Source: Chloroflexota bacterium
Lineage (GTDB): Bacteria > Chloroflexota > UBA11872
Assembly: GCA_022824865.1 (NCBI GenBank)
Contig: JAJDZD010000072.1
Span: forward strand, 196,848 to 260,847
Length of the DNA stretch: 64,000 nucleotides
Direction of reading: 5' to 3'
The position numbers were made by a program, and so were the translations under genes. Below the pieces are notes generated by a model. It saw nothing but the letters and a program-made list of their open reading frames with translations. It was not told where the DNA came from and did no database searches. Shown piece by piece: positions 1 through 64,000 of the stretch; positions within the stretch are counted from its first letter, which is position 1; the number at the start of each line of letters is the position of its first letter.

Positions 1-1071
1 GAGACCAGCCAGGGCTGCCAGATTTGCCGCGAGCGCATAGCGCGCTAGGCGCCGTGCAGACCGCACGAATTCGCCGCTAGGAATCAATAGCAGCGCAAAT
101 GCCGGTACGAGGCCTGCTGCCACAGTCCATGCCGTAATCCGTACCCGCGGCAATGGATCGGTGAGGACGATGACCCCAACGGCCATCAGTAACGGTGCCG
201 CAATTCGCAGCAGCTTGTGGCCGGTGAGCTTCCACCACAGGTCGTTACGCCTGGGCCGAAGCAGATGAGGCACGCTCTCCAGCGCAAAAAGTGCGCCGGA
301 AACTGTGCGGGTTCGGGCCTTAAATGCGTGAGATGCGCCCGGCGATGCCGCTTCCGTCGTCCGGGCATTTGGAGCAAAGACGATGCGGCCACCCGTCTGT
401 GCCGCACGCAGCGAGATGAGCAGATCGTCCGCGGCACCGGCCCGGGTTGAGGCGTCCACGGCGGCTGCGCGGACCGCGTAGAGGGCTCCATCGGCGCCGG
501 CGACTGAGCCGCTGGAGCTCTCGCGGGTGCGAATCCAACGTTCGTAGTGCCAGTAGAAGGCTTCAGGACCATTGCGCACCTGCTTTGCGCCTGAGACCAC
601 CACAACGTCGGAATCGGCGAACGGGACGACGAGATGGTTCAACGCGTCCTGTTCGAGAATCGCGTTGGCGTCGGTGAACGCAATGATCTCTCCGCGAACA
701 TGCGGAAGAGCCGCGCGAATGGCAGCAAGCTTGCCTTGCTGGCGGGGAAGCTCGATGACGAGAAGCCGGGCATCGCCGGCCGCGCGGGCCACGGCAGCCG
801 TGTCGTCGGTACAGCCATCGCAGGCAACGATGCAGTCGAGGCGGTCGGCCGGGTAGTCCAAGTTGAGGATGCTGCGGATTTTCGCGCCGATCAGTGCAGC
901 CTCGTTGTGGGCGGCAATCACAAAAGTGACGGGCGGTCGATGCATTGAGTCTGTGACGAATGGTCGCGGCCGTAGGATCGCCGCGGCCCAAACGAGCGTC
1001 GGATAGCCGACGTAGGTGGCTAGGGGAAAGCCAATCAGCGCTCCCAAGCCAAGCAGGCGGCGGGGCGTCAC
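1..1071 (-). CDS. Family 2 glycosyltransferase, membrane-anchored (3' end beyond window)
   Basis: Likely transfers a sugar from a nucleotide-sugar donor at the cytoplasmic face of the membrane, as part of surface-glycan synthesis. The GTG start at 1071 shares a GTGA overlap with the stop of the preceding O-antigen ligase-like gene. The frame stays open to base 1 (357 codons), so the C-terminus is missing. An N-terminal hydrophobic segment (residues about 7-33) precedes a GT-A domain with VIAAHNEA (51-58), the DGCTDD donor-binding stretch (85-90), a later TDAN acidic motif and VAGADGALYAV. A C-terminal hydrophobic region follows. This layout resembles processive or hyaluronan/cellulose-synthase-like GT2 enzymes, but the product cannot be inferred. 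It is the last visible gene of a minus-strand run that starts at 5432. Confidence 0.85.
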   Translation of the reverse strand, partial: MTPRRLLGLGALIGFPLATYVGYPTLVWAAAILRPRPFVTDSMHRPPVTFVIAAHNEAALIGAKIRSILNLDYPADRLDCIVACDGCTDDTAAVARAAGDARLLVIELPRQQGKLAAIRAALPHVRGEIIAFTDANAILEQDALNHLVVPFADSDVVVVSGAKQVRNGPEAFYWHYERWIRTRESSSGSVAGADGALYAVRAAAVDASTRAGAADDLLISLRAAQTGGRIVFAPNARTTEAASPGASHAFKARTRTVSGALFALESVPHLLRPRRNDLWWKLTGHKLLRIAAPLLMAVGVIVLTDPLPRVRITAWTVAAGLVPAFALLLIPSGEFVRSARRLARYALAANLAALAGL

Positions 1072-2453
1072 GCTACGTGCCGGTGTCGGCGGGCCAGACG
1101 GCCGCAGGCCAGCGCCAGGCCGAGCATCAACCAAAACGGCAGCCCGCCGCGTGCGCCGGGCGCGATGGTGTCAGTGAGACCGTATACGAAGAAGGCTGCC
1201 AGCGAGCCAACAAGGCCTATGGCCAGCAGTTGTCGCGCGCCGTCGCCTGCTGCTTTCGTCACTGTGATGAGACCGCGCAGGGCGACCGCGATGAGGGCGC
1301 ATAGAAGAATTGCCGCAGCAAGCCCCAGGTCCAGGAACGTCTGCAGAATGAGGTTGTGGGCATGCGGAACGTGCGGGGCGATCGACGAGCTGACTTGGGG
1401 AAACGTGGACTTGAGCACCAGCGAGAAGTGACCTGGCCCCACGCCTGTGTAGAGGTGTTCGCCAATCAGGAGAATGCTGAGCGACCAGATTGTTAGACGG
1501 CCCTTCAGGGTGTCTGTGGTTGAGTCGAGCGGGGCAAGCCACGTGAAAACCATGGCCGCGAGCAGGCCCGCCACAACGAGGCTCACTGTCGCTTGCATCG
1601 CCATGCGAGCCCAGGGTTGTCGGCGAAACCACGCGCGCTGTCTCAGCCACCACCAGCCAACCAAGGCCTGACCAACCATTGCTCCGACATAGGCACTGCG
1701 CGACTGCGTGAGCAAGAGAACGGCAAGTGCGAAGACCAACACCAAAGCAGCGACAGTGCAGACGATTCGCCTGGTCTCAGTACGGTTCAGCGATAGCGCC
1801 AGGGTCAGCGGTACAAGCAGGGCCAGTGAGCCGCCGATCTGATTGGGGCCGATTCCGCCAATCCGGCCGCCGTGGTCCACCACGCGCGGGCCCGTCGGCA
1901 GCACGGTGTAGAGACCGTCCAGCGGTAGAAGTTTGCGCTGCGGCCATTCAGCGAGGAACAAGGCGGCGACGGCGATTAGGCTTGTCATTCCAATTGCAAG
2001 GCCCAGCCAGAGCAGATGGACCCACCCGCCTGAAGGCGTGTCTACGCTGATGAGGTATGCGAAGGAAAGTCCCAGCAGCACTCCGAACAGTTTCGGTGCC
2101 GCGACCTGCCAATCGCTCACGGCCAAGGCGGTCACGCTTGTCCAGAGGGCGCAGGCCACCAGGAGCTTGTCCGAGGCTCGCGGCGCGACAGGAAGCGAAA
2201 GTGCGCGCCGCATCAACAGAATCAGCGGGACGAGCGCCAGGGCGATTCCGCCTGCCGGTCCGCCAAACCAGATCGCGGGCGCAGTGCCCAGCAGAGCCAG
2301 CGGTCCGCCGATCTGAACGTACGTCGTTAGCCGTCTCCTTGTGGTTTGGCTGGCGTCGTAGCGCCAATTGGCCCGGTGCGCGGTTAGCGCTCCGTAAGCA
2401 GGCGCGGGAGCCGGGCGGAAACTTCGTCCCGTCGGTGGGTGCGGAGGTACCAC
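1068..2453 (-). CDS. O-antigen ligase/polymerase-like membrane protein (Wzy/WaaL family)
   Basis: Polytopic membrane protein with roughly ten or more hydrophobic segments. A late periplasmic-loop motif contains GVGPGHF and PHAHNLILQTFLDLG, the H-x-x-N pattern typical of the O-antigen ligase family (Wzy_C). Such proteins polymerise glycan repeats or ligate finished glycans to an acceptor. Which of the two applies here is unknown. The only canonical in-frame start is GTG at 2453, which overlaps the upstream epimerase by 70 bp and adds a hydrophilic N-terminus of about 45 residues. A good Shine-Dalgarno AAGGAGA (2334-2340) lies inside that stretch, six bases before ACG codons at 2327-2322, so the true start may be internal and non-canonical. 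The gene is followed by a GTGA overlap with the GT2 gene. Confidence 0.82.
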   Translation of the reverse strand: MVPPHPPTGRSFRPAPAPAYGALTAHRANWRYDASQTTRRRLTTYVQIGGPLALLGTAPAIWFGGPAGGIALALVPLILLMRRALSLPVAPRASDKLLVACALWTSVTALAVSDWQVAAPKLFGVLLGLSFAYLISVDTPSGGWVHLLWLGLAIGMTSLIAVAALFLAEWPQRKLLPLDGLYTVLPTGPRVVDHGGRIGGIGPNQIGGSLALLVPLTLALSLNRTETRRIVCTVAALVLVFALAVLLLTQSRSAYVGAMVGQALVGWWWLRQRAWFRRQPWARMAMQATVSLVVAGLLAAMVFTWLAPLDSTTDTLKGRLTIWSLSILLIGEHLYTGVGPGHFSLVLKSTFPQVSSSIAPHVPHAHNLILQTFLDLGLAAAILLCALIAVALRGLITVTKAAGDGARQLLAIGLVGSLAAFFVYGLTDTIAPGARGGLPFWLMLGLALACGRLARRHRHVA

Positions 2454-3436
2454 TCGATCGTTCTACGTAGCCCGTCCCTAAAGCGAATCTGGGGGGTCCA
2501 GCCCAGCATCCGCTCGGCCAGCGACGGGTCGGCAACTCGGTTCATGGGGCCGGTGGGCATGTCGTGGCGCACGCGAATGTCTGGCTGGTGCCCAATCTGT
2601 CGCAGTACTTGGCATGCCGCGTCAATGACGCGGATGCGTTCGCGCGTGCCAAGGTTGATGGCGCTGGAGTCGTCGATGCTGGCGGCGGCTCGCAGGGTTC
2701 CGTCGACGATGTCGCTGACGAAGGTCCAGTTACGTACTTGGCGACCCGAGCCCCAGACTTCGAACGGATCCTGCCGGATGAAGGCACGGGCGATCATGGC
2801 CATGACGGCATGGTTCTCGTGGCCGCGCGGGCCATAGACAGTGAAGTAACGGCAGCTCACCGACTTGAGACCGTGGTCCTGGCGGAAAGCCCGGAGAGTG
2901 AGTTCGCCCATGAGCTTGGCCCAGCCGTACATGTTGTCGGCGTCGTAGGGCGGACCGTCTTGATCCTCACTGAGAAATAGCCGCTCGGCCGCGTCGGTCT
3001 GCAGATGGTTCGGGTAGACGCAGCCGGACGACGCGTAAACGACCTTTTCGACGCCAGCGAGACGACATGCCCGGAATACAGTGCCGTCCAAGAGGAGGTT
3101 CGTTCCGCAGTCAGCCTGGTGAAGATCGACGTAGCCGCGCCCGCCGTGGTTCGCAGCCAGGTGGAAGACGGTGTGAATGCCGGCAGCAGATTCCGCGGCG
3201 ACCGTGGGATCCAGGAGATCGGCCCGCACGAATTCGATGGCGCCCGAGTCGATATGCCGGCGGATGTTCGCGAGCTTGCCACTGCTGAGGTCGTCGACCA
3301 CTCGAATCCGGGCACCCACCGACACAAGGGCGTCAACCAGATGCGAGCCGATGAAGGAAGCACCGCCGGTGACCAGCACGGGGCGGCGGGCGAGAGCCTC
3401 CACGATGTCCGAAGGATGGCAGGCTCCGTCGTTCAC
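2384..3436 (-). CDS. NAD-dependent sugar epimerase/dehydratase (extended SDR, GDP-mannose 3,5-epimerase-like)
   Basis: Extended short-chain dehydrogenase that should modify a nucleotide sugar in the cytoplasm. A Rossmann motif TGGASFIGS lies near residue 24; the usual second Gly is Ser. Next come a VVDDLSSG loop, SSGCVYP, and the catalytic Y-x-x-x-K in MYGWAKL. The Cys in SSGCVYP and a later FEVWGSGRQVRNWTF segment are reminiscent of GDP-mannose 3,5-epimerases, which use a catalytic Cys there; that specific activity is inference. Length (350 aa) is normal. The GTG start at 3436 overlaps the stop of the upstream GT4 gene as GTGA, so the two are probably translationally coupled. Confidence 0.85.
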   Translation of the reverse strand: MNDGACHPSDIVEALARRPVLVTGGASFIGSHLVDALVSVGARIRVVDDLSSGKLANIRRHIDSGAIEFVRADLLDPTVAAESAAGIHTVFHLAANHGGRGYVDLHQADCGTNLLLDGTVFRACRLAGVEKVVYASSGCVYPNHLQTDAAERLFLSEDQDGPPYDADNMYGWAKLMGELTLRAFRQDHGLKSVSCRYFTVYGPRGHENHAVMAMIARAFIRQDPFEVWGSGRQVRNWTFVSDIVDGTLRAAASIDDSSAINLGTRERIRVIDAACQVLRQIGHQPDIRVRHDMPTGPMNRVADPSLAERMLGWTPQIRFRDGLRRTIEWYLRTHRRDEVSARLPRLLTER

Positions 3437-4674
3437 GCTCGGCGCTTTGGTCGACTGGGGCAGCGGGCGAGTGACTCAAGAATCTGCACTTGCCGGGCAA
3501 CGACCGTCGAACGTTCGAATTCGCGTTTGGCGAACGCACGTCCTGCGGCGGCAAGTCGCTGCCGCAGTGCACGGTCGGCCAGGAGTCGGGACACGGCGTC
3601 ACGAAGCGCGCCGGGCGCTTCAGGTTCGGCCACAAGACCGCATTCGGCCTCATGGATTAGCCGTGAAGCCTCGCTCTCGGCGTGGACGGATGCGACGACG
3701 GGAAGGCCCGCAGCCATATAGGTGATCAGCTTGGAGGGGATGACCGACTCGACCACGCTGCGACGTTGTGTAAGCAGTGCCAGATCCGACGCGGCCAGTA
3801 GGTCGGCCAGCCGTGGACGCGAGACGAACGGGAGGAAGCAAGTTCGACCCACAGGGGCGGAGCGCTGGAGTCTTGGTTTTTCCGGGCCGTCGCCCACGAA
3901 GAGCCAGCAGGCATCTGACTGATCCTGGCTGGCTGCCCGGACAGCGACCTTGAGGCCCTGCTTGCGGCCGATGCTGCCGATGTGCGTGATGAGCGGTCGG
4001 TCCGGGTCCAGACCGTGACGCCGCCTGGTCGCAGCGCGACTCGTGGTCGGCTTTAGACCGGCCAGTTCCTCAGAGTCGTGCACGATGTATAGCTTGTTCT
4101 GACGAAGTCCGTGGCGGGTCAATTCCTCGGAGAAACCCTCAGTCAGGATGAGTACCGCGTCCGCTCGTTTGTAGAAGGCGTACTCGACGGTTCGCAGGAC
4201 GCGCACCAGAACGGATTGCCGGATGATGCCGACGGCGGCGCCGGCATTGACAGCAAGGTCGGCGACCTTGGCGACCCAGGGCCGACGCCGTACTCCAGCA
4301 ACCAACGCCGTGGCCAGGGCGGCGACTGGCTGGGCGCCAACGTAGAGGTAGACGTCGGCACGCGGCAGCACTAGCGCCACAAGACTGGCGGACAGTGCAA
4401 ACGATCCGTCGTAGAAAAGCCGACGGAGGAGCGAGCCAGGGTCGCGCGGGACGTAGGACGGCACACGGATTAACCGGACGCCGCCCTGCACCTCACGCAT
4501 CAGCCGGCACTTGCGGTAGCCGTCGAACACCCGCCAGGCCGGGTAGTGAGGTCTGGCGGTCAGCATGTGGACTGCATGACCGCGGGCGGCGAGATGGCGG
4601 CAGAGCGCGGCGGTCTGGGGCGCGATGCCGGCCACCTCGGGCGGGTAGTTGATGCCAATGACGACCACGCGCAT
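3433..4674 (-). CDS. Family 4 glycosyltransferase
   Basis: Retaining GT-B glycosyltransferase of the WcaI/GT4 type, cytoplasmic or membrane-associated. The N-terminal domain opens with MRVVVIGINYPPEVAG and a typical TARPHYP segment. The C-terminal donor-binding domain has THIGSIGRKQGL and the region LITYMAAGLPVVAS, where the second half of the EX7E-type signature normally sits. I chose ATG 4674 rather than an upstream in-frame start at 4845, because homologous sequence begins exactly there and the longer form would run into the methyltransferase gene. It lies 11 bp downstream of that methyltransferase and overlaps the epimerase gene by 4 bp. Donor and acceptor sugars are unknown. Confidence 0.87.
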   Translation of the reverse strand: MRVVVIGINYPPEVAGIAPQTAALCRHLAARGHAVHMLTARPHYPAWRVFDGYRKCRLMREVQGGVRLIRVPSYVPRDPGSLLRRLFYDGSFALSASLVALVLPRADVYLYVGAQPVAALATALVAGVRRRPWVAKVADLAVNAGAAVGIIRQSVLVRVLRTVEYAFYKRADAVLILTEGFSEELTRHGLRQNKLYIVHDSEELAGLKPTTSRAATRRRHGLDPDRPLITHIGSIGRKQGLKVAVRAASQDQSDACWLFVGDGPEKPRLQRSAPVGRTCFLPFVSRPRLADLLAASDLALLTQRRSVVESVIPSKLITYMAAGLPVVASVHAESEASRLIHEAECGLVAEPEAPGALRDAVSRLLADRALRQRLAAAGRAFAKREFERSTVVARQVQILESLARCPSRPKRRA

Positions 4675-4685
4675 GCCAGACCCGG

Positions 4686-5432
4686 CTAACGCCGCGCCGC
4701 AACTTTCAGCGAATTGCCCAAGCGACCGATGGTGAGGTTCAACAGCCGATACAGGAGGGTGAAAGCTGCGAACGCGGGCTTGCGGTTTGCGAGTCGATAA
4801 AGCGTGAACGTCCAGGGCTGGTAGTACACGAGGTCGCGAGCCCAATAAACGTGCCTCCAGCCGTGTACCCGAATGCGCGCCCGAGCGGAGGAGGCGTCCA
4901 GTCGTCGGACCACGTTGCCGGCTGGTTCAATGTCAGTGGCAAGTCCCAGTGCCACGGCCAGTCGGGTCAAGACTGCGCGGGCCGGCTCCATCACCACCAG
5001 TTCGTGGCGAGCCACACGCGCCATCTCGTCCAGGGCGCTGTAGGGGGCGTCAAGATGGTGTAACCCGTCGTGGACGAGCGCCATGTCGATGCTGCGGTCC
5101 CCAAAGGGCAGACAGGCGGCGTCGCCGCGAACGAGCCTGACCTTGAATCCATGCCGCCGGGCGCGCTCGCGGGCTCGGGACAGCGCGTCCGGCGATAGAT
5201 CGAGGATCGTGGGTTGGATTCCAAGGCGTGCAAGCCACTCGGCGTCCATGCCTGATCCGCCGCAGAGGCAGAGAGCGTCGGTTGACGTGACCCGCCCGAG
5301 TAAACCCAGCGCGCGACGCAGTTTTTCTTCAAGGAGAAACCGCACGGGCCGCGGGTAGTGGCGGGGCCGCTCAATCTCTTCTTCGGCGTCCAGCGACGCA
5401 AAGAACTCGATTTGCCGTGCGCGCGAAGTCAA
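4686..5432 (-). CDS. Class I SAM-dependent methyltransferase
   Basis: Rossmann-fold methyltransferase of 248 aa. Motif I is a variant (LCLCGGSGMDAEWLA, near residue 50), followed by an acidic ILDLSPDAL motif II and the VHDGLHHLDAP post-motif typical of Methyltransf_11/UbiE-like enzymes. The C-terminal third is hydrophobic and basic (YRLANRKPAF onward), suggesting membrane association. It is the first gene of the minus-strand glycan run ending at base 1, so a role in methylating a glycan or lipid-linked precursor is plausible. The substrate is not visible from sequence. A strong inverted repeat lies just upstream (5480-5507). Confidence 0.8.
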   Translation of the reverse strand: MTSRARQIEFFASLDAEEEIERPRHYPRPVRFLLEEKLRRALGLLGRVTSTDALCLCGGSGMDAEWLARLGIQPTILDLSPDALSRARERARRHGFKVRLVRGDAACLPFGDRSIDMALVHDGLHHLDAPYSALDEMARVARHELVVMEPARAVLTRLAVALGLATDIEPAGNVVRRLDASSARARIRVHGWRHVYWARDLVYYQPWTFTLYRLANRKPAFAAFTLLYRLLNLTIGRLGNSLKVAARR

Positions 5433-5479
5433 TGCGGCCTCCAGGGCGTCAATTGGCCGCAGCGTCTTCTGGTGCCCCG

Positions 5480-5507
5480 CCCTGGCAGCCGCGCGCGGCT
5501 GTCAGGG
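5480..5507. terminator. 12-bp inverted repeat, possible terminator of the ABC exporter operon
   Basis: CCCTGG-CAGCCG and its complement (one G-U pair) flank a CGCG loop. The repeat sits between the last exporter permease gene (stop at 5576) and the methyltransferase start (5432), where a terminator would be expected. No T-tract follows on the minus strand, so intrinsic termination would be weak, and a role as a protein-binding palindrome is equally possible. Confidence 0.45.
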
Positions 5508-5575
5508 GGACATCCTACGAAGTCAGACGGCTTGTGTGGAGTCGAGCAAGGGCAATCACCCACGCAGTCGGTGGT

Positions 5576-6406
5576 CTAGGCGTGTAGGCCCACCAGCCCG
5601 CGTTGGATGGCAATACGCTCACATCGGGCGTAGGCCCATGCGCCACCGGCAACACTTGCGAGCGCGATGGCGCCGACGATCGAGAACTCGATTTCAATTG
5701 CAAGTAGCGGCGGAGTTCCGATGGTCGTCGCGCGCAGGAGGTCGATGACGTAGGTGTACGGATTGACGTAGGAAATCCAGCGCACGCTCCAAGGAAGGAT
5801 GGCAATTGGATAGCTGCTGCCGGCCATGACCATGGCCAGCGCGCTGAGGGCACTGGGCAACTGCGCTCCCCTTGCGACAAGCCCAAGGCCAGCGAATCCA
5901 AGACCCATGCCGAAGAATGCGACCAAAGTAATGAGCACTGCGGCGATCGCCGAGACTGAGAAGGCGAAGCCGTGGGCCCGAAACAGCGTGCTGGCAAACA
6001 GGAGCACAAGCAGGCTCTGGAACAGCGCGAAGCCAACGTTGACAATCGTGGCACCGACCAAGGCGGTCCAACGGGGAGCTTCGGCTACCCAGACGTGCGC
6101 AAGCGTGCCGGTCAGGTTGGATCGCCGGAGGAACTCGACCCCGCGCCACAGGGCACCCACGGCAACGTTGAGCGCCACGTAGCCAGTGACGGCATAGGCC
6201 AGAAAACTCTGGCCACCGCCGCTGGCCTCGAACCCAGCGTCGCCGAAGGCCGCGCCAGCGAGCGCGAGGGGCACGAAGAACAGAAACGCCCAACCGATCT
6301 GATAGAGCCACATGGCTTTGAAGCGCGCGGTTTCCATCCACTCGGCGCGCGCATGCGTGAGGCTGGCTCTCAGGAGATTGGCAGCTTCAGAACCGAGTCC
6401 AGCCAT
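5576..6406 (-). CDS. ABC-2 type transporter permease, second copy (B2)
   Basis: 276-aa membrane protein with about six hydrophobic segments, of the ABC-2/NodJ-like export permease type. It contains PYTYVIDLLRATTIGTPP near the C-terminus, in the usual position of the family's late conserved loop. It is a close paralogue of the gene at 7618-8448: both share GWAFLFFVPLAL, ILPWSVRWISYVNPYTYV and end in QRGLVGLHA. ATG 6406 directly follows the TAG stop of the preceding permease, so the two are coupled. It presumably pairs with the 6407-7267 product and borrows the ATPase encoded at 9284-10321. The exported substrate is unknown; drug, lipid or glycan are all possible. Confidence 0.85.
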   Translation of the reverse strand: MAGLGSEAANLLRASLTHARAEWMETARFKAMWLYQIGWAFLFFVPLALAGAAFGDAGFEASGGGQSFLAYAVTGYVALNVAVGALWRGVEFLRRSNLTGTLAHVWVAEAPRWTALVGATIVNVGFALFQSLLVLLFASTLFRAHGFAFSVSAIAAVLITLVAFFGMGLGFAGLGLVARGAQLPSALSALAMVMAGSSYPIAILPWSVRWISYVNPYTYVIDLLRATTIGTPPLLAIEIEFSIVGAIALASVAGGAWAYARCERIAIQRGLVGLHA

Positions 6407-7267
6407 CTACATCCACTCCAGCTCGCCTTTTGCACGCGCGGCCCTATCCATGACGTGCAGCATCACCAACCCGACGACGCCATAAGTCAATGCCATCGCG
6501 AAAAGCACGGCGCATGAGAGCGTGGCGTCCCGCAGGTCGCTGAATACGAGCGCGCTTCGAAGACCGCGGATCATCCAGGTTGGAGGCAGGAGTGCTGAGA
6601 GCCACTGGGCCCAACCCGGAAGCACGGTTACGGGGTAGGCAATGCCGGCCAAGATGCCGGCCACCATCACGAACAACTGCACAAAGAGATAACCCTCGCG
6701 GTATCTGAGCAGGATGGCCGCCCAGGGCAAGGCAATGGCAATGGTCGCCATCCCGCTGCAGACAAGCACGGCCAGTGCAGGGCCCAGGTTGGGCTCGAGT
6801 GGGAAGCGAAACAGTGCCCAGGCAAGGCTGAACGCCCCAACCGCCATGACGGACGGTGAAAACGTGCGCCCGATCGCTCCGCCAGCGATCAGAACGAAGC
6901 GCGTCGTCGTCGTTGCCCAAATGGTGGGCAGGGTTCCCAGGCTCCTGTCGAAACGGAGGTTGTTGGCGAGTTCCGCCGTGACCCAGCCGGTCCATAGAAA
7001 CGTCGTAGCGCCGATAACCGAATAGGCAAGGTATGCGTCTGTCCCGGACAGACGTGCAAAGTTCTTGAGGCCCGAGTTGTCGGGTCCGGCAAGAGCGATG
7101 GTTGCGAGCACAATTGGCAGGACCCACTGCAACATTCCAATCAGGCTTGCAGTCATAAAGAAGGGGTGGCGTCGGTCGGTCCGCCAGCCCTTGCGCGCGA
7201 GCGCGAGAAAGGCCCAGAACTCGCCACGAATCTGCTCGGCGCGAGCGTTCGCCGGAGAGCCGATCAA
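6407..7267 (-). CDS. ABC-2 type transporter permease, second copy (A2)
   Basis: Membrane permease of 286 aa with six predicted hydrophobic spans. It is paralogous to the gene at 8449-9294: both carry QIRGEFWAFLALARKGW near the N-terminus, a nearly identical VLPIVLATIALAGP segment, and end in AKGELEWM. The start is TTG at 7267; no ATG or GTG is available in frame nearby. The DNA around and upstream of this start still encodes, in another frame, a decayed C-terminus of an ATPase (7245-7343). This shows that the gene was copied together with the end of its ATPase gene. Confidence 0.83.
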   Translation of the reverse strand: MIGSPANARAEQIRGEFWAFLALARKGWRTDRRHPFFMTASLIGMLQWVLPIVLATIALAGPDNSGLKNFARLSGTDAYLAYSVIGATTFLWTGWVTAELANNLRFDRSLGTLPTIWATTTTRFVLIAGGAIGRTFSPSVMAVGAFSLAWALFRFPLEPNLGPALAVLVCSGMATIAIALPWAAILLRYREGYLFVQLFVMVAGILAGIAYPVTVLPGWAQWLSALLPPTWMIRGLRSALVFSDLRDATLSCAVLFAMALTYGVVGLVMLHVMDRAARAKGELEWM

Positions 7268-7343
7268 TCCGCGATTCCGCGATGGCTGAGTGGACGTCCC
7301 TGAGGTTGGTTCCGCGGATCCAGATTCCAGTAACCACGATGCC
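7245..7343 (-). pseudogene. Decayed 3' end of an ABC ATPase gene (duplication scar)
   Basis: Reading the minus strand from 7343 gives 33 codons that align without gaps to the last 33 residues of the intact ATPase at 9284-10321. By eye, 15 of 33 are identical: both begin GIVV and both keep the spacing ...AI..SRI.R...ER. The intact gene's stop codon position is TCG here, and a TGA lies just upstream in the same frame, so the remnant cannot make protein. The 3' end of the remnant overlaps the start of permease A2, as in the intact copy. The rest of the 7268-7617 gap (about 270 bp) shows nothing I can recognise. Confidence 0.7.
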
Positions 7344-7617
7344 TCAGTCGCCGATTCGGCGGTAGAGCGCGCAGATCTCCCCTGACCGAGCGCACGAATA
7401 CGCGTGCGGGTGCAAAGTGCGGCATGGCGATTGGATATGAGGTCAGGTGTGGTGTGTCGCGCTAAACCAGAGTCTGTTGGCCACGTAGGTTAGCGGCCTC
7501 AGCGCACGTCAGCTCGAACTCCAGGCTCCATCGTGCCTACTGGCCGAAGCATTGAAGCCTTTCGTCGGTGCGACTCGAGGCGGACGCTGGGGCGTTGGTC
7601 AACGAGATTCATGAGGT

Positions 7618-8448
7618 CTAAGCATGCAGGCCAACAAGCCCTCGCTGAACTGCTATGCGCTCACAAATGGCAAGGATCCGGCTGCCGCCGAAGACGCAAG
7701 CGATTGCGATGGCGCTCACGATCAGGAATTCGAGCTCGATCGCGAGCAGGGGAGGCGTGCCAATGGTCGTTGAGCGCACGAGGTCAACGACGTAGGTGTA
7801 GGGATTGACGTAGCTGATCCAGCGCACGCTCCAGGGGAGGATGGCGATCGGGTAGGTGCCGCCCGCCATGACCATGGCGAGTGCGCCGAGCATCTCGGGA
7901 AAGCGTGCCTGGCGGGCCACCAGGCCGACACCCGCCAGTGCGAGGCCAAGGCCCCAGAAGGCAACCAAGGCGATCAGTAGGGCCAGGATCGTCGGTAGGG
8001 TGATAGCAAACGTCGCGCCCTCAAAGAGCGCGCTGGCAATCATCAGGATCAGAAGCCCCCGGAGCGCTGCAATGCCAACGTCGACGACCGTGGCGCCGGT
8101 CAGCGCTGTCCAGCGGGGCGCCTCGGCCGCCCATAGATGCGCGAGCGTTCCGGTCTGGTTGGACTTCTCCAGGAACACAACGCCGCGCCACAAGGCGGCC
8201 GTCGCGACGTTGAGTGCAACAAACCCCGTGACTGCAAAGGCCAGGAAGCTCCGGCCGCCTCCACTGGCTTCGAAGCCGGCATCGCCGAAGGCCATACCGG
8301 TAAGAGCCAAGGGTACGAAGAAGAGAAACGCCCAGCCAGCCTCATACACCCACAGCGCCTTGAAGCGCGAGGTCTCCAGCCATTGGGCACGCGCATGGGC
8401 GAGGATGGCCTTTGCCGCCCACATCGCCTCAACGCCGACGCGTGTCAC
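7618..8448 (-). CDS. ABC-2 type transporter permease, first copy (B1)
   Basis: 276-aa integral membrane permease with about six hydrophobic segments. Conserved late region: ILPWSVRWISYVNPYTYV and STTIGTPPLLA. It is the paralogue of 5576-6406 and differs from it mainly in loops and in the first 25 residues. The gene directly abuts permease A1 (stop of A1 at 8449, ATG at 8448). With A1 and the ATPase it makes a complete three-gene exporter. In ABC-2 systems two permease chains pair with an ATPase dimer, so A1 and B1 probably form the heterodimeric pore. Confidence 0.86.
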   Translation of the reverse strand: MTRVGVEAMWAAKAILAHARAQWLETSRFKALWVYEAGWAFLFFVPLALTGMAFGDAGFEASGGGRSFLAFAVTGFVALNVATAALWRGVVFLEKSNQTGTLAHLWAAEAPRWTALTGATVVDVGIAALRGLLILMIASALFEGATFAITLPTILALLIALVAFWGLGLALAGVGLVARQARFPEMLGALAMVMAGGTYPIAILPWSVRWISYVNPYTYVVDLVRSTTIGTPPLLAIELEFLIVSAIAIACVFGGSRILAICERIAVQRGLVGLHA

Positions 8449-9294
8449 TTACATCCACTCCAGTTCACCTTTGGCGCGAGCCGCCGAATCCATGACTTTC
8501 AGCAGGACGAGTCCGGCAGCTCCGTACACGAGGGCCAACGCCAGCAGCACGCCACACGAGCGCATGGCGTCCGGGATGTCGTTGAAAATCAGCGCCGCGC
8601 GCAGCCCCTGGATCAGCCAGGTGGGCGCCAGGAGCCTGGACAGCCACTGTGCCCAATCCGGAAGCAGGTCAACCGGATAGGCGATGCCGGCAAGGATTCC
8701 GGTTCCCACCACGAACAGCGAAACGAGGTAGTGCGCCTCGCGGTATCTGAGGGTGACGGCCGCCAGCGGAAGCGCGAGCCCAATCATCGCCAGTCCGCCG
8801 CACACCAGAACGCCCAGTGCTGGGCCAATGTTGGGCGCCAGCGGGAACCTGAAGAGCGCCCAGGCAATGCCGAACGCCGCTGCGGCCATGGCAGCCGGAG
8901 CCACGGTGCGTCCCAGCGCTCCACCGCACGTCAGTACCGCACGTGTCGCAGCCGATGTCCAGAGGGTCGGCAGCGTGCCTAGGGTTCTGTCGAGACGCAG
9001 ATTGAAGGAAAGCGCGGAAAGCATCCAACCGGCCCAAAGAAAGGCGATTGCGCCGATGACCGAGTAGGCGAGGTAGGCATCGGTGCCAGTGGCATCCACA
9101 AACTGCCGAAGTCCCGCATCGCCTGGTCCCGCCAGGGCGATCGTGGCAAGCACAATTGGCAGCACCCATTGAAACGTTCCAATCAGGCCGGACGTCATGA
9201 AGAACGGTTGACGCCGGTCGATTTTCCAGCCCTTCCGAGCGAGTGCGAGAAAGGCCCAGAACTCGCCGCGTATCTGCGCGACACTAGCGTTCAA
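8449..9294 (-). CDS. ABC-2 type transporter permease, first copy (A1)
   Basis: Membrane permease with six hydrophobic spans, paralogous to A2 (6407-7267). I prefer the TTG start at 9294 (11-bp overlap with the ATPase gene), because the paralogue begins at about the same place relative to QIRGEFWAFLALARKGW. A longer reading from 9375 adds 27 Ser/Pro/Thr-rich residues and overlaps the ATPase by 92 bp; it cannot be excluded. The gene is probably co-translated with the ATPase upstream and permease B1 downstream. Confidence 0.83.
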   Translation of the reverse strand: MNASVAQIRGEFWAFLALARKGWKIDRRQPFFMTSGLIGTFQWVLPIVLATIALAGPGDAGLRQFVDATGTDAYLAYSVIGAIAFLWAGWMLSALSFNLRLDRTLGTLPTLWTSAATRAVLTCGGALGRTVAPAAMAAAAFGIAWALFRFPLAPNIGPALGVLVCGGLAMIGLALPLAAVTLRYREAHYLVSLFVVGTGILAGIAYPVDLLPDWAQWLSRLLAPTWLIQGLRAALIFNDIPDAMRSCGVLLALALVYGAAGLVLLKVMDSAARAKGELEWM

Positions 9295-10321
9295 TAAAGG
9301 GCCGCTCGATGCGAGAGCCGGTGATGGCGATGTAGGCGTCTTCGAGGTCGGGCTCGCGGAGGCGGGCTTGCTCAACCACGATGCCCTGGCTGACCAGCGC
9401 GCTGGTCAGGGCCTCGCTGCTGCGCCAGCCCTGCGGCGCGCGAGCGGCGACGGCGAACTCGCGATCCCTGTTGACCTCACCCCACCAGAGGCCATCGGAC
9501 CCGATGACCGCTTTGGCTGTGGCCAGGTCGCCGCGCAGGAGGAGGTCCAGGCGCGGCACTTCGCCGGCCTGCCGGATGAGGTCCGCCGGCCGGCCTTCGG
9601 CAACCAGCGTGCCGCTCTGGATGATTCCGACGCGGTCGCAAATCTGCTCGGCTTCGTAGAGGTTGTGGGTGGTAAGCAGGATGGCGGTGCCCGACTCGGC
9701 AATTTGGCGAATGAGATGGCGCGCTTCGCGGGCGGCGACGGGGTCGAGAGCGGCGGTCGGCTCATCGAGCAGGAGCACCGGCGGCTCGTGCAGGGTGGCG
9801 CGGGCGAGGTTGAGGCGCTGTTTCATGCCGGTGCTGTAGGTCTCGACGAGGTCGTCCATTCGATCCTGCAGGCCGAATTGTTGGGAGGCCGCCGTGATTC
9901 GCTCGGCGAGACGCTCCCTGGACATGAATGACAGCGTGCCGAAGAGTTCGAGGTTTTCGCGGCCGGACAGCCGCCAGTACATGCCGCGCTCACCCGCGAA
10001 CAGAACACCGAGGTTGCGGCGCACCTGGCGGGCCGACCGGACGACGTCGAAGCCAGCCACCACGGCGCTGCCCGAGGTGGGTTCCAGCAGAGTGGCGAGC
10101 ATCTTGACGGTGGTGGTTTTGCCCGCGCCATTCGGTCCCAGCAAGCCGAAGCAGTGGCCGGGGGCAATGTCCAGGTTCAGGTCGTTGACGGCGACGATGC
10201 GCGTAGGCTCCGCGGGCTCAGCCCGGAATCGCGGGAGGAGTCCGCGAAAGCCCCGGCGCACCCGAGGTTCGAAGACACGAGTCAGCGACCGTACCGACAC
10301 GGCCGGCAACTGTGAACTCAT
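9284..10321 (-). CDS. ABC transporter ATP-binding protein
   Basis: 345-aa ATPase that powers the adjacent ABC-2 permeases from the cytoplasm. Walker A GPNGAGKTT (about 59-67), a Q-loop region, ABC signature YSTGMKQRLNLAR, Walker B LLLDEPTAALDP and the H-loop LLTTHN are all present, so it should be active. The C-terminal region after residue about 235 is the divergent DrrA/CcmA-type tail. It is the only intact ATPase for four permease genes. It lies 43 bp after the fumarase/aspartase family gene, with a small hairpin (10343-10360) between them, and overlaps the next permease gene. Confidence 0.9.
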   Translation of the reverse strand: MSSQLPAVSVRSLTRVFEPRVRRGFRGLLPRFRAEPAEPTRIVAVNDLNLDIAPGHCFGLLGPNGAGKTTTVKMLATLLEPTSGSAVVAGFDVVRSARQVRRNLGVLFAGERGMYWRLSGRENLELFGTLSFMSRERLAERITAASQQFGLQDRMDDLVETYSTGMKQRLNLARATLHEPPVLLLDEPTAALDPVAAREARHLIRQIAESGTAILLTTHNLYEAEQICDRVGIIQSGTLVAEGRPADLIRQAGEVPRLDLLLRGDLATAKAVIGSDGLWWGEVNRDREFAVAARAPQGWRSSEALTSALVSQGIVVEQARLREPDLEDAYIAITGSRIERPFIER

Positions 10322-10342
10322 GTGCGGTAGGTCGCTTTCCGT

Positions 10343-10360
10343 CCGCGCTTCGTTGCGCGG
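10343..10360. repeat. Short hairpin CCGCGC-loop-GCGCGG
   Basis: A perfect 6-bp GC stem with a 6-base loop sits in the 43-bp gap between the fumarase/aspartase gene stop and the ATPase start. No T-tract follows, so it is more likely a processing or mRNA-stability element, or chance, than a terminator. Confidence 0.3.
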
Positions 10361-10364
10361 TCGG

Positions 10365-11777
10365 TTAGCCGCCTCCGCCGCCGCCGGCGCGCACGCCAGG
10401 CTCGGTCATGGGAGCTGGGTCCAGAGCGTCTGCGAGTTCTTGTGCGGACAAGTCAGTCAGGCGGGCCGCCACGACTGGAATGGTCTCTCCGGTAGCTACC
10501 GCCTGCTTGGCGATTTCTGCGGCGGCGGTATAGCCGATCTTGGGGGCCAAGGCCGTGGCCAGCATGGTGTTGCGCTCCAGCCAGTAGCGCAGCATCTCGT
10601 CATCGGTTTCCAGGCCGTCGACGCCCTTGCGCGCAAAGGCCAGTGATCCCGTGGCCAGGATCTCGATCGACTGGCACAGGTTGTGCGCAATCAGGGGCAT
10701 CATCACGTTCAGTTCCAGCTGTCCGGCGGTGACTGCCGAGGCGATGGCCAGATCGTTGCCCTGGACCTGGAAGCAGATCATGTTCAGGCACTCGGCCATG
10801 ACCGGGTTGATCTTGCCGGGCATGATTGAGGATCCGGGCTGCACTGGCGGCATGCGAAGTTCGGAAATGCCGGTGCGCGGTCCTGATCCCAGCAGGCGAA
10901 AGTCGTTGGCGATCCGATTCAGGTCCAGCGCCAACGTTCGCAGAGCGCCGGAGAGTTGGGCAAACCGGCCCATGCTCTGCATCGCGTAGAAGTAGTCGGT
11001 CGACTGCCGAACCCTAAAGCCGGTCAGGTCGGCGATGACCTCTACTACCTGCGATTGATAGGCAGGCTCGGCATTCAGCCCGCTACCGACGGCGGTGCCG
11101 CCGAGGCTGAGTTCAAGGCTGGCGTCGGCAGCTTCGCGAATGGCCTCGGCGTTGCGTCTGACAGCTTCCGCATAGGCGCCGAACTCCTGGCCCAGGCGGA
11201 CTGGTGTGGCGTCCTGCAGGTGGGTACGGCCGGACTTGACGATGCCGTCCCACGCGGTGGCCTTGGCCCGCAGGCTCTCGGCCAGGACGTCGAGGGAGTC
11301 GTAGAGGTCCGGCAGCAGCTGCAGCGCGGCCAGGGCGATGGCTGTAGGGATCACGTCGTTGGTGGATTGCGCCATGTTGACGTGGTCGTTGGGATGAATG
11401 GGGTCGTAGCTGCCGCGCGGCCGACCGAGCAGTTCATTGGCGCGATTAGCCAGTAGCTCGTTGGCATTCATGTTGTGCGATGTGCCGGCGCCGGCCTGAA
11501 AGACGTCCACCACGAACTGGTCGGCGTGTTGCCCGTCCAGCGCCTCGTCGGCGGCGCGCGCGATGGCATCAGCCAGATCGCCATCCAGGCGGCCCGTCTG
11601 CTTGTGCGCCACGGCGGCGGCCTTCTTGATGAGGACGGTGGCCCAGACGAAGGCGTGGTGCGGCGGAAGTCCGCTGATCGGAAAGTTCTCGACCGCGCGC
11701 TGCGTCTGCACACCGTAGAGTGCCGATTCCGGGACTTGCAGTTCGCCCAGTGGGTCTTTCTCGGTTCGCGTTTGCAT
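10365..11777 (-). CDS. Class II fumarate hydratase / aspartate ammonia-lyase family enzyme
   Basis: 470-aa member of the fumarase/aspartase superfamily (homotetrameric, cytosolic), which catalyses reversible elimination to fumarate. The signature GSSIMPGKINPVM carries the catalytic Ser. AGAGTSHNMNANE and HPNDHVNMAQSTND form the other active-site regions. The N-terminus (RTEKDPLGELQVP...YGVQTQRAVENFPIS) and VDVFQAGAGTS look aspartase-like. HNLCQSIEILATG and IGYTAAAEIAKQA look fumarase-like. I therefore do not choose between fumC and aspA. The C-terminus ends in a run of six Gly after VRA, which is unusual. It follows the MidA-like gene by 33 bp on the same strand. Confidence 0.85.
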   Translation of the reverse strand: MQTRTEKDPLGELQVPESALYGVQTQRAVENFPISGLPPHHAFVWATVLIKKAAAVAHKQTGRLDGDLADAIARAADEALDGQHADQFVVDVFQAGAGTSHNMNANELLANRANELLGRPRGSYDPIHPNDHVNMAQSTNDVIPTAIALAALQLLPDLYDSLDVLAESLRAKATAWDGIVKSGRTHLQDATPVRLGQEFGAYAEAVRRNAEAIREAADASLELSLGGTAVGSGLNAEPAYQSQVVEVIADLTGFRVRQSTDYFYAMQSMGRFAQLSGALRTLALDLNRIANDFRLLGSGPRTGISELRMPPVQPGSSIMPGKINPVMAECLNMICFQVQGNDLAIASAVTAGQLELNVMMPLIAHNLCQSIEILATGSLAFARKGVDGLETDDEMLRYWLERNTMLATALAPKIGYTAAAEIAKQAVATGETIPVVAARLTDLSAQELADALDPAPMTEPGVRAGGGGGG

Positions 11778-11810
11778 TGATTCCTGCTCCTTTGTGTCCG
11801 GGTGAAGAGA

Positions 11811-12908
11811 TCAGTCAGTAAGTGCGTCCAGGCCGCGGATCGGGCTCAAGTCAACTCCCTTGCCCTGGGTCAGCACCTGGAATCGACCGAGGTCGGTCGG
11901 TGAGACGAGTTGAAATACGGCTTCGCGTTCGGCTCGATAGGTTGCCAGGGTGGCGTCAGGTCGCTCCTGGAATCGTACGAGGTGATCGCCAGCGCCCAGC
12001 GCGGCCAGGAAGTCTGCCTGTTGGCCCGTTCGGTAGCAGCCGAATCCCTGGGACCGTCCCGCGTCGATCAACTGCGTGAAGTTTACGTGGGCCGTCAGGT
12101 CGGCATGTCCGGGGTTGGCGAGGACATCGTCCGAGGCTCGGTGGCGACGGTAGGCCAACAGGGTGCCGGCAGCCAGGCGCTTCGAATGCACCGCGGCGCT
12201 GATGTCGCCGTAGTCGATGCTGGTCATCACGACGCCTGATGCAAGGCTGGCAGCGTGCCGGTAGATCGACTCGACACTCTGCCGGACCTCGATGCGGCCA
12301 CCGACGGGCGTGGCTGACGCGTACTGCATGGCATAGGACTTAATCTCGTCGGGCGCGGGCCGGTCCACAAACCCCCATTCTTCGCCTTCGCGAGCCACGC
12401 GCTCCTCGACCCAGCCGTCGGCTGTCCTACGGGCCAGGCGTACAGGCAGGGCGTCGAAAAACTCGTTCGAAATGATGGAGGTGGCGTTGCCGACGGGAAC
12501 TTCCGCGATCGAGGCAAAACAAGCGTCAAGCGCATCCGTCGTGCTGGAAGCAGGGGCTCGTTCGACGCCCACGTATTGGAGCGATCCGCCCCAGGAAAAA
12601 CTGTCAGCCGCATTACGAATCTGGCGGGCAAGGCGACCGTCGGCCGCGCCGAGTTCGACGATGCGAAATGGAGCGGGTCGTCCGAGGATTTGCCAGACAT
12701 CGTCCAGATGAGCGGCGAGTAACTGGCCGAACAGCGTGGGATGGACGCTGACGCTGGTGAAGTAGTCCGCGTAGGGCGCGTCGGCGCGTGTGTAGAAGCC
12801 ACCGGATGGGTCGTAGAGCGCATGTTCCATGAACACACTGAATGGCAGAGAGCCCTGGCGGTTGGCTTGCTCCTGAAGCCGTTTGGACACGGTGTTCGCG
12901 GACGTCAC
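11811..12908 (-). CDS. MidA/NDUFAF7 family SAM-dependent methyltransferase
   Basis: 365-aa protein of the DUF185 (COG1565) family. It opens with a region containing MEHALYDPSGGFYTR, followed by FTSVSVHPTLFG and the SAM-binding motif VELGAADGRLARQI. In mitochondria the homologue NDUFAF7 methylates an arginine of complex I subunit NDUFS2; bacterial targets are mostly unknown. FEVATS-type post-motifs are replaced by IISNEFFDALPV, which is usual for this family. The chosen start (12908) gives the normal family length. It sits upstream of the fumarase/aspartase gene on the same strand, with 33 bp between. Confidence 0.85.
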   Translation of the reverse strand: MTSANTVSKRLQEQANRQGSLPFSVFMEHALYDPSGGFYTRADAPYADYFTSVSVHPTLFGQLLAAHLDDVWQILGRPAPFRIVELGAADGRLARQIRNAADSFSWGGSLQYVGVERAPASSTTDALDACFASIAEVPVGNATSIISNEFFDALPVRLARRTADGWVEERVAREGEEWGFVDRPAPDEIKSYAMQYASATPVGGRIEVRQSVESIYRHAASLASGVVMTSIDYGDISAAVHSKRLAAGTLLAYRRHRASDDVLANPGHADLTAHVNFTQLIDAGRSQGFGCYRTGQQADFLAALGAGDHLVRFQERPDATLATYRAEREAVFQLVSPTDLGRFQVLTQGKGVDLSPIRGLDALTD

Positions 12909-13068
12909 GAGATGCTAGCCGGGAGCTTGGGATCTTGAGAGTCCGGCCGGCGGCAAGGACAGGTCGTTGGCAATCACCTTCTGGCGCCAGACAGCCCGTC
13001 GTTACAGCCGGCCACCTGAGCGCGAACCTACGTGGAATCCGGACGGAACGGCCCGGCTGGCCGCGCGA

Positions 13069-13416
13069 CTATTGCAGCGCTGACATCGCGTAAACGAACG
13101 CGACAAAGACAAAGGCGACCAGACCCCAGACCATGATTGGAATGCCAAGGAAGCGTCCGCCGGAGCCAGGCGAACTCTGCCGGGCCGGTCGCTGACGCGC
13201 GCGCTCGCGTTCGGTTCGGTCGCGCAGGCGGCGCAGGTTCTCGCTGATCTGCGGTGCGAAGCGGCTCGGTTCGTCGCTTTCGGCCGTGGATCCGGCCGGG
13301 GCGTCGGATGATTCCGCCGACGCGTCTTGAGTTTCCGGACGGGGAAGCTTGGCCCCGCAGTTAATGCAAAGCCAGGCGCCTTCAGTGTTTTGGTGATCGC
13401 ACTCTTGACAGCGCAT
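13069..13416 (-). CDS. Zinc-ribbon protein with C-terminal membrane anchor
   Basis: 115 aa. Two CxxC knuckles (CQEC at residues 3-6 and CINCG near 17-21) make an N-terminal zinc ribbon. A charged, low-complexity linker of about 65 residues follows, then one hydrophobic segment (IPIMVWGLVAFVFVAFVY) at the extreme C-terminus, so the ribbon faces the cytoplasm or is tail-anchored. No specific function can be read. It is transcribed divergently from the fmdB-like gene, with about 200 bp between. Confidence 0.75.
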   Translation of the reverse strand: MRCQECDHQNTEGAWLCINCGAKLPRPETQDASAESSDAPAGSTAESDEPSRFAPQISENLRRLRDRTERERARQRPARQSSPGSGGRFLGIPIMVWGLVAFVFVAFVYAMSALQ

Positions 13417-13553
13417 GGCGCTCCGGTCAGACCCATGAGTCGCACGTGATAGTTCATGCTAGCACCAGCCGGAAGACCGCCAGCGGACCGTCAAGCCGAG
13501 GCTTCCGCTGCCAGGCTGCCGTGCCTCTGACCGGTTCGCGGTGTCCGCCTTCG

Positions 13554-13559
13554 TATACT
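13554..13559 (+). promoter_or_regulatory. Putative -10 box TATACT for the fmdB-like gene
   Basis: TATACT matches the bacterial -10 consensus at five of six positions and lies 62 bp before the GTG start at 13621, in the divergent intergenic region. No convincing -35 hexamer is visible at the right spacing. Confidence 0.4.
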
Positions 13560-13620
13560 CAACTCCGGTGCCGGTTGATTCAGTTTGCACCGACCCCTTT
13601 TCGCCGGGAGAAGTCGAGTC

Positions 13621-13974
13621 GTGCCGACTTACGAGTACGAGTGTTCGGACTGCGGCAATCGGATCGAAGTATTCCAGAGCTTCAGCGACGATCCGCTGTC
13701 GACCTGCGAAGCATGCAGTGGAAAGCTCAAGAAGGTATTTCACCCGGCCGGCATCATTTTCAAGGGCAGTGGCTGGTACGCCACCGACAGTCGATCCGCG
13801 TCTGAGCGAAAGAAATTCAAGAACGACGGAAAGCCGCCCGAGACGTCGGATTCCAAGCCCGTGAAGTCCGACGGGGCCAAGAGCAATGGGAGCTCGTCCG
13901 ACGGCGCCGCCAAGGCGGGCGCTTCAGCGGGTGGATCCGACAAGGCCTCGCGCCCCAGCGGCAAAACCAGCTAG
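13621..13974 (+). CDS. FmdB family zinc-ribbon protein
   Basis: 117-aa protein beginning PTYEYECSDCGNRIEVFQSF, the hallmark of the FmdB regulatory/zinc-ribbon family, with a second knuckle CEACSG. These proteins are small, cytoplasmic and poorly understood; regulation of formamidase/amidase genes was proposed for the founding member. GTG 13621 is chosen because the family consensus starts directly after it and GGGAGAAG lies just upstream. After residue about 60 the protein turns into a Lys/Ser/Gly/Ala-rich tail, probably disordered, as is common in actinobacterial and chloroflexal members. Confidence 0.85.
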   Translation: MPTYEYECSDCGNRIEVFQSFSDDPLSTCEACSGKLKKVFHPAGIIFKGSGWYATDSRSASERKKFKNDGKPPETSDSKPVKSDGAKSNGSSSDGAAKAGASAGGSDKASRPSGKTS

Positions 13975-14007
13975 CCGGTCCGCCGGTCGCAATCCCGAGA
14001 CTCGGAC

Positions 14008-14475
14008 ATGCGAGCGGTCGTCCAGCGTGTAACGCGGGCCTCGGTTCGCATCGATGGTCGCGAACACGCAGCAATCGGGCCGGGACTCGTGGTGCTGGCG
14101 GGCGTCGCGAAGGGCGACGAAGAGGCGGACGTGAACTACCTGGCCGACAAGCTGGCGAATCTGCGGATTCTGGCCGACGATGCGGGCCGGATGAATCTGT
14201 CGGTTTTGGACACCGTCGGCGAGGTCTTGCTGGTGTCGCAGTTCACGTTGATCGCGGACACGCGAAAGGGCCGGCGCCCAAGCTTCATTGCTGCAGAGGC
14301 GCCGGAGCAGGCCGCGAAGCTCATCGATGACCTGGGATCGGCTTTGACCTCCCGAGGCGTGCCGGTGCGCACGGGGCAGTTCCAGGCCCAGATGGACGTC
14401 GAGTTGGTAAACGACGGGCCGGTGACGATCGTCATCGACAGCAACGACCGACGTATCCCGAGACGCAAGGCGTAG
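14008..14475 (+). CDS. dtd: D-aminoacyl-tRNA deacylase
   Basis: Hydrolyses D-amino acids (and Gly mis-charged on tRNA-Ala) from tRNA, protecting translation. It opens [17 protein letters not shown], has the active-site SQFTL segment in the middle, and DGPVTIVID near the C-terminus in place of the usual NGPVT. Length 155 aa is normal for the dimeric enzyme. It lies 33 bp after the fmdB-like gene and 8 bp before hisD, in the same orientation. Confidence 0.92.
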
Positions 14476-14483
14476 GTGCATAG

Positions 14484-15833
14484 ATGTCCGCCTCGTCCGA
14501 CCAGTCTGGCGCCCCTCCCGTGCGGATCGTGCACGGCGCCGGCGAAGTGCGCCGCACGCTCCTGGCGCGTTCGCCGGATCTGGTATCGATAGACGAGACC
14601 GCGGTGCGGGCGGCCTCGCGGGTCTTTGGCGAGATGTTGACGCCTGTGGAGTTTGTCGAACGTGTGATTCGTGAAGTTCGAGACGAAGGTGACGCGGCCG
14701 TGCGTCGCATTTCGCGAGCGCTGGGCGACCACGTTGGGCCAGCGTTCGAGATCGGGCCGGCGGAACTGGCCGACGCCAGCCGCCGGGTCGAACCGGAGTT
14801 ACGAGCGGATATTGAACTCGCGGCGGAGCGAATTCGCGCTTATCACGAGCGTGAGATGCCCGCTGGCTTCGATATGTCCGAGTTGGGCATTGGCCAGAAG
14901 TGGATTCCGGTGGATCGAGCCGGTTTGCATGTCCCGGGGCAGGCGGCGCCACTGATTTCCAGCCTGTTGATGTCTGCGGTGCCGGCCCGAGCCGCGGGTG
15001 TTGGAGAGATCGTAGTAACAACACCGATCAAGTCTGAGGGCATTGCGCCGGCAATGGCTGCGGCAGCTGAAGTCGCCGGCGTGGACCGCGTGTTCGGATT
15101 GGGCGGCGCCCAGGCCATTGCAGCGCTGGCGCTGGGAACACCGAGCGTGCCTCGCTGCGATGTGATCGTGGCGCCGGGCAATGCCTGGGTGATGCTGGCG
15201 ACGCGCGCCCTCTATGGCGTGGTTGGCGTGGACCTGCTGCCGGGCCCAACCGAGACGCTGGTGATTGCCGACGCCGCGGCGGACGCCGCCGAGGTCGCCG
15301 CCGATTTGATTGCCCAGGCGGAGCATGGGGGACCGGCCAGCCCGATCGCCCTGACGACCGATCCAGGTTTCGCGGCCGAGGTGGCGCGGGAGGTTGCGGC
15401 GCAGTTGGAGACCCTGCCGCGTGCGGAGGTGGCGTGGGACAGCTTTGACCAGCGCGGCGGGGTGGGCGTGGTGGACGACCTTCCACAGGCCATTGAACTA
15501 TCAAACGAGTACGCGCCGGAGCACCTGTGCCTGCTGGTGGACGATCCCGACGTGTTGCTGCCGCTGGTGCGGCACGCTGGTGGCGTGTTCCTGGGCAGCG
15601 CTTCCCCGGAAGTGCTGGGCGACTACGTGGCGGGACCCAGTCACATCATGCCCACCGGCGCAACGGCCCGTTTTGCTTCACCGGTTGGCGTACGCTCGTT
15701 CCTGAAAACAGTCTCGGTTGTGCGACTGTCGGCGGACCGGGCGGCAGCGCTGGCCCCCGTGGCGGCTCGCCTTGCACGGGCGGAGGGTTTGGAAGGCCAC
15801 GCACGTGCCGCCGAACGCCGCGCCTCCGCCTGA
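14484..15833 (+). CDS. hisD: Histidinol dehydrogenase
   Basis: Zn-dependent NAD enzyme that oxidises histidinol to histidine in two steps, the last stage of histidine synthesis. Diagnostic segments include VPGQAAPLISSLLMSAVPARA (first part), FGLGGAQAIAALALGT, the zinc-site region AEHGGPASP, YAPEHLCLLV, and DYVAGPSHIMPTGATARF near the C-terminus. Its 449 aa include an N-terminal extension of about 20 residues relative to typical 430-aa enzymes. It is immediately followed by hisB, the only other his gene in view. Confidence 0.95.
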   Translation: MSASSDQSGAPPVRIVHGAGEVRRTLLARSPDLVSIDETAVRAASRVFGEMLTPVEFVERVIREVRDEGDAAVRRISRALGDHVGPAFEIGPAELADASRRVEPELRADIELAAERIRAYHEREMPAGFDMSELGIGQKWIPVDRAGLHVPGQAAPLISSLLMSAVPARAAGVGEIVVTTPIKSEGIAPAMAAAAEVAGVDRVFGLGGAQAIAALALGTPSVPRCDVIVAPGNAWVMLATRALYGVVGVDLLPGPTETLVIADAAADAAEVAADLIAQAEHGGPASPIALTTDPGFAAEVAREVAAQLETLPRAEVAWDSFDQRGGVGVVDDLPQAIELSNEYAPEHLCLLVDDPDVLLPLVRHAGGVFLGSASPEVLGDYVAGPSHIMPTGATARFASPVGVRSFLKTVSVVRLSADRAAALAPVAARLARAEGLEGHARAAERRASA

Positions 15834-15869
15834 CTACAATGCCGCGATCCTTGTCGAGTCGAGGTTTCG

Positions 15870-16469
15870 ATGGCTGATCGGCGCGCCAGCGTCACGCGAA
15901 CCACGTCCGAGACCGAAGTTGACGCCACCGTCGCGATTGACGGCGATGGCGGCTTTCGCGGTGCCACGGGCATTGGGTTCCTGGATCACATGCTGGACCA
16001 GCTTGCCCGGCACGGACTGTTCGACATTGAGGTGAACGCCGCGGGCGACCTCCACATTGACGCGCACCACACCGCCGAAGACGTGGCGATCGTGCTGGGC
16101 CGCGCCTTCAACGACGCCCTGGGCGACCGACAGGGCATACAGCGCATGGGCGACGCCACCGTGCCGATGGACGAGGCGCTGGCGCACGTGGCGGTGGATC
16201 TGGCTGGGCGTGACTTCGCGGCCTTCAACGGCGACTTCAAGCAGGACAGGATTGGCGGCCTGGAGACCAGCTTGCTGCCGCACATCATCGGGTCGCTAGC
16301 CCGGCACATGGGAGCGGCGATTCACGTCCGCGTACTGGCCGGTGACGACGATCACCACAAGGCCGAGGCCATCTTCAAGGCTCTGGCTCGGGCCCTGGAC
16401 CAGGCGACGGCGCTGGATCCGCGCCGGGCCGGCGCCGTGCCCAGTACAAAGGGCACGCTCACCGGCTGA
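15870..16469 (+). CDS. hisB: Imidazoleglycerol-phosphate dehydratase
   Basis: Dehydrates imidazole-glycerol phosphate to imidazole-acetol phosphate, step six of histidine synthesis. The Mn-binding repeats DAHHTAED and DDHHKAEAIFKAL are intact, and GFLDHMLDQLARHG is conserved. This is the 199-aa monofunctional form. It lies 36 bp after hisD; a TACAAT box overlaps the end of hisD (15835-15840) and might give an internal promoter. The stop codon nearly touches the start of tlyA. Confidence 0.95.
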   Translation: MADRRASVTRTTSETEVDATVAIDGDGGFRGATGIGFLDHMLDQLARHGLFDIEVNAAGDLHIDAHHTAEDVAIVLGRAFNDALGDRQGIQRMGDATVPMDEALAHVAVDLAGRDFAAFNGDFKQDRIGGLETSLLPHIIGSLARHMGAAIHVRVLAGDDDHHKAEAIFKALARALDQATALDPRRAGAVPSTKGTLTG

Positions 16470-16470
16470 C

Positions 16471-17229
16471 GTGCGCGATCAGACCGCTGGTCGTCGCCCT
16501 CGGCTCGACCACCTGCTCGTGCGCCGCGGCTTGGCGCGGAGCCATAGCTCAGCTCGTCAACTAGTCAAGGATGACATCGTGCTCCTCGCCGGACGCGTTG
16601 AGAACCGGCCGGGCCGGCGAGTCAGTGTCGACGCTCAGATCGAGCTGCGCTATCAAACACAGGAGTACGTGAGTCGAGGCGGACGAAAGCTGGCTTCGGC
16701 CCTCAAGCACTTTGGGCTTAGGGTGGACGGAGCAATCGCCTTGGACGTTGGAGCGTCGACCGGCGGGTTCACGGATTGCCTCCTGCGAGCAGGCGCAGGG
16801 CACGTCACGGCGGTGGACGTGGGGCGCGATCAACTCGCTGCGAGCCTGAGGGCCGACGCGAGGGTGCGTGTGCTCGAGCGCACGGACGCTCGCGACCTAC
16901 CACTGCTTGACCCGTCGCCCGACATCGTGGTGGTCGACGTTTCCTTCGTGCGACTGCGCGACGTCTTGCCGGCCGTGCTGGTCGCGACGCCGGACGCTCG
17001 CTGGGCCCTGGTCCTGCTCAAGCCACAGTTCGAGCTACCCGGACACCGCGTACCTCGAGACGGGGTCGTCAAGGACCCGAGGACTCGGAATGACGTGCTG
17101 CTCGATTTCGTGCTCTGGGCGACGCGGCAGGGCATCCGGGTGGCGGGAACCGCAGTCAGTGCGCTGGCGGGGGGTGACGGCAACCAGGAGACCTTTGTGC
17201 TTCTGCGCGCGCCGTGGTCGAGTCAGTGA
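16471..17229 (+). CDS. tlyA: TlyA family rRNA 2'-O-methyltransferase
   Basis: 252-aa two-domain protein. An N-terminal S4 RNA-binding domain (residues about 10-70, RLDHLLVRRGLARSHSSARQL) is followed by YVSRGGRKL and a FtsJ-like methyltransferase with SAM motif ALDVGASTGGFTDCLL. LLKPQFEL carries the expected catalytic Lys. TlyA methylates the 2'-O of cytidines in 16S/23S rRNA and determines capreomycin sensitivity in mycobacteria. The start is GTG 16471, one base after the hisB stop; longer readings lie inside hisB. The tlyA-nadK-recN order is a conserved bacterial gene cluster. Confidence 0.92.
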   Translation: MRDQTAGRRPRLDHLLVRRGLARSHSSARQLVKDDIVLLAGRVENRPGRRVSVDAQIELRYQTQEYVSRGGRKLASALKHFGLRVDGAIALDVGASTGGFTDCLLRAGAGHVTAVDVGRDQLAASLRADARVRVLERTDARDLPLLDPSPDIVVVDVSFVRLRDVLPAVLVATPDARWALVLLKPQFELPGHRVPRDGVVKDPRTRNDVLLDFVLWATRQGIRVAGTAVSALAGGDGNQETFVLLRAPWSSQ

Positions 17230-17279
17230 GGCGCGGGCAGCGACTATGATGGACGCGACGGAGATGACGTGAGTGGTTG

Positions 17280-18143
17280 ATGCGGGTTGCCCTGCTGTTT
17301 CAGCCGCGCATTGCCGCATCCGTCGCCCACGCACAGCGCACCCAACAACGGCTCACGTGTCGAAATCTGGACGCTTGGTGCGTGTCGTCGTGGGAAATCA
17401 CCGACCGCCCGGAAGATCTGGCGGGCGCGAATCTCGTTGTCACGTTTGGTGGCGACGGTACGTTGCTGCGCGCAGCCCGCGCGGCCGCCCCGTACGCGGC
17501 TGTTTGCCTGGGCGTGAACTACGGACGCCTCGGATTCCTGACCGAATTCACGCCGGATGAGTTCGACGCGCGTCTGGACGACGTGCTGGACGGTGCCTAT
17601 TGGATCGAAGAACGAGTCCTGATCGACTGGACGCACCACAGCGCGGACAACCTCGTCGGATCCGGCCTGGCTGCGGGCGACGTCGTGGTTGGCCGCGGAC
17701 GTATGGCGCGGGTTGTCGAGGTCGAGGTCCGTATCAACGGCGTGGTGCTCACGACCTACACGTCAGACGGCGTGATCGTAGCCACTCCCACCGGCACGAC
17801 CGGGTATGTCCAGGCAGCCGGGGGTCCAGTGCTGCATCCGGAGGTGCGAGACCTGGTAATGACGCCGCTGGTCCCATTTCTTACGCCCGCGAACTCAATC
17901 GTGGTGGGCCATGACGAGCGAGTCGAACTGACGACATACACCACGCACGAGGCGACACTTTCGATCGACGGCCAGACCGATCAGTTGCTGGCCTCGGGTG
18001 ACCGAGTGATCTGCCGAGCGTCCGAACATCTGGCCAGGTTTGCGCGGTTTCGCGAGAGCGACTATTTCTACGCCACGCTGGCCGAGAAGATGCGCTGGCG
18101 CATTCCGCGGGAGATGCCGCGCCCGGTTCACGGGTCCGGCTAG
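17280..18143 (+). CDS. nadK: NAD kinase
   Basis: Phosphorylates NAD to NADP using ATP or polyphosphate in the cytosol. The catalytic FGGDGTLLRAA motif and ATPTGTTGY...AAGGPVLHP are present. Odd: the normally near-invariant Asn-Glu/Asp pair reads Gly-Asp here (LAAGDVVVGRG, about 17672-17704), so a ligand-binding Asn is missing. ATG 17280 is preferred, with TTG 17277 immediately before it; GGAG lies about 15 bases upstream. Length of 287 aa is typical. It is followed by recN after 6 bp. Confidence 0.9.
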   Translation: MRVALLFQPRIAASVAHAQRTQQRLTCRNLDAWCVSSWEITDRPEDLAGANLVVTFGGDGTLLRAARAAAPYAAVCLGVNYGRLGFLTEFTPDEFDARLDDVLDGAYWIEERVLIDWTHHSADNLVGSGLAAGDVVVGRGRMARVVEVEVRINGVVLTTYTSDGVIVATPTGTTGYVQAAGGPVLHPEVRDLVMTPLVPFLTPANSIVVGHDERVELTTYTTHEATLSIDGQTDQLLASGDRVICRASEHLARFARFRESDYFYATLAEKMRWRIPREMPRPVHGSG

Positions 18144-18149
18144 GCGCGC

Positions 18150-19865
18150 GTGCTCAGGCACGTCAGCGTGCGCAACTTCGCGCTGATCGACGCGGTCGAT
18201 CTCGCGTTGGAACCAGGGCTGAACGTCCTGACCGGTGAGACCGGCGCCGGAAAGTCAATCCTGATCGATGCGCTGGCGCTGGTCTTGGGACGTCGCGCCG
18301 ATCCGGCTGACGTCCGATCGGGTGCGCCAAGCGCGTACGTGGAAGCCGTGTTCGACACGACCCCATCCCAGTCTGAAGCCGTGCTTGACGCCTACGGAGT
18401 CGAGGCTGACGAGTCCCTGATCCTCTCGCGTGAAGTTCGAGGCGCTGGCCGATCGACCGCGCGAATAAATGGGCGGGCCGTCCCGGTGCGCGCGCTGGCG
18501 GAACTGGGTCCTACGCTGGTTGACGTGCATGGGCCAGGTGAGCATCAGTCGCTCTTTCGGGACTCGCAGCAGCTCGAGTACCTGGATCGATTTGCCGGGC
18601 TGATGCCGCAGCGTCAGGCCGTGGCCACACTCACGCGCGAATTGCGGGCCACATGCCGGGAAGCCGACGATCTTCAACGCGGCGCCAGGGAAACGGCGCG
18701 TGAGCTCGACTTGTTGACCTTTCAGATCGAAGAGATTTCTGCGGCCGGTTTGACGTCCGGAGAAGACGAACGGCTGCGGGCGGATCGTCAGGTCCTGGCC
18801 AATGCCGAGCGGCTACGAGACCTGGCCGGGAAGGCGGCGGCCCGGCTGCAGGGAGAAACGCTGGACCCGGTGCCCGACGTGTTCGGCTCAACGCGGGAAG
18901 CAGCCGAGGAGATGGCGTCGCTCGACCCGGCGGTCGCTCCGCTGGCTCAGCAGGCCGCGCAGCTGCAGGAACTGGCTGACGACTTGGCGCTCGCGTTGCA
19001 GGCCTACGCGGAGAACGTGGAGGCCGATCCGGCACGCCTCCAGCAGATTGATGAGCGCCTCGATCAGATTGAGGCGCTGATCCGCAAGTACGGCGACACC
19101 CCGGAGGACGTGATCGCATATGGCGATTCGGCCCGCGCTCGGCTCGTGGAGCTGGACCATGGAGACACGCGAAGCGAGGAGTTGCGAGAGCACGCCGAGC
19201 GGCTCAGGCGCCGGCTGATCCCATTGGTCGCGGATCTGTCCGACCGACGTCAGCGTGCCGCAACGGTGCTCGCGGACGCCGTGGCCGTCCAACTGGCGGA
19301 CCTGAATATGCCGGCGGCCAAGTTTGACGTGCGAGTGGCGCAAGCGGCCGATCCGCGAGGCTTGGCCGTTGAGGAAGGATCAGCAGCGGTTGCGTTCGAT
19401 GAATCAGGGATCGACAAGGCTGCGTTTCTGCTCAGTGTCAATCCGGGCCAGCCGTTGAGGCCGCTGGCCGAGGTCGCATCCGAGGGGGAGCGGTCGCGGA
19501 TCCTGCTGGGACTGAAGGTGGTGCTGGCGAAAGTCGACCAGACGCCTACGCTGGTATTTGATGAGATTGACGTTGGCGTAGGGCCAAGGGCTGGAGACAT
19601 CGTCGGGCAGAAGCTGTCGGCATTGGCCGCATGGCGCCAGGTACTTTGCATTACCCACCTGGCTCCGGTTGCTGCGTTCGGCGATTCACACTTTGTCGTG
19701 GCCAAGTCGGACGCGGACGGAGACACGAGGACCAATGTCTTGAGTGTTGACGGGGACCGGGTTGTGGAGGAAATCGCCGCCATGAGTGGAGCATCGACGA
19801 CCGCCGGTCGACGAGTAGCCCGAGACCTCATGAGCGCTGCACGATCCTGGAAACGCGATGCCTGA
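18150..19865 (+). CDS. recN: DNA repair ATPase RecN
   Basis: SMC-like ATPase that acts early in double-strand-break repair. An N-terminal ATPase half with Walker A GETGAGKS (residues 29-36) is followed by a central coiled coil (about 160-380, rich in Glu/Arg/Leu). The C-terminal half has the Walker B/D-loop LVFDEIDVGVG and ITHLAPVAAFGDSHFVV. The ABC signature reads ASEGERSR rather than the usual ASGGELSR. At 571 aa, full length. Start is GTG 18150. It is the last gene of the tlyA-nadK-recN group. Confidence 0.93.
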   Translation: MLRHVSVRNFALIDAVDLALEPGLNVLTGETGAGKSILIDALALVLGRRADPADVRSGAPSAYVEAVFDTTPSQSEAVLDAYGVEADESLILSREVRGAGRSTARINGRAVPVRALAELGPTLVDVHGPGEHQSLFRDSQQLEYLDRFAGLMPQRQAVATLTRELRATCREADDLQRGARETARELDLLTFQIEEISAAGLTSGEDERLRADRQVLANAERLRDLAGKAAARLQGETLDPVPDVFGSTREAAEEMASLDPAVAPLAQQAAQLQELADDLALALQAYAENVEADPARLQQIDERLDQIEALIRKYGDTPEDVIAYGDSARARLVELDHGDTRSEELREHAERLRRRLIPLVADLSDRRQRAATVLADAVAVQLADLNMPAAKFDVRVAQAADPRGLAVEEGSAAVAFDESGIDKAAFLLSVNPGQPLRPLAEVASEGERSRILLGLKVVLAKVDQTPTLVFDEIDVGVGPRAGDIVGQKLSALAAWRQVLCITHLAPVAAFGDSHFVVAKSDADGDTRTNVLSVDGDRVVEEIAAMSGASTTAGRRVARDLMSAARSWKRDA

Positions 19866-19943
19866 GCAGTGGACTCGGTCTGGCAGCGGCCGGCGTAATC
19901 CTCCGGAGCCTCGTGGCGCCCCTTAGACCCTGCGCACACTCCC

Positions 19944-21454
19944 ATGCGAGTTGAACTTTCGCCCCTGGTAGCCCGCAGCGTTTCGCGGCCGGCGTTTCGC
20001 ACGACGGCGTACGGTTCTGATGCATTTGAGCAGCGTCTGATCCCGCTGGCTCGGCGCTGGCAACGCCACCGAACGCTTCAGTCCGCACCGCGTGTTCTTG
20101 CAGTTGGCTTTGGCCTTGCGCTGCTTGTTGTCCTCTGTGCTGCCGGGTTCGGCTTGCCCCGTCTGCTCATTGCACTGTCGCTGGGCGTGGCGATGATTCC
20201 CGTCGTCGCGTTAGTGGCACGTGCGCTCGTGGCGCCGCCACCGCTCACAGCGGCCCTGGCCTATGACCGCCGGCTTGCGATGTTCGAGCGCTTGTCCACG
20301 GCTGTTGCCGGCTCGCGGGCCGACCGTCACATGCGCGATCTGCAACGGCGGGACGCGCTTCAGGCCCTGACCGGCGTTAATGCGGCTCTTGCATTTCCCT
20401 ACCGACTGCCCCGCGGCGACCTGGCACTCGTGGCAGTTGCCGTCGCGGCGCTGGCCATCGGCACGCTTGCTGCGACCGCCGACGTTCTGCCGCGCGTCGG
20501 CGGTCAAGCGCAGGTTTCGGCGCTGGCGGAGAGCCTGGAGGCTACAGCCGAAGGCGAAGCCCCTGTGCTCGCGGATCCCGCGGTGCTGGCACAGATCGAC
20601 CGGATCCGTGCCGCCATGGACGAGCTTGAGCGCCAGCGCGATCCGGAGGCTGCACCCGCAGCCCTGGCCGCCGAGGCCGCCGGTGAGGCGTTACGGCGAA
20701 CGGTCGAGGGGCGTCGCCTTGGCCGTGCCCTCGACAGTGGCGACTTCCAGGCTGCGGCGGGCGAAGCGCGTGCGTTGGGCGAGCAGATTTCCGGCATGAA
20801 CAGCACGCGAATGGACGAATTGGCGGAAGGGTTGCGCGAAGCGTCGCTGCGCGCTGAAGGTCTTGATGAAGGTCTGGCGAGTCAAATGCGTGCCGCCGCC
20901 GAGGCGCTGGAGCGCGGGCAACTGGCTGATGCCCGTAGCGCGCTGGCGCAGTTGGCGCAAGAGATTGAAGCTGTCGGGACCACGGTCGAGGCGGACACCG
21001 GGCTCCAGGCCCAACTCGACCAGCTTGCGCAACAGCTCGCCGATGCCGAGACGTTGGCCGGCGCTAACACGCCGGGCATCGAAGGAACCTCGCTCGGCGA
21101 CACCGCAAGTGCTGCCGCAGGCGACGCTCAGGCCGAGGCAGGAGCCGAGGCCACAGCGGGATCGCAGGGCGGCGGCGACTCCGCAGCGAGCGGGCGCGCG
21201 CTTGAGGGCACGCTGGAAACCCTTGCGCCCGAGCAACGACTCAATGCGGAGGGTCAACTCGAGATTGTGGAAATCAAGCCGACTGAGGAGGGCGCCGAAA
21301 CGGTGGAGCGTCCGGTTCTGGAACTTGGACCGGGCGGACTGTCTGGATACGAGGCCTCGGCGGGCGACCGAGGGTTTGCCGTCGGGCGGCCCGACGTCGC
21401 GCGCAATGTCCCACTCGATATGCTGCCAATGTTGGATCGGTACTTCAGCGAGCC

Positions 21455-21458
<4 letters not shown>
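19944..21458 (+). CDS. Coiled-coil membrane protein of the MoxR/VWA operon (unknown)
   Basis: 504 aa, no family I can name with certainty; resembles DUF4175-like proteins found next to MoxR genes. Residues 51-95 form two hydrophobic spans and 158-178 a third. From about 190 to 380 the sequence is Ala/Leu/Glu-rich with many heptad-like repeats, i.e. coiled coil on one side of the membrane. A low-complexity Ala/Gly/Ser/Thr stretch follows, and the C-terminus ends with PLDMLPMLDRYFSEP, a short motif that often closes proteins of this operon type. It overlaps the MoxR start as ATGA (21455-21458), implying translational coupling and a shared function. Confidence 0.7.
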
Positions 21459-22460
<1,002 letters not shown>

Positions 22461-22468
<8 letters not shown>

Positions 22469-23366
22469 GCGCACGAACGGTGCGGCTCTTCCGGCGTTCG
22501 CGCCGGACGCAGCGCTCCGCGCCAAGCTGGCCAACCTCTCGCTCGTATCGCAGCGACCACACGGTCATCTGCACACCGGCGGGAGGCGCAGCCGGGCGAC
22601 CGGTTCGTCGATCGAATTCGCCGACCACCGGGCGTACAGCCCGGGCGACGACTACCGGCAGATCGACTGGAACATCTACGCCCGCACCGACGAACTGTTC
22701 GTAAAGGTCCGGGAGTCGGAGGAGACGCTGGTCGTCCATCTGCTGTTGGACGTCAGCGGCTCAATGGCATCGGGCGCGCCCACGAAATTCGAGGCCGCGC
22801 GGGCCGTGCTGGCCGCGCTCGGCTGGACGGCACTCGCCAGCCGCGATGTGGTTGCGGGGGCCTCCCTGGGAGCGGACCTTGGCGAGACATTCGCGCCCCG
22901 GCAGGGCGAAGCCTACGTCGCTCGCCTTTTCGAGTTCCTGGACCGCCAACAGCCATCCGGCGAGACCGCACTTGCGCGCGCCGTTGCCGCCTACAACGCC
23001 CGCGCCCTCCCGCACGGAGTTGCGGTACTCGTTTCCGACTTGCTTGCCCCCGATGCCCTGCGGGCCATTGGGGCGCTGGCCCAGCGTGGGCATGAAGTGA
23101 CGGTGATCCACGTACTTGACGAGGAGTTCGTCAACCCGGCGTTTGCCGACGAGGTTGAACTGGTGGACGCCGAGGGTGGTGCCGCCCTGGAAGTGCTTGG
23201 CGACATGGATCTCCTGCGCGCCTACCGCCAGGCGATTGGCACCTGGACCAGCGACTTGCAGCGCTTCTGTCACCGCCGGCACGTGCGCTATGTACCAATC
23301 CGGTCGAACTGGGCCGTAGAAGACATCGTGCTGCGGCGCCTGCGCGAGCACGGAACCCTGGCGTGA
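22461..23366 (+). CDS. DUF58 domain-containing protein
   Basis: 301-aa cytoplasmic protein with the DUF58 core RAYSPGDDYRQIDWNIYARTD, followed by a VWA-like region with a MIDAS-type LDVSGSM. It is the standard partner of MoxR ATPases, probably delivering or binding their targets. GTG 22461 is chosen because it lies just inside the 3' end of moxR; the longer reading from 22389 is encoded within moxR and has no homology-like content. The stop overlaps the next gene's GTG as GTGA. Confidence 0.9.
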
Positions 23367-25201
23367 CCTGGGCGGCGCCGCTCGCCTTTACGTGGGCGGG
23401 TCTGGCCCTGGCGGTGCTGGCGTTCTTTCTGCTGCGTCCGCGCCGTCAGCGCATCGTCGTGGCCTCACTATTCGTCTGGCGGCGCACGATTCAGGCGCGT
23501 GCCGACGACACCTGGCTGGCCTGGCTGCGACGCCATGCCCTCCTGCTACTCCAGTTGCTGACTATCGTCGTATTTACCCTGGCCCTGGCTCGGCCAGAGC
23601 GACTGGCGACGGTTGAGCTCGGCCCTCCGGTTGCGATCGTGATGGACGTTTCGGCGTCGATGGCCATAGCCGAGGGAGACGGGACACCGCGAATCGAGCG
23701 CGCCCGCGACGAGGCCGCCGCATTTCTGAACTCGCTCGATGACGACCGACGCATGTCGCTGATTACCACCGGTGCCGTTCCGCGAACGCTTGTCGCGCAG
23801 ACCAGTGACCGCGCCGAAGTGATCCGATTCCTCAGTGGGATTGAGCCGGAAGCCTCGCACGGGCGGCTGGACACGGCGCTGGATATGGCGCGCTCGCTGG
23901 CCAGCCCCGCGGCGGGCGGCATCGTGGCGCTCTTTACGGATCAGCCGCCAGTCGAGGCTTCGAATCCCGCGTATGCCGGGGTCCGGACGGTCGTCGTCGG
24001 TGAACCGTCGCCGAACGTCGCGCTGGTGGCATTTCAGGTAAGGCGACGCCTCGATACACCAGATGCTGTGCAGGGCATGGTCGCGGCCCGAAATGACGGG
24101 ATGACAGACGTCGTGGCCGAGGTGTTGATTTCGGCAGGTCGCGGCTCACTGACGAGCAGGGAAATCGAGTTGGCCGCTGGGGCACGCGAGGTCCTTGTGT
24201 TCGACGACCTGCCGGCGGCGGCCGGGTACCAAGCCGAAGTTCGCGCGCCCGACGACGGTCTGTCAGCCGACAACCTGGCATTTGCCTCGCTGGCCGAGCC
24301 GTCGCGGCTTTCGGTCGTCGTTGTGGGCAACGACCCCTGGCCAATCGTACGAGCGTTGCAAGCCGTGCCCGCGGTGACGGCGCAGGCCATCGCCGTCGAT
24401 TCGTTCGACCAGGACAACAATACCGCGGACTTCTACGTGTTCCAGGGATTCGCACCCGAGTTGCTGCCGTCCGCCTCGGCGGTCTTCGTCCAGCCACCGG
24501 CCGTTCCGTCTCTCGGTCTCGATGCGCCAACCAGGGCCGATACGCATCCGCTGGCCGTGGCGAACAGCCCGCTCCTGAGGTCGATCGATGTCGGCGATCT
24601 GGTGTCTGGTTCGGACGTGACCTACGCGCCGCCTGCCTGGGCACAGGTGGACCTGAGCGTGGGCGAGCGTGCCCTGCTTGCCCACGGGGTCGTCGATGGC
24701 CGCCGCACCGCCGTGATCGGTTTCGACCTAGCCGGCGCCGGGGTCAGCCAGGCGCCTTGGTTCCCCGTGTTCTGGTCCAACGTCGTCCGTTGGGCCGATC
24801 CGTTCGCCCCTCTCCCCGACGGGGCGCACCTGGAACCCGGGCGACCGGTGCGTCTCATCCCACACCCGCAGTCCGATCGAATCGCAGTGACAGATCCGGC
24901 CAATAACACGATCGAATACACCATGCCGCAGCCGGCGGTTCTCAATGTGACGGTCCCCGGCGCCTATACGGTTCGTCAGTTCGTGGGCCAGGAGCTGGTG
25001 GCGCAGACGTCGATCGACTATGTACCGGGCATAACAGGACGGTTAGGGCTAGGCGGCGTCCCCGCCGGACCAAGCGCTACAGCCGATCCAGTCCAGCGGA
25101 TTCAACACCAGGTTGAACTGTGGCCGTGGGTGGCAGGACTGGCTCTGGCGCTCCTATTGGTTGAGTGGTGGGTCTTTCACCGGGTTCGTGGAGTCCGCTG
25201 A
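23363..25201 (+). CDS. BatA-like membrane protein with VWA domain
   Basis: 612 aa. Two N-terminal hydrophobic spans (residues 5-24 and 58-77) bracket a basic loop, as in BatA/aerotolerance proteins. A VWA domain follows, with MIDAS DVSAS starting at Asp95 and LFTDQP later. The middle and C-terminal regions are extracytoplasmic beta-rich sequence, closed by a final hydrophobic span (about 585-605). Metal-dependent adhesion through the MIDAS is expected. The start is GTG 23363 within a GTGA overlap; the stop lies 3 bp before the next ATG. Confidence 0.87.
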   Translation: MTWAAPLAFTWAGLALAVLAFFLLRPRRQRIVVASLFVWRRTIQARADDTWLAWLRRHALLLLQLLTIVVFTLALARPERLATVELGPPVAIVMDVSASMAIAEGDGTPRIERARDEAAAFLNSLDDDRRMSLITTGAVPRTLVAQTSDRAEVIRFLSGIEPEASHGRLDTALDMARSLASPAAGGIVALFTDQPPVEASNPAYAGVRTVVVGEPSPNVALVAFQVRRRLDTPDAVQGMVAARNDGMTDVVAEVLISAGRGSLTSREIELAAGAREVLVFDDLPAAAGYQAEVRAPDDGLSADNLAFASLAEPSRLSVVVVGNDPWPIVRALQAVPAVTAQAIAVDSFDQDNNTADFYVFQGFAPELLPSASAVFVQPPAVPSLGLDAPTRADTHPLAVANSPLLRSIDVGDLVSGSDVTYAPPAWAQVDLSVGERALLAHGVVDGRRTAVIGFDLAGAGVSQAPWFPVFWSNVVRWADPFAPLPDGAHLEPGRPVRLIPHPQSDRIAVTDPANNTIEYTMPQPAVLNVTVPGAYTVRQFVGQELVAQTSIDYVPGITGRLGLGGVPAGPSATADPVQRIQHQVELWPWVAGLALALLLVEWWVFHRVRGVR

Positions 25202-25204
25202 CCG

Positions 25205-27847
25205 ATGGGTCTGGAACGGCCGTGGTTGCTCATCTTGCTGGCGGCGTTGCCCGCGGCCATTTGGTTGACATCGCTCAGCGTCACCCGGCTCTCCCGGATC
25301 CGCCTTGGGATCTCGACCCTGCTGCGCCTGATCGGCTTGACCGCGTTGGTTCTTGCCCTGGCCGGCTTCGCAGTCGGACGCGACACCCAGCCCGCCACCG
25401 TCTTTGTCGTCGATACGTCCGACAGCGTGCTCTTGGCGGAGCGGGCAAATGCCCACGCGATCATTGACTCCTTTGTTCAGGCGTTCGGGGCCGACGCATC
25501 GGTGGGGGCTGTCCAGTTTGGCGCGAGCACGGCGGTGCTGGCCGCGCCGCAACGCTTGGACGAGGCCCCGGCCTTGCGCTCAGACCTGCCGGGGCACGAC
25601 AGCAACTACGAGGCTGGGATTCTTACCGCTCTCGGCCTGCTCGATCCGGACGCAGGCGGGCAGCTCGTGCTCATTTCGGATGGCGCCGGCGCCGGATCGG
25701 GGCTTGAGTCGGCCGTTCAGACGGCCGCCGCCCGTGGCGTGCCGATATTGGTCGTGCCCGCCGCGGCGACTCGCGGCGCCGACCTCGTGCTTCAAGCAGT
25801 TGAAGTCCCGAACATTGTGCACAGCGGCGTGGCAGTCCAGGCGCGCGTTCGAATTGCCTCACAGCGGCGGACCACAGCGCGACTACGCCTTTGGGACGGT
25901 GAGCGCCAGATCAGCGATGGTCCCATCGTGGTTGCCACAGGTACACGCACCTATGTTGTTGAGCTGTCAGGCTTGGCGCCTGGGTTTCATCGACTGCGGG
26001 CTGAGCTTCTAGAGGACGCTGATCCTCGGCTGGCCAACAACGTTGCCGAGGCGTTCATTCGTGTCGCTGAGCCAGGTCGCGTACTCACGATCGGCGACAC
26101 CTCACAAGTCCGGGCAGCTCTTCGGGCGGCTGATTTCGAGGTTCGGGAGATAGCGCCAAGCGCGCTCGGCAGTGTCGATCTCGGGCAGTTTGAGGCCGTC
26201 GTGGTCTCCAATGTTCCCGCCGAAGCCTTTGAGCCCGACACGCTCGAAGCCTTGCGTGCCCATGTGGCGGGCGGTCGCGGGCTGGTGGTTCTGGGCGGAC
26301 CCGACAGCTTTGCCGCCGGCGGATACCAGGGCACTGCCATGGACGAAGCACTGCCGGTGTGGTCGGACCCCACCGAGGAGACGCCCGAACCCCGCTTAGC
26401 GTTGGTACTGGTAATCGACCGTTCCTCCAGCATGGCCGAGGGCGCGAGCGAAGGGGCCGCCAAGATCGACATGGCGATTGAGGCGGCGGTGGACGCGGTG
26501 GACCTACTGGAAGAAGGCGACATTCTCGGCGTGATGACTTTCGACATCGACTCGCAGTGGGTGGTGCCGCCGCGCGAACTGACGTCCGCGGCGGAGGTGA
26601 CGGCAGCCGTCAACCGCATTCGGGGGATTCAAATTGGGACGTCTACCGACCTCGCGCGCGCCATGTTCTTCGCACGGTCACGCCTGGACCAGGTCAGCGC
26701 CTCGGTCAAACACGTGGTACTGCTGACCGACGGGCGCGCCCACTACGGCGACTTCGACGGCCTGACGCGCTCACTGCGTCGGCGGGACATCACGGTCTCG
26801 TCGATCGCCGTTGGCACGCAGTCCGACCAGGAACTCCTCGAGCGCATCGCCCGTATCGGCAACGGTCGCTATTACTACGTGCCGGATCCGCGATCGATTC
26901 CTCGGGTATTGACCCAGGAAACGCTGACAGCCGGTGAGTTCGCGGTCGTCGAACGAGAGTTTCAGCCTCGGATGGACGCGCCGAGCCCAATCTTCACCGG
27001 CGGGCTGGCGGGTCAGGAGTTGCCCGACTTGCGGGGCTACGTGCGAACTCGCGCCAAACCCACGGCCGAAATCGTGCTGAGTTCCGACAACAACGATCCG
27101 ATTCTGGCGCAGTGGCAATACGGTCGCGGTCGCGCTGTGGCCTGGACATCCGACGCGGGTTCGGACTGGGCTGAGGTATGGCTGGGCTGGGACGGCTTCG
27201 CCAGCTTCCTGCGGCAGGCGGTTCAGTGGGTCAGTCCGCTAGCGGGTGGACTCGGCGACGGTCCTCGGATCGAGGCCTCATACGCCGACGGCGTTGCCGT
27301 GATTGAGGTCGATGCCGTCGACGCAGCCGGGCAATTCCTGAATGGCCTTGAGACCAGGGTCTCGCTCGCTGGCCCGGATGGGACCGCCCACACGATGCTC
27401 GTCGAGCAAGTGGGTCCCGGCCGTTATCAGGGCACCGTGAACGGGCTGGCACCCGGGGTCTACGAGATCCGCGTGACCCAGTTGGACGACACCGGGACGG
27501 AGCGCGCGGCCGACTCAGGTCTCGTCGTTCCAGTGGGCGCCGAAGTCGGCCACATCGCGCCTGACCACCGAGTACTGCGGCGTGCTGCGGCGATAACTGG
27601 CGGCGTGAGCATTGAATCCAGCAGCGACCTGGCAACGCTGGCATTACGTGGCAACGGCGCCACGCAATTTGGCTGGGCACAGTTGCTCACCATTGCGCTG
27701 CTGGCCTTTGTGGCGGATGTTGGAGTTCGGCGACTAGTTGGACGGCCGGGAGAAATCCGGGACCGTTTTCGCCAGCGTGTAAGATCGCTGCGTGCGGCGC
27801 CCCGTGAGTTGTGGCGCCGACATTGGCCGATTTCGCGCACCGCCTGA
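25205..27847 (+). CDS. Large membrane protein with two VWA-type domains and a GATase1-like domain
   Basis: 880 aa. Two N-terminal hydrophobic spans (7-26, 36-57) are followed by a first VWA-like domain with DTSDS starting at Asp70. After a beta-rich linker, a glutamine-amidotransferase-like fold (about 290-390, LVVLGGPDSFAAGGYQGT) precedes a second, canonical VWA domain with DRSSS at Asp405 and LLTDGRAHYGD. The segment around residue 650-690 (WTSDAGSDWAEVW) and a last span (about 820-840) complete it. The nucleophile Cys of true GATases is absent, so that domain is presumably structural. Terminal gene of the MoxR operon. Confidence 0.85.
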   Translation: MGLERPWLLILLAALPAAIWLTSLSVTRLSRIRLGISTLLRLIGLTALVLALAGFAVGRDTQPATVFVVDTSDSVLLAERANAHAIIDSFVQAFGADASVGAVQFGASTAVLAAPQRLDEAPALRSDLPGHDSNYEAGILTALGLLDPDAGGQLVLISDGAGAGSGLESAVQTAAARGVPILVVPAAATRGADLVLQAVEVPNIVHSGVAVQARVRIASQRRTTARLRLWDGERQISDGPIVVATGTRTYVVELSGLAPGFHRLRAELLEDADPRLANNVAEAFIRVAEPGRVLTIGDTSQVRAALRAADFEVREIAPSALGSVDLGQFEAVVVSNVPAEAFEPDTLEALRAHVAGGRGLVVLGGPDSFAAGGYQGTAMDEALPVWSDPTEETPEPRLALVLVIDRSSSMAEGASEGAAKIDMAIEAAVDAVDLLEEGDILGVMTFDIDSQWVVPPRELTSAAEVTAAVNRIRGIQIGTSTDLARAMFFARSRLDQVSASVKHVVLLTDGRAHYGDFDGLTRSLRRRDITVSSIAVGTQSDQELLERIARIGNGRYYYVPDPRSIPRVLTQETLTAGEFAVVEREFQPRMDAPSPIFTGGLAGQELPDLRGYVRTRAKPTAEIVLSSDNNDPILAQWQYGRGRAVAWTSDAGSDWAEVWLGWDGFASFLRQAVQWVSPLAGGLGDGPRIEASYADGVAVIEVDAVDAAGQFLNGLETRVSLAGPDGTAHTMLVEQVGPGRYQGTVNGLAPGVYEIRVTQLDDTGTERAADSGLVVPVGAEVGHIAPDHRVLRRAAAITGGVSIESSSDLATLALRGNGATQFGWAQLLTIALLAFVADVGVRRLVGRPGEIRDRFRQRVRSLRAAPRELWRRHWPISRTA

Positions 27848-27868
27848 ATATGGCGACGGCTTGACTTC

Positions 27869-29266
27869 ATGAATCCCACCGGGCGCCTCGCGCGCATATT
27901 TAAGCAGGCTGGCTTCGACCTCTATCTTGTCGGCGGGCCGGTTCGCGACCGCATCCTCGGTCGACCGTCAAGCGACCTGGACTTCACGACTGGGGCGCAT
28001 CCTGATCGAGTGAAGGTGCTGGCTCGCCGAGCGGGCGCCACAAGCATCTATACCGTGGGCGAGCGATTCGGGACTATCGGGGCCGTCTTTGAAGGTAATC
28101 CGGTGGAAATCACCACCTTTCGCTCGGAGTCCTACAGTCCCGGATCGCGCAAACCCAGCGTCCAGTTTGGCGACTCGCTGGAGGCCGATCTCAGCCGGCG
28201 TGATTTCACCATCAACGCGATGGCGCAGGATGTGCTGAACGGACGCATCATCGATCCGCACGGGGGGCTCGCCGACCTGGTTGCCAGACGAATACGGGCG
28301 GTGGGCGTTGCCGACGACCGATTCACGGAAGATCCGTTGCGTGTCCTGCGCTGTGTGCGCTTTGCGGCGCAATTGGAATTCGACATCGAGGCCGGGACGC
28401 TGGCGGCGGCGCGGCGCACGGCGGGCGAGCTTCGCCATGTCAGCGCCGAGCGGATTGGGGCTGAGCTCAACTTGACGCTGCTCTCACGGGAGCCCGGCCG
28501 AGCTCTGGTCGCGCTATTGGAGATCGGGGTGCTTGGCCAGGTGATGCCCGAGCTGATTCCCCTGCAGCAGACCGAGCAAGAAGAGCATCGGCAGCACAAG
28601 GACGTTTTTGCCCACACCATGCGGGTGTTGGCCAACACGCCGCGAGTGCCCGAGATCCGTTGGGCGGCGCTGATGCACGACGTGGGCAAGCCGCGGACAA
28701 AGTCCATCCGCAACCGGCGCATCCGGTTCTTCGGGCACGAGGAAGTGGGCGCCCGGATGGCGCGGCGCATCATGCGTCGGCTGAAATTCGATGGAAGGCT
28801 GACGGATCGAGTGACGCATATCGTCCGGCTGCACATGCGCGCGAACGCCTATGAGCCTGGATGGACCGACGGGGCGGTGCGCCGGTTCATTCGTGAGGCC
28901 GGTGAGGATCTGGACACGTTGATCGCCCTGTCGCGGGCCGATATCACGAGCTATCGCCCACGGCGCATTGAGGCCGGCCTGGCCCGTGTGGCCGAATTGC
29001 AAGCGCGCTGCGAGCACCTGCAGGCGGAGCGTGACGTCGCGGAACTGGACTCTCCGCTGGATGGAAACGACCTGATGCAACTGTTCGACCGCCCGCCGGG
29101 CGTGTGGATCAAGCCGATCAAGCAGTATCTGCTGGACTTGGTGTTGGACGGTGAACTCGAGCCGGACGATGTGGCGGGCGCCCGGGTCCTGGCCGAAGCG
29201 TTTGTCCGGCGTCACGCTGAGGCCGCTGACGCAATTGAGTCGGGAGCACACCATGCCCAGCGCTGA
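27869..29266 (+). CDS. cca: CCA-adding enzyme / polyA polymerase family tRNA nucleotidyltransferase
   Basis: 465-aa class II nucleotidyltransferase that builds or repairs the 3' CCA of tRNAs. The head domain has LVGGPVRDRILGR and the metal-binding DLDF; RRDFTINAMA and the neck-domain EDPLRVLRCVRFAA are diagnostic. The C-terminal HD domain (WAALMHDVGKP) suggests phosphohydrolase activity, as in the HD-containing subfamily. It lies 21 bp after the VWA gene and overlaps the next small gene by 14 bp. Confidence 0.9.
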   Translation: MNPTGRLARIFKQAGFDLYLVGGPVRDRILGRPSSDLDFTTGAHPDRVKVLARRAGATSIYTVGERFGTIGAVFEGNPVEITTFRSESYSPGSRKPSVQFGDSLEADLSRRDFTINAMAQDVLNGRIIDPHGGLADLVARRIRAVGVADDRFTEDPLRVLRCVRFAAQLEFDIEAGTLAAARRTAGELRHVSAERIGAELNLTLLSREPGRALVALLEIGVLGQVMPELIPLQQTEQEEHRQHKDVFAHTMRVLANTPRVPEIRWAALMHDVGKPRTKSIRNRRIRFFGHEEVGARMARRIMRRLKFDGRLTDRVTHIVRLHMRANAYEPGWTDGAVRRFIREAGEDLDTLIALSRADITSYRPRRIEAGLARVAELQARCEHLQAERDVAELDSPLDGNDLMQLFDRPPGVWIKPIKQYLLDLVLDGELEPDDVAGARVLAEAFVRRHAEAADAIESGAHHAQR

Positions 29267-29507
29267 AGCTGGCGAGTCCTGGGAACGTCTGCGAAGCTGG
29301 CTGCGGCGGCGAATCGATCAGATGGCCGCCGACGATTACTCGCGACTGCCGTCCTCGTTTGCCAGCGATGACGGTCACGTGGCTAGCGAGGCCTATACGA
29401 CCGTGTTGATCGCGATGGAAGTCATCGAGGGCCGGCGAACGACGCCGGGGCGTGAACCGGGTAGGGCCCCCGGCGATTCGCACCCGCCGATTCCAGGTCC
29501 GCCGTAA
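29253..29507 (+). CDS. Small hypothetical protein (84 aa)
   Basis: Not recognised. A 55-residue amphipathic N-terminal part (WERLRSWLRRRIDQMAADD...) is followed by an Arg/Pro/Gly-rich tail. Gene status is supported by a GGGAG box before ATG 29253, by a 14-bp overlap with the end of cca, and by a TAATG stop/start overlap with the aldo/keto reductase gene. It may couple translation between the two larger genes. Confidence 0.55.
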   Translation: MPSAEAGESWERLRSWLRRRIDQMAADDYSRLPSSFASDDGHVASEAYTTVLIAMEVIEGRRTTPGREPGRAPGDSHPPIPGPP

Positions 29508-30478
29508 TGTCCGAACCCGGCGACTATTTCTCGCTGCGCACGTTGGGCACGACCGGGCTTCGGGTCACACCGTTGTGCGTTGGCACGGCGGCGCTTGGGG
29601 ACATGCCGGAGACCTTCGCGTATTCGGTAGCTGAAGACGACGCGTTGGCGGCTGTTCGGGAATCGCTTGGCAGCTCCATCAACTTCATCGACACCGCAGC
29701 GTCGTACGGTGACGGCGAGAGCGAACGGCGCATCGGAATTGTGCTGCGAGAACTCGGCGGAATCCCCGACGGCTACGTGGTTGGAACCAAGGCCGACCGC
29801 GACCTCACGACCGGCGATTTCAGCGGGGCGCAAATGCGCCGCTCGGTTGAGCGGAGCCTCGATCTATTGGGCCTCGACCGTCTGCAGCTTCTGCATCTTC
29901 ACGATCCGGAGCACTCGACGTTTGACGCTATTGCCGCTCCCGGCGGCCCCTTGGACGTGCTGCTGGACTTGAAGGCGGAGGGTCTGATCGAGCACCTGGG
30001 CGTAGCCGGCGGACCGATCGACCAGGAAATCCGCTATGTCGAGACAGGCTGCTTTGAGGTGGTGGTCACACACAACCGCTACACGCTGCTGAACCGCTCG
30101 GCCGAACCGCTGCTGGAGATTGCGGCCATGCGCAACGTGGCCGTGCTTAACGCGGCGCCCTACGGGAGCGGCATCCTGTCGCGCGGACCGGAGTCGTATC
30201 CGCGGTACGCCTACCAGGCCGCGTCGTCCGAGATGGTGGCGCGCGCGCGGCGCCTGCAAGCCATCTGTGATCGCTACGGGATTCCGCTGGCCGCGGCCGC
30301 GCTGCAGTTTTCGCTGAAGGATCCGCGCATTGTCTCGACGATCGTGGGCGCCAGCCGGCCCGACCGCATTGAGAAGACGCTGGTCCTGGCCGCGTTCGAG
30401 ATTCCTGACGAACTCTGGGAAGAACTGGAATTGGTTCCGTCGTCGTCCATCGATCCGGAAACGCACCGATGGAATTGA
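29507..30478 (+). CDS. Aldo/keto reductase family protein
   Basis: 323-aa TIM-barrel NAD(P)H oxidoreductase, of the D-threo-aldose/L-fucose dehydrogenase-like branch. N-terminal LGTTGLRVTPLCVGTAALG, INFIDTAASYGDGESERRIG with the catalytic Asp/Tyr, and GTKADRD with the catalytic Lys are in order. The fourth residue of the tetrad is in LLHLHDPE. NADP-binding TIVGASRPDRIEKT lies near the C-terminus. The substrate cannot be told; aldoses are the family's usual choice. Overlaps the preceding 84-aa gene by 1 base. Confidence 0.88.
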   Translation: MSEPGDYFSLRTLGTTGLRVTPLCVGTAALGDMPETFAYSVAEDDALAAVRESLGSSINFIDTAASYGDGESERRIGIVLRELGGIPDGYVVGTKADRDLTTGDFSGAQMRRSVERSLDLLGLDRLQLLHLHDPEHSTFDAIAAPGGPLDVLLDLKAEGLIEHLGVAGGPIDQEIRYVETGCFEVVVTHNRYTLLNRSAEPLLEIAAMRNVAVLNAAPYGSGILSRGPESYPRYAYQAASSEMVARARRLQAICDRYGIPLAAAALQFSLKDPRIVSTIVGASRPDRIEKTLVLAAFEIPDELWEELELVPSSSIDPETHRWN

Positions 30479-30554
30479 ATTCGAACGCATCCCTGAATTC
30501 ATCTGGATGTCGGGCATTGCGGCCGGGCGAAACTGAGCGCTGGCGGAGGGGCCG

Positions 30555-31232
30555 ATGAGCATCGGCGGTTCGAGTCGGGTTCTCGTCGGCCTGATTGTGG
30601 TGGCGGTGGGGGTGCTGCTGCTCCTTGGCAACCTGGGGCTCGGCGACTTCAGCCCCTGGGAATACGCGCCATCGCTCCTCATCGTCCTGGGTCTTTGGGC
30701 GTTGGCTCGCAGCGGTTTTCGCGGGTCGATTGGTCCCTGGGTTCTGATCGGAATCGGGGTGGCCGTTCAGCTCTCAGTTCTCGACGAGGTTCCGGACGTC
30801 GTTCGTGGGGCCGTATGGCCGGTACTCATCATCGTCGCGGGCGTGCTGCTTATCCTCACACGTGCGTCATTCGGCGGTGGCGGATCCACAACCAGCCGGT
30901 CCGGCGGCGGGTTGAGTCGCGTGGCCGTGTTCAACAGCGTGAATGACGAAGTGGATGGACCGTTCACCGGCTTGCAGGCGACGACGCTGTTCGGCGGGGC
31001 GGAATACGACCTGCGTAGGGCTCGCGTCGAGCGGCCGCCGGCGGTCATTGACGTCACCTGCATGTTCGGCGGCGTGGAACTGCGCGTGCCGGAGGACTGG
31101 ACCGTCCACAACGACATTGTGGCCCTGTTTGGGGGCGTTGACGACAAGCGCGAAGATCCGTGGGCCCAGGGCGAGGCGACGGTCAGCATCCGAGGCACCG
31201 TGCTGTTCGGTGGGCTAACGATCAAGGAATGA
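30555..31232 (+). CDS. LiaF/LiaI-like membrane protein
   Basis: 225 aa. Four hydrophobic spans in the first 100 residues (VLVGLIVVAVGVLLLLGN is the first) are followed by a Gly/Ser linker and a C-terminal beta-repeat domain. That domain carries the recurring motif LFGGAE / MFGGVE / LFGGVD / LFGGLT, typical of the LiaF/DUF2154 'cell wall-active antibiotics response' family. In Firmicutes LiaF represses the LiaRS envelope-stress system; no LiaRS genes are present here. It stands alone between the reductase and GMC genes. Confidence 0.82.
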   Translation: MSIGGSSRVLVGLIVVAVGVLLLLGNLGLGDFSPWEYAPSLLIVLGLWALARSGFRGSIGPWVLIGIGVAVQLSVLDEVPDVVRGAVWPVLIIVAGVLLILTRASFGGGGSTTSRSGGGLSRVAVFNSVNDEVDGPFTGLQATTLFGGAEYDLRRARVERPPAVIDVTCMFGGVELRVPEDWTVHNDIVALFGGVDDKREDPWAQGEATVSIRGTVLFGGLTIKE

Positions 31233-31286
31233 CGCGCCAACGCGCGGCTCGTATGCTTCAAGCGATTGAGTCTGGGAAGCGATGCA

Positions 31287-32903
31287 ATGGCTGCACCGGA
31301 ACTTGATTCCGATGTCCTGATCGTTGGTTCCGGCGCCTCCGGCGCCGCAGCGGCTTGGTCGCTTTCCCGCCGGGGGTTGCGGGTCACGTGTCTGGAGCAG
31401 GGCCGCTGGGTTGATCCGTCGGACTACGCGCACAGCCGCCCGGACTATGAGCTCGCCCGCCAGACCTCGTTCGCCAAGGACCCAAACGTCCGCAGCTGGG
31501 CCGAGGACTATCCCATCAACAACAGCGGGACGCCCATCCATCCGCTGATGGTCAACGCCGTCGGCGGCAGTACGGTGCATTGGAGCGGACACTTTCCGCG
31601 TATGCGGCCATCTGACTTCCGGGTGAAAACTCTGGACGGGGTGGCCGACGACTGGCCATTCACCTACTGGGACCTGGAGCCCTTCTACGACCTCAATGAC
31701 TCAATGGTGGGCGTATCGGGTTTGGCGGGCGATCCCGGCAATCCTCCGCGCAGCCCCCGACAGACGCCGCCGCTGGCCTTCGACGCCGGCTGCGAGGCTT
31801 ATTTGCGGGGTCTGGAGAAGCTGGGCTGGCACTGGTGGCCGTCCGACAACGCGCTGATCTCGGAGCCGTTTGGTGACAACCGTTCGCCCTGCAACTGCTG
31901 CGGTCCCTGTGACATTGGGTGTCCTATTGGGGCCATGTCCAGCGCCCACGTGACGTACTGGCCGAAGGCTCTGGCTCAAGGTGTGCAACTCATCACCCAC
32001 GCTCGCGTTGAGCAGATCACTGTGGACCGGGCGGGTCGTGCAACTGGCGCCCTGTACTACGACGAGCAGGGCGTGCGCCAGAGCCACTCCGCTGGCGTCG
32101 TCGTGATGGCCGCCAACGGCGTTGGCACACCTCGGCTACTGCTCAACTCAACGTCGGCACTCTATCCGAATGGCCTGGCGAACAATTCAGGCATCGTCGG
32201 CGCTTATTTGATGTTTCATCCTGTCGCACTTGTCAGTGGTGTGTTCGAAGAAGCCGTCAACGGGCAACGTGGGCCGATTGGCGGACTTATGAACTGCCAG
32301 GAGTTTTATGAAACCGACGTGTCGCGAGGCTTTGTCCGTGGCTTCGAACTCCAACTCAGCCGCAACGTCGGACCGCTTTCCGTCGCAAACGGCGGAATCC
32401 TCGGGTACCCCGTGCCGTGGGGCAATGGTCATCACGAAGCCCTGCGGTCGCGATATGCACATACGATGACGACGTCCGTGATGCTGGAGGATCTCCCGGA
32501 GCGCCAGAATCGCGTGACGCTCGATTCCGAGCTCACGGATGCGCACGGTATCCCTGCCCCACGGGTCGAGTATCGGCTGGGCAAAAACACTCAGCGCATG
32601 CTCGAATTTGGCATCGCGCGAGCTCGCGACCTCTTTGAGGCCGCCGAGGCCGTGGAAATCCTGGTTGACCCGTTAGTTCGGGAGTCCGGCTGGCACCTGA
32701 TGGGCACATGCCGGATGGGCAACGACCCGGACACATCGGTCATTAATGGATGGGGCCAGGCGCACGAGTGCCCGAACCTGTTCGTAATCGACGGCAGCAC
32801 GTTTACCACCTCCGCCGCCGTAAACCCGACCAGCACCATTCAAGCGATTGCCCTGCGCTGCGCCGACTGGCTGGGCCGAAACTATCGAGAGGTGGTGGAA
32901 TGA
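31287..32903 (+). CDS. GMC family FAD-dependent oxidoreductase
   Basis: 538-aa flavoprotein that oxidises an alcohol or sugar. The FAD Rossmann motif DVLIVGSGASGAAAAWSL opens the protein after ATG 31287, and GGSTVHWSGHF is the second GMC signature. A cysteine cluster C-C-C-x-x-C-x-x-x-C (NCCGPCDIGCP, about 31892-31924) resembles the Fe-S or structural insertion of gluconate/2-keto-gluconate dehydrogenase subunits. The C-terminal GWHLMGTCRMG and NPTSTIQAIALR carry the catalytic His/Asn region. No signal peptide is seen. The stop overlaps the next gene as ATGA; together they form a two-subunit dehydrogenase. Confidence 0.88.
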   Translation: MAAPELDSDVLIVGSGASGAAAAWSLSRRGLRVTCLEQGRWVDPSDYAHSRPDYELARQTSFAKDPNVRSWAEDYPINNSGTPIHPLMVNAVGGSTVHWSGHFPRMRPSDFRVKTLDGVADDWPFTYWDLEPFYDLNDSMVGVSGLAGDPGNPPRSPRQTPPLAFDAGCEAYLRGLEKLGWHWWPSDNALISEPFGDNRSPCNCCGPCDIGCPIGAMSSAHVTYWPKALAQGVQLITHARVEQITVDRAGRATGALYYDEQGVRQSHSAGVVVMAANGVGTPRLLLNSTSALYPNGLANNSGIVGAYLMFHPVALVSGVFEEAVNGQRGPIGGLMNCQEFYETDVSRGFVRGFELQLSRNVGPLSVANGGILGYPVPWGNGHHEALRSRYAHTMTTSVMLEDLPERQNRVTLDSELTDAHGIPAPRVEYRLGKNTQRMLEFGIARARDLFEAAEAVEILVDPLVRESGWHLMGTCRMGNDPDTSVINGWGQAHECPNLFVIDGSTFTTSAAVNPTSTIQAIALRCADWLGRNYREVVE

Positions 32904-33346
32904 CGGCGCAGTTCCTTACGCCGGAAGAATTGGCGCTGCTGTCGCTGGTCCAAAATGAACTGGTGCCGTCCTACGGCGACCTTCCGCCCGCCGGGACACT
33001 GGGCGCGGCCCTGACCGTTGACGCCTACCTCGCCGAGCAGCCGCGGCTGCGACGCCCCGTTCTGACCACTCTGCGCGCGATCGAGGTCAGAGCCGGCAAG
33101 ACACCCTTCGCTGAACTCGACTCGGGCAGGCGCGTGGAAGTACTTCGAAAGTTAGAAAACGCCGATCCCGAGTCGTTTTCCGAGCTCGTAAAGCAGACAT
33201 ACAACGCCTACTACACAAGGCCTGACGTGCAGGCGTCACTCGGTATTGACGGTCCACCGCAGCCCATGGGTTTTAAACTGCCCGCATTCGACGAGTCGCG
33301 GCTTGCGCGCGTGCGAGCCATGGGAAAACTCTGGCGGGATGCCTGA
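32900..33346 (+). CDS. Gluconate 2-dehydrogenase subunit 3-like protein
   Basis: 148-aa small subunit of GMC dehydrogenases (family Gluconate_2-dh3), needed for assembly or maturation of the flavoprotein. LTPEELALLSLVQNELVPS opens it, and SFSELVKQTYNAYYTRP lies in the middle. Translational coupling (ATGA) to the GMC gene supports the pairing. Homologues usually carry a Tat signal; this one does not. No cytochrome c subunit is adjacent. A strong hairpin follows 31 bp after the stop. Confidence 0.85.
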   Translation: MTAQFLTPEELALLSLVQNELVPSYGDLPPAGTLGAALTVDAYLAEQPRLRRPVLTTLRAIEVRAGKTPFAELDSGRRVEVLRKLENADPESFSELVKQTYNAYYTRPDVQASLGIDGPPQPMGFKLPAFDESRLARVRAMGKLWRDA

Positions 33347-33377
33347 GTCGATCCATTGATAATTCAAGCCTAAAGCG

Positions 33378-33404
33378 AAAGGCCGCGCCTTGGGCGCGGC
33401 CTTT
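33378..33404. terminator. Bidirectional hairpin terminator
   Basis: AAAGGCCGCGCC and its exact complement flank a 3-base loop (12-bp stem), with TTT or AAA at each base. It lies between the dehydrogenase operon (plus) and the 87-residue gene (minus), which converge on it, so it can serve both. Confidence 0.85.
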
Positions 33405-33421
33405 GCGTGAAGCGAGGGCGA

Positions 33422-33685
33422 CTAGCCGTCCTTCTGGACCCCCAGGTCGCCGTTACGCATTTCAAACTTCACCTTGAACCCAGCCTGGACGGCGGCCGCT
33501 TGAATTCGACCGCGCAGCGTCGGCTGTCGCTTTTTTTCGTCATCGGTCAGGCTGACGACCGTCCACTCGCCGGCCTTGCTGCGTCCGGCTGCGCGAACGA
33601 TTTCTCTGATTTCCGGGCTCACGCGCCGCATGCGCTGCGGACGGCTCGCCCATTCGCTGCCAGACACGACTTCCTTAAACTTCAT
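33422..33685 (-). CDS. Small hypothetical protein (87 aa) with strong RBS
   Basis: Not recognised. MKFKEVVSGSEWASRPQRM begins the protein; the middle is basic (MRRVSPEIREIVRAAGRSKAG) and a TVVSLTDDEKK segment precedes a predicted beta-rich end (FKVKFEMRNGDLGV). Gene status is supported by an ideal AGGAGG box seven bases before ATG 33685 and by the terminator behind it. An upstream in-frame start (33817) is less likely. The basic, folded-looking sequence could bind nucleic acid, but nothing proves it. It stands alone, with about 560 bp of non-coding DNA upstream. Confidence 0.65.
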   Translation of the reverse strand: MKFKEVVSGSEWASRPQRMRRVSPEIREIVRAAGRSKAGEWTVVSLTDDEKKRQPTLRGRIQAAAVQAGFKVKFEMRNGDLGVQKDG

Positions 33686-34247
33686 CAATCGTCCTCCTGA
33701 CGACGACACGAAGACACAAACACGACGTAAGTTTGCTACATGGCTATGTGAAGCGCAACTGTTCTTACGTTTCGTGGCAGCGACATTCAGCGTCGAGTCT
33801 TGCGGGCAAAGGCGCAATTTCCGCTGCCGCGCATGGTCTGATTAACACTTCCAGGCTCAGCCAGCGACAGTCGATTACTGATCATTGTGGAACGATTTCG
33901 TCGGTACTGAAAGTGTGGCCGAAAGCGGTGAGAGTCCCAACGCTATGCAAGCCCATTTGGCTCGATGAACGTCCAAGACCCTTCTTTACTGTTCAAGCCA
34001 CGAATGGCTCTGCGGATCTTGGACTCGGAATTCGGGCCCCGATTAGGGCGATGGTGAAGGCTTCCATCGAAGACCGGTGGCGATCGTCACGCCCATGCGA
34101 TACATGTGTCGAATCCAACGAAGCGCGCTCCGTTGGAAGATGTGGAAGCTCCGTCTGTTAGCTGAATCTCGGCCTGAGTGTGTCCAGCCTCAGCACGCTA
34201 TTGCAGCACACGATGCAACAGAAAGTGACGTAGTCAGTCTCCCTCAA
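33686..34247. other. 562-bp stretch without recognisable genes
   Basis: This interval separates the 87-aa gene from pyrK. It looks less GC-rich than its surroundings and contains stops in every frame at coding-unlike spacing, apart from one 142-codon frame (33733-34161, plus) with no RBS and no family resemblance. I find no tRNA, rRNA, IS end or repeat. It must hold the promoter of the 87-aa gene on its left side. A decayed gene or an uncharacterised RNA cannot be excluded. Confidence 0.5.
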
Positions 34248-35074
34248 CTATCCAGGTGCGAGCGGATGCGCGGTTGGGACGTGGTCCCAGGTCCAGGTGA
34301 GCGAGGACTGCGGAAACACGGGGCCGTCGTGGCAGACGCGCCTGGGACCGGTGGTCGTTTGGACGACACAGGAGTAGCAGACGCCCATAGCGCAGCCCAT
34401 GCGGGCTTCGAGGGAGGTAAACGCTGGCCGGGGACCGTGAGTAGCCGCGAGTTCACCGGTGAGTTCGGCCATGGCCCGCATCATGGGCGTGGGCCCGCAG
34501 ACAAAGATCTGGTCGCACCAACCGAACTGGTTGGGGACCAGGTCGGTTACGTAGCCGTGATGGCCGAGGGCACCATCGTCGGTGGCGATTCGATAGTCGA
34601 CGCTTGACGCCAGCCACTCCCGCGGTGTCACCTGGTGGGCATCGCGTCCGCCCGCCAGCAGGCGAACTTGTACGCCCTGGGCCGGCGCGAGGTCGGCAAG
34701 CGCAATGAGGGGCGCCAAGCCAATGCCACCGCCGACCATGAGCGCCCGTCCGCCGCCAGGTTCAAAGCAGAAGCTGCCGCCGAGCGGTCCCAGCATGTCG
34801 ATTTCGGTTCCGACAGGCTGATCCACCAGCCAGGCCGTGCCGCGGCCGACGGTATCGATCAGAAAGGCGACGTTTCCGCGGTCGGGTTCGATGCGGCTGA
34901 AACTGAGCGGCCGGCGCAACAGCGGGTCGAGTTGATCGGGCGCGCTGCACAGGACGTGGGCGAACTGTCCGGGGCGGGCGCCGGCGGCGATGAGCGGCGC
35001 TTTGTACTCGCACCACCACAGTCGTTCCGTGATACGCGTGTTGCGCAGGACGCGGGCGGACTCGATCCGCCGAG

Positions 35075-35078
<4 letters not shown>
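34248..35078 (-). CDS. pyrK: Dihydroorotate dehydrogenase electron-transfer subunit
   Basis: 276-aa FAD/2Fe-2S protein passing electrons from class 1B dihydroorotate dehydrogenase (PyrD) to NAD. A ferredoxin-reductase-like N-terminal domain has RRPLSFSRI (FAD binding) and [16 protein letters not shown] (NAD binding). The C-terminal four-Cys pattern [10 protein letters not shown] ... RRVC holds the 2Fe-2S cluster. ATG 35078 overlaps the carB stop as ATGA. It is the last gene of the pyr operon, and its obligate partner pyrD is not in the window. Confidence 0.9.
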
Positions 35079-38290
<3,212 letters not shown>

Positions 38291-38317
38291 GGGTTGGTGG
38301 GGTGAGGTTGGACCGCG

Positions 38318-39517
38318 TCATGAATGGCGGTTGTCGTCGACGAGGTCGAGGAATCGGTCGAAGAGGTACTGGTTGTCCTGAGGGCCGGGGCTGGCTTCCG
38401 GGTGGTACTGGACGGAGAAGACAGGCAACGAGTCGTGAGCCAATCCCTCGACGGAGCCGTCATTCAGATTGACGTGACTCACTCTGAAGCCGCTGCTCGA
38501 CGGGATGGAAGCCGCATCCACCTGGAAGCCGTGATTCTGGGACGTGATGTGGGCGCGGCCCGTATCCAAGTCCTTGATTGGCTGGTTGGCGCCCCGGTGG
38601 CCGTAGGGCAGCCGACTGGTGGTAGCGCCAATTGCCAGGCCGAGAATCTGATGTCCCAGGCAGACGCCCATGAGCGGGCGGCGGCCAATCAGGTCGCGGA
38701 CGGTGTCAATGGCTCGGTCGGCCTGCTCGGGGTCGCCAGGGCCGTTGCAGACGAGGACGCCGTCGGGATCGGTGCCCTCGACTTCGTGGACGCTGGCCCC
38801 ATAGGGAAGGACGTCCACGTGACATCCGCGGCTGACGAGCGAGCGCACGATGTTGGTCTTGACCCCGACGTCCAGCAGGGCGATGCGCGGCGAGCCGGCT
38901 CTCTGCGGCGGCGTGGGCCAGGGCGCCCAGCGCGTCGGGCCGGCCACGTGGCGGTCGGGGGTGGTGACCTCGCTCACGTAGCGCTGCTCGCTGTACGGGA
39001 GCACGCGCTGGGCCTCCTGTACCTGCTCGGCTGCCCATGCCTTCGCGGAGGGCGCCTGGCCGCGAATCCAGGTAAAAGGGTCCAACCCGTTAGCAACGCC
39101 TGCCGGGGCGCGACGCAGCACGCCCCGCTTGTGCCCCTTGATCCGCAGCGTGCGCGTGAGGGCGCGTGTGTCGATGCCCTGGATGCCCGGGATTCCATGC
39201 CTGGCGAGGAAACTATGCATGTTGCTCTGCTGGCGCCAGTTGCTGTGCGTAGGGGCAAGCTCGCGAACCGCCAGCCCGGCAATCCAGGGACGGCGCGATT
39301 CCACGTCGTCGGGATTGACCCCGTAGTTGTCGATGAGGGGATAGGTCATGACGACGATCTGCCCGCGATAGGAGGCGTCGGTCGAGATTTCCTGGTAGCC
39401 GGTCATGCTGGTGTTGAAGACGACCTCGCCGCCACCGGGCGCCTCCGCGCCGAAGGCGAAGCCGAAGAAAGTATCGCCGGTCTCGAGAGCGAGGACGGCG
39501 TAGTCGCTAGCCGGCAC
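38318..39517 (-). CDS. carA: Carbamoyl-phosphate synthase small (glutaminase) subunit
   Basis: 399-aa glutamine amidotransferase partner of CarB. The N-terminal domain has FNTSMTGYQEISTDASYRGQ; the class I GATase domain has the nucleophile motif GVCLGHQILGLA, the SQNHGF loop and a C-terminal QYHPEASPGP with the catalytic His/Glu. GTG 39517 gives an 11-bp overlap with pyrC. The protein is about 20 residues longer than typical, mainly in the linker between domains. Confidence 0.95.
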   Translation of the reverse strand: MPASDYAVLALETGDTFFGFAFGAEAPGGGEVVFNTSMTGYQEISTDASYRGQIVVMTYPLIDNYGVNPDDVESRRPWIAGLAVRELAPTHSNWRQQSNMHSFLARHGIPGIQGIDTRALTRTLRIKGHKRGVLRRAPAGVANGLDPFTWIRGQAPSAKAWAAEQVQEAQRVLPYSEQRYVSEVTTPDRHVAGPTRWAPWPTPPQRAGSPRIALLDVGVKTNIVRSLVSRGCHVDVLPYGASVHEVEGTDPDGVLVCNGPGDPEQADRAIDTVRDLIGRRPLMGVCLGHQILGLAIGATTSRLPYGHRGANQPIKDLDTGRAHITSQNHGFQVDAASIPSSSGFRVSHVNLNDGSVEGLAHDSLPVFSVQYHPEASPGPQDNQYLFDRFLDLVDDNRHS

Positions 39518-40865
39518 GCGCGCCTACCGGCTCCACTGACGCGCGGTTGAAGACTTCAACGCCGTCCACAAATGTCTGATGTACCACGCCGTGCATCGGC
39601 ATCCCAGCCAGCGGCGTGTTCTTACCCTTCGACATCAGGAGGGAAGGTTCGACGACGAACTCCTCGTCGGGATCGAAGATGGTGATGTCGGCCGGTTGTC
39701 CGGGTTGGAGTGTTCCGCCTGACAGGTTGTAGCAGCGAGCGGGTTCGACGGTGAGGAAGCGCACGGCGTCGCCCAGATCCAGGAGGCCGTCGTGGACGAG
39801 GGTGAGTATGAGGGGCAGGGCAGTCTCGAGTCCCGTGAAGCCGACGGCGGCATGGGCGAACTCCACGTCCTTGTCGTGCAAGGCGTGCGGGGCGTGATCG
39901 GTCGCGATGCAGTCGATGGTGCCGTCGCGCAGCCCCGCGAGGAGCGCGTCGCAATCACGCTGCTCGCGGAGGGGAGGGGCGACCTTGGTATTGGCGTCGT
40001 AGGGCGCCAGCGCGGCGCTGACGGGCTCGGTTCGACCGGCAACCAGGGAATCGGTCAACGTCAGATGGTGCGGCGAAACTTCCGCGGTGACGTTGACGCC
40101 CCGGTCCTTGGCGCGACGGATGAAGTCGACGGATCCGCCCGAGGTGACGTGAATGCAGTGGTAGCGCCCGCCGGTGAGTTCGGCCAAGAGCAAGTCGCGC
40201 GCCAGCATGATTTCTTCGGCCTGGCGCGGGGTGCCCGGAAGGCCCAGGCGCATGGACGTGCGGCCCTCGTGCATCGAGGTGCCGGCAGTCAGCGCCAAAT
40301 CCTCGGCGTGGTTGCTGATGGGTCGACCGAGTTGCGCGGCGTACTCCAGGGCGTGACGCATGAGCTTGGAGCTGGACACCGGGATCCCGTCATCGGTGAA
40401 TCCGATGGCGCCGGCATCGCTCAAGTCGCCCATCTCCACTAGCTGCTTGCCGGCCTGGCCAATGCTCATTGCGGCGAGCACGTGGACGCGCACGACCGCA
40501 TCAGCGGCCGCCTGGTCCAGGACGTACTCGACCACACTGCGCGAATCGATGACCGGATTGGTGTTGGGCATGGCGCAGACGGTGGTGAAACCGCCCGCGG
40601 CCGCGGCGCGGGTTCCGCTGGCCAGGTCTTCCTTGTATTCGAAGCCGGGCACGCGGAGGTGGGCGTGGATGTCCACGAAGCCCGGCGTGACGACGAGGCC
40701 GCGAGCGTCGACAACCATGGGATCGCCCAGGGGTAGCTGACCGTCGGGTGGGTCGATGGCAGCCACGAGACCATCTTCGATTACCACGTCGGCAACGCGA
40801 TCGATTCGCTGGGATGGATCGAGTACACGCCCGCCGCGGATGACGAGCGGCCCGTTAGCGGCCAC
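39507..40865 (-). CDS. pyrC: Dihydroorotase
   Basis: 452-aa amidohydrolase cyclising carbamoyl-aspartate to dihydroorotate. Metal ligands are seen in VDIHAHLRVPG (Asp-x-His-x-His), EVSPHHL and CIATDHAPH. ARG/ACC-like PGFEYKEDLASGT and CAMPNTNPV are standard for the type I enzyme. I chose GTG 40865, since homologous sequence (VIRGGRVLDP) starts six residues later; this makes an 11-bp overlap with the MBL-like gene upstream. Confidence 0.94.
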   Translation of the reverse strand: MAANGPLVIRGGRVLDPSQRIDRVADVVIEDGLVAAIDPPDGQLPLGDPMVVDARGLVVTPGFVDIHAHLRVPGFEYKEDLASGTRAAAAGGFTTVCAMPNTNPVIDSRSVVEYVLDQAAADAVVRVHVLAAMSIGQAGKQLVEMGDLSDAGAIGFTDDGIPVSSSKLMRHALEYAAQLGRPISNHAEDLALTAGTSMHEGRTSMRLGLPGTPRQAEEIMLARDLLLAELTGGRYHCIHVTSGGSVDFIRRAKDRGVNVTAEVSPHHLTLTDSLVAGRTEPVSAALAPYDANTKVAPPLREQRDCDALLAGLRDGTIDCIATDHAPHALHDKDVEFAHAAVGFTGLETALPLILTLVHDGLLDLGDAVRFLTVEPARCYNLSGGTLQPGQPADITIFDPDEEFVVEPSLLMSKGKNTPLAGMPMHGVVHQTFVDGVEVFNRASVEPVGARAG

Positions 40866-41472
40866 CGGCGTGCTCCAGATAGGTGGCCAGGGCGACCTTG
40901 GCCTGATCAAGGATCGGCTCGCCGTGGCCGACGGCGATGCTGGTGAAGTCCAGGTCGAGAAGCTGCTGAAGCGGCGCCGGCGGACGCATGCGCGGATGGG
41001 CGCCTAGCTCACCCTCGCCGTGCGTCCAGTAGCTGGTAGTTCCCAATGCGTCGCCGACGAAGAGCACACCGCGGTTTTCGGGCGTGAAGAGTGCGTGCTC
41101 GCCGGCGCTGATACCGCCGAGGCCTATCGCCTGAAGGCCGCCAGGCAGATTGCTATCGGCCGAATAGACATGGTCGGGGGTCAGTGTTTCCAGATCGTCA
41201 ACGTCGCCGCTGGGCGCCCAGACGGGGGCATCGAACCGATGCCGCCAGATCGCAGCGGCCCGCTCGTGGAAATGGTTGGTAAGGATCACGTGGCGAACGC
41301 GGGACAGGACGCCCTGAAGAGCCGTCGGTGAAAGGTCCTGCGGATCGATGGCAATCACCCCGTCGTCGGTGTCGACGAGATATGACTCCAGCGGGTACCG
41401 GTGCCAGGCCACGGTCCACTGGTAGACCCCGGGCAGAATCTCGCGCGGCGGTGCGGCGGAATAGGGACTCAT
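40855..41472 (-). CDS. MBL-fold protein with degenerate metal site, inside the pyr operon
   Basis: 205-aa metallo-beta-lactamase-fold protein. The fold is recognisable (GVYQWTVAWHRYPLESYLVDTDDGVIAIDP; VLFVGDAL; AVGHGEP). The canonical HxHxDH motif reads HFHERA (in TNHFHERAA), so the Asp and third His are gone. The His expected in the PGHTPG position is replaced (GGISAGEH). Two-metal hydrolase activity is therefore unlikely. It sits exactly between pyrB (TGATG overlap) and pyrC (11-bp overlap), so it must be co-expressed with pyrimidine enzymes. A ligand-binding or scaffolding role is conceivable. Confidence 0.8.
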   Translation of the reverse strand: MSPYSAAPPREILPGVYQWTVAWHRYPLESYLVDTDDGVIAIDPQDLSPTALQGVLSRVRHVILTNHFHERAAAIWRHRFDAPVWAPSGDVDDLETLTPDHVYSADSNLPGGLQAIGLGGISAGEHALFTPENRGVLFVGDALGTTSYWTHGEGELGAHPRMRPPAPLQQLLDLDFTSIAVGHGEPILDQAKVALATYLEHAGGR

Positions 41473-42410
41473 CAGTGTGTTCCTGTCAGCAAGAGGTAGA
41501 GGATGGCCATGCGTACGGCCACTCCGTTCGTCACTTGTTCGGTGATCACCGACTGCTCGCCGTAGGCGACGTCGGACGAGATTTCGATGCCCTGGTTCAT
41601 GGGGCCCGGGTGCATGAGCAATACCTGACGGTCGGCGCGACGAAGGCGGGCGGGCGTAATGCCCCAGCGCCGCGCGTATTCGCGGAGATCGGGCAGCAGG
41701 CCGCCGGCCATGCGCTCCTTTTGAATGCGAAGAGCCATCACGACGTCGGCGCCGTCAATGGCGCGGTCAAGGTCGTATTCCACCCGAACCATGCCATCGC
41801 CGTTCAGCAGGTCACCGAAGTCGGGCGGTAGCACGGTGGGCGGGCCGCTGAGATAGACGTGCGCGCCCATGCGGGCGAAGGCCCAGATGTCGGAGCGGGC
41901 GACCCGGCTGTGCAGCATGTCGCCCACAATGACCATCTTCAGCCCTTCCAGGTCACCGGCGTGTTCACGGACCGTGAACAGGTCGAGGAGGGCCTGGCTT
42001 GGATGACCGCGCAGGCCGTCCCCGGCGTTTACGACCCCGCAGTCCAGATGGCGCGCAGCCAGGTCGGGCACGCCCGCGCAGGCATGGCGAATGATGACCA
42101 TGTCGGCGCCGAGCGCCTGGATGGTGTGGAACGTGTCGACCAGGGACTCGCCTTTCTCGACGCTGCTGCCCGAGGAGGCGACATTGACGACATCCGCGCT
42201 CAATGACTTGCCGGCCAGTTCGAACGAGACGCGTGTGCGGGTGCTGGGCTCGAAGAACATGTTGACGATCGACTTGCCGCGCAGGGTCGGCACCCGCCGG
42301 ATCGGGCGTTCGAGCACCTGACGCATAGACACCGCAGTGTCGAGGACCGTGTCGAATTCATCGCGGGAGAAGTCGGCGACGTCGATCAGGTGCCTACGAT
42401 GCAGCGGCAT
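41472..42410 (-). CDS. pyrB: Aspartate carbamoyltransferase catalytic chain
   Basis: 312-aa enzyme condensing carbamoyl phosphate with aspartate. It contains the carbamoyl-phosphate site [13 protein letters not shown], the mobile-loop [18 protein letters not shown]-type segment ([13 protein letters not shown]) and C-terminal [15 protein letters not shown] 42410 has a GGAGG box six bases upstream and overlaps the end of pyrR by 17 bp; a longer in-frame reading lies within pyrR. No pyrI regulatory subunit is present, consistent with control by PyrR. Confidence 0.95.
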
Positions 42411-42978
42411 TGGCGACCTCCGGATTGGCGACGATGCGTACGGCGTCTTCGCCGTCCAGTTCCTCCAAGCGCACTTCCACGTTCTCGTAGAGCGCGGTGG
42501 GGATGTTCTTTCCCGCGTAGTCGGCGCGAATGGGCAGTTCCCGGTGCCCTCGGTCCACGACAACGGCCAGCTGGATCGTGCCAGGTCGCCCAAAGTCGGT
42601 CAGGGCGTCCAGGGCGGCACGGGTGGACCGTCCTGTGTGAAGTACATCGTCAACGAGCACGACGTCGCGGCCGGTGACATCGACCGGAATGTCGGTTGGG
42701 TGCATGGGCGCCGTGGTGGCCCGACTGACGAGATCGTCGCGGTATAGCGAGATGTCGACCGCGCCGGTGGGCACCTGTATGTCCTCGAAGGAGGCAACGG
42801 ATTCGGCCAGGCGACGCGCGAGGATGGGACCGGGCCGGGGCACGCCAACGAACACCAGGTTGGTCGCGCCGCGATTACGTTCGACGATCTCGTGCGCGAT
42901 GCGAGTCAGGGTTCGGCGCAAATCGTCAGCCGACATGACCAAGCGGCCGCCGCCGTTCACCGCCACGTTGCCTCCCAT
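42394..42978 (-). CDS. pyrR: Bifunctional pyr operon regulator / uracil phosphoribosyltransferase
   Basis: PyrR binds UMP and the leader RNA of the pyr operon, promoting termination; it may also make UMP from uracil and PRPP. The PRPP loop [18 protein letters not shown] and the N-terminal [15 protein letters not shown] are diagnostic. The start is uncertain: a GGGAGG box overlaps ATG 42978, so GTG 42966 or GTG 42960 (4 or 10 bases after the box) are more likely. First gene of the operon, behind the attenuator at 42991-43080. Confidence 0.94.
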
Positions 42979-42990
42979 GGCGCGCCGGGC

Positions 42991-43016
42991 AAAAAGAAAG
43001 GGCCCGAAAGGCCCCT
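42991..43016 (-). terminator. Intrinsic terminator in the pyr leader
   Basis: On the minus strand AGGGGCC-TTTCG-GGCCCTT forms a GC-rich stem, followed by TTTCTTTTT. It ends about 13 bases before the pyrR coding region. With the PyrR-binding loop upstream it forms the attenuator: UMP-loaded PyrR should favour this terminator. Confidence 0.88.
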
Positions 43017-43048
43017 AATCCGCCAGACACGGCACGCCGCGAGAAGCA

Positions 43049-43080
43049 GCCTTTCCGCCTCGCCGGACTGGATTAAAGGC
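43049..43080 (-). promoter_or_regulatory. PyrR-binding loop (pyr attenuator anti-antiterminator)
   Basis: The minus-strand RNA contains AGUCCGGCGAGGC (43069-43057), matching the established PyrR recognition consensus ARUCCNGNGAGGY. It is framed by a GCCUUU/AAAGGC lower stem, a purine-containing AAU internal bulge and a CC/GG upper stem, as in Bacillus pyr leaders. It lies 33 bases before the terminator. Confidence 0.88.
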
Positions 43081-43087
43081 TGGCTCG

Positions 43088-43093
43088 ATTATA
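43088..43093 (-). promoter_or_regulatory. -10 box TATAAT of the pyr operon
   Basis: A perfect TATAAT on the minus strand, 8 bases upstream of the PyrR-binding stem, so transcription should start at or just before that stem. A -35 hexamer is not obvious. It is the best promoter match seen in the window. Confidence 0.75.
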
Positions 43094-43150
43094 GCGAATG
43101 GCTGACGTGTGGGCGTGCTGTGGACGACTCTACGGAACGGCGAGAGCGGC

Positions 43151-43621
43151 CTAAAGACCTTCGTCGAGAGCGGCGAGCACCTCGTTAACGTGTTCCCCGG
43201 CATCCACGTCACGGAAGATGCGGCGGACGACGCCGGTGCGGTCCACCAGGACGGTGCTGCGGCGGAAGCGCTCGCGCGAAAAGGGGCCAAAGCCCTGCCG
43301 CACACGAACTCCGTAGTCCGCGGCCACCGTTCCGTCGTCGCTCAGGATCTCAAAGGCCAGCGCGTTTGCCGACTGAAAGGTCTTGAGGTCGTCCAGTTTA
43401 GCCTTGGCGATCCCAATAACCGTGGCCCGCACCGACCGAAAGATGTCACTCGCATCGCGAAACGACGTTGCAATCTCGGTGTCAGTACCACCTGAAGCGT
43501 TGTCGAGGAATAGGAGCACCAGGTTGGCGCGTCCGCGCCGAGCCAGTAGCGAGAACGGCTCGTCTTCCGTGGACGCGAGCTGGAAATCAGGCGCTTGTAC
43601 GCCCTCGGACACCGTGGCCAT
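43151..43621 (-). CDS. Peroxiredoxin-like (AhpC/TSA fold) protein lacking the peroxidatic cysteine
   Basis: 156-aa thioredoxin-fold protein of the AhpC/TSA-redoxin family: GVQAPDFQLASTEDEPFSL, LVLLFLDNASGGTDTEIATSFRD, then FEILSDDGTVAADYGV and STVLVDRTGVVRRIF. In real peroxiredoxins the segment after LLFL carries the catalytic Cys (TPGCTTE-type); here it reads SGGTDTE, and the whole protein has no Cys. It cannot be a thiol peroxidase. ATG 43621 has GGAGA eight bases upstream. It lies between purA and the pyr promoter on the same strand. Confidence 0.8.
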   Translation of the reverse strand: MATVSEGVQAPDFQLASTEDEPFSLLARRGRANLVLLFLDNASGGTDTEIATSFRDASDIFRSVRATVIGIAKAKLDDLKTFQSANALAFEILSDDGTVAADYGVRVRQGFGPFSRERFRRSTVLVDRTGVVRRIFRDVDAGEHVNEVLAALDEGL

Positions 43622-43681
43622 AGGTTCGTCTCCGGCGGGGCGAGATCCTTGCTGCCAGCGTACCGAACGCGGCTGACAGGC

Positions 43682-44977
43682 CTACACCGGCGCGAACGGG
43701 TCCTGCAGGATGATTGCGGCGTCGCGGTGGCGACCGGTGCCGATCAGTCCGAGCGGAATGCCGGTGATTTGGCTGATGGACTCGACATAGCTGCGGGCAT
43801 TCGGCGGCAAGTCGTCGAGATCGTTGATCCCTTCGGTCTGGGTCATCCAGCCTGGGAACTCCTCGTAGATCGGGCGGGCACGATCGAATCTGCGCGTATC
43901 GGGCGCCAATTCCGTGCGTTGCCCGTCAAGTTCGTAGGCGACGGCGACCCTGATGCGCTCGAGACCATCCAGGGCGTCGACCTTGGTCAGGGCCAGCCGG
44001 TCGATGCCGCTGAGGGCGGCGGCGGTGCGCACGGCCACCGCGTCGAACCAGCCACAGCGTCGGGGCCGGCCGGTCGATGCGCCGTACTCGCCGCCGGCGA
44101 CTTCCCGCAGATGGGTGCTCGTCTCATCGAATAGCTCAGTTGGAAACGGTCCTTCGCCCACCGAAGATGAGAAAGCCTTGGCCACGCCCCAGACCTGATC
44201 GAGTTCGCGCGGCGGAATGCCGGCACCCACGCAGGCGCCGCCGGCCGATGGACTGGACGAGGTGACGTAGGGGTAGTGGCCCCAGTCAAGGTCGCGCATG
44301 ACGCCAAGCTGGCCTTCGAGCAGGATGCGTCGGTCTTCGGCCAGTGCGGCGCATACGATTGGCAGCGTGTCTACGATTAGTGGCGCGAGCGTCTCGCCCC
44401 ACTCGAGGGCCTGATCGATCAGCGCCTGGGGATCCTGCGGCGCCACGCCGTAGCCGTTTTCCAATAGCCGGTTCTTGGGTTCCAGGATCGCCGGCAGCCA
44501 CTCCTGCAGGAAGTCGGCGTCGAGCAGGTCGCCCATCCGCACACCCGATCGGGCCGCCTTGTCGGCATAGGCCGGGCCGATGCCGCGGAGCGTCGTGCCC
44601 TGGGCCAGGTCGCCGCGCTGGGCTTCCTCAGCGGCGTCAAGCGCCACGTGGTACGGCATCACGGCGTGCGCACGCTCGGCGATCCAGAAGTTGTCAAACG
44701 AGAGGCTGGCTCGAGTCTCGAGCTCTTCCAGTTCCTCCAGCAGGGCCGCCGGGTTGATGACGGTGCCGGGTCCAAGGATGTTCGTGACCTCAGGATTGAA
44801 GATCCCGGACGGTGCCAGGTGAAGCGCAAACGTGCCTTGATCGTTGATGACGGTATGGCCGGCGTTGTTTCCGCCTTGAAACCGGATGACCATCTCCGCG
44901 TTTTGGGCGAAGCGATCTACAACCTTGCCTTTGCCTTCGTCGCCCCACTGGGCGCCAAGGATGGCCACGGTGCTCAT
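43682..44977 (-). CDS. purA: Adenylosuccinate synthetase
   Basis: 431-aa GTP-dependent enzyme of AMP synthesis. It begins with the P-loop GAQWGDEGKGKVVD and its catalytic Asp, then GGNNAGHTV; later come TTLRGIGPAYADK and the C-terminal GTGRHRDAAI. ATG 44977 is preferred over GTG 44986, because GGAAGG lies eight bases before it. Full length. Follows pyrG by 70 bp on the same strand. Confidence 0.95.
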   Translation of the reverse strand: MSTVAILGAQWGDEGKGKVVDRFAQNAEMVIRFQGGNNAGHTVINDQGTFALHLAPSGIFNPEVTNILGPGTVINPAALLEELEELETRASLSFDNFWIAERAHAVMPYHVALDAAEEAQRGDLAQGTTLRGIGPAYADKAARSGVRMGDLLDADFLQEWLPAILEPKNRLLENGYGVAPQDPQALIDQALEWGETLAPLIVDTLPIVCAALAEDRRILLEGQLGVMRDLDWGHYPYVTSSSPSAGGACVGAGIPPRELDQVWGVAKAFSSSVGEGPFPTELFDETSTHLREVAGGEYGASTGRPRRCGWFDAVAVRTAAALSGIDRLALTKVDALDGLERIRVAVAYELDGQRTELAPDTRRFDRARPIYEEFPGWMTQTEGINDLDDLPPNARSYVESISQITGIPLGLIGTGRHRDAAIILQDPFAPV

Positions 44978-45047
44978 GGAAGCCACCTTCCAGGGGGCGT
45001 GACGGTGTGGGAACGCATAAGTCTCCGCAATTCTGGGATAGGGGTCG

Positions 45048-46712
45048 TTAGGTGACGGTCTCGGATCTGGATTCCAGCAGTGAAACCGGCTGACGACCCT
45101 CCGTGTGACGGATTGCCGCCCGAAGTAAGCCCGTAAAGAGTGGATGTGGACGGTTGGGTCGCGAGGCGAACTCCGGGTGGAACTGGGAGCCGACGAACCA
45201 GGGATGACCCTCGAACTCGATTATCTCGACCAGTTTGCTATCCGGTGAGAGTCCGCTGAAGGTCATGCCTTCGGCGCGAAGCAACCGGCGGTACTTGTTG
45301 TTGAACTCCATGCGGTGGCGGTGACGCTCCCTGATTGAGGGCTGCCCGTAGGCAGCGCGGACCAGCGTGCCCTCGACGAGTTCGCACGGCCAGAGGCCGA
45401 GTCGCATAGATCCGCCCATATCGGCCACATCGTAGTACTCCGGCATGGGATGGATTACCGGATGACGAGTGTCGGGGTTGAACTCAATGCTGTCGCAGTC
45501 GTCCGTACCGAGAACCTTGCGGGCGAACTCAATCACGGCAATCTGCATGCCCAGGCAGAGACCAAGATATGGGACCTTGTTGACTCGGGCGTAATGGGCG
45601 GCCTGAATCTTGCCTTCGATGCCGCGAGGCCCGAATCCGCCGGGCACGATAACCGCCGCCACGCCGTCCAGCAGGTCGGCCGGGTCGCGGTCTTCGAGGT
45701 CCTCTGAGTCGACCCAGCGAATCACGGGATCGATGCCCAGCGCTATGCCCGAGTGGCGAACGGCCTCGATCACGCTGAGGTAGGAGTCCGCCAGCGAGAC
45801 GTACTTGCCGACGATGGCCACTTCGAGTTGCGGACGGGGCTTGCGCAGCGCAGCGACGATGCCTCGCCACTCGTCGAGATCCGGCTTGGCGTCCGGTAGC
45901 TGCAGGCTCTCGGCGATAAAGTTGCCCAGGCCGGCGGCCTCGAGAGCCAGCGGCACTTCGTAGATGGTGTCCACGTCGATATTGGAAATCACAGCACGCG
46001 CATCGATGTCGGCGAACAGCGCGATCTTCTCGCGAAGTTCGAGGTTGAGCGGGGCGTCGGATCGACAGATCACCACGTCGGGGTGAATGCCGAGGCCCCG
46101 AAGCTGCGTCACGCTGTGCTGGGTCGGCTTGGTTTTCAGTTCGCCGGTGGCGCCAATGCGCGGGACAAGTGTCACATGCACGTACAGCACGTTTTCATCG
46201 CCCACCTCGCGGCGCATCTGGCGGAGCGCCTCGACAAACGGGATATTCTCGATATCACCCACGGTTCCGCCGACTTCGACGATCACGACGTCGGCATCGT
46301 GCGTCTTGCCCACATCGTGAATGCGCGCCTTAATCTCGTCAGTGATGTGGGGAATGACCTGAATGGTTCCACCGAGAAAGTCGCCGCGCCGCTCGCGGCT
46401 GATGACCCTGTCGTAGACGCCGCCCGTGGTGAGATTGCTCACCGCACGGAGGTTCTCGTCGATAAACCGTTCGTAGTGCCCGAGGTCCAAGTCGGTTTCG
46501 GCCCCGTCCACTGTGACGAAGACTTCACCGTGCTGGAGCGGGCTCATGGTGCCGGGATCCACGTTGATGTACGGGTCCAGCTTCATCACCGAGACCTTGA
46601 GAGCGCGGCTCTTGAGCAGCCGTCCAATGCTGGCAACGCTGACACCCTTGCCAACGCCGCTGAGCACGCCGCCGGTGACGAAGATGAATTTCCGCGGCAA
46701 GTCTCGACTCAT
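45048..46712 (-). CDS. pyrG: CTP synthase
   Basis: 554-aa enzyme aminating UTP to CTP with glutamine. The N-terminal synthase domain has FVTGGVLSGVGKGVSVAS and MKLDPYINVDPGTMSP; the C-terminal GATase has the nucleophile motif GLCLGMQ and FHPEFASRP. One conserved position reads Val where Leu is usual (GVGKG), with no obvious consequence. Preceded on the same strand by an MBL-fold gene, 55 bp away. Confidence 0.96.
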   Translation of the reverse strand: MSRDLPRKFIFVTGGVLSGVGKGVSVASIGRLLKSRALKVSVMKLDPYINVDPGTMSPLQHGEVFVTVDGAETDLDLGHYERFIDENLRAVSNLTTGGVYDRVISRERRGDFLGGTIQVIPHITDEIKARIHDVGKTHDADVVIVEVGGTVGDIENIPFVEALRQMRREVGDENVLYVHVTLVPRIGATGELKTKPTQHSVTQLRGLGIHPDVVICRSDAPLNLELREKIALFADIDARAVISNIDVDTIYEVPLALEAAGLGNFIAESLQLPDAKPDLDEWRGIVAALRKPRPQLEVAIVGKYVSLADSYLSVIEAVRHSGIALGIDPVIRWVDSEDLEDRDPADLLDGVAAVIVPGGFGPRGIEGKIQAAHYARVNKVPYLGLCLGMQIAVIEFARKVLGTDDCDSIEFNPDTRHPVIHPMPEYYDVADMGGSMRLGLWPCELVEGTLVRAAYGQPSIRERHRHRMEFNNKYRRLLRAEGMTFSGLSPDSKLVEIIEFEGHPWFVGSQFHPEFASRPNRPHPLFTGLLRAAIRHTEGRQPVSLLESRSETVT

Positions 46713-46767
46713 GCGATGCCCGTGCGGGCAGGCAGATGGTTTGCGCCGATTTCGCCGCGTGTGGCCA

Positions 46768-47391
46768 TCAAGCGGCGCGTGGGGCCAGCACGCGCGTCGC
46801 TACCGGCTCGGGGAGGTTTGACGTGGAAACGCTGATGGACGTCTCGGGCGTGGGCTCGGCTTCACTGAGGGCCCTGGCGGCATCCATCCAGGAGACCCGG
46901 CCGTTCTCGGACCTACCGTACGGGATCACGAGGTTGGGTTCGATCCGGTTGACGAGTTTGACCACGCGCTCAACGCCGTCATCGGCATTCACAACCAACA
47001 CCTGCGCGGTACCCAACTCCTCAAGCATCGCGGGGGTCATGTCGGATTCGAGGCTGGCAATCAAAGCTACCGTTACCCGGTCGATGTCAAGCGCAAAGAC
47101 GGTGCGGACGGAGCCGGTGTCGGGCGTCGCGGAACCTGCTATGCCGTGGAGATACACGCCGGAAACGTCATATTCACCCGGGCCAGCGGCAACATACGTG
47201 TCGCGACCAGCGTGGTTCGGAACGACCAGGCGTTCGACGCCGGGCGGCAATTCAGGGTCCGTGATAGCAACCAGATCGGCCTTCGGAAAGGTGGATCTAC
47301 GGGTTTGGCCGGAGGTTTGCGGGTCGGTGACGAGCGCGCCGTCGCGTCCGCGGAATCGAAAGCAACTGCCCCCGATCCACGTGATTTCCAT
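46768..47391 (-). CDS. MBL-fold protein without metal ligands (degenerate UPF0173-like)
   Basis: 207 aa. MEITWIGGSCFRFRGRDGALVTDP is the typical opening of the beta-lactamase_B_3 group, and GPGEYDVSGVYLHGI and LEELGTAQVLVV keep the fold. The HxHxDH box that should follow VAIT is replaced by DPELPPG, and the last His of the group (IPMHY-type) is replaced in VIPYGRS. A hydrolase function is unlikely. ATG 47391 is chosen because homology starts there. It heads the minus-strand run pyrG-purA-Prx. Confidence 0.75.
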   Translation of the reverse strand: MEITWIGGSCFRFRGRDGALVTDPQTSGQTRRSTFPKADLVAITDPELPPGVERLVVPNHAGRDTYVAAGPGEYDVSGVYLHGIAGSATPDTGSVRTVFALDIDRVTVALIASLESDMTPAMLEELGTAQVLVVNADDGVERVVKLVNRIEPNLVIPYGRSENGRVSWMDAARALSEAEPTPETSISVSTSNLPEPVATRVLAPRAA

Positions 47392-47473
47392 GCGCTGCGC
47401 AGGCTCCAACGCCTGTCGGACTCCGCAGCGTAGCACGGTGCCAGGTCGGCGGCTGCCGGGCGATCCCCCGCGC

Positions 47474-47503
47474 TAGAATGAGCGGCCCCCGTGCTGAGGG
47501 GCC
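47474..47503 (+). promoter_or_regulatory. Putative -10 box and 5' leader hairpin of the glycan export operon
   Basis: TAGAAT (47474-47479, five of six consensus bases) is followed by a GGCCCC/GGGGCC hairpin (47484-47503) ending 7 bases before the Wzm ATG. Transcription from this box would place the hairpin at the very 5' end of the mRNA, where it could stabilise the message or mask the ribosome site; no clear Shine-Dalgarno is visible. Confidence 0.4.
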
Positions 47504-47510
47504 TTTATCT

Positions 47511-48353
47511 ATGGGCACCATTGTTGCGAAGGGGCCGTTTGCCCCAGCCCGAAACGTCGCGGCGGCCTCGCGCGAACTGCTGTCGTACGCCGACTTGCTG
47601 CAGAACCTGGTCGTACGTGATCTGAAAGTTCGCTATCGCGGATCCGTGCTTGGGTTTGCCTGGGCCTTGCTCAACCCCCTGCTGATGATGGGTGTCTTCA
47701 CGCTGGTCTTTCAGGTCTTGGCCAAAACGGACCCGATCGAGCGATATCCCTTCTTTCTGCTCAGCGCGTTGGTCCCCTGGCTGTTCACCCAGCACGCGGT
47801 GACGACGGCGATGCGCAGCGTGACCTCCAACGCCTTGCTCATCAAGAAGGTCTACTTTCCGCGTGAATTACTGCCGCTGAGCGCGGTGTTGGCCAGCTTC
47901 ATCAACTTTGTGCTGGCGTACGTGGTCTTCTGGCTGGTGGCGCTCCCGTTTGGGGTTGGCGTGACCCGGACCATGCTGGCCGTGCCGCTGGTGATGCTGC
48001 TGCACCTGGTCTTTGTGCTGGGACTCGGCCTGCTGCTGGCGACGGTGAACGTGTTTTTCCGCGACACGGAGCACATCGTTGAGGTTGGAATGCTGGCCTG
48101 GTTTTTCCTGACGCCCATCTTCTATGCCATGTCCATCGTTCCAAACAACACGGTGCTGGGACTGGACATTCACCGATGGGTCTTCATGCTCAATCCCATG
48201 GCGACCCTCGTAACGGACTACCGCTACGCGTTTATGTGGGGATTCCCGCCCATCCGGCATTCGCTGGTGACGATCGTGACCGCGCTGGTGCTGCTGGGCG
48301 TGGGGTGGTGGATGTTCCGCCGGCTCGCGAGCCGCTTCGCGGAAGAACTCTAG
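47511..48353 (+). CDS. ABC-2 polysaccharide export permease (Wzm-like)
   Basis: 280-aa inner-membrane permease for export of a lipid-linked glycan. It has the family opening ...LLQNLVVRDLKVRYRGSVLGFAWALLNPLLMM and the conserved YFPRELLPLSAVLASFINF, with about six spans. The C-terminal LNPMATLVTDYR is also typical. ATG 47511 is preferred over an upstream ATG at 47478, which lies in the leader hairpin region. Its ATPase is encoded at 49030-50736, separated by a gene on the opposite strand. Confidence 0.9.
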   Translation: MGTIVAKGPFAPARNVAAASRELLSYADLLQNLVVRDLKVRYRGSVLGFAWALLNPLLMMGVFTLVFQVLAKTDPIERYPFFLLSALVPWLFTQHAVTTAMRSVTSNALLIKKVYFPRELLPLSAVLASFINFVLAYVVFWLVALPFGVGVTRTMLAVPLVMLLHLVFVLGLGLLLATVNVFFRDTEHIVEVGMLAWFFLTPIFYAMSIVPNNTVLGLDIHRWVFMLNPMATLVTDYRYAFMWGFPPIRHSLVTIVTALVLLGVGWWMFRRLASRFAEEL

Positions 48354-48477
48354 GCCTCATGGAAGAACGCGAGTGTTCGGAGCGCGCATGCCAACGCGAA
48401 CGCCCGGCATCGCCTCACCATCGCCGCGTTCCGTCCTTCAGGCCGTTGGTATTTGAGGCGTCAGCGTGATCTTCCGC

Positions 48478-48939
48478 TCAGCGTACCGGGAAGAAGATGT
48501 CCGTCCGCCACTTCGACGTGTCGGGCTCGGCGCCGGGGTCAGTGACGTAGACCTCCCAGGGCGCATCGGCAGGTTCGAGCCCTTGCGAGCCCATCCACTC
48601 GGTCAGCGCCGACCATGTCTGCGGGAGGCTCTCGTAGGGACCCATGTGCGTGACGGTGGCGACGGTTCCGGCGGGCAACTCGCCTGCTTGAATGCGACTC
48701 GTGCCCTCGAGGGCCGACGCCACGGGCATTCCGCATTCGAGGTCGACCGTGTGGCCGTCCATGCTGTGATAGCGGGAGAAGGGCATCCCGGCAGGATTCT
48801 GGCCACATTGTTGAATGTATCCGTAAACCTCGCCGAACAACGACCCCATGAGATCGCTGAGTTCGTCCATGGTGCTGGTGGCTCGGATTCCCAGGATGGG
48901 TTGGGATTCAACCTGCCGTGTCTCGAAACTCAGCGACAT
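48478..48939 (-). CDS. GyrI-like / effector-binding domain protein
   Basis: 153-aa stand-alone SOUL/GyrI-like domain, as found in AraC-type effector-binding modules. The repeated beta-alpha-beta-beta pattern shows as PILGIRATSTMDELSDLMGSLFGEVYGYI and VATVTHMGPYESLPQTWSALTEWM. These bind small cationic or hydrophobic ligands, or in GyrI a protein target. It is the only minus-strand gene in the right-hand glycan cluster and separates wzm from wzt. Its ligand is unknown. Confidence 0.82.
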   Translation of the reverse strand: MSLSFETRQVESQPILGIRATSTMDELSDLMGSLFGEVYGYIQQCGQNPAGMPFSRYHSMDGHTVDLECGMPVASALEGTSRIQAGELPAGTVATVTHMGPYESLPQTWSALTEWMGSQGLEPADAPWEVYVTDPGAEPDTSKWRTDIFFPVR

Positions 48940-49029
48940 CGCGCATCTCTCCTATTCGGCAGCCAACCGACGGCCGGTCAAACTCGGCGTCAGGCCAGCG
49001 TAGGTCGACGATCGGAAGTCAGAGTCTAA

Positions 49030-50736
49030 ATGCCATCCGCCATCGAACTTCGAGGCGTGCGAAAGCGCTTCAGGATCCGGCATGAGGCCGCCCGTTCGTG
49101 GCAGGGCATGGCACTGGCGTTGCTCGGTCGCCGACGCATCGAACACGAAGAGTTCTGGGCGCTAGACGGCGTCGACCTGGACGTGGCCGCGGGCGAAACG
49201 CTGGGCATCATCGGCCCAAACGGCTCGGGTAAGACTACGATTCTCAAGCTGCTGGCACGCACCATTGAACCGACAACCGGCGATGTGGTCGCGCGCGGCA
49301 AGGTGTTCGGACTACTCGAACTCGGCGCGGGCATGCATCCAGACCTTACGGGGCGGGAGAACATCTTCCTTAACGGTTCGTTCCTGGGCATCGAGCGTCA
49401 GGAAATGCGGCAGCTCTACGACCGCATCGTGGCCTTTGCCGAATTGGACCGCTTTATTGACACGCCGGTTCGCCACTACTCGTCGGGCATGTTCATGCGG
49501 CTTGGGTTTTCGATTGCAATCAACGTCGATCCGGACATCTTGCTGATCGACGAGGTGCTGGCGGTCGGAGACGCGCGCTTCACGGCCAAGTGCTATGAGG
49601 CGCTGGCTGAGATCAAGGCCCGCGGGCGCACGCTGGTTTTTGTGTCCCACGATCCGATCCAGGTGCGCCGCTTCTGCGACCGTGTGCTGTGGATCGACCG
49701 GGGGAAGACTCAGGCGCTGGGCGACCCGCGCGATGTGATTCAGCAGTATCTGCAGCACATGCGCGGTTCGGAAGCATTGACGGCTTCCGAGCAAGAGTCA
49801 CCAGCGCCCGACCCGGGCGGCGAGCGTCTGCGGATCCGAGCGGCAACGGTTGCCGATAGCGCCACCGGTGTCGAGAGCTACGCCTTTCTTCCCGGCGGCG
49901 TGATGCGCTTGGAATTGGAGCTGGAGGCGGACGACTACCTTGACGACGTGGTGGTTGGATGCGCCGTCCGGCGAAGCGACGGCCTGCTCGTGCACGAGAC
50001 TTCCACGGCGGCAACCCTCGGACCGACCGCTCTGCAGCCGGGACGAACGCGCGTGGAATGCTCACTTGGACCGCTGCCGCTCGGACCTGGAAGCTATCAG
50101 CTATCGCTGGGCGTGTGGCCGTCCGAGAATCGAAGACGTCCGTACTACATGTGGCCTGACGCCATCACGATATTCGTCGGCAAGGCGACGGTCTCTCAGC
50201 GCGGCGTGGCCGTGGTGCCGTCGCAATGGAGGGTCTCGATAGCACCGCCTGAGGGCGAACTGCAATCCACTCTGCCGCCAATCGCCCAGCCGGACATGCT
50301 CACGGAGGCGGCCGGGCCATTCTGGACGCCACCTCCAGAGAAGCTGGTCATGGGCGCGCGCGAATCTGAATGGCTCGGCGAAGGCTGGTTCCCGGCGGAA
50401 AACTGGCCGCCGCGCGTGCGGTGGACCAGCGAGCGCGCCGTGGCGTACGTCTGCCAGGATGTTGGTCAGGGATCGCTGGTGCTCTCCGCCTGCCGTCCGC
50501 TGCATGGCCGCGCACAGGCCCAGGGCCGGGTAAGCCTCAATGGACTTCACATCGCAACATTCCAATTCCACGGGATGGACTTCGAGGACGTGGTGGTGCC
50601 GCTGGATCCGGTTACATCGCCTACGTCGCACGAGCTGGTGATTGAAGTCGACGATGCCCTGGTGCCTGCCGAGGTTGGCCTGGACACGGACACTCGCCCG
50701 CTCGGCATCGCCGTGCGCTCAATCCGGGTGGAATGA
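49030..50736 (+). CDS. ABC polysaccharide export ATPase (Wzt-like) with two C-terminal beta-sandwich domains
   Basis: 568 aa. The ATPase domain (1-240) has Walker A GPNGSGKTT, signature YSSGMFMRLGFSIA, Walker B ILLIDEVLAVGD and H-loop FVSHD. Residues about 265-400 form the usual Wzt carbohydrate-binding jelly roll (YAFLPGGVMRLELELEAD; YQLSLGVW). A further module from about 440 to the C-terminus starts GWFPAENWPPRVRWTSERA and ends DTRPLGIAVRSIRV. It is extra relative to standard Wzt and resembles insertions in the next two genes. The Wzt domain selects the finished glycan for export. ATGA overlap with the GT2 gene. Confidence 0.88.
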   Translation: MPSAIELRGVRKRFRIRHEAARSWQGMALALLGRRRIEHEEFWALDGVDLDVAAGETLGIIGPNGSGKTTILKLLARTIEPTTGDVVARGKVFGLLELGAGMHPDLTGRENIFLNGSFLGIERQEMRQLYDRIVAFAELDRFIDTPVRHYSSGMFMRLGFSIAINVDPDILLIDEVLAVGDARFTAKCYEALAEIKARGRTLVFVSHDPIQVRRFCDRVLWIDRGKTQALGDPRDVIQQYLQHMRGSEALTASEQESPAPDPGGERLRIRAATVADSATGVESYAFLPGGVMRLELELEADDYLDDVVVGCAVRRSDGLLVHETSTAATLGPTALQPGRTRVECSLGPLPLGPGSYQLSLGVWPSENRRRPYYMWPDAITIFVGKATVSQRGVAVVPSQWRVSIAPPEGELQSTLPPIAQPDMLTEAAGPFWTPPPEKLVMGARESEWLGEGWFPAENWPPRVRWTSERAVAYVCQDVGQGSLVLSACRPLHGRAQAQGRVSLNGLHIATFQFHGMDFEDVVVPLDPVTSPTSHELVIEVDDALVPAEVGLDTDTRPLGIAVRSIRVE

Positions 50737-52094
50737 CCACGGACCATCCGCCCGTTCGGATCGTCGTGCTCAACTACAACGGCGCCGGTCGGATCGAGCG
50801 CTGCCTGGAGCGATTGCTCGCTACTCGTTATCCCGACTTCCGCATAACGGTGGTGGACAACGCCTCGACCGATGGCTCGCCAGCGAGCATCGAACAAGCG
50901 TATCCCGAGGTTGAGCTGATCGAGAATGGTGCCAACCTGGGGTTCTCGCGAGGCAACAACCGCGCACTGCGGGCTGCAAGCGAGCCGTACCTGGGACTGC
51001 TGAACCCGGACACCGAGGTAGAGCCCGACTGGTTGCAGCCGCTGGTGGCACGCCTCGCCGGCGACCCGCTGGCCGGCGGCGTGGGGGCCAAGCTGCTGCA
51101 TCAGCACGACCGGCTTCCGCTGCGGTTGAACGTCCCGACGTTTTCGCCGCCGCCACCGGACGCTCGGCAGCTCGGCGTCCGCTTCTACGGCGCGGAGTCA
51201 CGAGCGGGCGCCGCCGACGTGATCGGCGGCGCCCATGGTGTGGAACTGAATGCCTACGGCCACCCGTTTCGCTGGACCGAGGCCGAACTTGAGCTCGCCG
51301 TACCGGTACGTGACGGGGCAACGACGCTATCCGTGGACTTGGCCTCGGGCGACGGACGGGCGCCGGTCGCGATAAGCGTTCGCGCCGGCGACCAGCCGCT
51401 GGTCGAGACTCGGGTGCCGACCGAGCGCACGACGCTGCAGATCGACTTGAGCGCCGACGTGGTGAGGCGGCTGGCGCGGCCGGCGATTGAATGTGCCGGC
51501 ATCAGGCCGCTGGCTGACGGTTCGATGCGCGATCGTGGAACGCACCTCCTAGCGGGCGTTCCCTGGTCGGCCTGGGACGATGCCTCCTACAACCGGCCGC
51601 GGGAAGTCTTCGCCGTCAAGGGCGCGGCCGTGCTCTATCGGCGGGCGATGCTGGAGGCACTGGACTACCTGGACGACGGCATCTTTATGTACTACGAGGA
51701 TGCGGACCTTGCCTGGCGCGCCCGACGCCGGGGTTGGCGGTTCTGGTACGAGCCTGCATCCGTCGTTCGCCACGAACACGCGGCGCTCAGTCGGGAGTGG
51801 TCGCCGGGATTCGTCCGCAACGTTGAGTTCGGCAAGCTGCGGATGCTCGGAAAAAACGCGCCGCCATCGTGGGTGAGCCGGCACGCGGCGACCGCTTTGA
51901 AGTTTGCCTCAGGCGACTTCCGGAATGCGTTGGTCCTACGCGACGTGGAAGCGGCGCGCCGAGTGGCGGCGCGCCTCCGGGCACTCGGTGACGCCGCCCT
52001 GGCCGGGCCGAGAACCTGGCGGCTGCGGGGCCAGGAAGCGCGCCTTGCCCCGCTGGACGGTCGTGAGTTGCGTCCGTTCCTTGAGTCGTCGTGA
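50733..52094 (+). CDS. Family 2 glycosyltransferase with inserted beta-sandwich module
   Basis: 453-aa rhamnosyltransferase-like GT2. VRIVVLNYNGAGRIERCL and VVDNASTDGSPAS open the GT-A domain; GLLNPDTEVEPDW holds the DxD-type motif. The acceptor-side motif IFMYYEDADLAWRARRRGW lies near residue 310. Between them, about residues 125-280, is an insertion not found in ordinary members. It contains DARQLGVRF and then HPFRWTEAELELAVP with beta-strand-like alternation, similar to the Wzt C-terminal module. Coupled to wzt (ATGA) and to the next GT4 gene (GTGA). Confidence 0.85.
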   Translation: MTTDHPPVRIVVLNYNGAGRIERCLERLLATRYPDFRITVVDNASTDGSPASIEQAYPEVELIENGANLGFSRGNNRALRAASEPYLGLLNPDTEVEPDWLQPLVARLAGDPLAGGVGAKLLHQHDRLPLRLNVPTFSPPPPDARQLGVRFYGAESRAGAADVIGGAHGVELNAYGHPFRWTEAELELAVPVRDGATTLSVDLASGDGRAPVAISVRAGDQPLVETRVPTERTTLQIDLSADVVRRLARPAIECAGIRPLADGSMRDRGTHLLAGVPWSAWDDASYNRPREVFAVKGAAVLYRRAMLEALDYLDDGIFMYYEDADLAWRARRRGWRFWYEPASVVRHEHAALSREWSPGFVRNVEFGKLRMLGKNAPPSWVSRHAATALKFASGDFRNALVLRDVEAARRVAARLRALGDAALAGPRTWRLRGQEARLAPLDGRELRPFLESS

Positions 52095-53671
52095 AGGCAG
52101 CGGTCTACAACCGCTGGCTGCACGAGAAGGGAGGGGGCGAGCGTCACGCCGTCATGGCGGCGCGCGTCCTGGCCGAGCGCTTCGACACCGAACTCATCAC
52201 GCATCGCCCGATTGAGCGCGACGCCCTGGCGGATGCCCTGCACATCAATCTGGATCAGATTGGTGTGCGCGTGATTCCGGCGCTCCCGCCCAATCGGTTT
52301 GCCGAGGTCACTCGCGAGTACGACCTATTCGTCAACTCGTCGTTTATGACCAACCAACCATCGGCAGCGCGCCATAGCGTGATGCTCGTGCTCTTCCCAT
52401 CACCAATCGATCGCACGTGGCCCGAGCGAATGCGTCAGACCGTCGGCCGGTTCCTCAAGCGACAGCTGCTGTTGCCCGAATGGAGCGACGGGTTCTACGA
52501 CGTGCAAGAGCTTGGCCGCGGGTGGTTTCGGTACACGACCGATCACGCTCGCGTCAGACTGCGCGTGCCCCGCGGCCGCGGGCCGGTGCCCATCGACATT
52601 GTGGCCGGAAACTTCAGGCCCGACGAACGCTTGCCGGTCCGTTGCCTGGCGGACGGGCACCTGGTAGCCGAACACGCGTTTGCACCGCGTCCGGGCCACT
52701 TTGAGACGTGGCGCATCAGTCTTGACCGCCGATATGTGAAAGATGGATTCGCCAATCTGCTGCTGATGTCGCCGACCAGGAATCCGGCCGAAGAGACGGC
52801 CGAGGCGGACAATCGCGAGATCGGCCTGGCCGTTACCGACGTTCGGGTGCGCCATCCCCGGCACTTTCTCTATGAGCTTCTGTTCCGTCGCGCGTTGCCG
52901 GAACTGGGCTGGCGTCTGGAGTGGTTGCCGGAGCCGCATTCATTGGCCAATCTCGATACGTACGATCTGATCTGTCCGATCTCGGCGTACAGCCGCACGT
53001 GGATGGAAACCTACTGGCAACGTAGCGGGCCACTGCTGTATCCGCCGGTGGATACGAGTTGGGCGGAACCTCGTGCCAAGTCGCGATCGATTTTGAGCGT
53101 CGGTCGCTTCTTTCGCGGCTCGCACGAGAAGAAGCACGGCGTGCTGATCGATCAGTTCAAGCAGATGTGCCGCGATGGTTTGGAGGGCTGGACGCTGCGC
53201 TTGGCCGGCCATCAGAGTCGACGAGATGCTGATCTGGCCTACACCGACGATTTGCGCCGGCGTGCGGAAGGGTATCCGGTTGAGTTTGCCGTCGATGCCC
53301 CGTTCAAGGACTTGCAGCGCCTTTACGGTGAAGCGCAGATCTACTGGCACGCCGCCGGGTACGGTGAGAGGGTCAATCGCAATCCGATCAAGTTTGAGCA
53401 CTTTGGGATTTCCGTGGTGGAGGCCATGGCCAATGCGGTCGTGCCAGTCGTGCTGAATCAGGGTGGACCACCTGAAGTCGTTCACGACGGACAGGACGGT
53501 TTTCTCTGGACCACGACCAGCGAGCTGCGCGAGCGGACGTGGAGCCTTATCCGGGATCAGGAATTGCGAGGCCGCATGGCGACGCAGGCCAGCCGCTCAA
53601 GCCAGCGCTTCAACACGTCGGCGTTTCGGGATCGACTTAACGATCTGGTCACGAATCTCGTTGGCCAGTAG
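52091..53671 (+). CDS. Family 4 glycosyltransferase with inserted beta-sandwich module
   Basis: 526-aa GT-B enzyme, longer than the usual 370-400 aa. The N-terminal Rossmann part (AAVYNRWLHEKGGGERH...) is interrupted at about residues 135-252 by a beta-rich module. It starts at GRGWFRYTTDHARVRLRVP and ends DNREIGLAVTDVRV, matching the Wzt C-terminal module by eye. The GT4 donor domain resumes with SVGRFFRGSHEKKH and FEHFGISVVEAMANAVVPVV, which carries the EX7E-type signature. GTG 52091 overlaps the GT2 stop as GTGA. Confidence 0.85.
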   Translation: MKAAVYNRWLHEKGGGERHAVMAARVLAERFDTELITHRPIERDALADALHINLDQIGVRVIPALPPNRFAEVTREYDLFVNSSFMTNQPSAARHSVMLVLFPSPIDRTWPERMRQTVGRFLKRQLLLPEWSDGFYDVQELGRGWFRYTTDHARVRLRVPRGRGPVPIDIVAGNFRPDERLPVRCLADGHLVAEHAFAPRPGHFETWRISLDRRYVKDGFANLLLMSPTRNPAEETAEADNREIGLAVTDVRVRHPRHFLYELLFRRALPELGWRLEWLPEPHSLANLDTYDLICPISAYSRTWMETYWQRSGPLLYPPVDTSWAEPRAKSRSILSVGRFFRGSHEKKHGVLIDQFKQMCRDGLEGWTLRLAGHQSRRDADLAYTDDLRRRAEGYPVEFAVDAPFKDLQRLYGEAQIYWHAAGYGERVNRNPIKFEHFGISVVEAMANAVVPVVLNQGGPPEVVHDGQDGFLWTTTSELRERTWSLIRDQELRGRMATQASRSSQRFNTSAFRDRLNDLVTNLVGQ

Positions 53672-53695
53672 TCGCGCCCACATCCGGGCTGTCGC

Positions 53696-55942
53696 ATGAC
53701 GCATGTGCGCCGCCTGATGGGTTGGGGCCGGGCGCGCCCTGTGTTTCTGCTGTTCCTCTTCGCCTTCACGTTCTATTCGATGAGCCTGGGCCCGGCGCGG
53801 AACGGCTCGGGCTACAGCGCGGACGGAACGTTTGCGTTCGAAATGGCCAAGAGCGTGATGATTGATCGAGGTCACGCGTATCTGCGCGACCAGAACAGGA
53901 ACTTCGCTCGCTGGGGCGTGGGCTTGCCGACGGCGTTTATGCCGATCGTGGCGTTTGCCGAGCCGCTGGCCAAGCAAGCGCCGCAGCGGGACCGCATTCC
54001 CCTGGGCGAGTACGACGTCCTGCTGGTGAATCAGCCCGCACTCGGCGGGACACCGGGACCAGATGTCCGGCGAGAGCTTCTTCTCGAAATCGAACCCGGG
54101 TCCTACGACCGACTTGCGCTGGTGTCGCACAGCGGGCTGAGCGCCGGCTTTATGCAGGGGACTGAGATCGCGCGGCTCGAGCTCACCGACGCCTCGGGAC
54201 TATCCACCGAGCATCCAATCCGAGTCGGCATCGAAACCGCAGAGTGGGCCTACGACCGTGGCGACGTGCGCGCCGTGATTCAGCACGATCAACCGCCACC
54301 GGTGGCGCGTCACATCGGCAACGCGCGCGCCTATTACTACGGAGCGACCTGGCGCTTCGACTCGCCCCGGCAACTCGAGTCGGCGCGAATCACTTATTTG
54401 CTGCCGGACGGCAATTTCTATGTCGATGGCGTGGCGCTGCGGTCAACCGACGGGAGTTGGATCGACGGGCCCGGGGTCGGTCGCGTCTGGTCGGAACGGC
54501 AAAACCGCGAGTTCTTCCGACGCATCTGGGTGGCGTTGGCGAACGCGTTTGTATCGGCCCTTGGAGTCGTGCTCGTGGTGCGGATTGTGCGACGGCTGAA
54601 TTACAGCGAGCGCGTGGCTCTTGTCAGCGGACTGATTTACGCCGTCGGAACGATGGCCTGGCCCTACGCCAAGTTCGACTTTTCCGAGCCGCTGGTTACC
54701 ACGCTGCTATTGGCGGCGGTATGGCTCTTGCTGGTGCACGGCTCGACCGGACGGCATCGTTATGCACTACTGGCCGGACTCGTGGCGTTCGCGGCGGTGC
54801 TGACGAAGTACGTCAGCGTGATCGCCGTGCCGATCCTGCTGGCCGGACTTGTGATTGGCGCCAGGTCGGAGCGTACGTGGAGGGAGACCCTCCGGCACTC
54901 GATTCGACCGGCGCTTCTGTTTTCGGCGCCGTTTCTGGTCGTCATTCCGCCGGGCCTCGCGGCGGCGGCAGTGCTGTTCGACTTCCACCTGCTGTACGTG
55001 AGTGAACTCATCGGCGGTTTGCAGAGGGGCTGGCTGGAACTGCCGTTTCGACTGGGACTCGTCGGCCTCATCAGCAGCTGGGGTAAAGGTGTGCTCTGGT
55101 ACAACCCGATTCTGCTGGTCACGTTGCCGGTGCTGCCCTGGTTCATTCGTCGCCATGGCTGGCGGTCGCTCGTATTCGTGGGCATCCCGATCGCCTACGC
55201 CCTGCTCTACAGTCGCAAGCAGGTCTGGTACGGCGGCAATACCTGGGGCCCGCGCTACCTGGTTCCGGCGCTTCCGCTGCTGGTGATCGTGGGGGCCCCG
55301 CTACTTGAGCGAATTCTTGAGCGAGCGCGTACCTGGCTGCCAGGCGTGGTACTGGCCGGTGTGGTCCTCGTCAGCGCCAGCGTGCAATTCATGGGCGTTT
55401 CCAAGGACTTCATCTCTTACCTGGATCTCTTTCAGCAGCAGGTTGCGGGTGCGGTGCCGCTGAATGGCGCGGTTTACGGCGGCGCTGACTATCAGCCGTG
55501 GTCGTCGATCCAACCTGAAGGCGACTTCGCGGCGGTGCTCTATGCGTACCAGTTCTCACCGTTACTGGCCCATGCCTGGCTCCTCAGAGCCGACGCCGTC
55601 AACCTGATTGCGCCCGACCGAACGGATTGGTTGGCCGACGCTCTGGGCCGCACGCCATGGCTCCGCTTTGGGATCGATGCCGTGCCCCCGAATCCCGAAC
55701 ATGGCCTAGGGCTGGACTTCTGGTCGCTAAGCCTCACGGAGAGTTTTCTGGCCTATCCGGGAGTCCTGTTTTGGGTGGCTGCACTTCTGCTGGTCCTGCA
55801 ATTCACCGCGCTGGGGGCCTGGATAGGCGTCAGCGGTCGAATCTGGCCCTCCGCGCGCGGCGTGAGGTCTATCCGTTTTCTCTCGATTGGCGCGTTTGCC
55901 GCCCTGTTGATTAGCTTTGACACGCTGCATTTCATGCTCTAG
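53696..55942 (+). CDS. GT-C-like polytopic membrane protein with large periplasmic insertion
   Basis: 748 aa, about eleven hydrophobic spans; resembles PMT/ArnT-type glycosyltransferases using lipid-linked sugars. One span (about 17-31) is followed by GYSADGTFAFEMAKS with an Asp typical of the first catalytic loop. A roughly 170-residue beta-rich extracytoplasmic domain (about 105-275, containing GIETAEWAYDRGDVRA) comes next. WYGGNTWGPRYLVPALPLL near residue 510 is a recurrent motif of this group. It could decorate or attach the exported glycan outside the membrane. Starts 24 bp after the GT4 gene. Confidence 0.75.
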   Translation: MTHVRRLMGWGRARPVFLLFLFAFTFYSMSLGPARNGSGYSADGTFAFEMAKSVMIDRGHAYLRDQNRNFARWGVGLPTAFMPIVAFAEPLAKQAPQRDRIPLGEYDVLLVNQPALGGTPGPDVRRELLLEIEPGSYDRLALVSHSGLSAGFMQGTEIARLELTDASGLSTEHPIRVGIETAEWAYDRGDVRAVIQHDQPPPVARHIGNARAYYYGATWRFDSPRQLESARITYLLPDGNFYVDGVALRSTDGSWIDGPGVGRVWSERQNREFFRRIWVALANAFVSALGVVLVVRIVRRLNYSERVALVSGLIYAVGTMAWPYAKFDFSEPLVTTLLLAAVWLLLVHGSTGRHRYALLAGLVAFAAVLTKYVSVIAVPILLAGLVIGARSERTWRETLRHSIRPALLFSAPFLVVIPPGLAAAAVLFDFHLLYVSELIGGLQRGWLELPFRLGLVGLISSWGKGVLWYNPILLVTLPVLPWFIRRHGWRSLVFVGIPIAYALLYSRKQVWYGGNTWGPRYLVPALPLLVIVGAPLLERILERARTWLPGVVLAGVVLVSASVQFMGVSKDFISYLDLFQQQVAGAVPLNGAVYGGADYQPWSSIQPEGDFAAVLYAYQFSPLLAHAWLLRADAVNLIAPDRTDWLADALGRTPWLRFGIDAVPPNPEHGLGLDFWSLSLTESFLAYPGVLFWVAALLLVLQFTALGAWIGVSGRIWPSARGVRSIRFLSIGAFAALLISFDTLHFML

Positions 55943-55971
55943 CTTCAAAATGAAGGGAGCAGGCGACACTA

Positions 55972-56202
55972 ATGGCTGATTCGGACGCGACGTCCGCGCC
56001 GCCGCTCATTCCAGACGACTTCCTGGCGATTCTGCGCTGCGTGAATGACGATCATCCGCGCGATGACGGCGTATTGCGCATCGCGGGCACCTTCCTGGTC
56101 TGCACGGTCTGCGGTTATCGATACAAAGTCGAGGACGGGATTCCGAACATGCTTTGGGAGGACGCGATCCCACCGAGACGCGAAGAAGCCCCCCGCTCGT
56201 GA
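55972..56202 (+). CDS. Trm112/UPF0434-like small protein
   Basis: 76 aa. The Trm112-type core ends VCTVCGYRYKVEDGIPNML, one CxxC with the family's DGIP motif. The first knuckle is altered to CVNDDH, so zinc binding, if any, would use Cys/His. GAAGGGAG lies just before ATG 55972. The stop overlaps the radical SAM gene's GTG (GTGA), implying co-synthesis. Trm112-like proteins often partner with methyltransferases or stabilise enzymes; here it may be an accessory of the radical SAM protein. Confidence 0.75.
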   Translation: MADSDATSAPPLIPDDFLAILRCVNDDHPRDDGVLRIAGTFLVCTVCGYRYKVEDGIPNMLWEDAIPPRREEAPRS

Positions 56203-57320
56203 ATTCGATCAGCCAGGCGAAAGACCTGCTGGTTAAGTACCGCCGGCATCGGGCCATCCTGCGTCCCTCGCTTGGTCGGTTTGCGTATCACTGGATGCGC
56301 GGCACGACGGACCTGCCGTACGGGCCGATCAAGCTGCACATCGAACCGACCAGTGCCTGCAACCTGCGCTGTCCCATGTGTCCGCAGAGCGTGCTCGCCG
56401 ACGAACTCAAGAAGCAAAAGCCGTTTATGGACATGGGCCTGTTCCGCAGGATCATCGACGAGGCACGGCCGTCGGTGCGGGAAGCCAACCTGTTCTTCCG
56501 CGGCGAATCGCTGATGCACCCGGGCATCTACGAGATGATCGAAGTCTGCGAGCGCGCCGGAATCGCCGCCCACATCAACACGAACGCCACCCTGTTGCGC
56601 GACGACAAGATCGAGCAGTTGCTGGATGCCGCGCCGAGCAAGCTGACCATCAGCTTCGACTCGGGGGAACCGGAACAGTACGAGGTGATGCGAGCAGGTG
56701 CGCAGTTTGACCGCACGCTGGATCGAGTCTTGCGACTGCTGGAGTCGAGAAAGCGCCGGTCCGGCCCGAAGCCTTACTTCGTGATGCAGGTGATTCAACT
56801 CTGGGATTCGAGCTTTCCCAAGGGCGCGGCGCCAGTCGTTCCGGAACACTTCCGCCAGCGCTTCGACGGACTGCCGGTGGATGAGTGGGATACGTTCTGG
56901 GCGCACGGCTGGGCCGGACAGATGGATTCGTCCGACTTCTACACCGCACGCCCGCACGGGCCCAACTACTACCCGTGTAACTGGCTCTGGAAGTCCATGG
57001 CGATCTACTGGGACGGCAAGGTCCCCTCGTGCTGCGCGGACTTCGGCGAGGACCAGATCATGGGTGATCTGGCGAACGAGTCGTTGCTGGACATCTGGAA
57101 CAACCCGTCGTACCGCGCAATCCGCGAGGCCCACGTGAGCGGCCAGTTGGACGATTACAAGCTCTGCCGCGGGTGTGACGCGATCTGGCAGGACGGGGGT
57201 TCAAGCTGGAACCTGTTTGCCGGCGCACGCAGCGTGGTGACCGGGGATCCGCTGCCTGTGATCCAGCCAGGGACCAACGGCTCGCACGCAACCAACGGGA
57301 CAGAGACGCCCGACTATTGA
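56199..57320 (+). CDS. Radical SAM enzyme with SPASM-type C-terminus
   Basis: 373 aa. CNLRCPMC (Cys54, 58, 61) binds the radical-generating 4Fe-4S cluster. NLFFRGESLMHPG and INTNATLL are standard barrel motifs. The C-terminal cysteines (YPCNWLW, VPSCCADFGE, LCRGCD) with GDLANESLLDIWNN form a SPASM/twitch auxiliary cluster region. Such enzymes modify peptides or sugars by epimerisation, dehydrogenation or cross-linking; the substrate here is probably a glycan component, but that is inferred only from context. GTG 56199 is chosen for its GTGA coupling to the small gene. Confidence 0.87.
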   Translation: MNSISQAKDLLVKYRRHRAILRPSLGRFAYHWMRGTTDLPYGPIKLHIEPTSACNLRCPMCPQSVLADELKKQKPFMDMGLFRRIIDEARPSVREANLFFRGESLMHPGIYEMIEVCERAGIAAHINTNATLLRDDKIEQLLDAAPSKLTISFDSGEPEQYEVMRAGAQFDRTLDRVLRLLESRKRRSGPKPYFVMQVIQLWDSSFPKGAAPVVPEHFRQRFDGLPVDEWDTFWAHGWAGQMDSSDFYTARPHGPNYYPCNWLWKSMAIYWDGKVPSCCADFGEDQIMGDLANESLLDIWNNPSYRAIREAHVSGQLDDYKLCRGCDAIWQDGGSSWNLFAGARSVVTGDPLPVIQPGTNGSHATNGTETPDY

Positions 57321-57326
57321 TTGCCA

Positions 57327-57347
57327 GGCGGAGCGCAACGCTCCGCC
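57327..57347. terminator. 9-bp perfect hairpin after the radical SAM gene
   Basis: GGCGGAGCG-CAA-CGCTCCGCC begins 6 bases after the stop codon. There is no T-tract, so it may only attenuate transcription or protect the 3' end of the upstream message, marking a boundary before the next GT4 gene. Confidence 0.5.
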
Positions 57348-57407
57348 ACTCGGCGAACGCCGCTGGCGCCGTTGTCCCGTACCGAAGCCGGTGCTAGCGT
57401 CCGAGCA

Positions 57408-58571
57408 ATGCGCATCACGTTTGTCTCAAACATCTTTCCGCCGACGGTTGGCGGGCCCGCAACGCACATTTACAACCTTGCGCTGACGCTGCACAACCGC
57501 GGCCACACGGTACGGGCGGTGGTTTGCCCGGACGATCCGGAGGGGCTGGTGCGTCCGCCGTTTCCGATTGTGCGCGTCTCCTGGAACACGCCGGTACCGC
57601 TGCGCTATGCCCTGGTCTGGTGGCATACGTTGCGAGCCGCGCTGAGTTCGGACGTGGTCTATATCAACGGTATTGAGGCGCCATCAACGCTGGCCGCGCT
57701 GATGGCCGGTCGGCCCCGGGTGCTGAAGATCGTAGGCGACTGGGCCTGGGAGTCCGCGCACCGGCGGGGCATGACCACGCTGGGGATCGAGGAGTTTCAG
57801 CGGACGCGTCACGGGCCGCTCACTCGGGCGTTCCAAATCATCCAACGCATGTATACGACGCTGGCCAACGTGATCGTGGTTCCCAGCGGATACGTCGGCG
57901 CGTTCGTGCGCACATGGGGCGCTCGGCCGGACAAGATTCGCGTGGTCCATAACGCGCTGACCGAGATTCCAGAGATCGACGTCCCACGCGCGGAAGCGAA
58001 GCGGCAGCTCGGATTTGAAGGCCCGCTGGTGTGCACCGTTTCCCGACTCTATGGATGGAAGCGGGTTGACGACCTGCTGCGCATGGTTCCCGACTTCGCG
58101 AACGACGCCGTGCTGGCCATCGTTGGCGACGGACCGGAGCAGCCGGCCCTGGAGCGCTACGCGGCCGAGTTGGGCCTGGGAGATCGGGCCCGTTTCGTGG
58201 GTCGGGTGCCGCACCGCGATGTTGGCATGTACCTGCGCGCCGCCGACGTGTTTGTACTGAACACGTCGTACGAGGGTCTGTCGCACACGCTGGTGGAGGC
58301 TCGCGTTGTTGGAACGCCGATAGTCACGACGGACATCGGTGGAAACCGCGAAATCCTCGCCCACGAGCACAACGCGCTGCTGACGCCGCTCGGCGACCAT
58401 CGCGCATTTGTAGCGGCCGTGAACCGCCTGTTAGCTGACCGCGAGCTTGCCGATCGGCTGGTGAGCAAGGGATCGGAGGGGCTCGACCACTTCACCTGGG
58501 ACCGGCTGGTGGATGAAACGATGGAGATCCTGTCCGAGGTCACCGGCTCCACGTCGCGCGCCAGGCCGTGA
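57408..58571 (+). CDS. Family 4 glycosyltransferase
   Basis: 387-aa GT-B enzyme. MRITFVSNIFPPTVGGPATHI is the classical N-terminus with the Gly-rich acceptor loop; VSRLYGWKRVDDLLRMV opens the donor domain. NTSYEGLSHTLVEARVVGTPIV provides the EX7E motif, with the first Glu in SYEGL and the second in VEAR. ATG 57408 is used because homology starts there, after an 87-bp leader containing the hairpin. Its stop overlaps the next gene as GTGA. Confidence 0.9.
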   Translation: MRITFVSNIFPPTVGGPATHIYNLALTLHNRGHTVRAVVCPDDPEGLVRPPFPIVRVSWNTPVPLRYALVWWHTLRAALSSDVVYINGIEAPSTLAALMAGRPRVLKIVGDWAWESAHRRGMTTLGIEEFQRTRHGPLTRAFQIIQRMYTTLANVIVVPSGYVGAFVRTWGARPDKIRVVHNALTEIPEIDVPRAEAKRQLGFEGPLVCTVSRLYGWKRVDDLLRMVPDFANDAVLAIVGDGPEQPALERYAAELGLGDRARFVGRVPHRDVGMYLRAADVFVLNTSYEGLSHTLVEARVVGTPIVTTDIGGNREILAHEHNALLTPLGDHRAFVAAVNRLLADRELADRLVSKGSEGLDHFTWDRLVDETMEILSEVTGSTSRARP

Positions 58572-59698
58572 GCGCCAGGCTGCTGATGCTCAGCGGTGAT
58601 CGGGATCTCACGACAGGCCGACGTGGGCCTTTCCACACAACCCTCGAAGGCCTTGCGGCCGAATTCGATCGTATCGACGTGCTTTCGCCGCGAGCCGACG
58701 GTGCGCGGACGGTGGAGCCGCATCCCGGCGTTCGCGTCGAGCCCGCGCCGACCTCACGCGTGCGCCAGTCGGCCTGGATGCGTCGCCGGGGCGCCGAACT
58801 GCTGCGAGACCACAGGCATGGTCTTATCGTCAGCCACGACTACGGCATCTTTGCCAACGGCCGGGCAGCCGCGCGGCTGTCGGGCCGCTTTGGAACGCCT
58901 TATGTCAGCGAGATCCACCACGTACCAGGTCACCCGAGGCGGGCCCAGTGGTGGGAACCGCTGGCGCAAATGGTCTATCGCATCTATGTGACGCGCGTTG
59001 CACGCAGCGCAGCCGCCATTCGCGTGGTCAATCGTCGGGAAGTTCCCGACTTGCTGGCGGGCTGGGGCGTGCCGGCGGAGCGGGTCCTGGTGCTGCCGTC
59101 GGCCTACATCGATCGCAATGTTTTCACACCCCGCGATGCGGTAAAGGACTACACCCTTGGATTTGTTGGGCGACTGGTGGCGAACAAGAACCTGGACTAC
59201 GTCATTCATGTCTTCGCCCGAGTTGCAGCCGGCGACTCACAAGCGCGATTTGCGGTCGCGGGCCAGGGGCCGGGGATGCCTGCGCTTCGTCGTGGGCTCG
59301 CGCGCTCCGGCATCCTGGACCGCGTCAACTTCGTTGAATGGCTCGACAGTCCCGCCGATCTGGCCGATCTCTACCGACGCATGCGCGCGCTTGTTGCTCC
59401 TTCACTCAGCGAGGGCGGCCCACGGGTGTGCCTGGAGGCCATGGCCTGCGGCACGCCGGTCTTTGCCACGCCCGTCGGCGTGATGCCGGAGACCATCGAA
59501 CACGGCGTGAACGGCTGGTTGCTGCCATGGAGTGCCGAGGCCGGCGCGGCGATGGTCGAGCGCGTGCTTCGTGACTCCGATGAGGTGCGCGAGGCAGGCC
59601 ACGCCGCTCGGGCGGCCACGGCTCAGTTTGAGAAGTCCTCCGTGCTTGGCGCCTACGCTGCTTCGTATCGCCGGTTGGCCGAGAGCGGGGCGACGTGA
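58568..59698 (+). CDS. Family 4 glycosyltransferase
   Basis: 376 aa. The N-terminal domain is divergent (ARLLMLSGDRDLTTGRRGPFHTT), lacking the usual Gly-rich start. The donor domain is clear: LGFVGRLVANKNLDYVI, VAGQGPGMPALR, and SLSEGGPRVCLEAMACGTPVFATPVGVMPE with EX7E residues. GTG 58568 overlaps the preceding GT4 gene and the stop overlaps the following one, so three consecutive GT4 enzymes are made from coupled reading frames. Confidence 0.88.
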   Translation: MSARLLMLSGDRDLTTGRRGPFHTTLEGLAAEFDRIDVLSPRADGARTVEPHPGVRVEPAPTSRVRQSAWMRRRGAELLRDHRHGLIVSHDYGIFANGRAAARLSGRFGTPYVSEIHHVPGHPRRAQWWEPLAQMVYRIYVTRVARSAAAIRVVNRREVPDLLAGWGVPAERVLVLPSAYIDRNVFTPRDAVKDYTLGFVGRLVANKNLDYVIHVFARVAAGDSQARFAVAGQGPGMPALRRGLARSGILDRVNFVEWLDSPADLADLYRRMRALVAPSLSEGGPRVCLEAMACGTPVFATPVGVMPETIEHGVNGWLLPWSAEAGAAMVERVLRDSDEVREAGHAARAATAQFEKSSVLGAYAASYRRLAESGAT

Positions 59699-60834
59699 GC
59701 CGGCCATCGAACAGCGTCCTTCGGCTGCTGTTCGTAACCCAGGAACTCGACCGATCGAGCACCAACTTGGCAGTTGCCCACACCTGGGCGGCGGAACTGG
59801 GTCAAAGAATCGACGCCGTTCACGTCGTAGCCGCGCGCGTGGGTGACGTTGACCTCCCGTCCAACGTCTATGTCCACGGTCTTGGGCGCGAGCGTGGACG
59901 GTCACGCCGGTCGACGGCGATGGCGTTCGCCTGGGTTTGCGCGAAGCTCATCGTTCGACGTCGAGTGAATGTGGCGTTGGCTCACATGGTGCCTGCCTAC
60001 GCCGTGGCCATGTCGCCGATCACTCGCATTACCCGTACGCCGCTGGTGCTCTGGTACACGAGCCACGGGTCGACAGCGATGTTAAGGCGGGCAAACCGGT
60101 TGATGAACGCCGCGGTTACCGCCTCGTCCGACAGCTATCCGATTCGGAGCGATCGAGCATTCGTCATAGGGCACGGGATTGATACCAAACGGTTTCGTCC
60201 AGCGGCCGCGCGCAGGCAGGGGACCGGCCCGATCATCGGGATGGCCGGACGCCTGACGCCGCTCAAGGGCTTTGAGCCGGGAATCCGGGCTCTCGCGGAG
60301 TTGCGACGCGCCAATTGCCCCGAAGCCACGCTGCGAATCGCCGGCGAGCCCTTTTATTCGTCAGATCGCTCATATGTCGGCGAGTTGCGGGATCTCGCCG
60401 ATAGGCTAGGCGTGCGTAACGCGGTGGAGTTTGTGGGCGCTGTACGCGGTGACGAGATGGCGGGGTTCTACGGATCGCTGGATGTGTTTGTGAATTGGCG
60501 TGCGCAACCGGCACTGGATAAGACGGGCCTGGAGGCTTTGGCCTGTGCCACGCCGTTGGTTACCAACAACAGCGCCTACGGCAGCGTGCTGGGGGAGCTA
60601 GCCGATGCGGTACTCGTCGGCGACTCGGGTTCGGAGCTGGCGGCGGGACTGACTCGTCTGCTCGGTCAGCAGGCTGAACAACGGCGGAAATCCATCGAGC
60701 ATTGGCGTTCCACCGTTGTGCACGAACACGGCGCGGCCGGTTGGGCCGATCGCTTGGTACGCCTCTGCAGCGCGCTGCGCGCGGGCGAGCGCCCGCCATT
60801 CCCATCAGTGGCGGAAGCAGAAGACGCGCAATGA
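59695..60834 (+). CDS. Family 4 glycosyltransferase
   Basis: 379 aa. RLLFVTQELDRSSTNLAVAHTWA opens the acceptor domain; IGMAGRLTPLKGFEPGIRAL and the DKTGLEALACATPLVTNN segment form the donor domain. The first Glu of EX7E is replaced (PALDKTG), so the motif is partly degenerate, although GT4 enzymes vary there. GTGA overlap at the 5' end, ATGA overlap with the acyltransferase gene at the 3' end. Confidence 0.86.
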   Translation: MSRPSNSVLRLLFVTQELDRSSTNLAVAHTWAAELGQRIDAVHVVAARVGDVDLPSNVYVHGLGRERGRSRRSTAMAFAWVCAKLIVRRRVNVALAHMVPAYAVAMSPITRITRTPLVLWYTSHGSTAMLRRANRLMNAAVTASSDSYPIRSDRAFVIGHGIDTKRFRPAAARRQGTGPIIGMAGRLTPLKGFEPGIRALAELRRANCPEATLRIAGEPFYSSDRSYVGELRDLADRLGVRNAVEFVGAVRGDEMAGFYGSLDVFVNWRAQPALDKTGLEALACATPLVTNNSAYGSVLGELADAVLVGDSGSELAAGLTRLLGQQAEQRRKSIEHWRSTVVHEHGAAGWADRLVRLCSALRAGERPPFPSVAEAEDAQ

Positions 60835-61436
60835 ACCTGGACCCGTCGCGACAACTTGCCCGTCTCGTCGGGCAGCTGCCCGACCTGCAGGTCGTTCCTC
60901 CGTACCAGCGCCTGCTCTGGACGCTTCGAGCGATGCTGCTGCGGCGGGCGTCCGGAGTCACCTGCGGCGAGCGAGTCCGAGTGGACAGACGCTTCTACTA
61001 CCCGGCCGGCCTGCGCCTGAACTTGGGCGACGGCGCGCGCATCAAGCGTGACGTGCGTGCCGGGTGGGAGCCGGGACGTGCGCCCAACGCCGAACTCTCG
61101 ATCGGGCCCGGAACCGAGGTCCTGTCGGAGACGCGTCTCGATTGCACCGGCGGCATTCAGGTCGGCGAGCGATCGCACATCGGGCGTCGCTCGACCATCT
61201 ACACCCACCGCCATGTGCTGGACCGGCGGGACACGCCAGCGTTGGATGCGCCCATCGAGACGGCACCGGTGATCATTGGCAACGACGTCATGCTCTATAG
61301 CGAGGTCGTGGTGCTCCCAGGAGTGACCATCGGCGACGGAGCGGTCGTGGCCGTGCGTTCCGTAGTGTCTGACGACGTGCCGCCGTACGCGATCGTGGCC
61401 GGGATGCCCGCGCGGGTCATCCGGGAGCGAGCGTAG
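60831..61436 (+). CDS. Left-handed beta-helix acyltransferase
   Basis: 201-aa hexapeptide-repeat acyltransferase of the WcaF/maltose-acetyltransferase type. Repeats such as IGNDVMLYSEVVVLPGVTIG and IGDGAVVAVRSVVSDDV form the helix, and PYAIVAGMPARVIRERA closes it with the usual loop. The putative catalytic His lies in IYTHRHVLD. It probably O-acetylates a sugar of the glycan from acetyl-CoA. ATGA coupling to the upstream GT4 gene. Confidence 0.87.
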   Translation: MNLDPSRQLARLVGQLPDLQVVPPYQRLLWTLRAMLLRRASGVTCGERVRVDRRFYYPAGLRLNLGDGARIKRDVRAGWEPGRAPNAELSIGPGTEVLSETRLDCTGGIQVGERSHIGRRSTIYTHRHVLDRRDTPALDAPIETAPVIIGNDVMLYSEVVVLPGVTIGDGAVVAVRSVVSDDVPPYAIVAGMPARVIRERA

Positions 61437-61440
61437 GGCC

Positions 61441-63249
61441 GTGACAGTTTATGCCATTCAGTCGCCGACTTTGACCGCGCGTGCCGCATGGGTGCTGGCA
61501 ACGGCGTCATCCGCTTTTGAACGCCTGCGGGATAACAACGGCTACACGCGGTGCCCGGAGCACAAAGTCGACCATACCGGCAAGACGGCCCGCAGCATCG
61601 TGATCAACTGTGCGCTGCACGCGCACACGAATCAGGATCGATATCTCACAAGGGCCGTGGCAACGGCCCGGCGCGTGGCGGCGCGCCTCGCGCCCGACCC
61701 AGGCGCAGACGGAGCCTGGGTGTTTTTTCCAGGCCTTCACGATCCTCGCAACAACTCGACCAACATCATCGACGCCGGCGAATGCGTGGACGCCCTCGCA
61801 ACGCTGTTGCTGCACGCGGGCGATGAGCTAGCGGCGGATGACCGGCTGTCGATCGAACAGGCGATTCGGCTCTGCTGCGACACCTACCTGCGAAACAACG
61901 TCGTCGACAAACCTGTCGTCAATCAGCGGCTCTGGGGCGCTATGGGCTTGGCGGCAGCTTCGGCCGCGCTGGACGAACCGGTCTGGGCACGGGCCGTCGT
62001 GGACTCGGTGAGCGGCGCGCTGGCCGAAATGCGGTCGGATGGCTCATTCGCCTACGTGCGCGATGCGGCCTTGCTGGGGGAGGGCGTCGGAATATCCGAC
62101 CTGACGGTCTATTACCACAGCCGCTGTGTGGCCTTCGCTCGCTACGCCCTGCGACAGGTCAACGCGGAATCCTCGTTCGAGGACCGCTTGCGCATTGGCG
62201 CCGATTTTCTGGCCTTCGTGCTTCGGCCCGATGGCGTGTTGCCGCTTGGTCTTGAAGGCAAGCGATGGTTCTGGGACGCGGACGCGGAGGTCGGCTCGGC
62301 ACCCTACGGCGCGTACGTGCTGGCGGCCGACGGTCGTTCCTCGCTGTTGCCGCTGGCCGGGCGAGTCGCGGCCCAGAGCGCCGCCGCACTGGGCGAGGGC
62401 GGGTTGATAGATGCGACCACGGGCGCCCCGGCATTTGTCTGCCGGTACATGCACACGGCGGACCTCGCCTGGCTGGCGCGAGCCCACGCGGCGGCCGACC
62501 TGGACGACCTGCCGAGCAGCCCTCCAACGGGCGGACGCTCTGCTCCGGCTATCACGTGCGACGCCGGCGTTGCCAGGCTGGAGTCGCCGCGTCTGTGCGC
62601 GCTCATTCGAACGCACAAACAGCCGGCCGACCGGCTGGTCGGCGGCCGCATTGGCGGTGGTGGCCTGGTCTACGTAGGGAACGCTCGTGCCGGCTGGCGC
62701 AACCAGTTGCGTTATCGCTCACAGCCGCACGTTCCGGAGGCAACCTGGGAGGTTTTACCAGGTCCTCGGCGTCGGATGCTGCCGGATATCCGGCGGATCC
62801 TGGCTCGCCGCGAATCACGCTTTCTCCTGCACATTGCACGCTCACACGCGTACGCCGGGCGCCGGCGGTACGCGCTCAAGTTCCTGTGGCGTCACTTTGG
62901 TCCGCCGGCCTGGCGTGCAAGCCGCCGTTGGCTGTCCAGCCATGCGTTGGATAGCCGGGCCACGACCGGGGACGATGCGATGACCATTGCTTCTGGCGTT
63001 GCGCTCGCCGACGGACGCGTCCTGGGCGGAGTGCGTACCCGGCGCAGCTACAGGGTTGAGGCGGGCGACCTTTCAGTCCGCGACCAGCTTGAGACTTCCG
63101 AACGCGTGCCTGATGTTCGGTATTGGCTGCCGGCTGCCGCGCGGGAGCTTCAAGTCGACTCGGATGCTCCCTGGCGCCGGGCGGGGAGCGTCATCAAGAT
63201 TGGCCCGCTACCGGCGGACGCTACGGTGTGCGTCGAGTATCGGATCTAG
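61441..63249 (+). CDS. Large (alpha/alpha)-toroid protein, polysaccharide lyase/heparinase-like (unknown)
   Basis: 602 aa, no certain family. Residues 1-340 are helix-rich with repeated Trp/Tyr/Asn segments (INCALHAHTNQDRYLTRAV; KPVVNQRLWGAMGLAAA; ISDLTVYYHSRCVAFARYAL), as in (alpha/alpha)6 barrels of heparinase/alginate-lyase enzymes. VYYHSR offers candidate Tyr/His residues. The C-terminal 200 residues are beta-rich (SYRVEAGDLSVRDQLETSE), like the beta-sandwich of such lyases. No signal peptide is visible, so a cytoplasmic or membrane-proximal glycan-processing or epimerase role is possible. GTG 61441 starts 4 bases after the acyltransferase stop. Confidence 0.7.
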   Translation: MTVYAIQSPTLTARAAWVLATASSAFERLRDNNGYTRCPEHKVDHTGKTARSIVINCALHAHTNQDRYLTRAVATARRVAARLAPDPGADGAWVFFPGLHDPRNNSTNIIDAGECVDALATLLLHAGDELAADDRLSIEQAIRLCCDTYLRNNVVDKPVVNQRLWGAMGLAAASAALDEPVWARAVVDSVSGALAEMRSDGSFAYVRDAALLGEGVGISDLTVYYHSRCVAFARYALRQVNAESSFEDRLRIGADFLAFVLRPDGVLPLGLEGKRWFWDADAEVGSAPYGAYVLAADGRSSLLPLAGRVAAQSAAALGEGGLIDATTGAPAFVCRYMHTADLAWLARAHAAADLDDLPSSPPTGGRSAPAITCDAGVARLESPRLCALIRTHKQPADRLVGGRIGGGGLVYVGNARAGWRNQLRYRSQPHVPEATWEVLPGPRRRMLPDIRRILARRESRFLLHIARSHAYAGRRRYALKFLWRHFGPPAWRASRRWLSSHALDSRATTGDDAMTIASGVALADGRVLGGVRTRRSYRVEAGDLSVRDQLETSERVPDVRYWLPAAARELQVDSDAPWRRAGSVIKIGPLPADATVCVEYRI

Positions 63250-63251
63250 GC

Positions 63252-64000
63252 ATGGATGTATCACCGCGCATCGTGATGGTCGCGAATGCGCGAATTCCCA
63301 GCGAACGCGCCCATCCGCTGCAGATCATGCACATGGCTGCGGGCTTTGCGTCGGGCGGAGCAACCGTACTGCTCGCCTACGCCCGCCGGGCGAACACAGC
63401 GGCCATGCGCGCCGTGAGCGACCCGTTCCAGTTTGCTGGCGTACCCAAGACATTTGCCTTGGTCGGACTGCCGACGGTCGACGCCATCAAGCGCGTGACG
63501 ATCGACTGGCCGACGCTCAATCATGGTCCGATCAGGCTTGCGGCGCACTTGCTGCAACTCTGGTCATTCGCCGTCGCCGCGCTCACCGTCGTGCGTCGGT
63601 GGAAGCCGCACGTGGTTTACAGCCGCGATCTGTTGCCGTTGACGGTTCTGCGGGTGCTCTCGGGACAACCCGCCCGCTTTTGCTTTGAGGTGCATACCGT
63701 GCCTCGTACGCGTCTGTCGGCGGTCCTGCACCTGTGGGCCGCACGTCGCATGGATGCGGTGATTGCCATAACCGAAGGCCTGCGGCGGTGGTATGTCGAG
63801 GCTGGATTCGAGCCCGAGCGCCTGTTCGTGGCGCCTGACGCGGTGGACATTGAGGCGTTTGCAGATCGCGATCGTGGCGCCGCTCGGGCAGAAGTCGGCA
63901 TACCGGACGACGCACCCGTCGTCTGCTATCTGGGCCACCTGTATCCATGGAAAGGCGTGGACACGCTGGTTCAGGCGGCGCACTACGCGTCGGTGGACGT
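63252..64000 (+). CDS. Family 4 glycosyltransferase (3' end beyond window)
   Basis: First 249 codons of a GT4 enzyme; the C-terminal end is cut by the window edge. ATG 63252 directly follows the previous stop. RIVMVANARIPSERAHPLQIMHMAAGFA opens the acceptor domain; HVVYSRDLLPL and CFEVHTVPRT follow. The donor domain starts with VVCYLGHLYPWKGVDTLVQAA. The EX7E motif would lie beyond base 64000. Confidence 0.85.
   Translation, partial: MDVSPRIVMVANARIPSERAHPLQIMHMAAGFASGGATVLLAYARRANTAAMRAVSDPFQFAGVPKTFALVGLPTVDAIKRVTIDWPTLNHGPIRLAAHLLQLWSFAVAALTVVRRWKPHVVYSRDLLPLTVLRVLSGQPARFCFEVHTVPRTRLSAVLHLWAARRMDAVIAITEGLRRWYVEAGFEPERLFVAPDAVDIEAFADRDRGAARAEVGIPDDAPVVCYLGHLYPWKGVDTLVQAAHYASVD

Follow-up and report, generated by a model that had tools for sequence, protein, structure and literature searches.

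The locus and its genes

The window, by which we mean the whole 64,000-nucleotide stretch of DNA that was analysed, comes from a metagenome-assembled genome (MAG; G000, 91.9% complete), and the other genomes compared here are MAGs as well. Five genes on its minus strand form the locus, and all five reading frames are open. The ATPase gene (9284–10321) encodes a DrrA-like protein of 345 aa in which the nucleotide-binding domain (NBD; PF00005, 104.9 bits) carries a C-terminal extension, and is followed by two genes for ABC-2 permeases, A1 (8449–9294, 281 aa; PF01061, 49.5 bits) and B1 (7618–8448, 276 aa; 42.2 bits), both placed in a type alpha by their trees. Beyond a spacer (7268–7617) lie A2 (6407–7267, 286 aa; 44.9 bits) and B2 (5576–6406, 276 aa; 41.5 bits), which are of type beta and were also characterised by their dN/dS and, for B2, by an analysis of the 3′ end. 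All five proteins score above the Pfam gathering thresholds, the permeases for ABC2_membrane and the ATPase for ABC_tran. A1 is read from a TTG at 9294 that overlaps the ATPase stop and fits the relatives better than the start of the longest reading frame at 9375. The best NCBIfam matches are drrA for the ATPase (TIGR01188, 258.7 bits, under the cut-off of 312.45) and drrB for the permeases (TIGR01247, 34–58 bits, under the cut-off of 223.05).

Two paralogous permease pairs

A1 and A2 are identical at 191 of 280 residues (68%, E 5e-133) and B1 and B2 at 193 of 276 (70%, E 2e-138), and pairing A with A and B with B is correct because A1 and B1 are merely 28% identical. In the DNA the similarity is ungapped at a single offset of 2042 nt, running from about position 5573 to about 7343 and so beyond the start of A2 into a remnant of an ATPase gene. 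This bears out the initial annotation, which had described a tandem of paralogous pairs in the same order with one intact ATPase. It had also noticed long identical stretches common to the two copies, and one such block, ILPWSVRWISYVNPYTYV, shows little or no variation among the 17 aligned pairs of the genus, which speaks for constraint more than for recent copying. Whether B1 and B2 had recently undergone gene conversion was considered for the ILPWSVRW block, where 8 of 11 fourfold sites are identical (codons 201–225) against 1 of 10 in codons 151–175; the block is conserved throughout the genus, so local conversion is possible and unneeded.

Both copies are open, as had been claimed: no stop interrupts A2 or B2, and there were no internal stops, and so no sign of decay, among the A and B genes checked. 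A dN/dS comparison between orthologues gave values of 0.178 (against G001) and 0.136 (against G005) for A2, and of 0.077 and 0.096 for B2. Purifying selection acts on A2 and B2.

The spacer and its ATPase remnant

Nucleotide matches between loci show that the spacer is homologous across the five tandem loci of the genus. That of the source genome is 80% identical to the spacer of G001 (350 nt) and 77% to that of G006 (314 nt), with local matches to G010; the G005 spacer matches those of G010 (66%, 247 nt) and G006 (72%, 95 nt) and has no match at E 1e-3 to those of G000 or G001. The part adjoining A2 (7268–7372, minus strand) is what is left of the 3′ end of an eroded ATPase gene. It spans about 35 codons in register, with one in-frame stop and an uncertain upstream edge, and implies that the second pair formerly had its own ATPase. 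At zero shift it agrees with the tail of the functional G007 ATPase at 64 of 105 positions (null mean 38.5), and zero is the best shift in all five tandem loci. Null draws attained the observed value with a frequency of 0.0015 for G000, 0.0005 for G001, 0 for G005 and G006 and 0.0025 for G010, frequencies that are somewhat too small because the observed value was sought in 12 genomes × 31 shifts and each null draw covered one place × 31 shifts; being drawn from the same loci, the null can also strike the stub itself, as in the 105 of 105 obtained for G000. Local alignment of the spacer to ATPase tails at free positions scored 24, under a shuffle maximum of 29, and in a second such run G000, G001 and G005 exceeded the shuffle maximum and G006 and G010 fell under it, with a null built from 3 of the 12 tails that favours the observation. 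It is the register-anchored test that supports the remnant, not the free-position alignment.

Distribution of the tandem

A search of relatives for the five-gene arrangement, as the initial annotation had recommended, found the locus in 11 of 13 genomes of the genus. Five have the tandem (G000, G001, G005, G006 and G010, from both main rpoB clades) and six have a single pair, ordered ATPase-A-B; on the rpoB tree of these 11 genomes the state changes at least three times. Two B-type matches about 2 kb apart occur in this genus only (61 genomes; among the matches listed for 301 genomes of the phylum).

Permease types and their exchange between species

In trees the permease pairs fall into about five types, with A and B moving as units. 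In the second G005 operon, A is 77–79% identical to the beta A proteins and no more than 67% to those of other types, and its placement in the A tree is unresolved. None of the 17 pairs combines A of one type with B of another, and over these pairs the distances of A and B correlate at 0.94, a correlation that physical linkage alone may cause; the corresponding values for A and ATPase and for B and ATPase are −0.14 and −0.13. The ATPase is 85–97% identical among its 12 copies in the genus and 88–97% identical to the source copy.

Close relatives can carry very different pairs. In the sister species G001 and G006 (rpoB 98%) the second pairs are just 62% (A2) and 72% (B2) identical, with dS of 1.25 and 0.84, against 0.11 for both A1 and B1 and 0.04 for MT; upstream genes also show large values (SAM 0.92, FUM 0.59, ATPase 0.38). 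Between G009 and G012 (rpoB 96%) dS is 0.30 for the ATPase, 1.20 and 1.07 for A and B and 0.16 for MT, and between G000 and G010 it is 0.18 for the ATPase and 1.04 and 0.95 for A1 and B1. Some rows for GT and WZY with dN near 2, which coincide with stops in mis-set 5′ ends, were excluded. At the 3′ end of the last B, identity in the tail minus that in the body is +0.083 for 39 comparisons of last with last copies and −0.067 for 55 of first with last; the values are +0.061 (8 last/last) and −0.098 (5 first/last) for the 13 G005x comparisons, and −0.113 for four comparisons of first with first. The 3′ end of B2 tracks position more than type.

The tree of six flanking genes disagrees with the rpoB tree, and recombination is general in the genus, not restricted to the permeases. 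In a control operon (C63 type, 10 genomes) the permeases are likewise decoupled from rpoB (A 0.09, B 0.03), correlations with the ATPase are weak (A 0.48, p 0.05; B 0.45, p 0.10), and mean permease distances are 0.14 and 0.09, against 0.31 and 0.28 here (17 pairs, including two of one genome).

One ATPase probably shared by two pairs

The central proposal of the initial annotation, one ATPase for two pairs, is favoured by comparison of the genomes, whereas the plain local duplication that went with it is insufficient, since the pairs have been exchanged between species. In four of the five tandem genomes (G000, G001, G006 and G010) there is a single ATPase 94–100% identical to that of the source, the next best being 54–58% identical. 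This ATPase also immediately precedes an alpha-prime pair (five genomes), a gamma pair (G012) and a beta pair (contig C72 of G005), the last two copies being intact and 91–92% identical to the source's. Pairs of the beta, gamma and alpha-prime types thus each exist as the sole pair behind an intact copy, and the most likely arrangement is therefore two distinct A–B heterodimers powered by one ATPase. By gene count it would be a multitask ATPase in four of the five tandem genomes, with functional sharing suggested by the same comparison.

Conservation of an NBD docking loop beside a diverged pore was looked for and is not supported: across types, conservation of the presumed coupling loop does not exceed that of the remaining protein (A 0.63 vs 0.63, B 0.69 vs 0.66). 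With segment borders set by us from predicted helices, conservation was highest in the C-terminal tails (0.84 and 0.87) and, for B, in an extracellular (0.90) and a re-entrant segment (0.82).

A proposed origin and its alternatives

We consider it likely that the locus encodes a type V (ABC-2) exporter in which a single motor serves two alternative translocation units, each pair forming its own heterodimer and binding a homodimer of that ATPase (A1B1-ATPase2 and A2B2-ATPase2), and that the tandem arose through a second unit whose ATPase eroded. Capture from a relative, or an ancient duplication, would have placed this additional ATPase-A-B unit beside the first. Near identity of the two ATPases would have made the second one redundant, and only a stub of it would be left. 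Pairs would then be swapped or lost by recombination at two places, the ATPase tail or spacer on one side and the 3′ end of the last B on the other. More tentatively, the exporter may be modular throughout, a fixed, conserved ATPase serving interchangeable permease-pair cassettes traded by recombination, and species with the tandem would hold two alleles and a wider export range.

Two alternatives concern the origin of the tandem. Duplication in situ in the ancestor of the genus, with vertical divergence of A1B1 and A2B2 thereafter, agrees with the common spacer and with a single clade of all beta and gamma pairs, which the AU test does not reject (p 0.34). We give it a small chance: a clade of only the five second-position pairs (p 9e-46), one of alpha and delta, which stand first in tandem loci (p 0.0015), and the two G010 pairs as sisters (p 1e-90) are all rejected, with p values that are too sharp because the choice of groups followed inspection of earlier trees, and beta and gamma substitute for one another between sister species, so that exchange at least must be added to it. 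The tandem might otherwise be a transient product of recombination, A2B2 having no separate function, as its repeated changes of state on the rpoB tree and the sufficiency of one pair in 6 of 11 genomes could suggest; this is improbable given a spacer and stub homologous in five genomes of both main clades, and a stub that is much decayed, yet followed by A2 and B2 without stops and with dN/dS of 0.08–0.18 between orthologues.

The remaining two concern the working complex. An unlinked ATPase driving A2B2 has a precedent in G005, where a second close ATPase (91%) has a beta-type pair of its own at a different locus, and the incomplete source MAG yields 55 matches to the ATPase with E no higher than 1e-10. 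However, G005 is the only genome in which a search of the source genome and the genus found a dedicated second ATPase; none more than 58% identical accompanies the linked one in G000, G001, G006 or G010, and the distant dedicated ATPase that the initial annotation had named as contrary evidence was not found in the source assembly. Its next two ATPases (55% identical) each have their own A and B, and all 13 of its best matches adjoin an ABC-2-like permease (that at C63:54324 being below the Pfam cut-off, and those on C36, C68 and C12 judged by eye from reading frames), which alone does not preclude sharing. A hidden dedicated ATPase is unlikely, and we rate this explanation as a whole as quite unlikely. 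Mixing of subunits, A1 with B2 and A2 with B1 or all four in the heterotetramer that had been suggested, is imaginable for pairs 68–70% identical. It appears very improbable beside the co-variation of A and B and the lack of any mixed-type pair, and a study of the related DrrABC proposes a DrrBC-A2 architecture (PMC11539658).

Expression and possible substrates

Returning to one motor with two translocation units, expression of A2 and B2 is only predicted, because their translational overlap with the intact ATPase gene is lost and no promoter was recognised: the scan returned no promoters and two terminator-like sites, no more than chance. Last-B distances in 10 genomes do not track those of the neighbouring genes (Wzy 0.06, GT −0.08, EPI 0.10, MT −0.07), so export of a neighbouring glycan is unsupported. 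The two pairs probably handle related but distinct envelope lipids, glycolipids or amphiphiles, the substrates named here being a guess.

Significance and comparison with known systems

A literature search with narrow terms, covering few subscription papers, found no ABC-2 exporter in which two permease pairs accompany a single ATPase. The genus is a natural experiment in which a near-constant ATPase is combined with about five permease types, as single or tandem pairs, and this natural set makes NBD recognition of permeases testable. Cassette exchange may be how the specificity of exporters evolves in these uncultured Chloroflexi, and the modular reading, if true, would make this ATPase a multitask one for ABC-2 exporters, with an NBD that accepts permeases just ~54–79% alike.

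The locus appears to encode a DrrABC-like type V exporter, with an ATPase bearing a C-terminal extension and with related permeases; the single-pair loci of the genus also have the DrrABC gene order of one ATPase and then two permeases. DrrABC is described in two papers as the PDIM exporter of Mycobacterium tuberculosis and M. bovis BCG, with DrrB and DrrC 29% identical (here A1 and B1 28%) and a proposed stoichiometry of DrrBC-A2 (PMC11539658, PMC7761784). It differs in that family scores here lie below the drrA and drrB cut-offs and two permease pairs follow one ATPase.

For the sharing of an ATPase the closest parallel lies in type I carbohydrate importers, among which MsmK is reportedly a multitask ATPase. 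Such sharing is documented for MsmX, where a single NBD powers several permease pairs and can be exchanged from one species to another (PMC7658222). Those systems are sugar importers in which sharing was tested by complementation, whereas here the permeases are of ABC-2 exporters and genomes suggest the sharing.

In fold, the models (pLDDT 73, moderate) are consistent with type V permeases and resemble Wzm-Wzt, KpsMT and TarGH: Foldseek matched A best to ABCG25 (E 3e-4) and B to Wzm (E 5e-4), with KpsM high for both. However, identity among the matches listed is 11–19%, the two permeases here are unlike, and last-B distances do not follow the neighbouring Wzy gene. Capsule and O-antigen loci have conserved flanks and inner genes exchanged by recombination; here, by contrast, the swapped unit is the permease pair, and the ATPase is retained.

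Organisation of the locus

The exporter genes lie on the reverse strand of the window and are transcribed in the order ATPase (10321–9284), A1 (9294–8449) and B1 (8448–7618), followed after a spacer of 350 nt by A2 (7267–6407) and B2 (6406–5576), where A and B are ABC-2 permease genes. Upstream of the ATPase are a fumarase-type lyase (10365–11777) and a PF02636 methyltransferase (11811–12908), while downstream of B2 come a methyltransferase (MT), a WcaI-like glycosyltransferase, a sugar epimerase/dehydratase and a Wzy/O-antigen ligase domain protein. Further downstream glycan genes, encoding a GT2 protein, a PF02397 sugar transferase, a DUF4012 protein and a TMEM260-like protein, fall outside the window. 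The tandem permease pairs described in the initial annotation are real, being common to five genomes and maintained: A1 and A2 are 68% identical and B1 and B2 70% (A1 and B1, 28%), and a single ungapped DNA offset of 2042 nt holds from about 5573 to about 7343.

The B2–MT intergenic region (5433–5575) carries a near-perfect palindrome around GCCGCGCGCGGC (core 5488–5499), kept with one core substitution, in G010, across the 10 genomes aligned (all but G005, owing to its long B–MT gap), and may serve the glycan genes as an operator or start region. The gap in G005 (L041:10854–12819) is nearly 2 kb, against 138–478 nt in the 10 other genomes, and in G012 (L048) 32 nt of the 478-nt gap match five sites downstream of the exporter in G017, a genome of another genus.

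Distribution and permease types

The locus was found in 11 of the 13 genomes of the genus. Eight are uncultured Chloroflexi MAGs, with isolate names that suggest sponges as a possible source. In 10 of the 11 the locus sits between the fumarase and the methyltransferase; the other, G007, is a 3.8-kb contig showing only ATPase, A, B and MT. Two pairs occur in five genomes (G000, the source of the window, G001, G005, G006 and G010), with a homologous spacer that is most diverged in G005, and one pair in six (G004, G007, G008, G009, G011 and G012).

Phylogenies of A alone, B alone and A with B define five types, with Greek names coined here. First pairs are alpha in G000, G001, G005 and G006 and delta in G010; second pairs are beta in G000, G001 and G005 and gamma in G006 and G010; single pairs are alpha-prime in G004, G007, G008, G009 and G011 and gamma in G012. 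Beta also includes a further pair in G005, encoded outside the conserved locus by a second, complete ATPase-A-B operon on contig C72 (L049), whose ATPase is 91% identical and whose A, with no resolved place in the A tree, is 77–79% identical to beta A and at most 67% to others. On the rpoB tree, built without G003 (no rpoB match) and with states assigned to 11 genomes (G002 aside), at least three switches between the tandem and single states are required, and at least six changes of type in the last pair.

Origin and maintenance of the second pair

Self-similarity of the locus reaches upstream past the start of A2. With the alignment fixed to the frame of A2, the 105 nt directly ahead of its start line up at zero shift with the 3' end of a functional ATPase gene in all five tandem loci, with 64, 63, 52, 55 and 61 identical positions in G000, G001, G005, G006 and G010, respectively (null means 37–38.5). 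The G010 stub reads GIGIAKVKLLGTDLEDARMEIAESP, resembling GIVVEEARLREPDLEDAYIAITGSR from the functional G007 ATPase, and the remnant in the window has a stop in the ATPase frame. This match indicates that the second pair once had an ATPase of its own upstream, now reduced to a stub of roughly 35 codons.

The proposal that A2 and B2 are still open rather than decaying was borne out, as the checked A and B genes contain no internal stop and dN/dS for A2 and B2 is 0.178 and 0.077 (G000 versus G001) and 0.136 and 0.096 (G000 versus G005). In the same comparisons A1 and B1 give 0.119 and 0.080, then 0.158 and 0.121, and the ATPase 0.10 and 0.09.

Exchange of pairs between species

The sister species G001 and G006 (rpoB 98%) have dS values of 0.11 for A1, 0.11 for B1 and 0.04 for MT, but 1.25 for A2 and 0.84 for B2. 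Likewise, dS between G009 and G012 (rpoB 96%) is 0.30 for the ATPase and 0.16 for MT, compared with 1.20 for A and 1.07 for B, and between G000 and G010 it is 0.18 for the ATPase, 1.04 for A1 and 0.95 for B1. Across 10 genomes, distances correlate with those of rpoB strongly for MT (0.88), partly for Wzy (0.41), weakly for the ATPase (0.30) and at −0.14 for the last B, the B gene of the final pair. From sequence comparison, the tandem origin appears to involve swapping of permease pairs. Movement of the permeases alone is a less adequate account, since the upstream genes of G001 and G006 are also far apart (dS 0.92 for SAM, 0.59 for FUM, 0.38 for the ATPase). The final 52 codons of the last B track position, not type (tail minus body likeness between types +0.083 in 39 last/last and −0.067 in 55 first/last comparisons), which suggests that one crossover edge falls within the 3' end of B. 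A single clade of the five second-position pairs was rejected (AU p 9e-46). Grouping all beta with all gamma pairs was not rejected (AU p 0.34), which makes an ancient duplication followed by exchange a possible history; both groups had been named after the trees were seen.

The C63-type operon, present in 10 genomes of the genus, served as a control. Its permeases are also uncoupled from rpoB (A 0.09, B 0.03), which argues that recombination is general in the genus. Its ATPase correlates with A at 0.48 (p 0.05) and with B at 0.45 (p 0.10), and at the studied locus the values are −0.14 and −0.13 (17 pairs, counting both pairs of one genome) and 0.01 for the last B (10 genomes). Mean permease distances (A/B) are 0.14/0.09 in the control versus 0.31/0.28 here, and the peculiarity of the locus is thus its deeply diverged permeases above a near-constant ATPase.

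A probably shared ATPase for two pairs

The argument of the initial annotation that one ATPase may serve both pairs was well reasoned. The ATPases of the locus and of the second G005 operon are 85–97% identical to one another, with one per two pairs in G000, G001, G006 and G010 and two per three pairs in G005. The next-best ATPases of the genus are paralogues (54–58% identical); in G000 both of these (contigs C63 and C70) have an A and B of their own, and all 13 best ATPase matches adjoin an ABC-2-like permease, one below the Pfam cut-off and those on C36, C68 and C12 identified by visual inspection of neighbouring membrane-protein ORFs. Pairs of the beta, gamma and alpha-prime types each also exist singly downstream of an intact ATPase of the locus family, with which each is probably compatible; both pairs of a tandem locus would be served at once by one ATPase in the same cell. 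The C70-type paralogue of G004 (G004:C17:19068–21666) seems broken, with a TGA within the ATPase match and its B homologue in two pieces among the matches listed.

Fold, mechanism and substrate

Predicted models of A1 and B1 have a type V fold, with ABCG25, KpsM and Wzm as best matches, at moderate confidence (pLDDT 73). The expectation that the NBD-contacting loop would vary less between types than the remainder was not borne out. By analogy with DrrABC, for which a DrrBC-A2 architecture has been proposed (PMC11539658), A and B would make a heterodimeric porter atop an ATPase homodimer, and two complexes, A1B1 and A2B2, would share one ATPase pool.

Last-B distances do not track those of the neighbouring glycan genes. 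The two pairs may differ in substrate, which the initial annotation gave as one option. The C63 paralogue (L050:5512–11938) is an ATP-A-B operon, its ATPase 55% identical, followed by MMPL-family and MpaB-like genes. This arrangement resembles DrrABC with MmpL7 in mycobacteria, where PDIM export requires both (PMC11539658), and the MMPL-family gene thus hints at a lipid substrate for the paralogue, though not for the studied locus.
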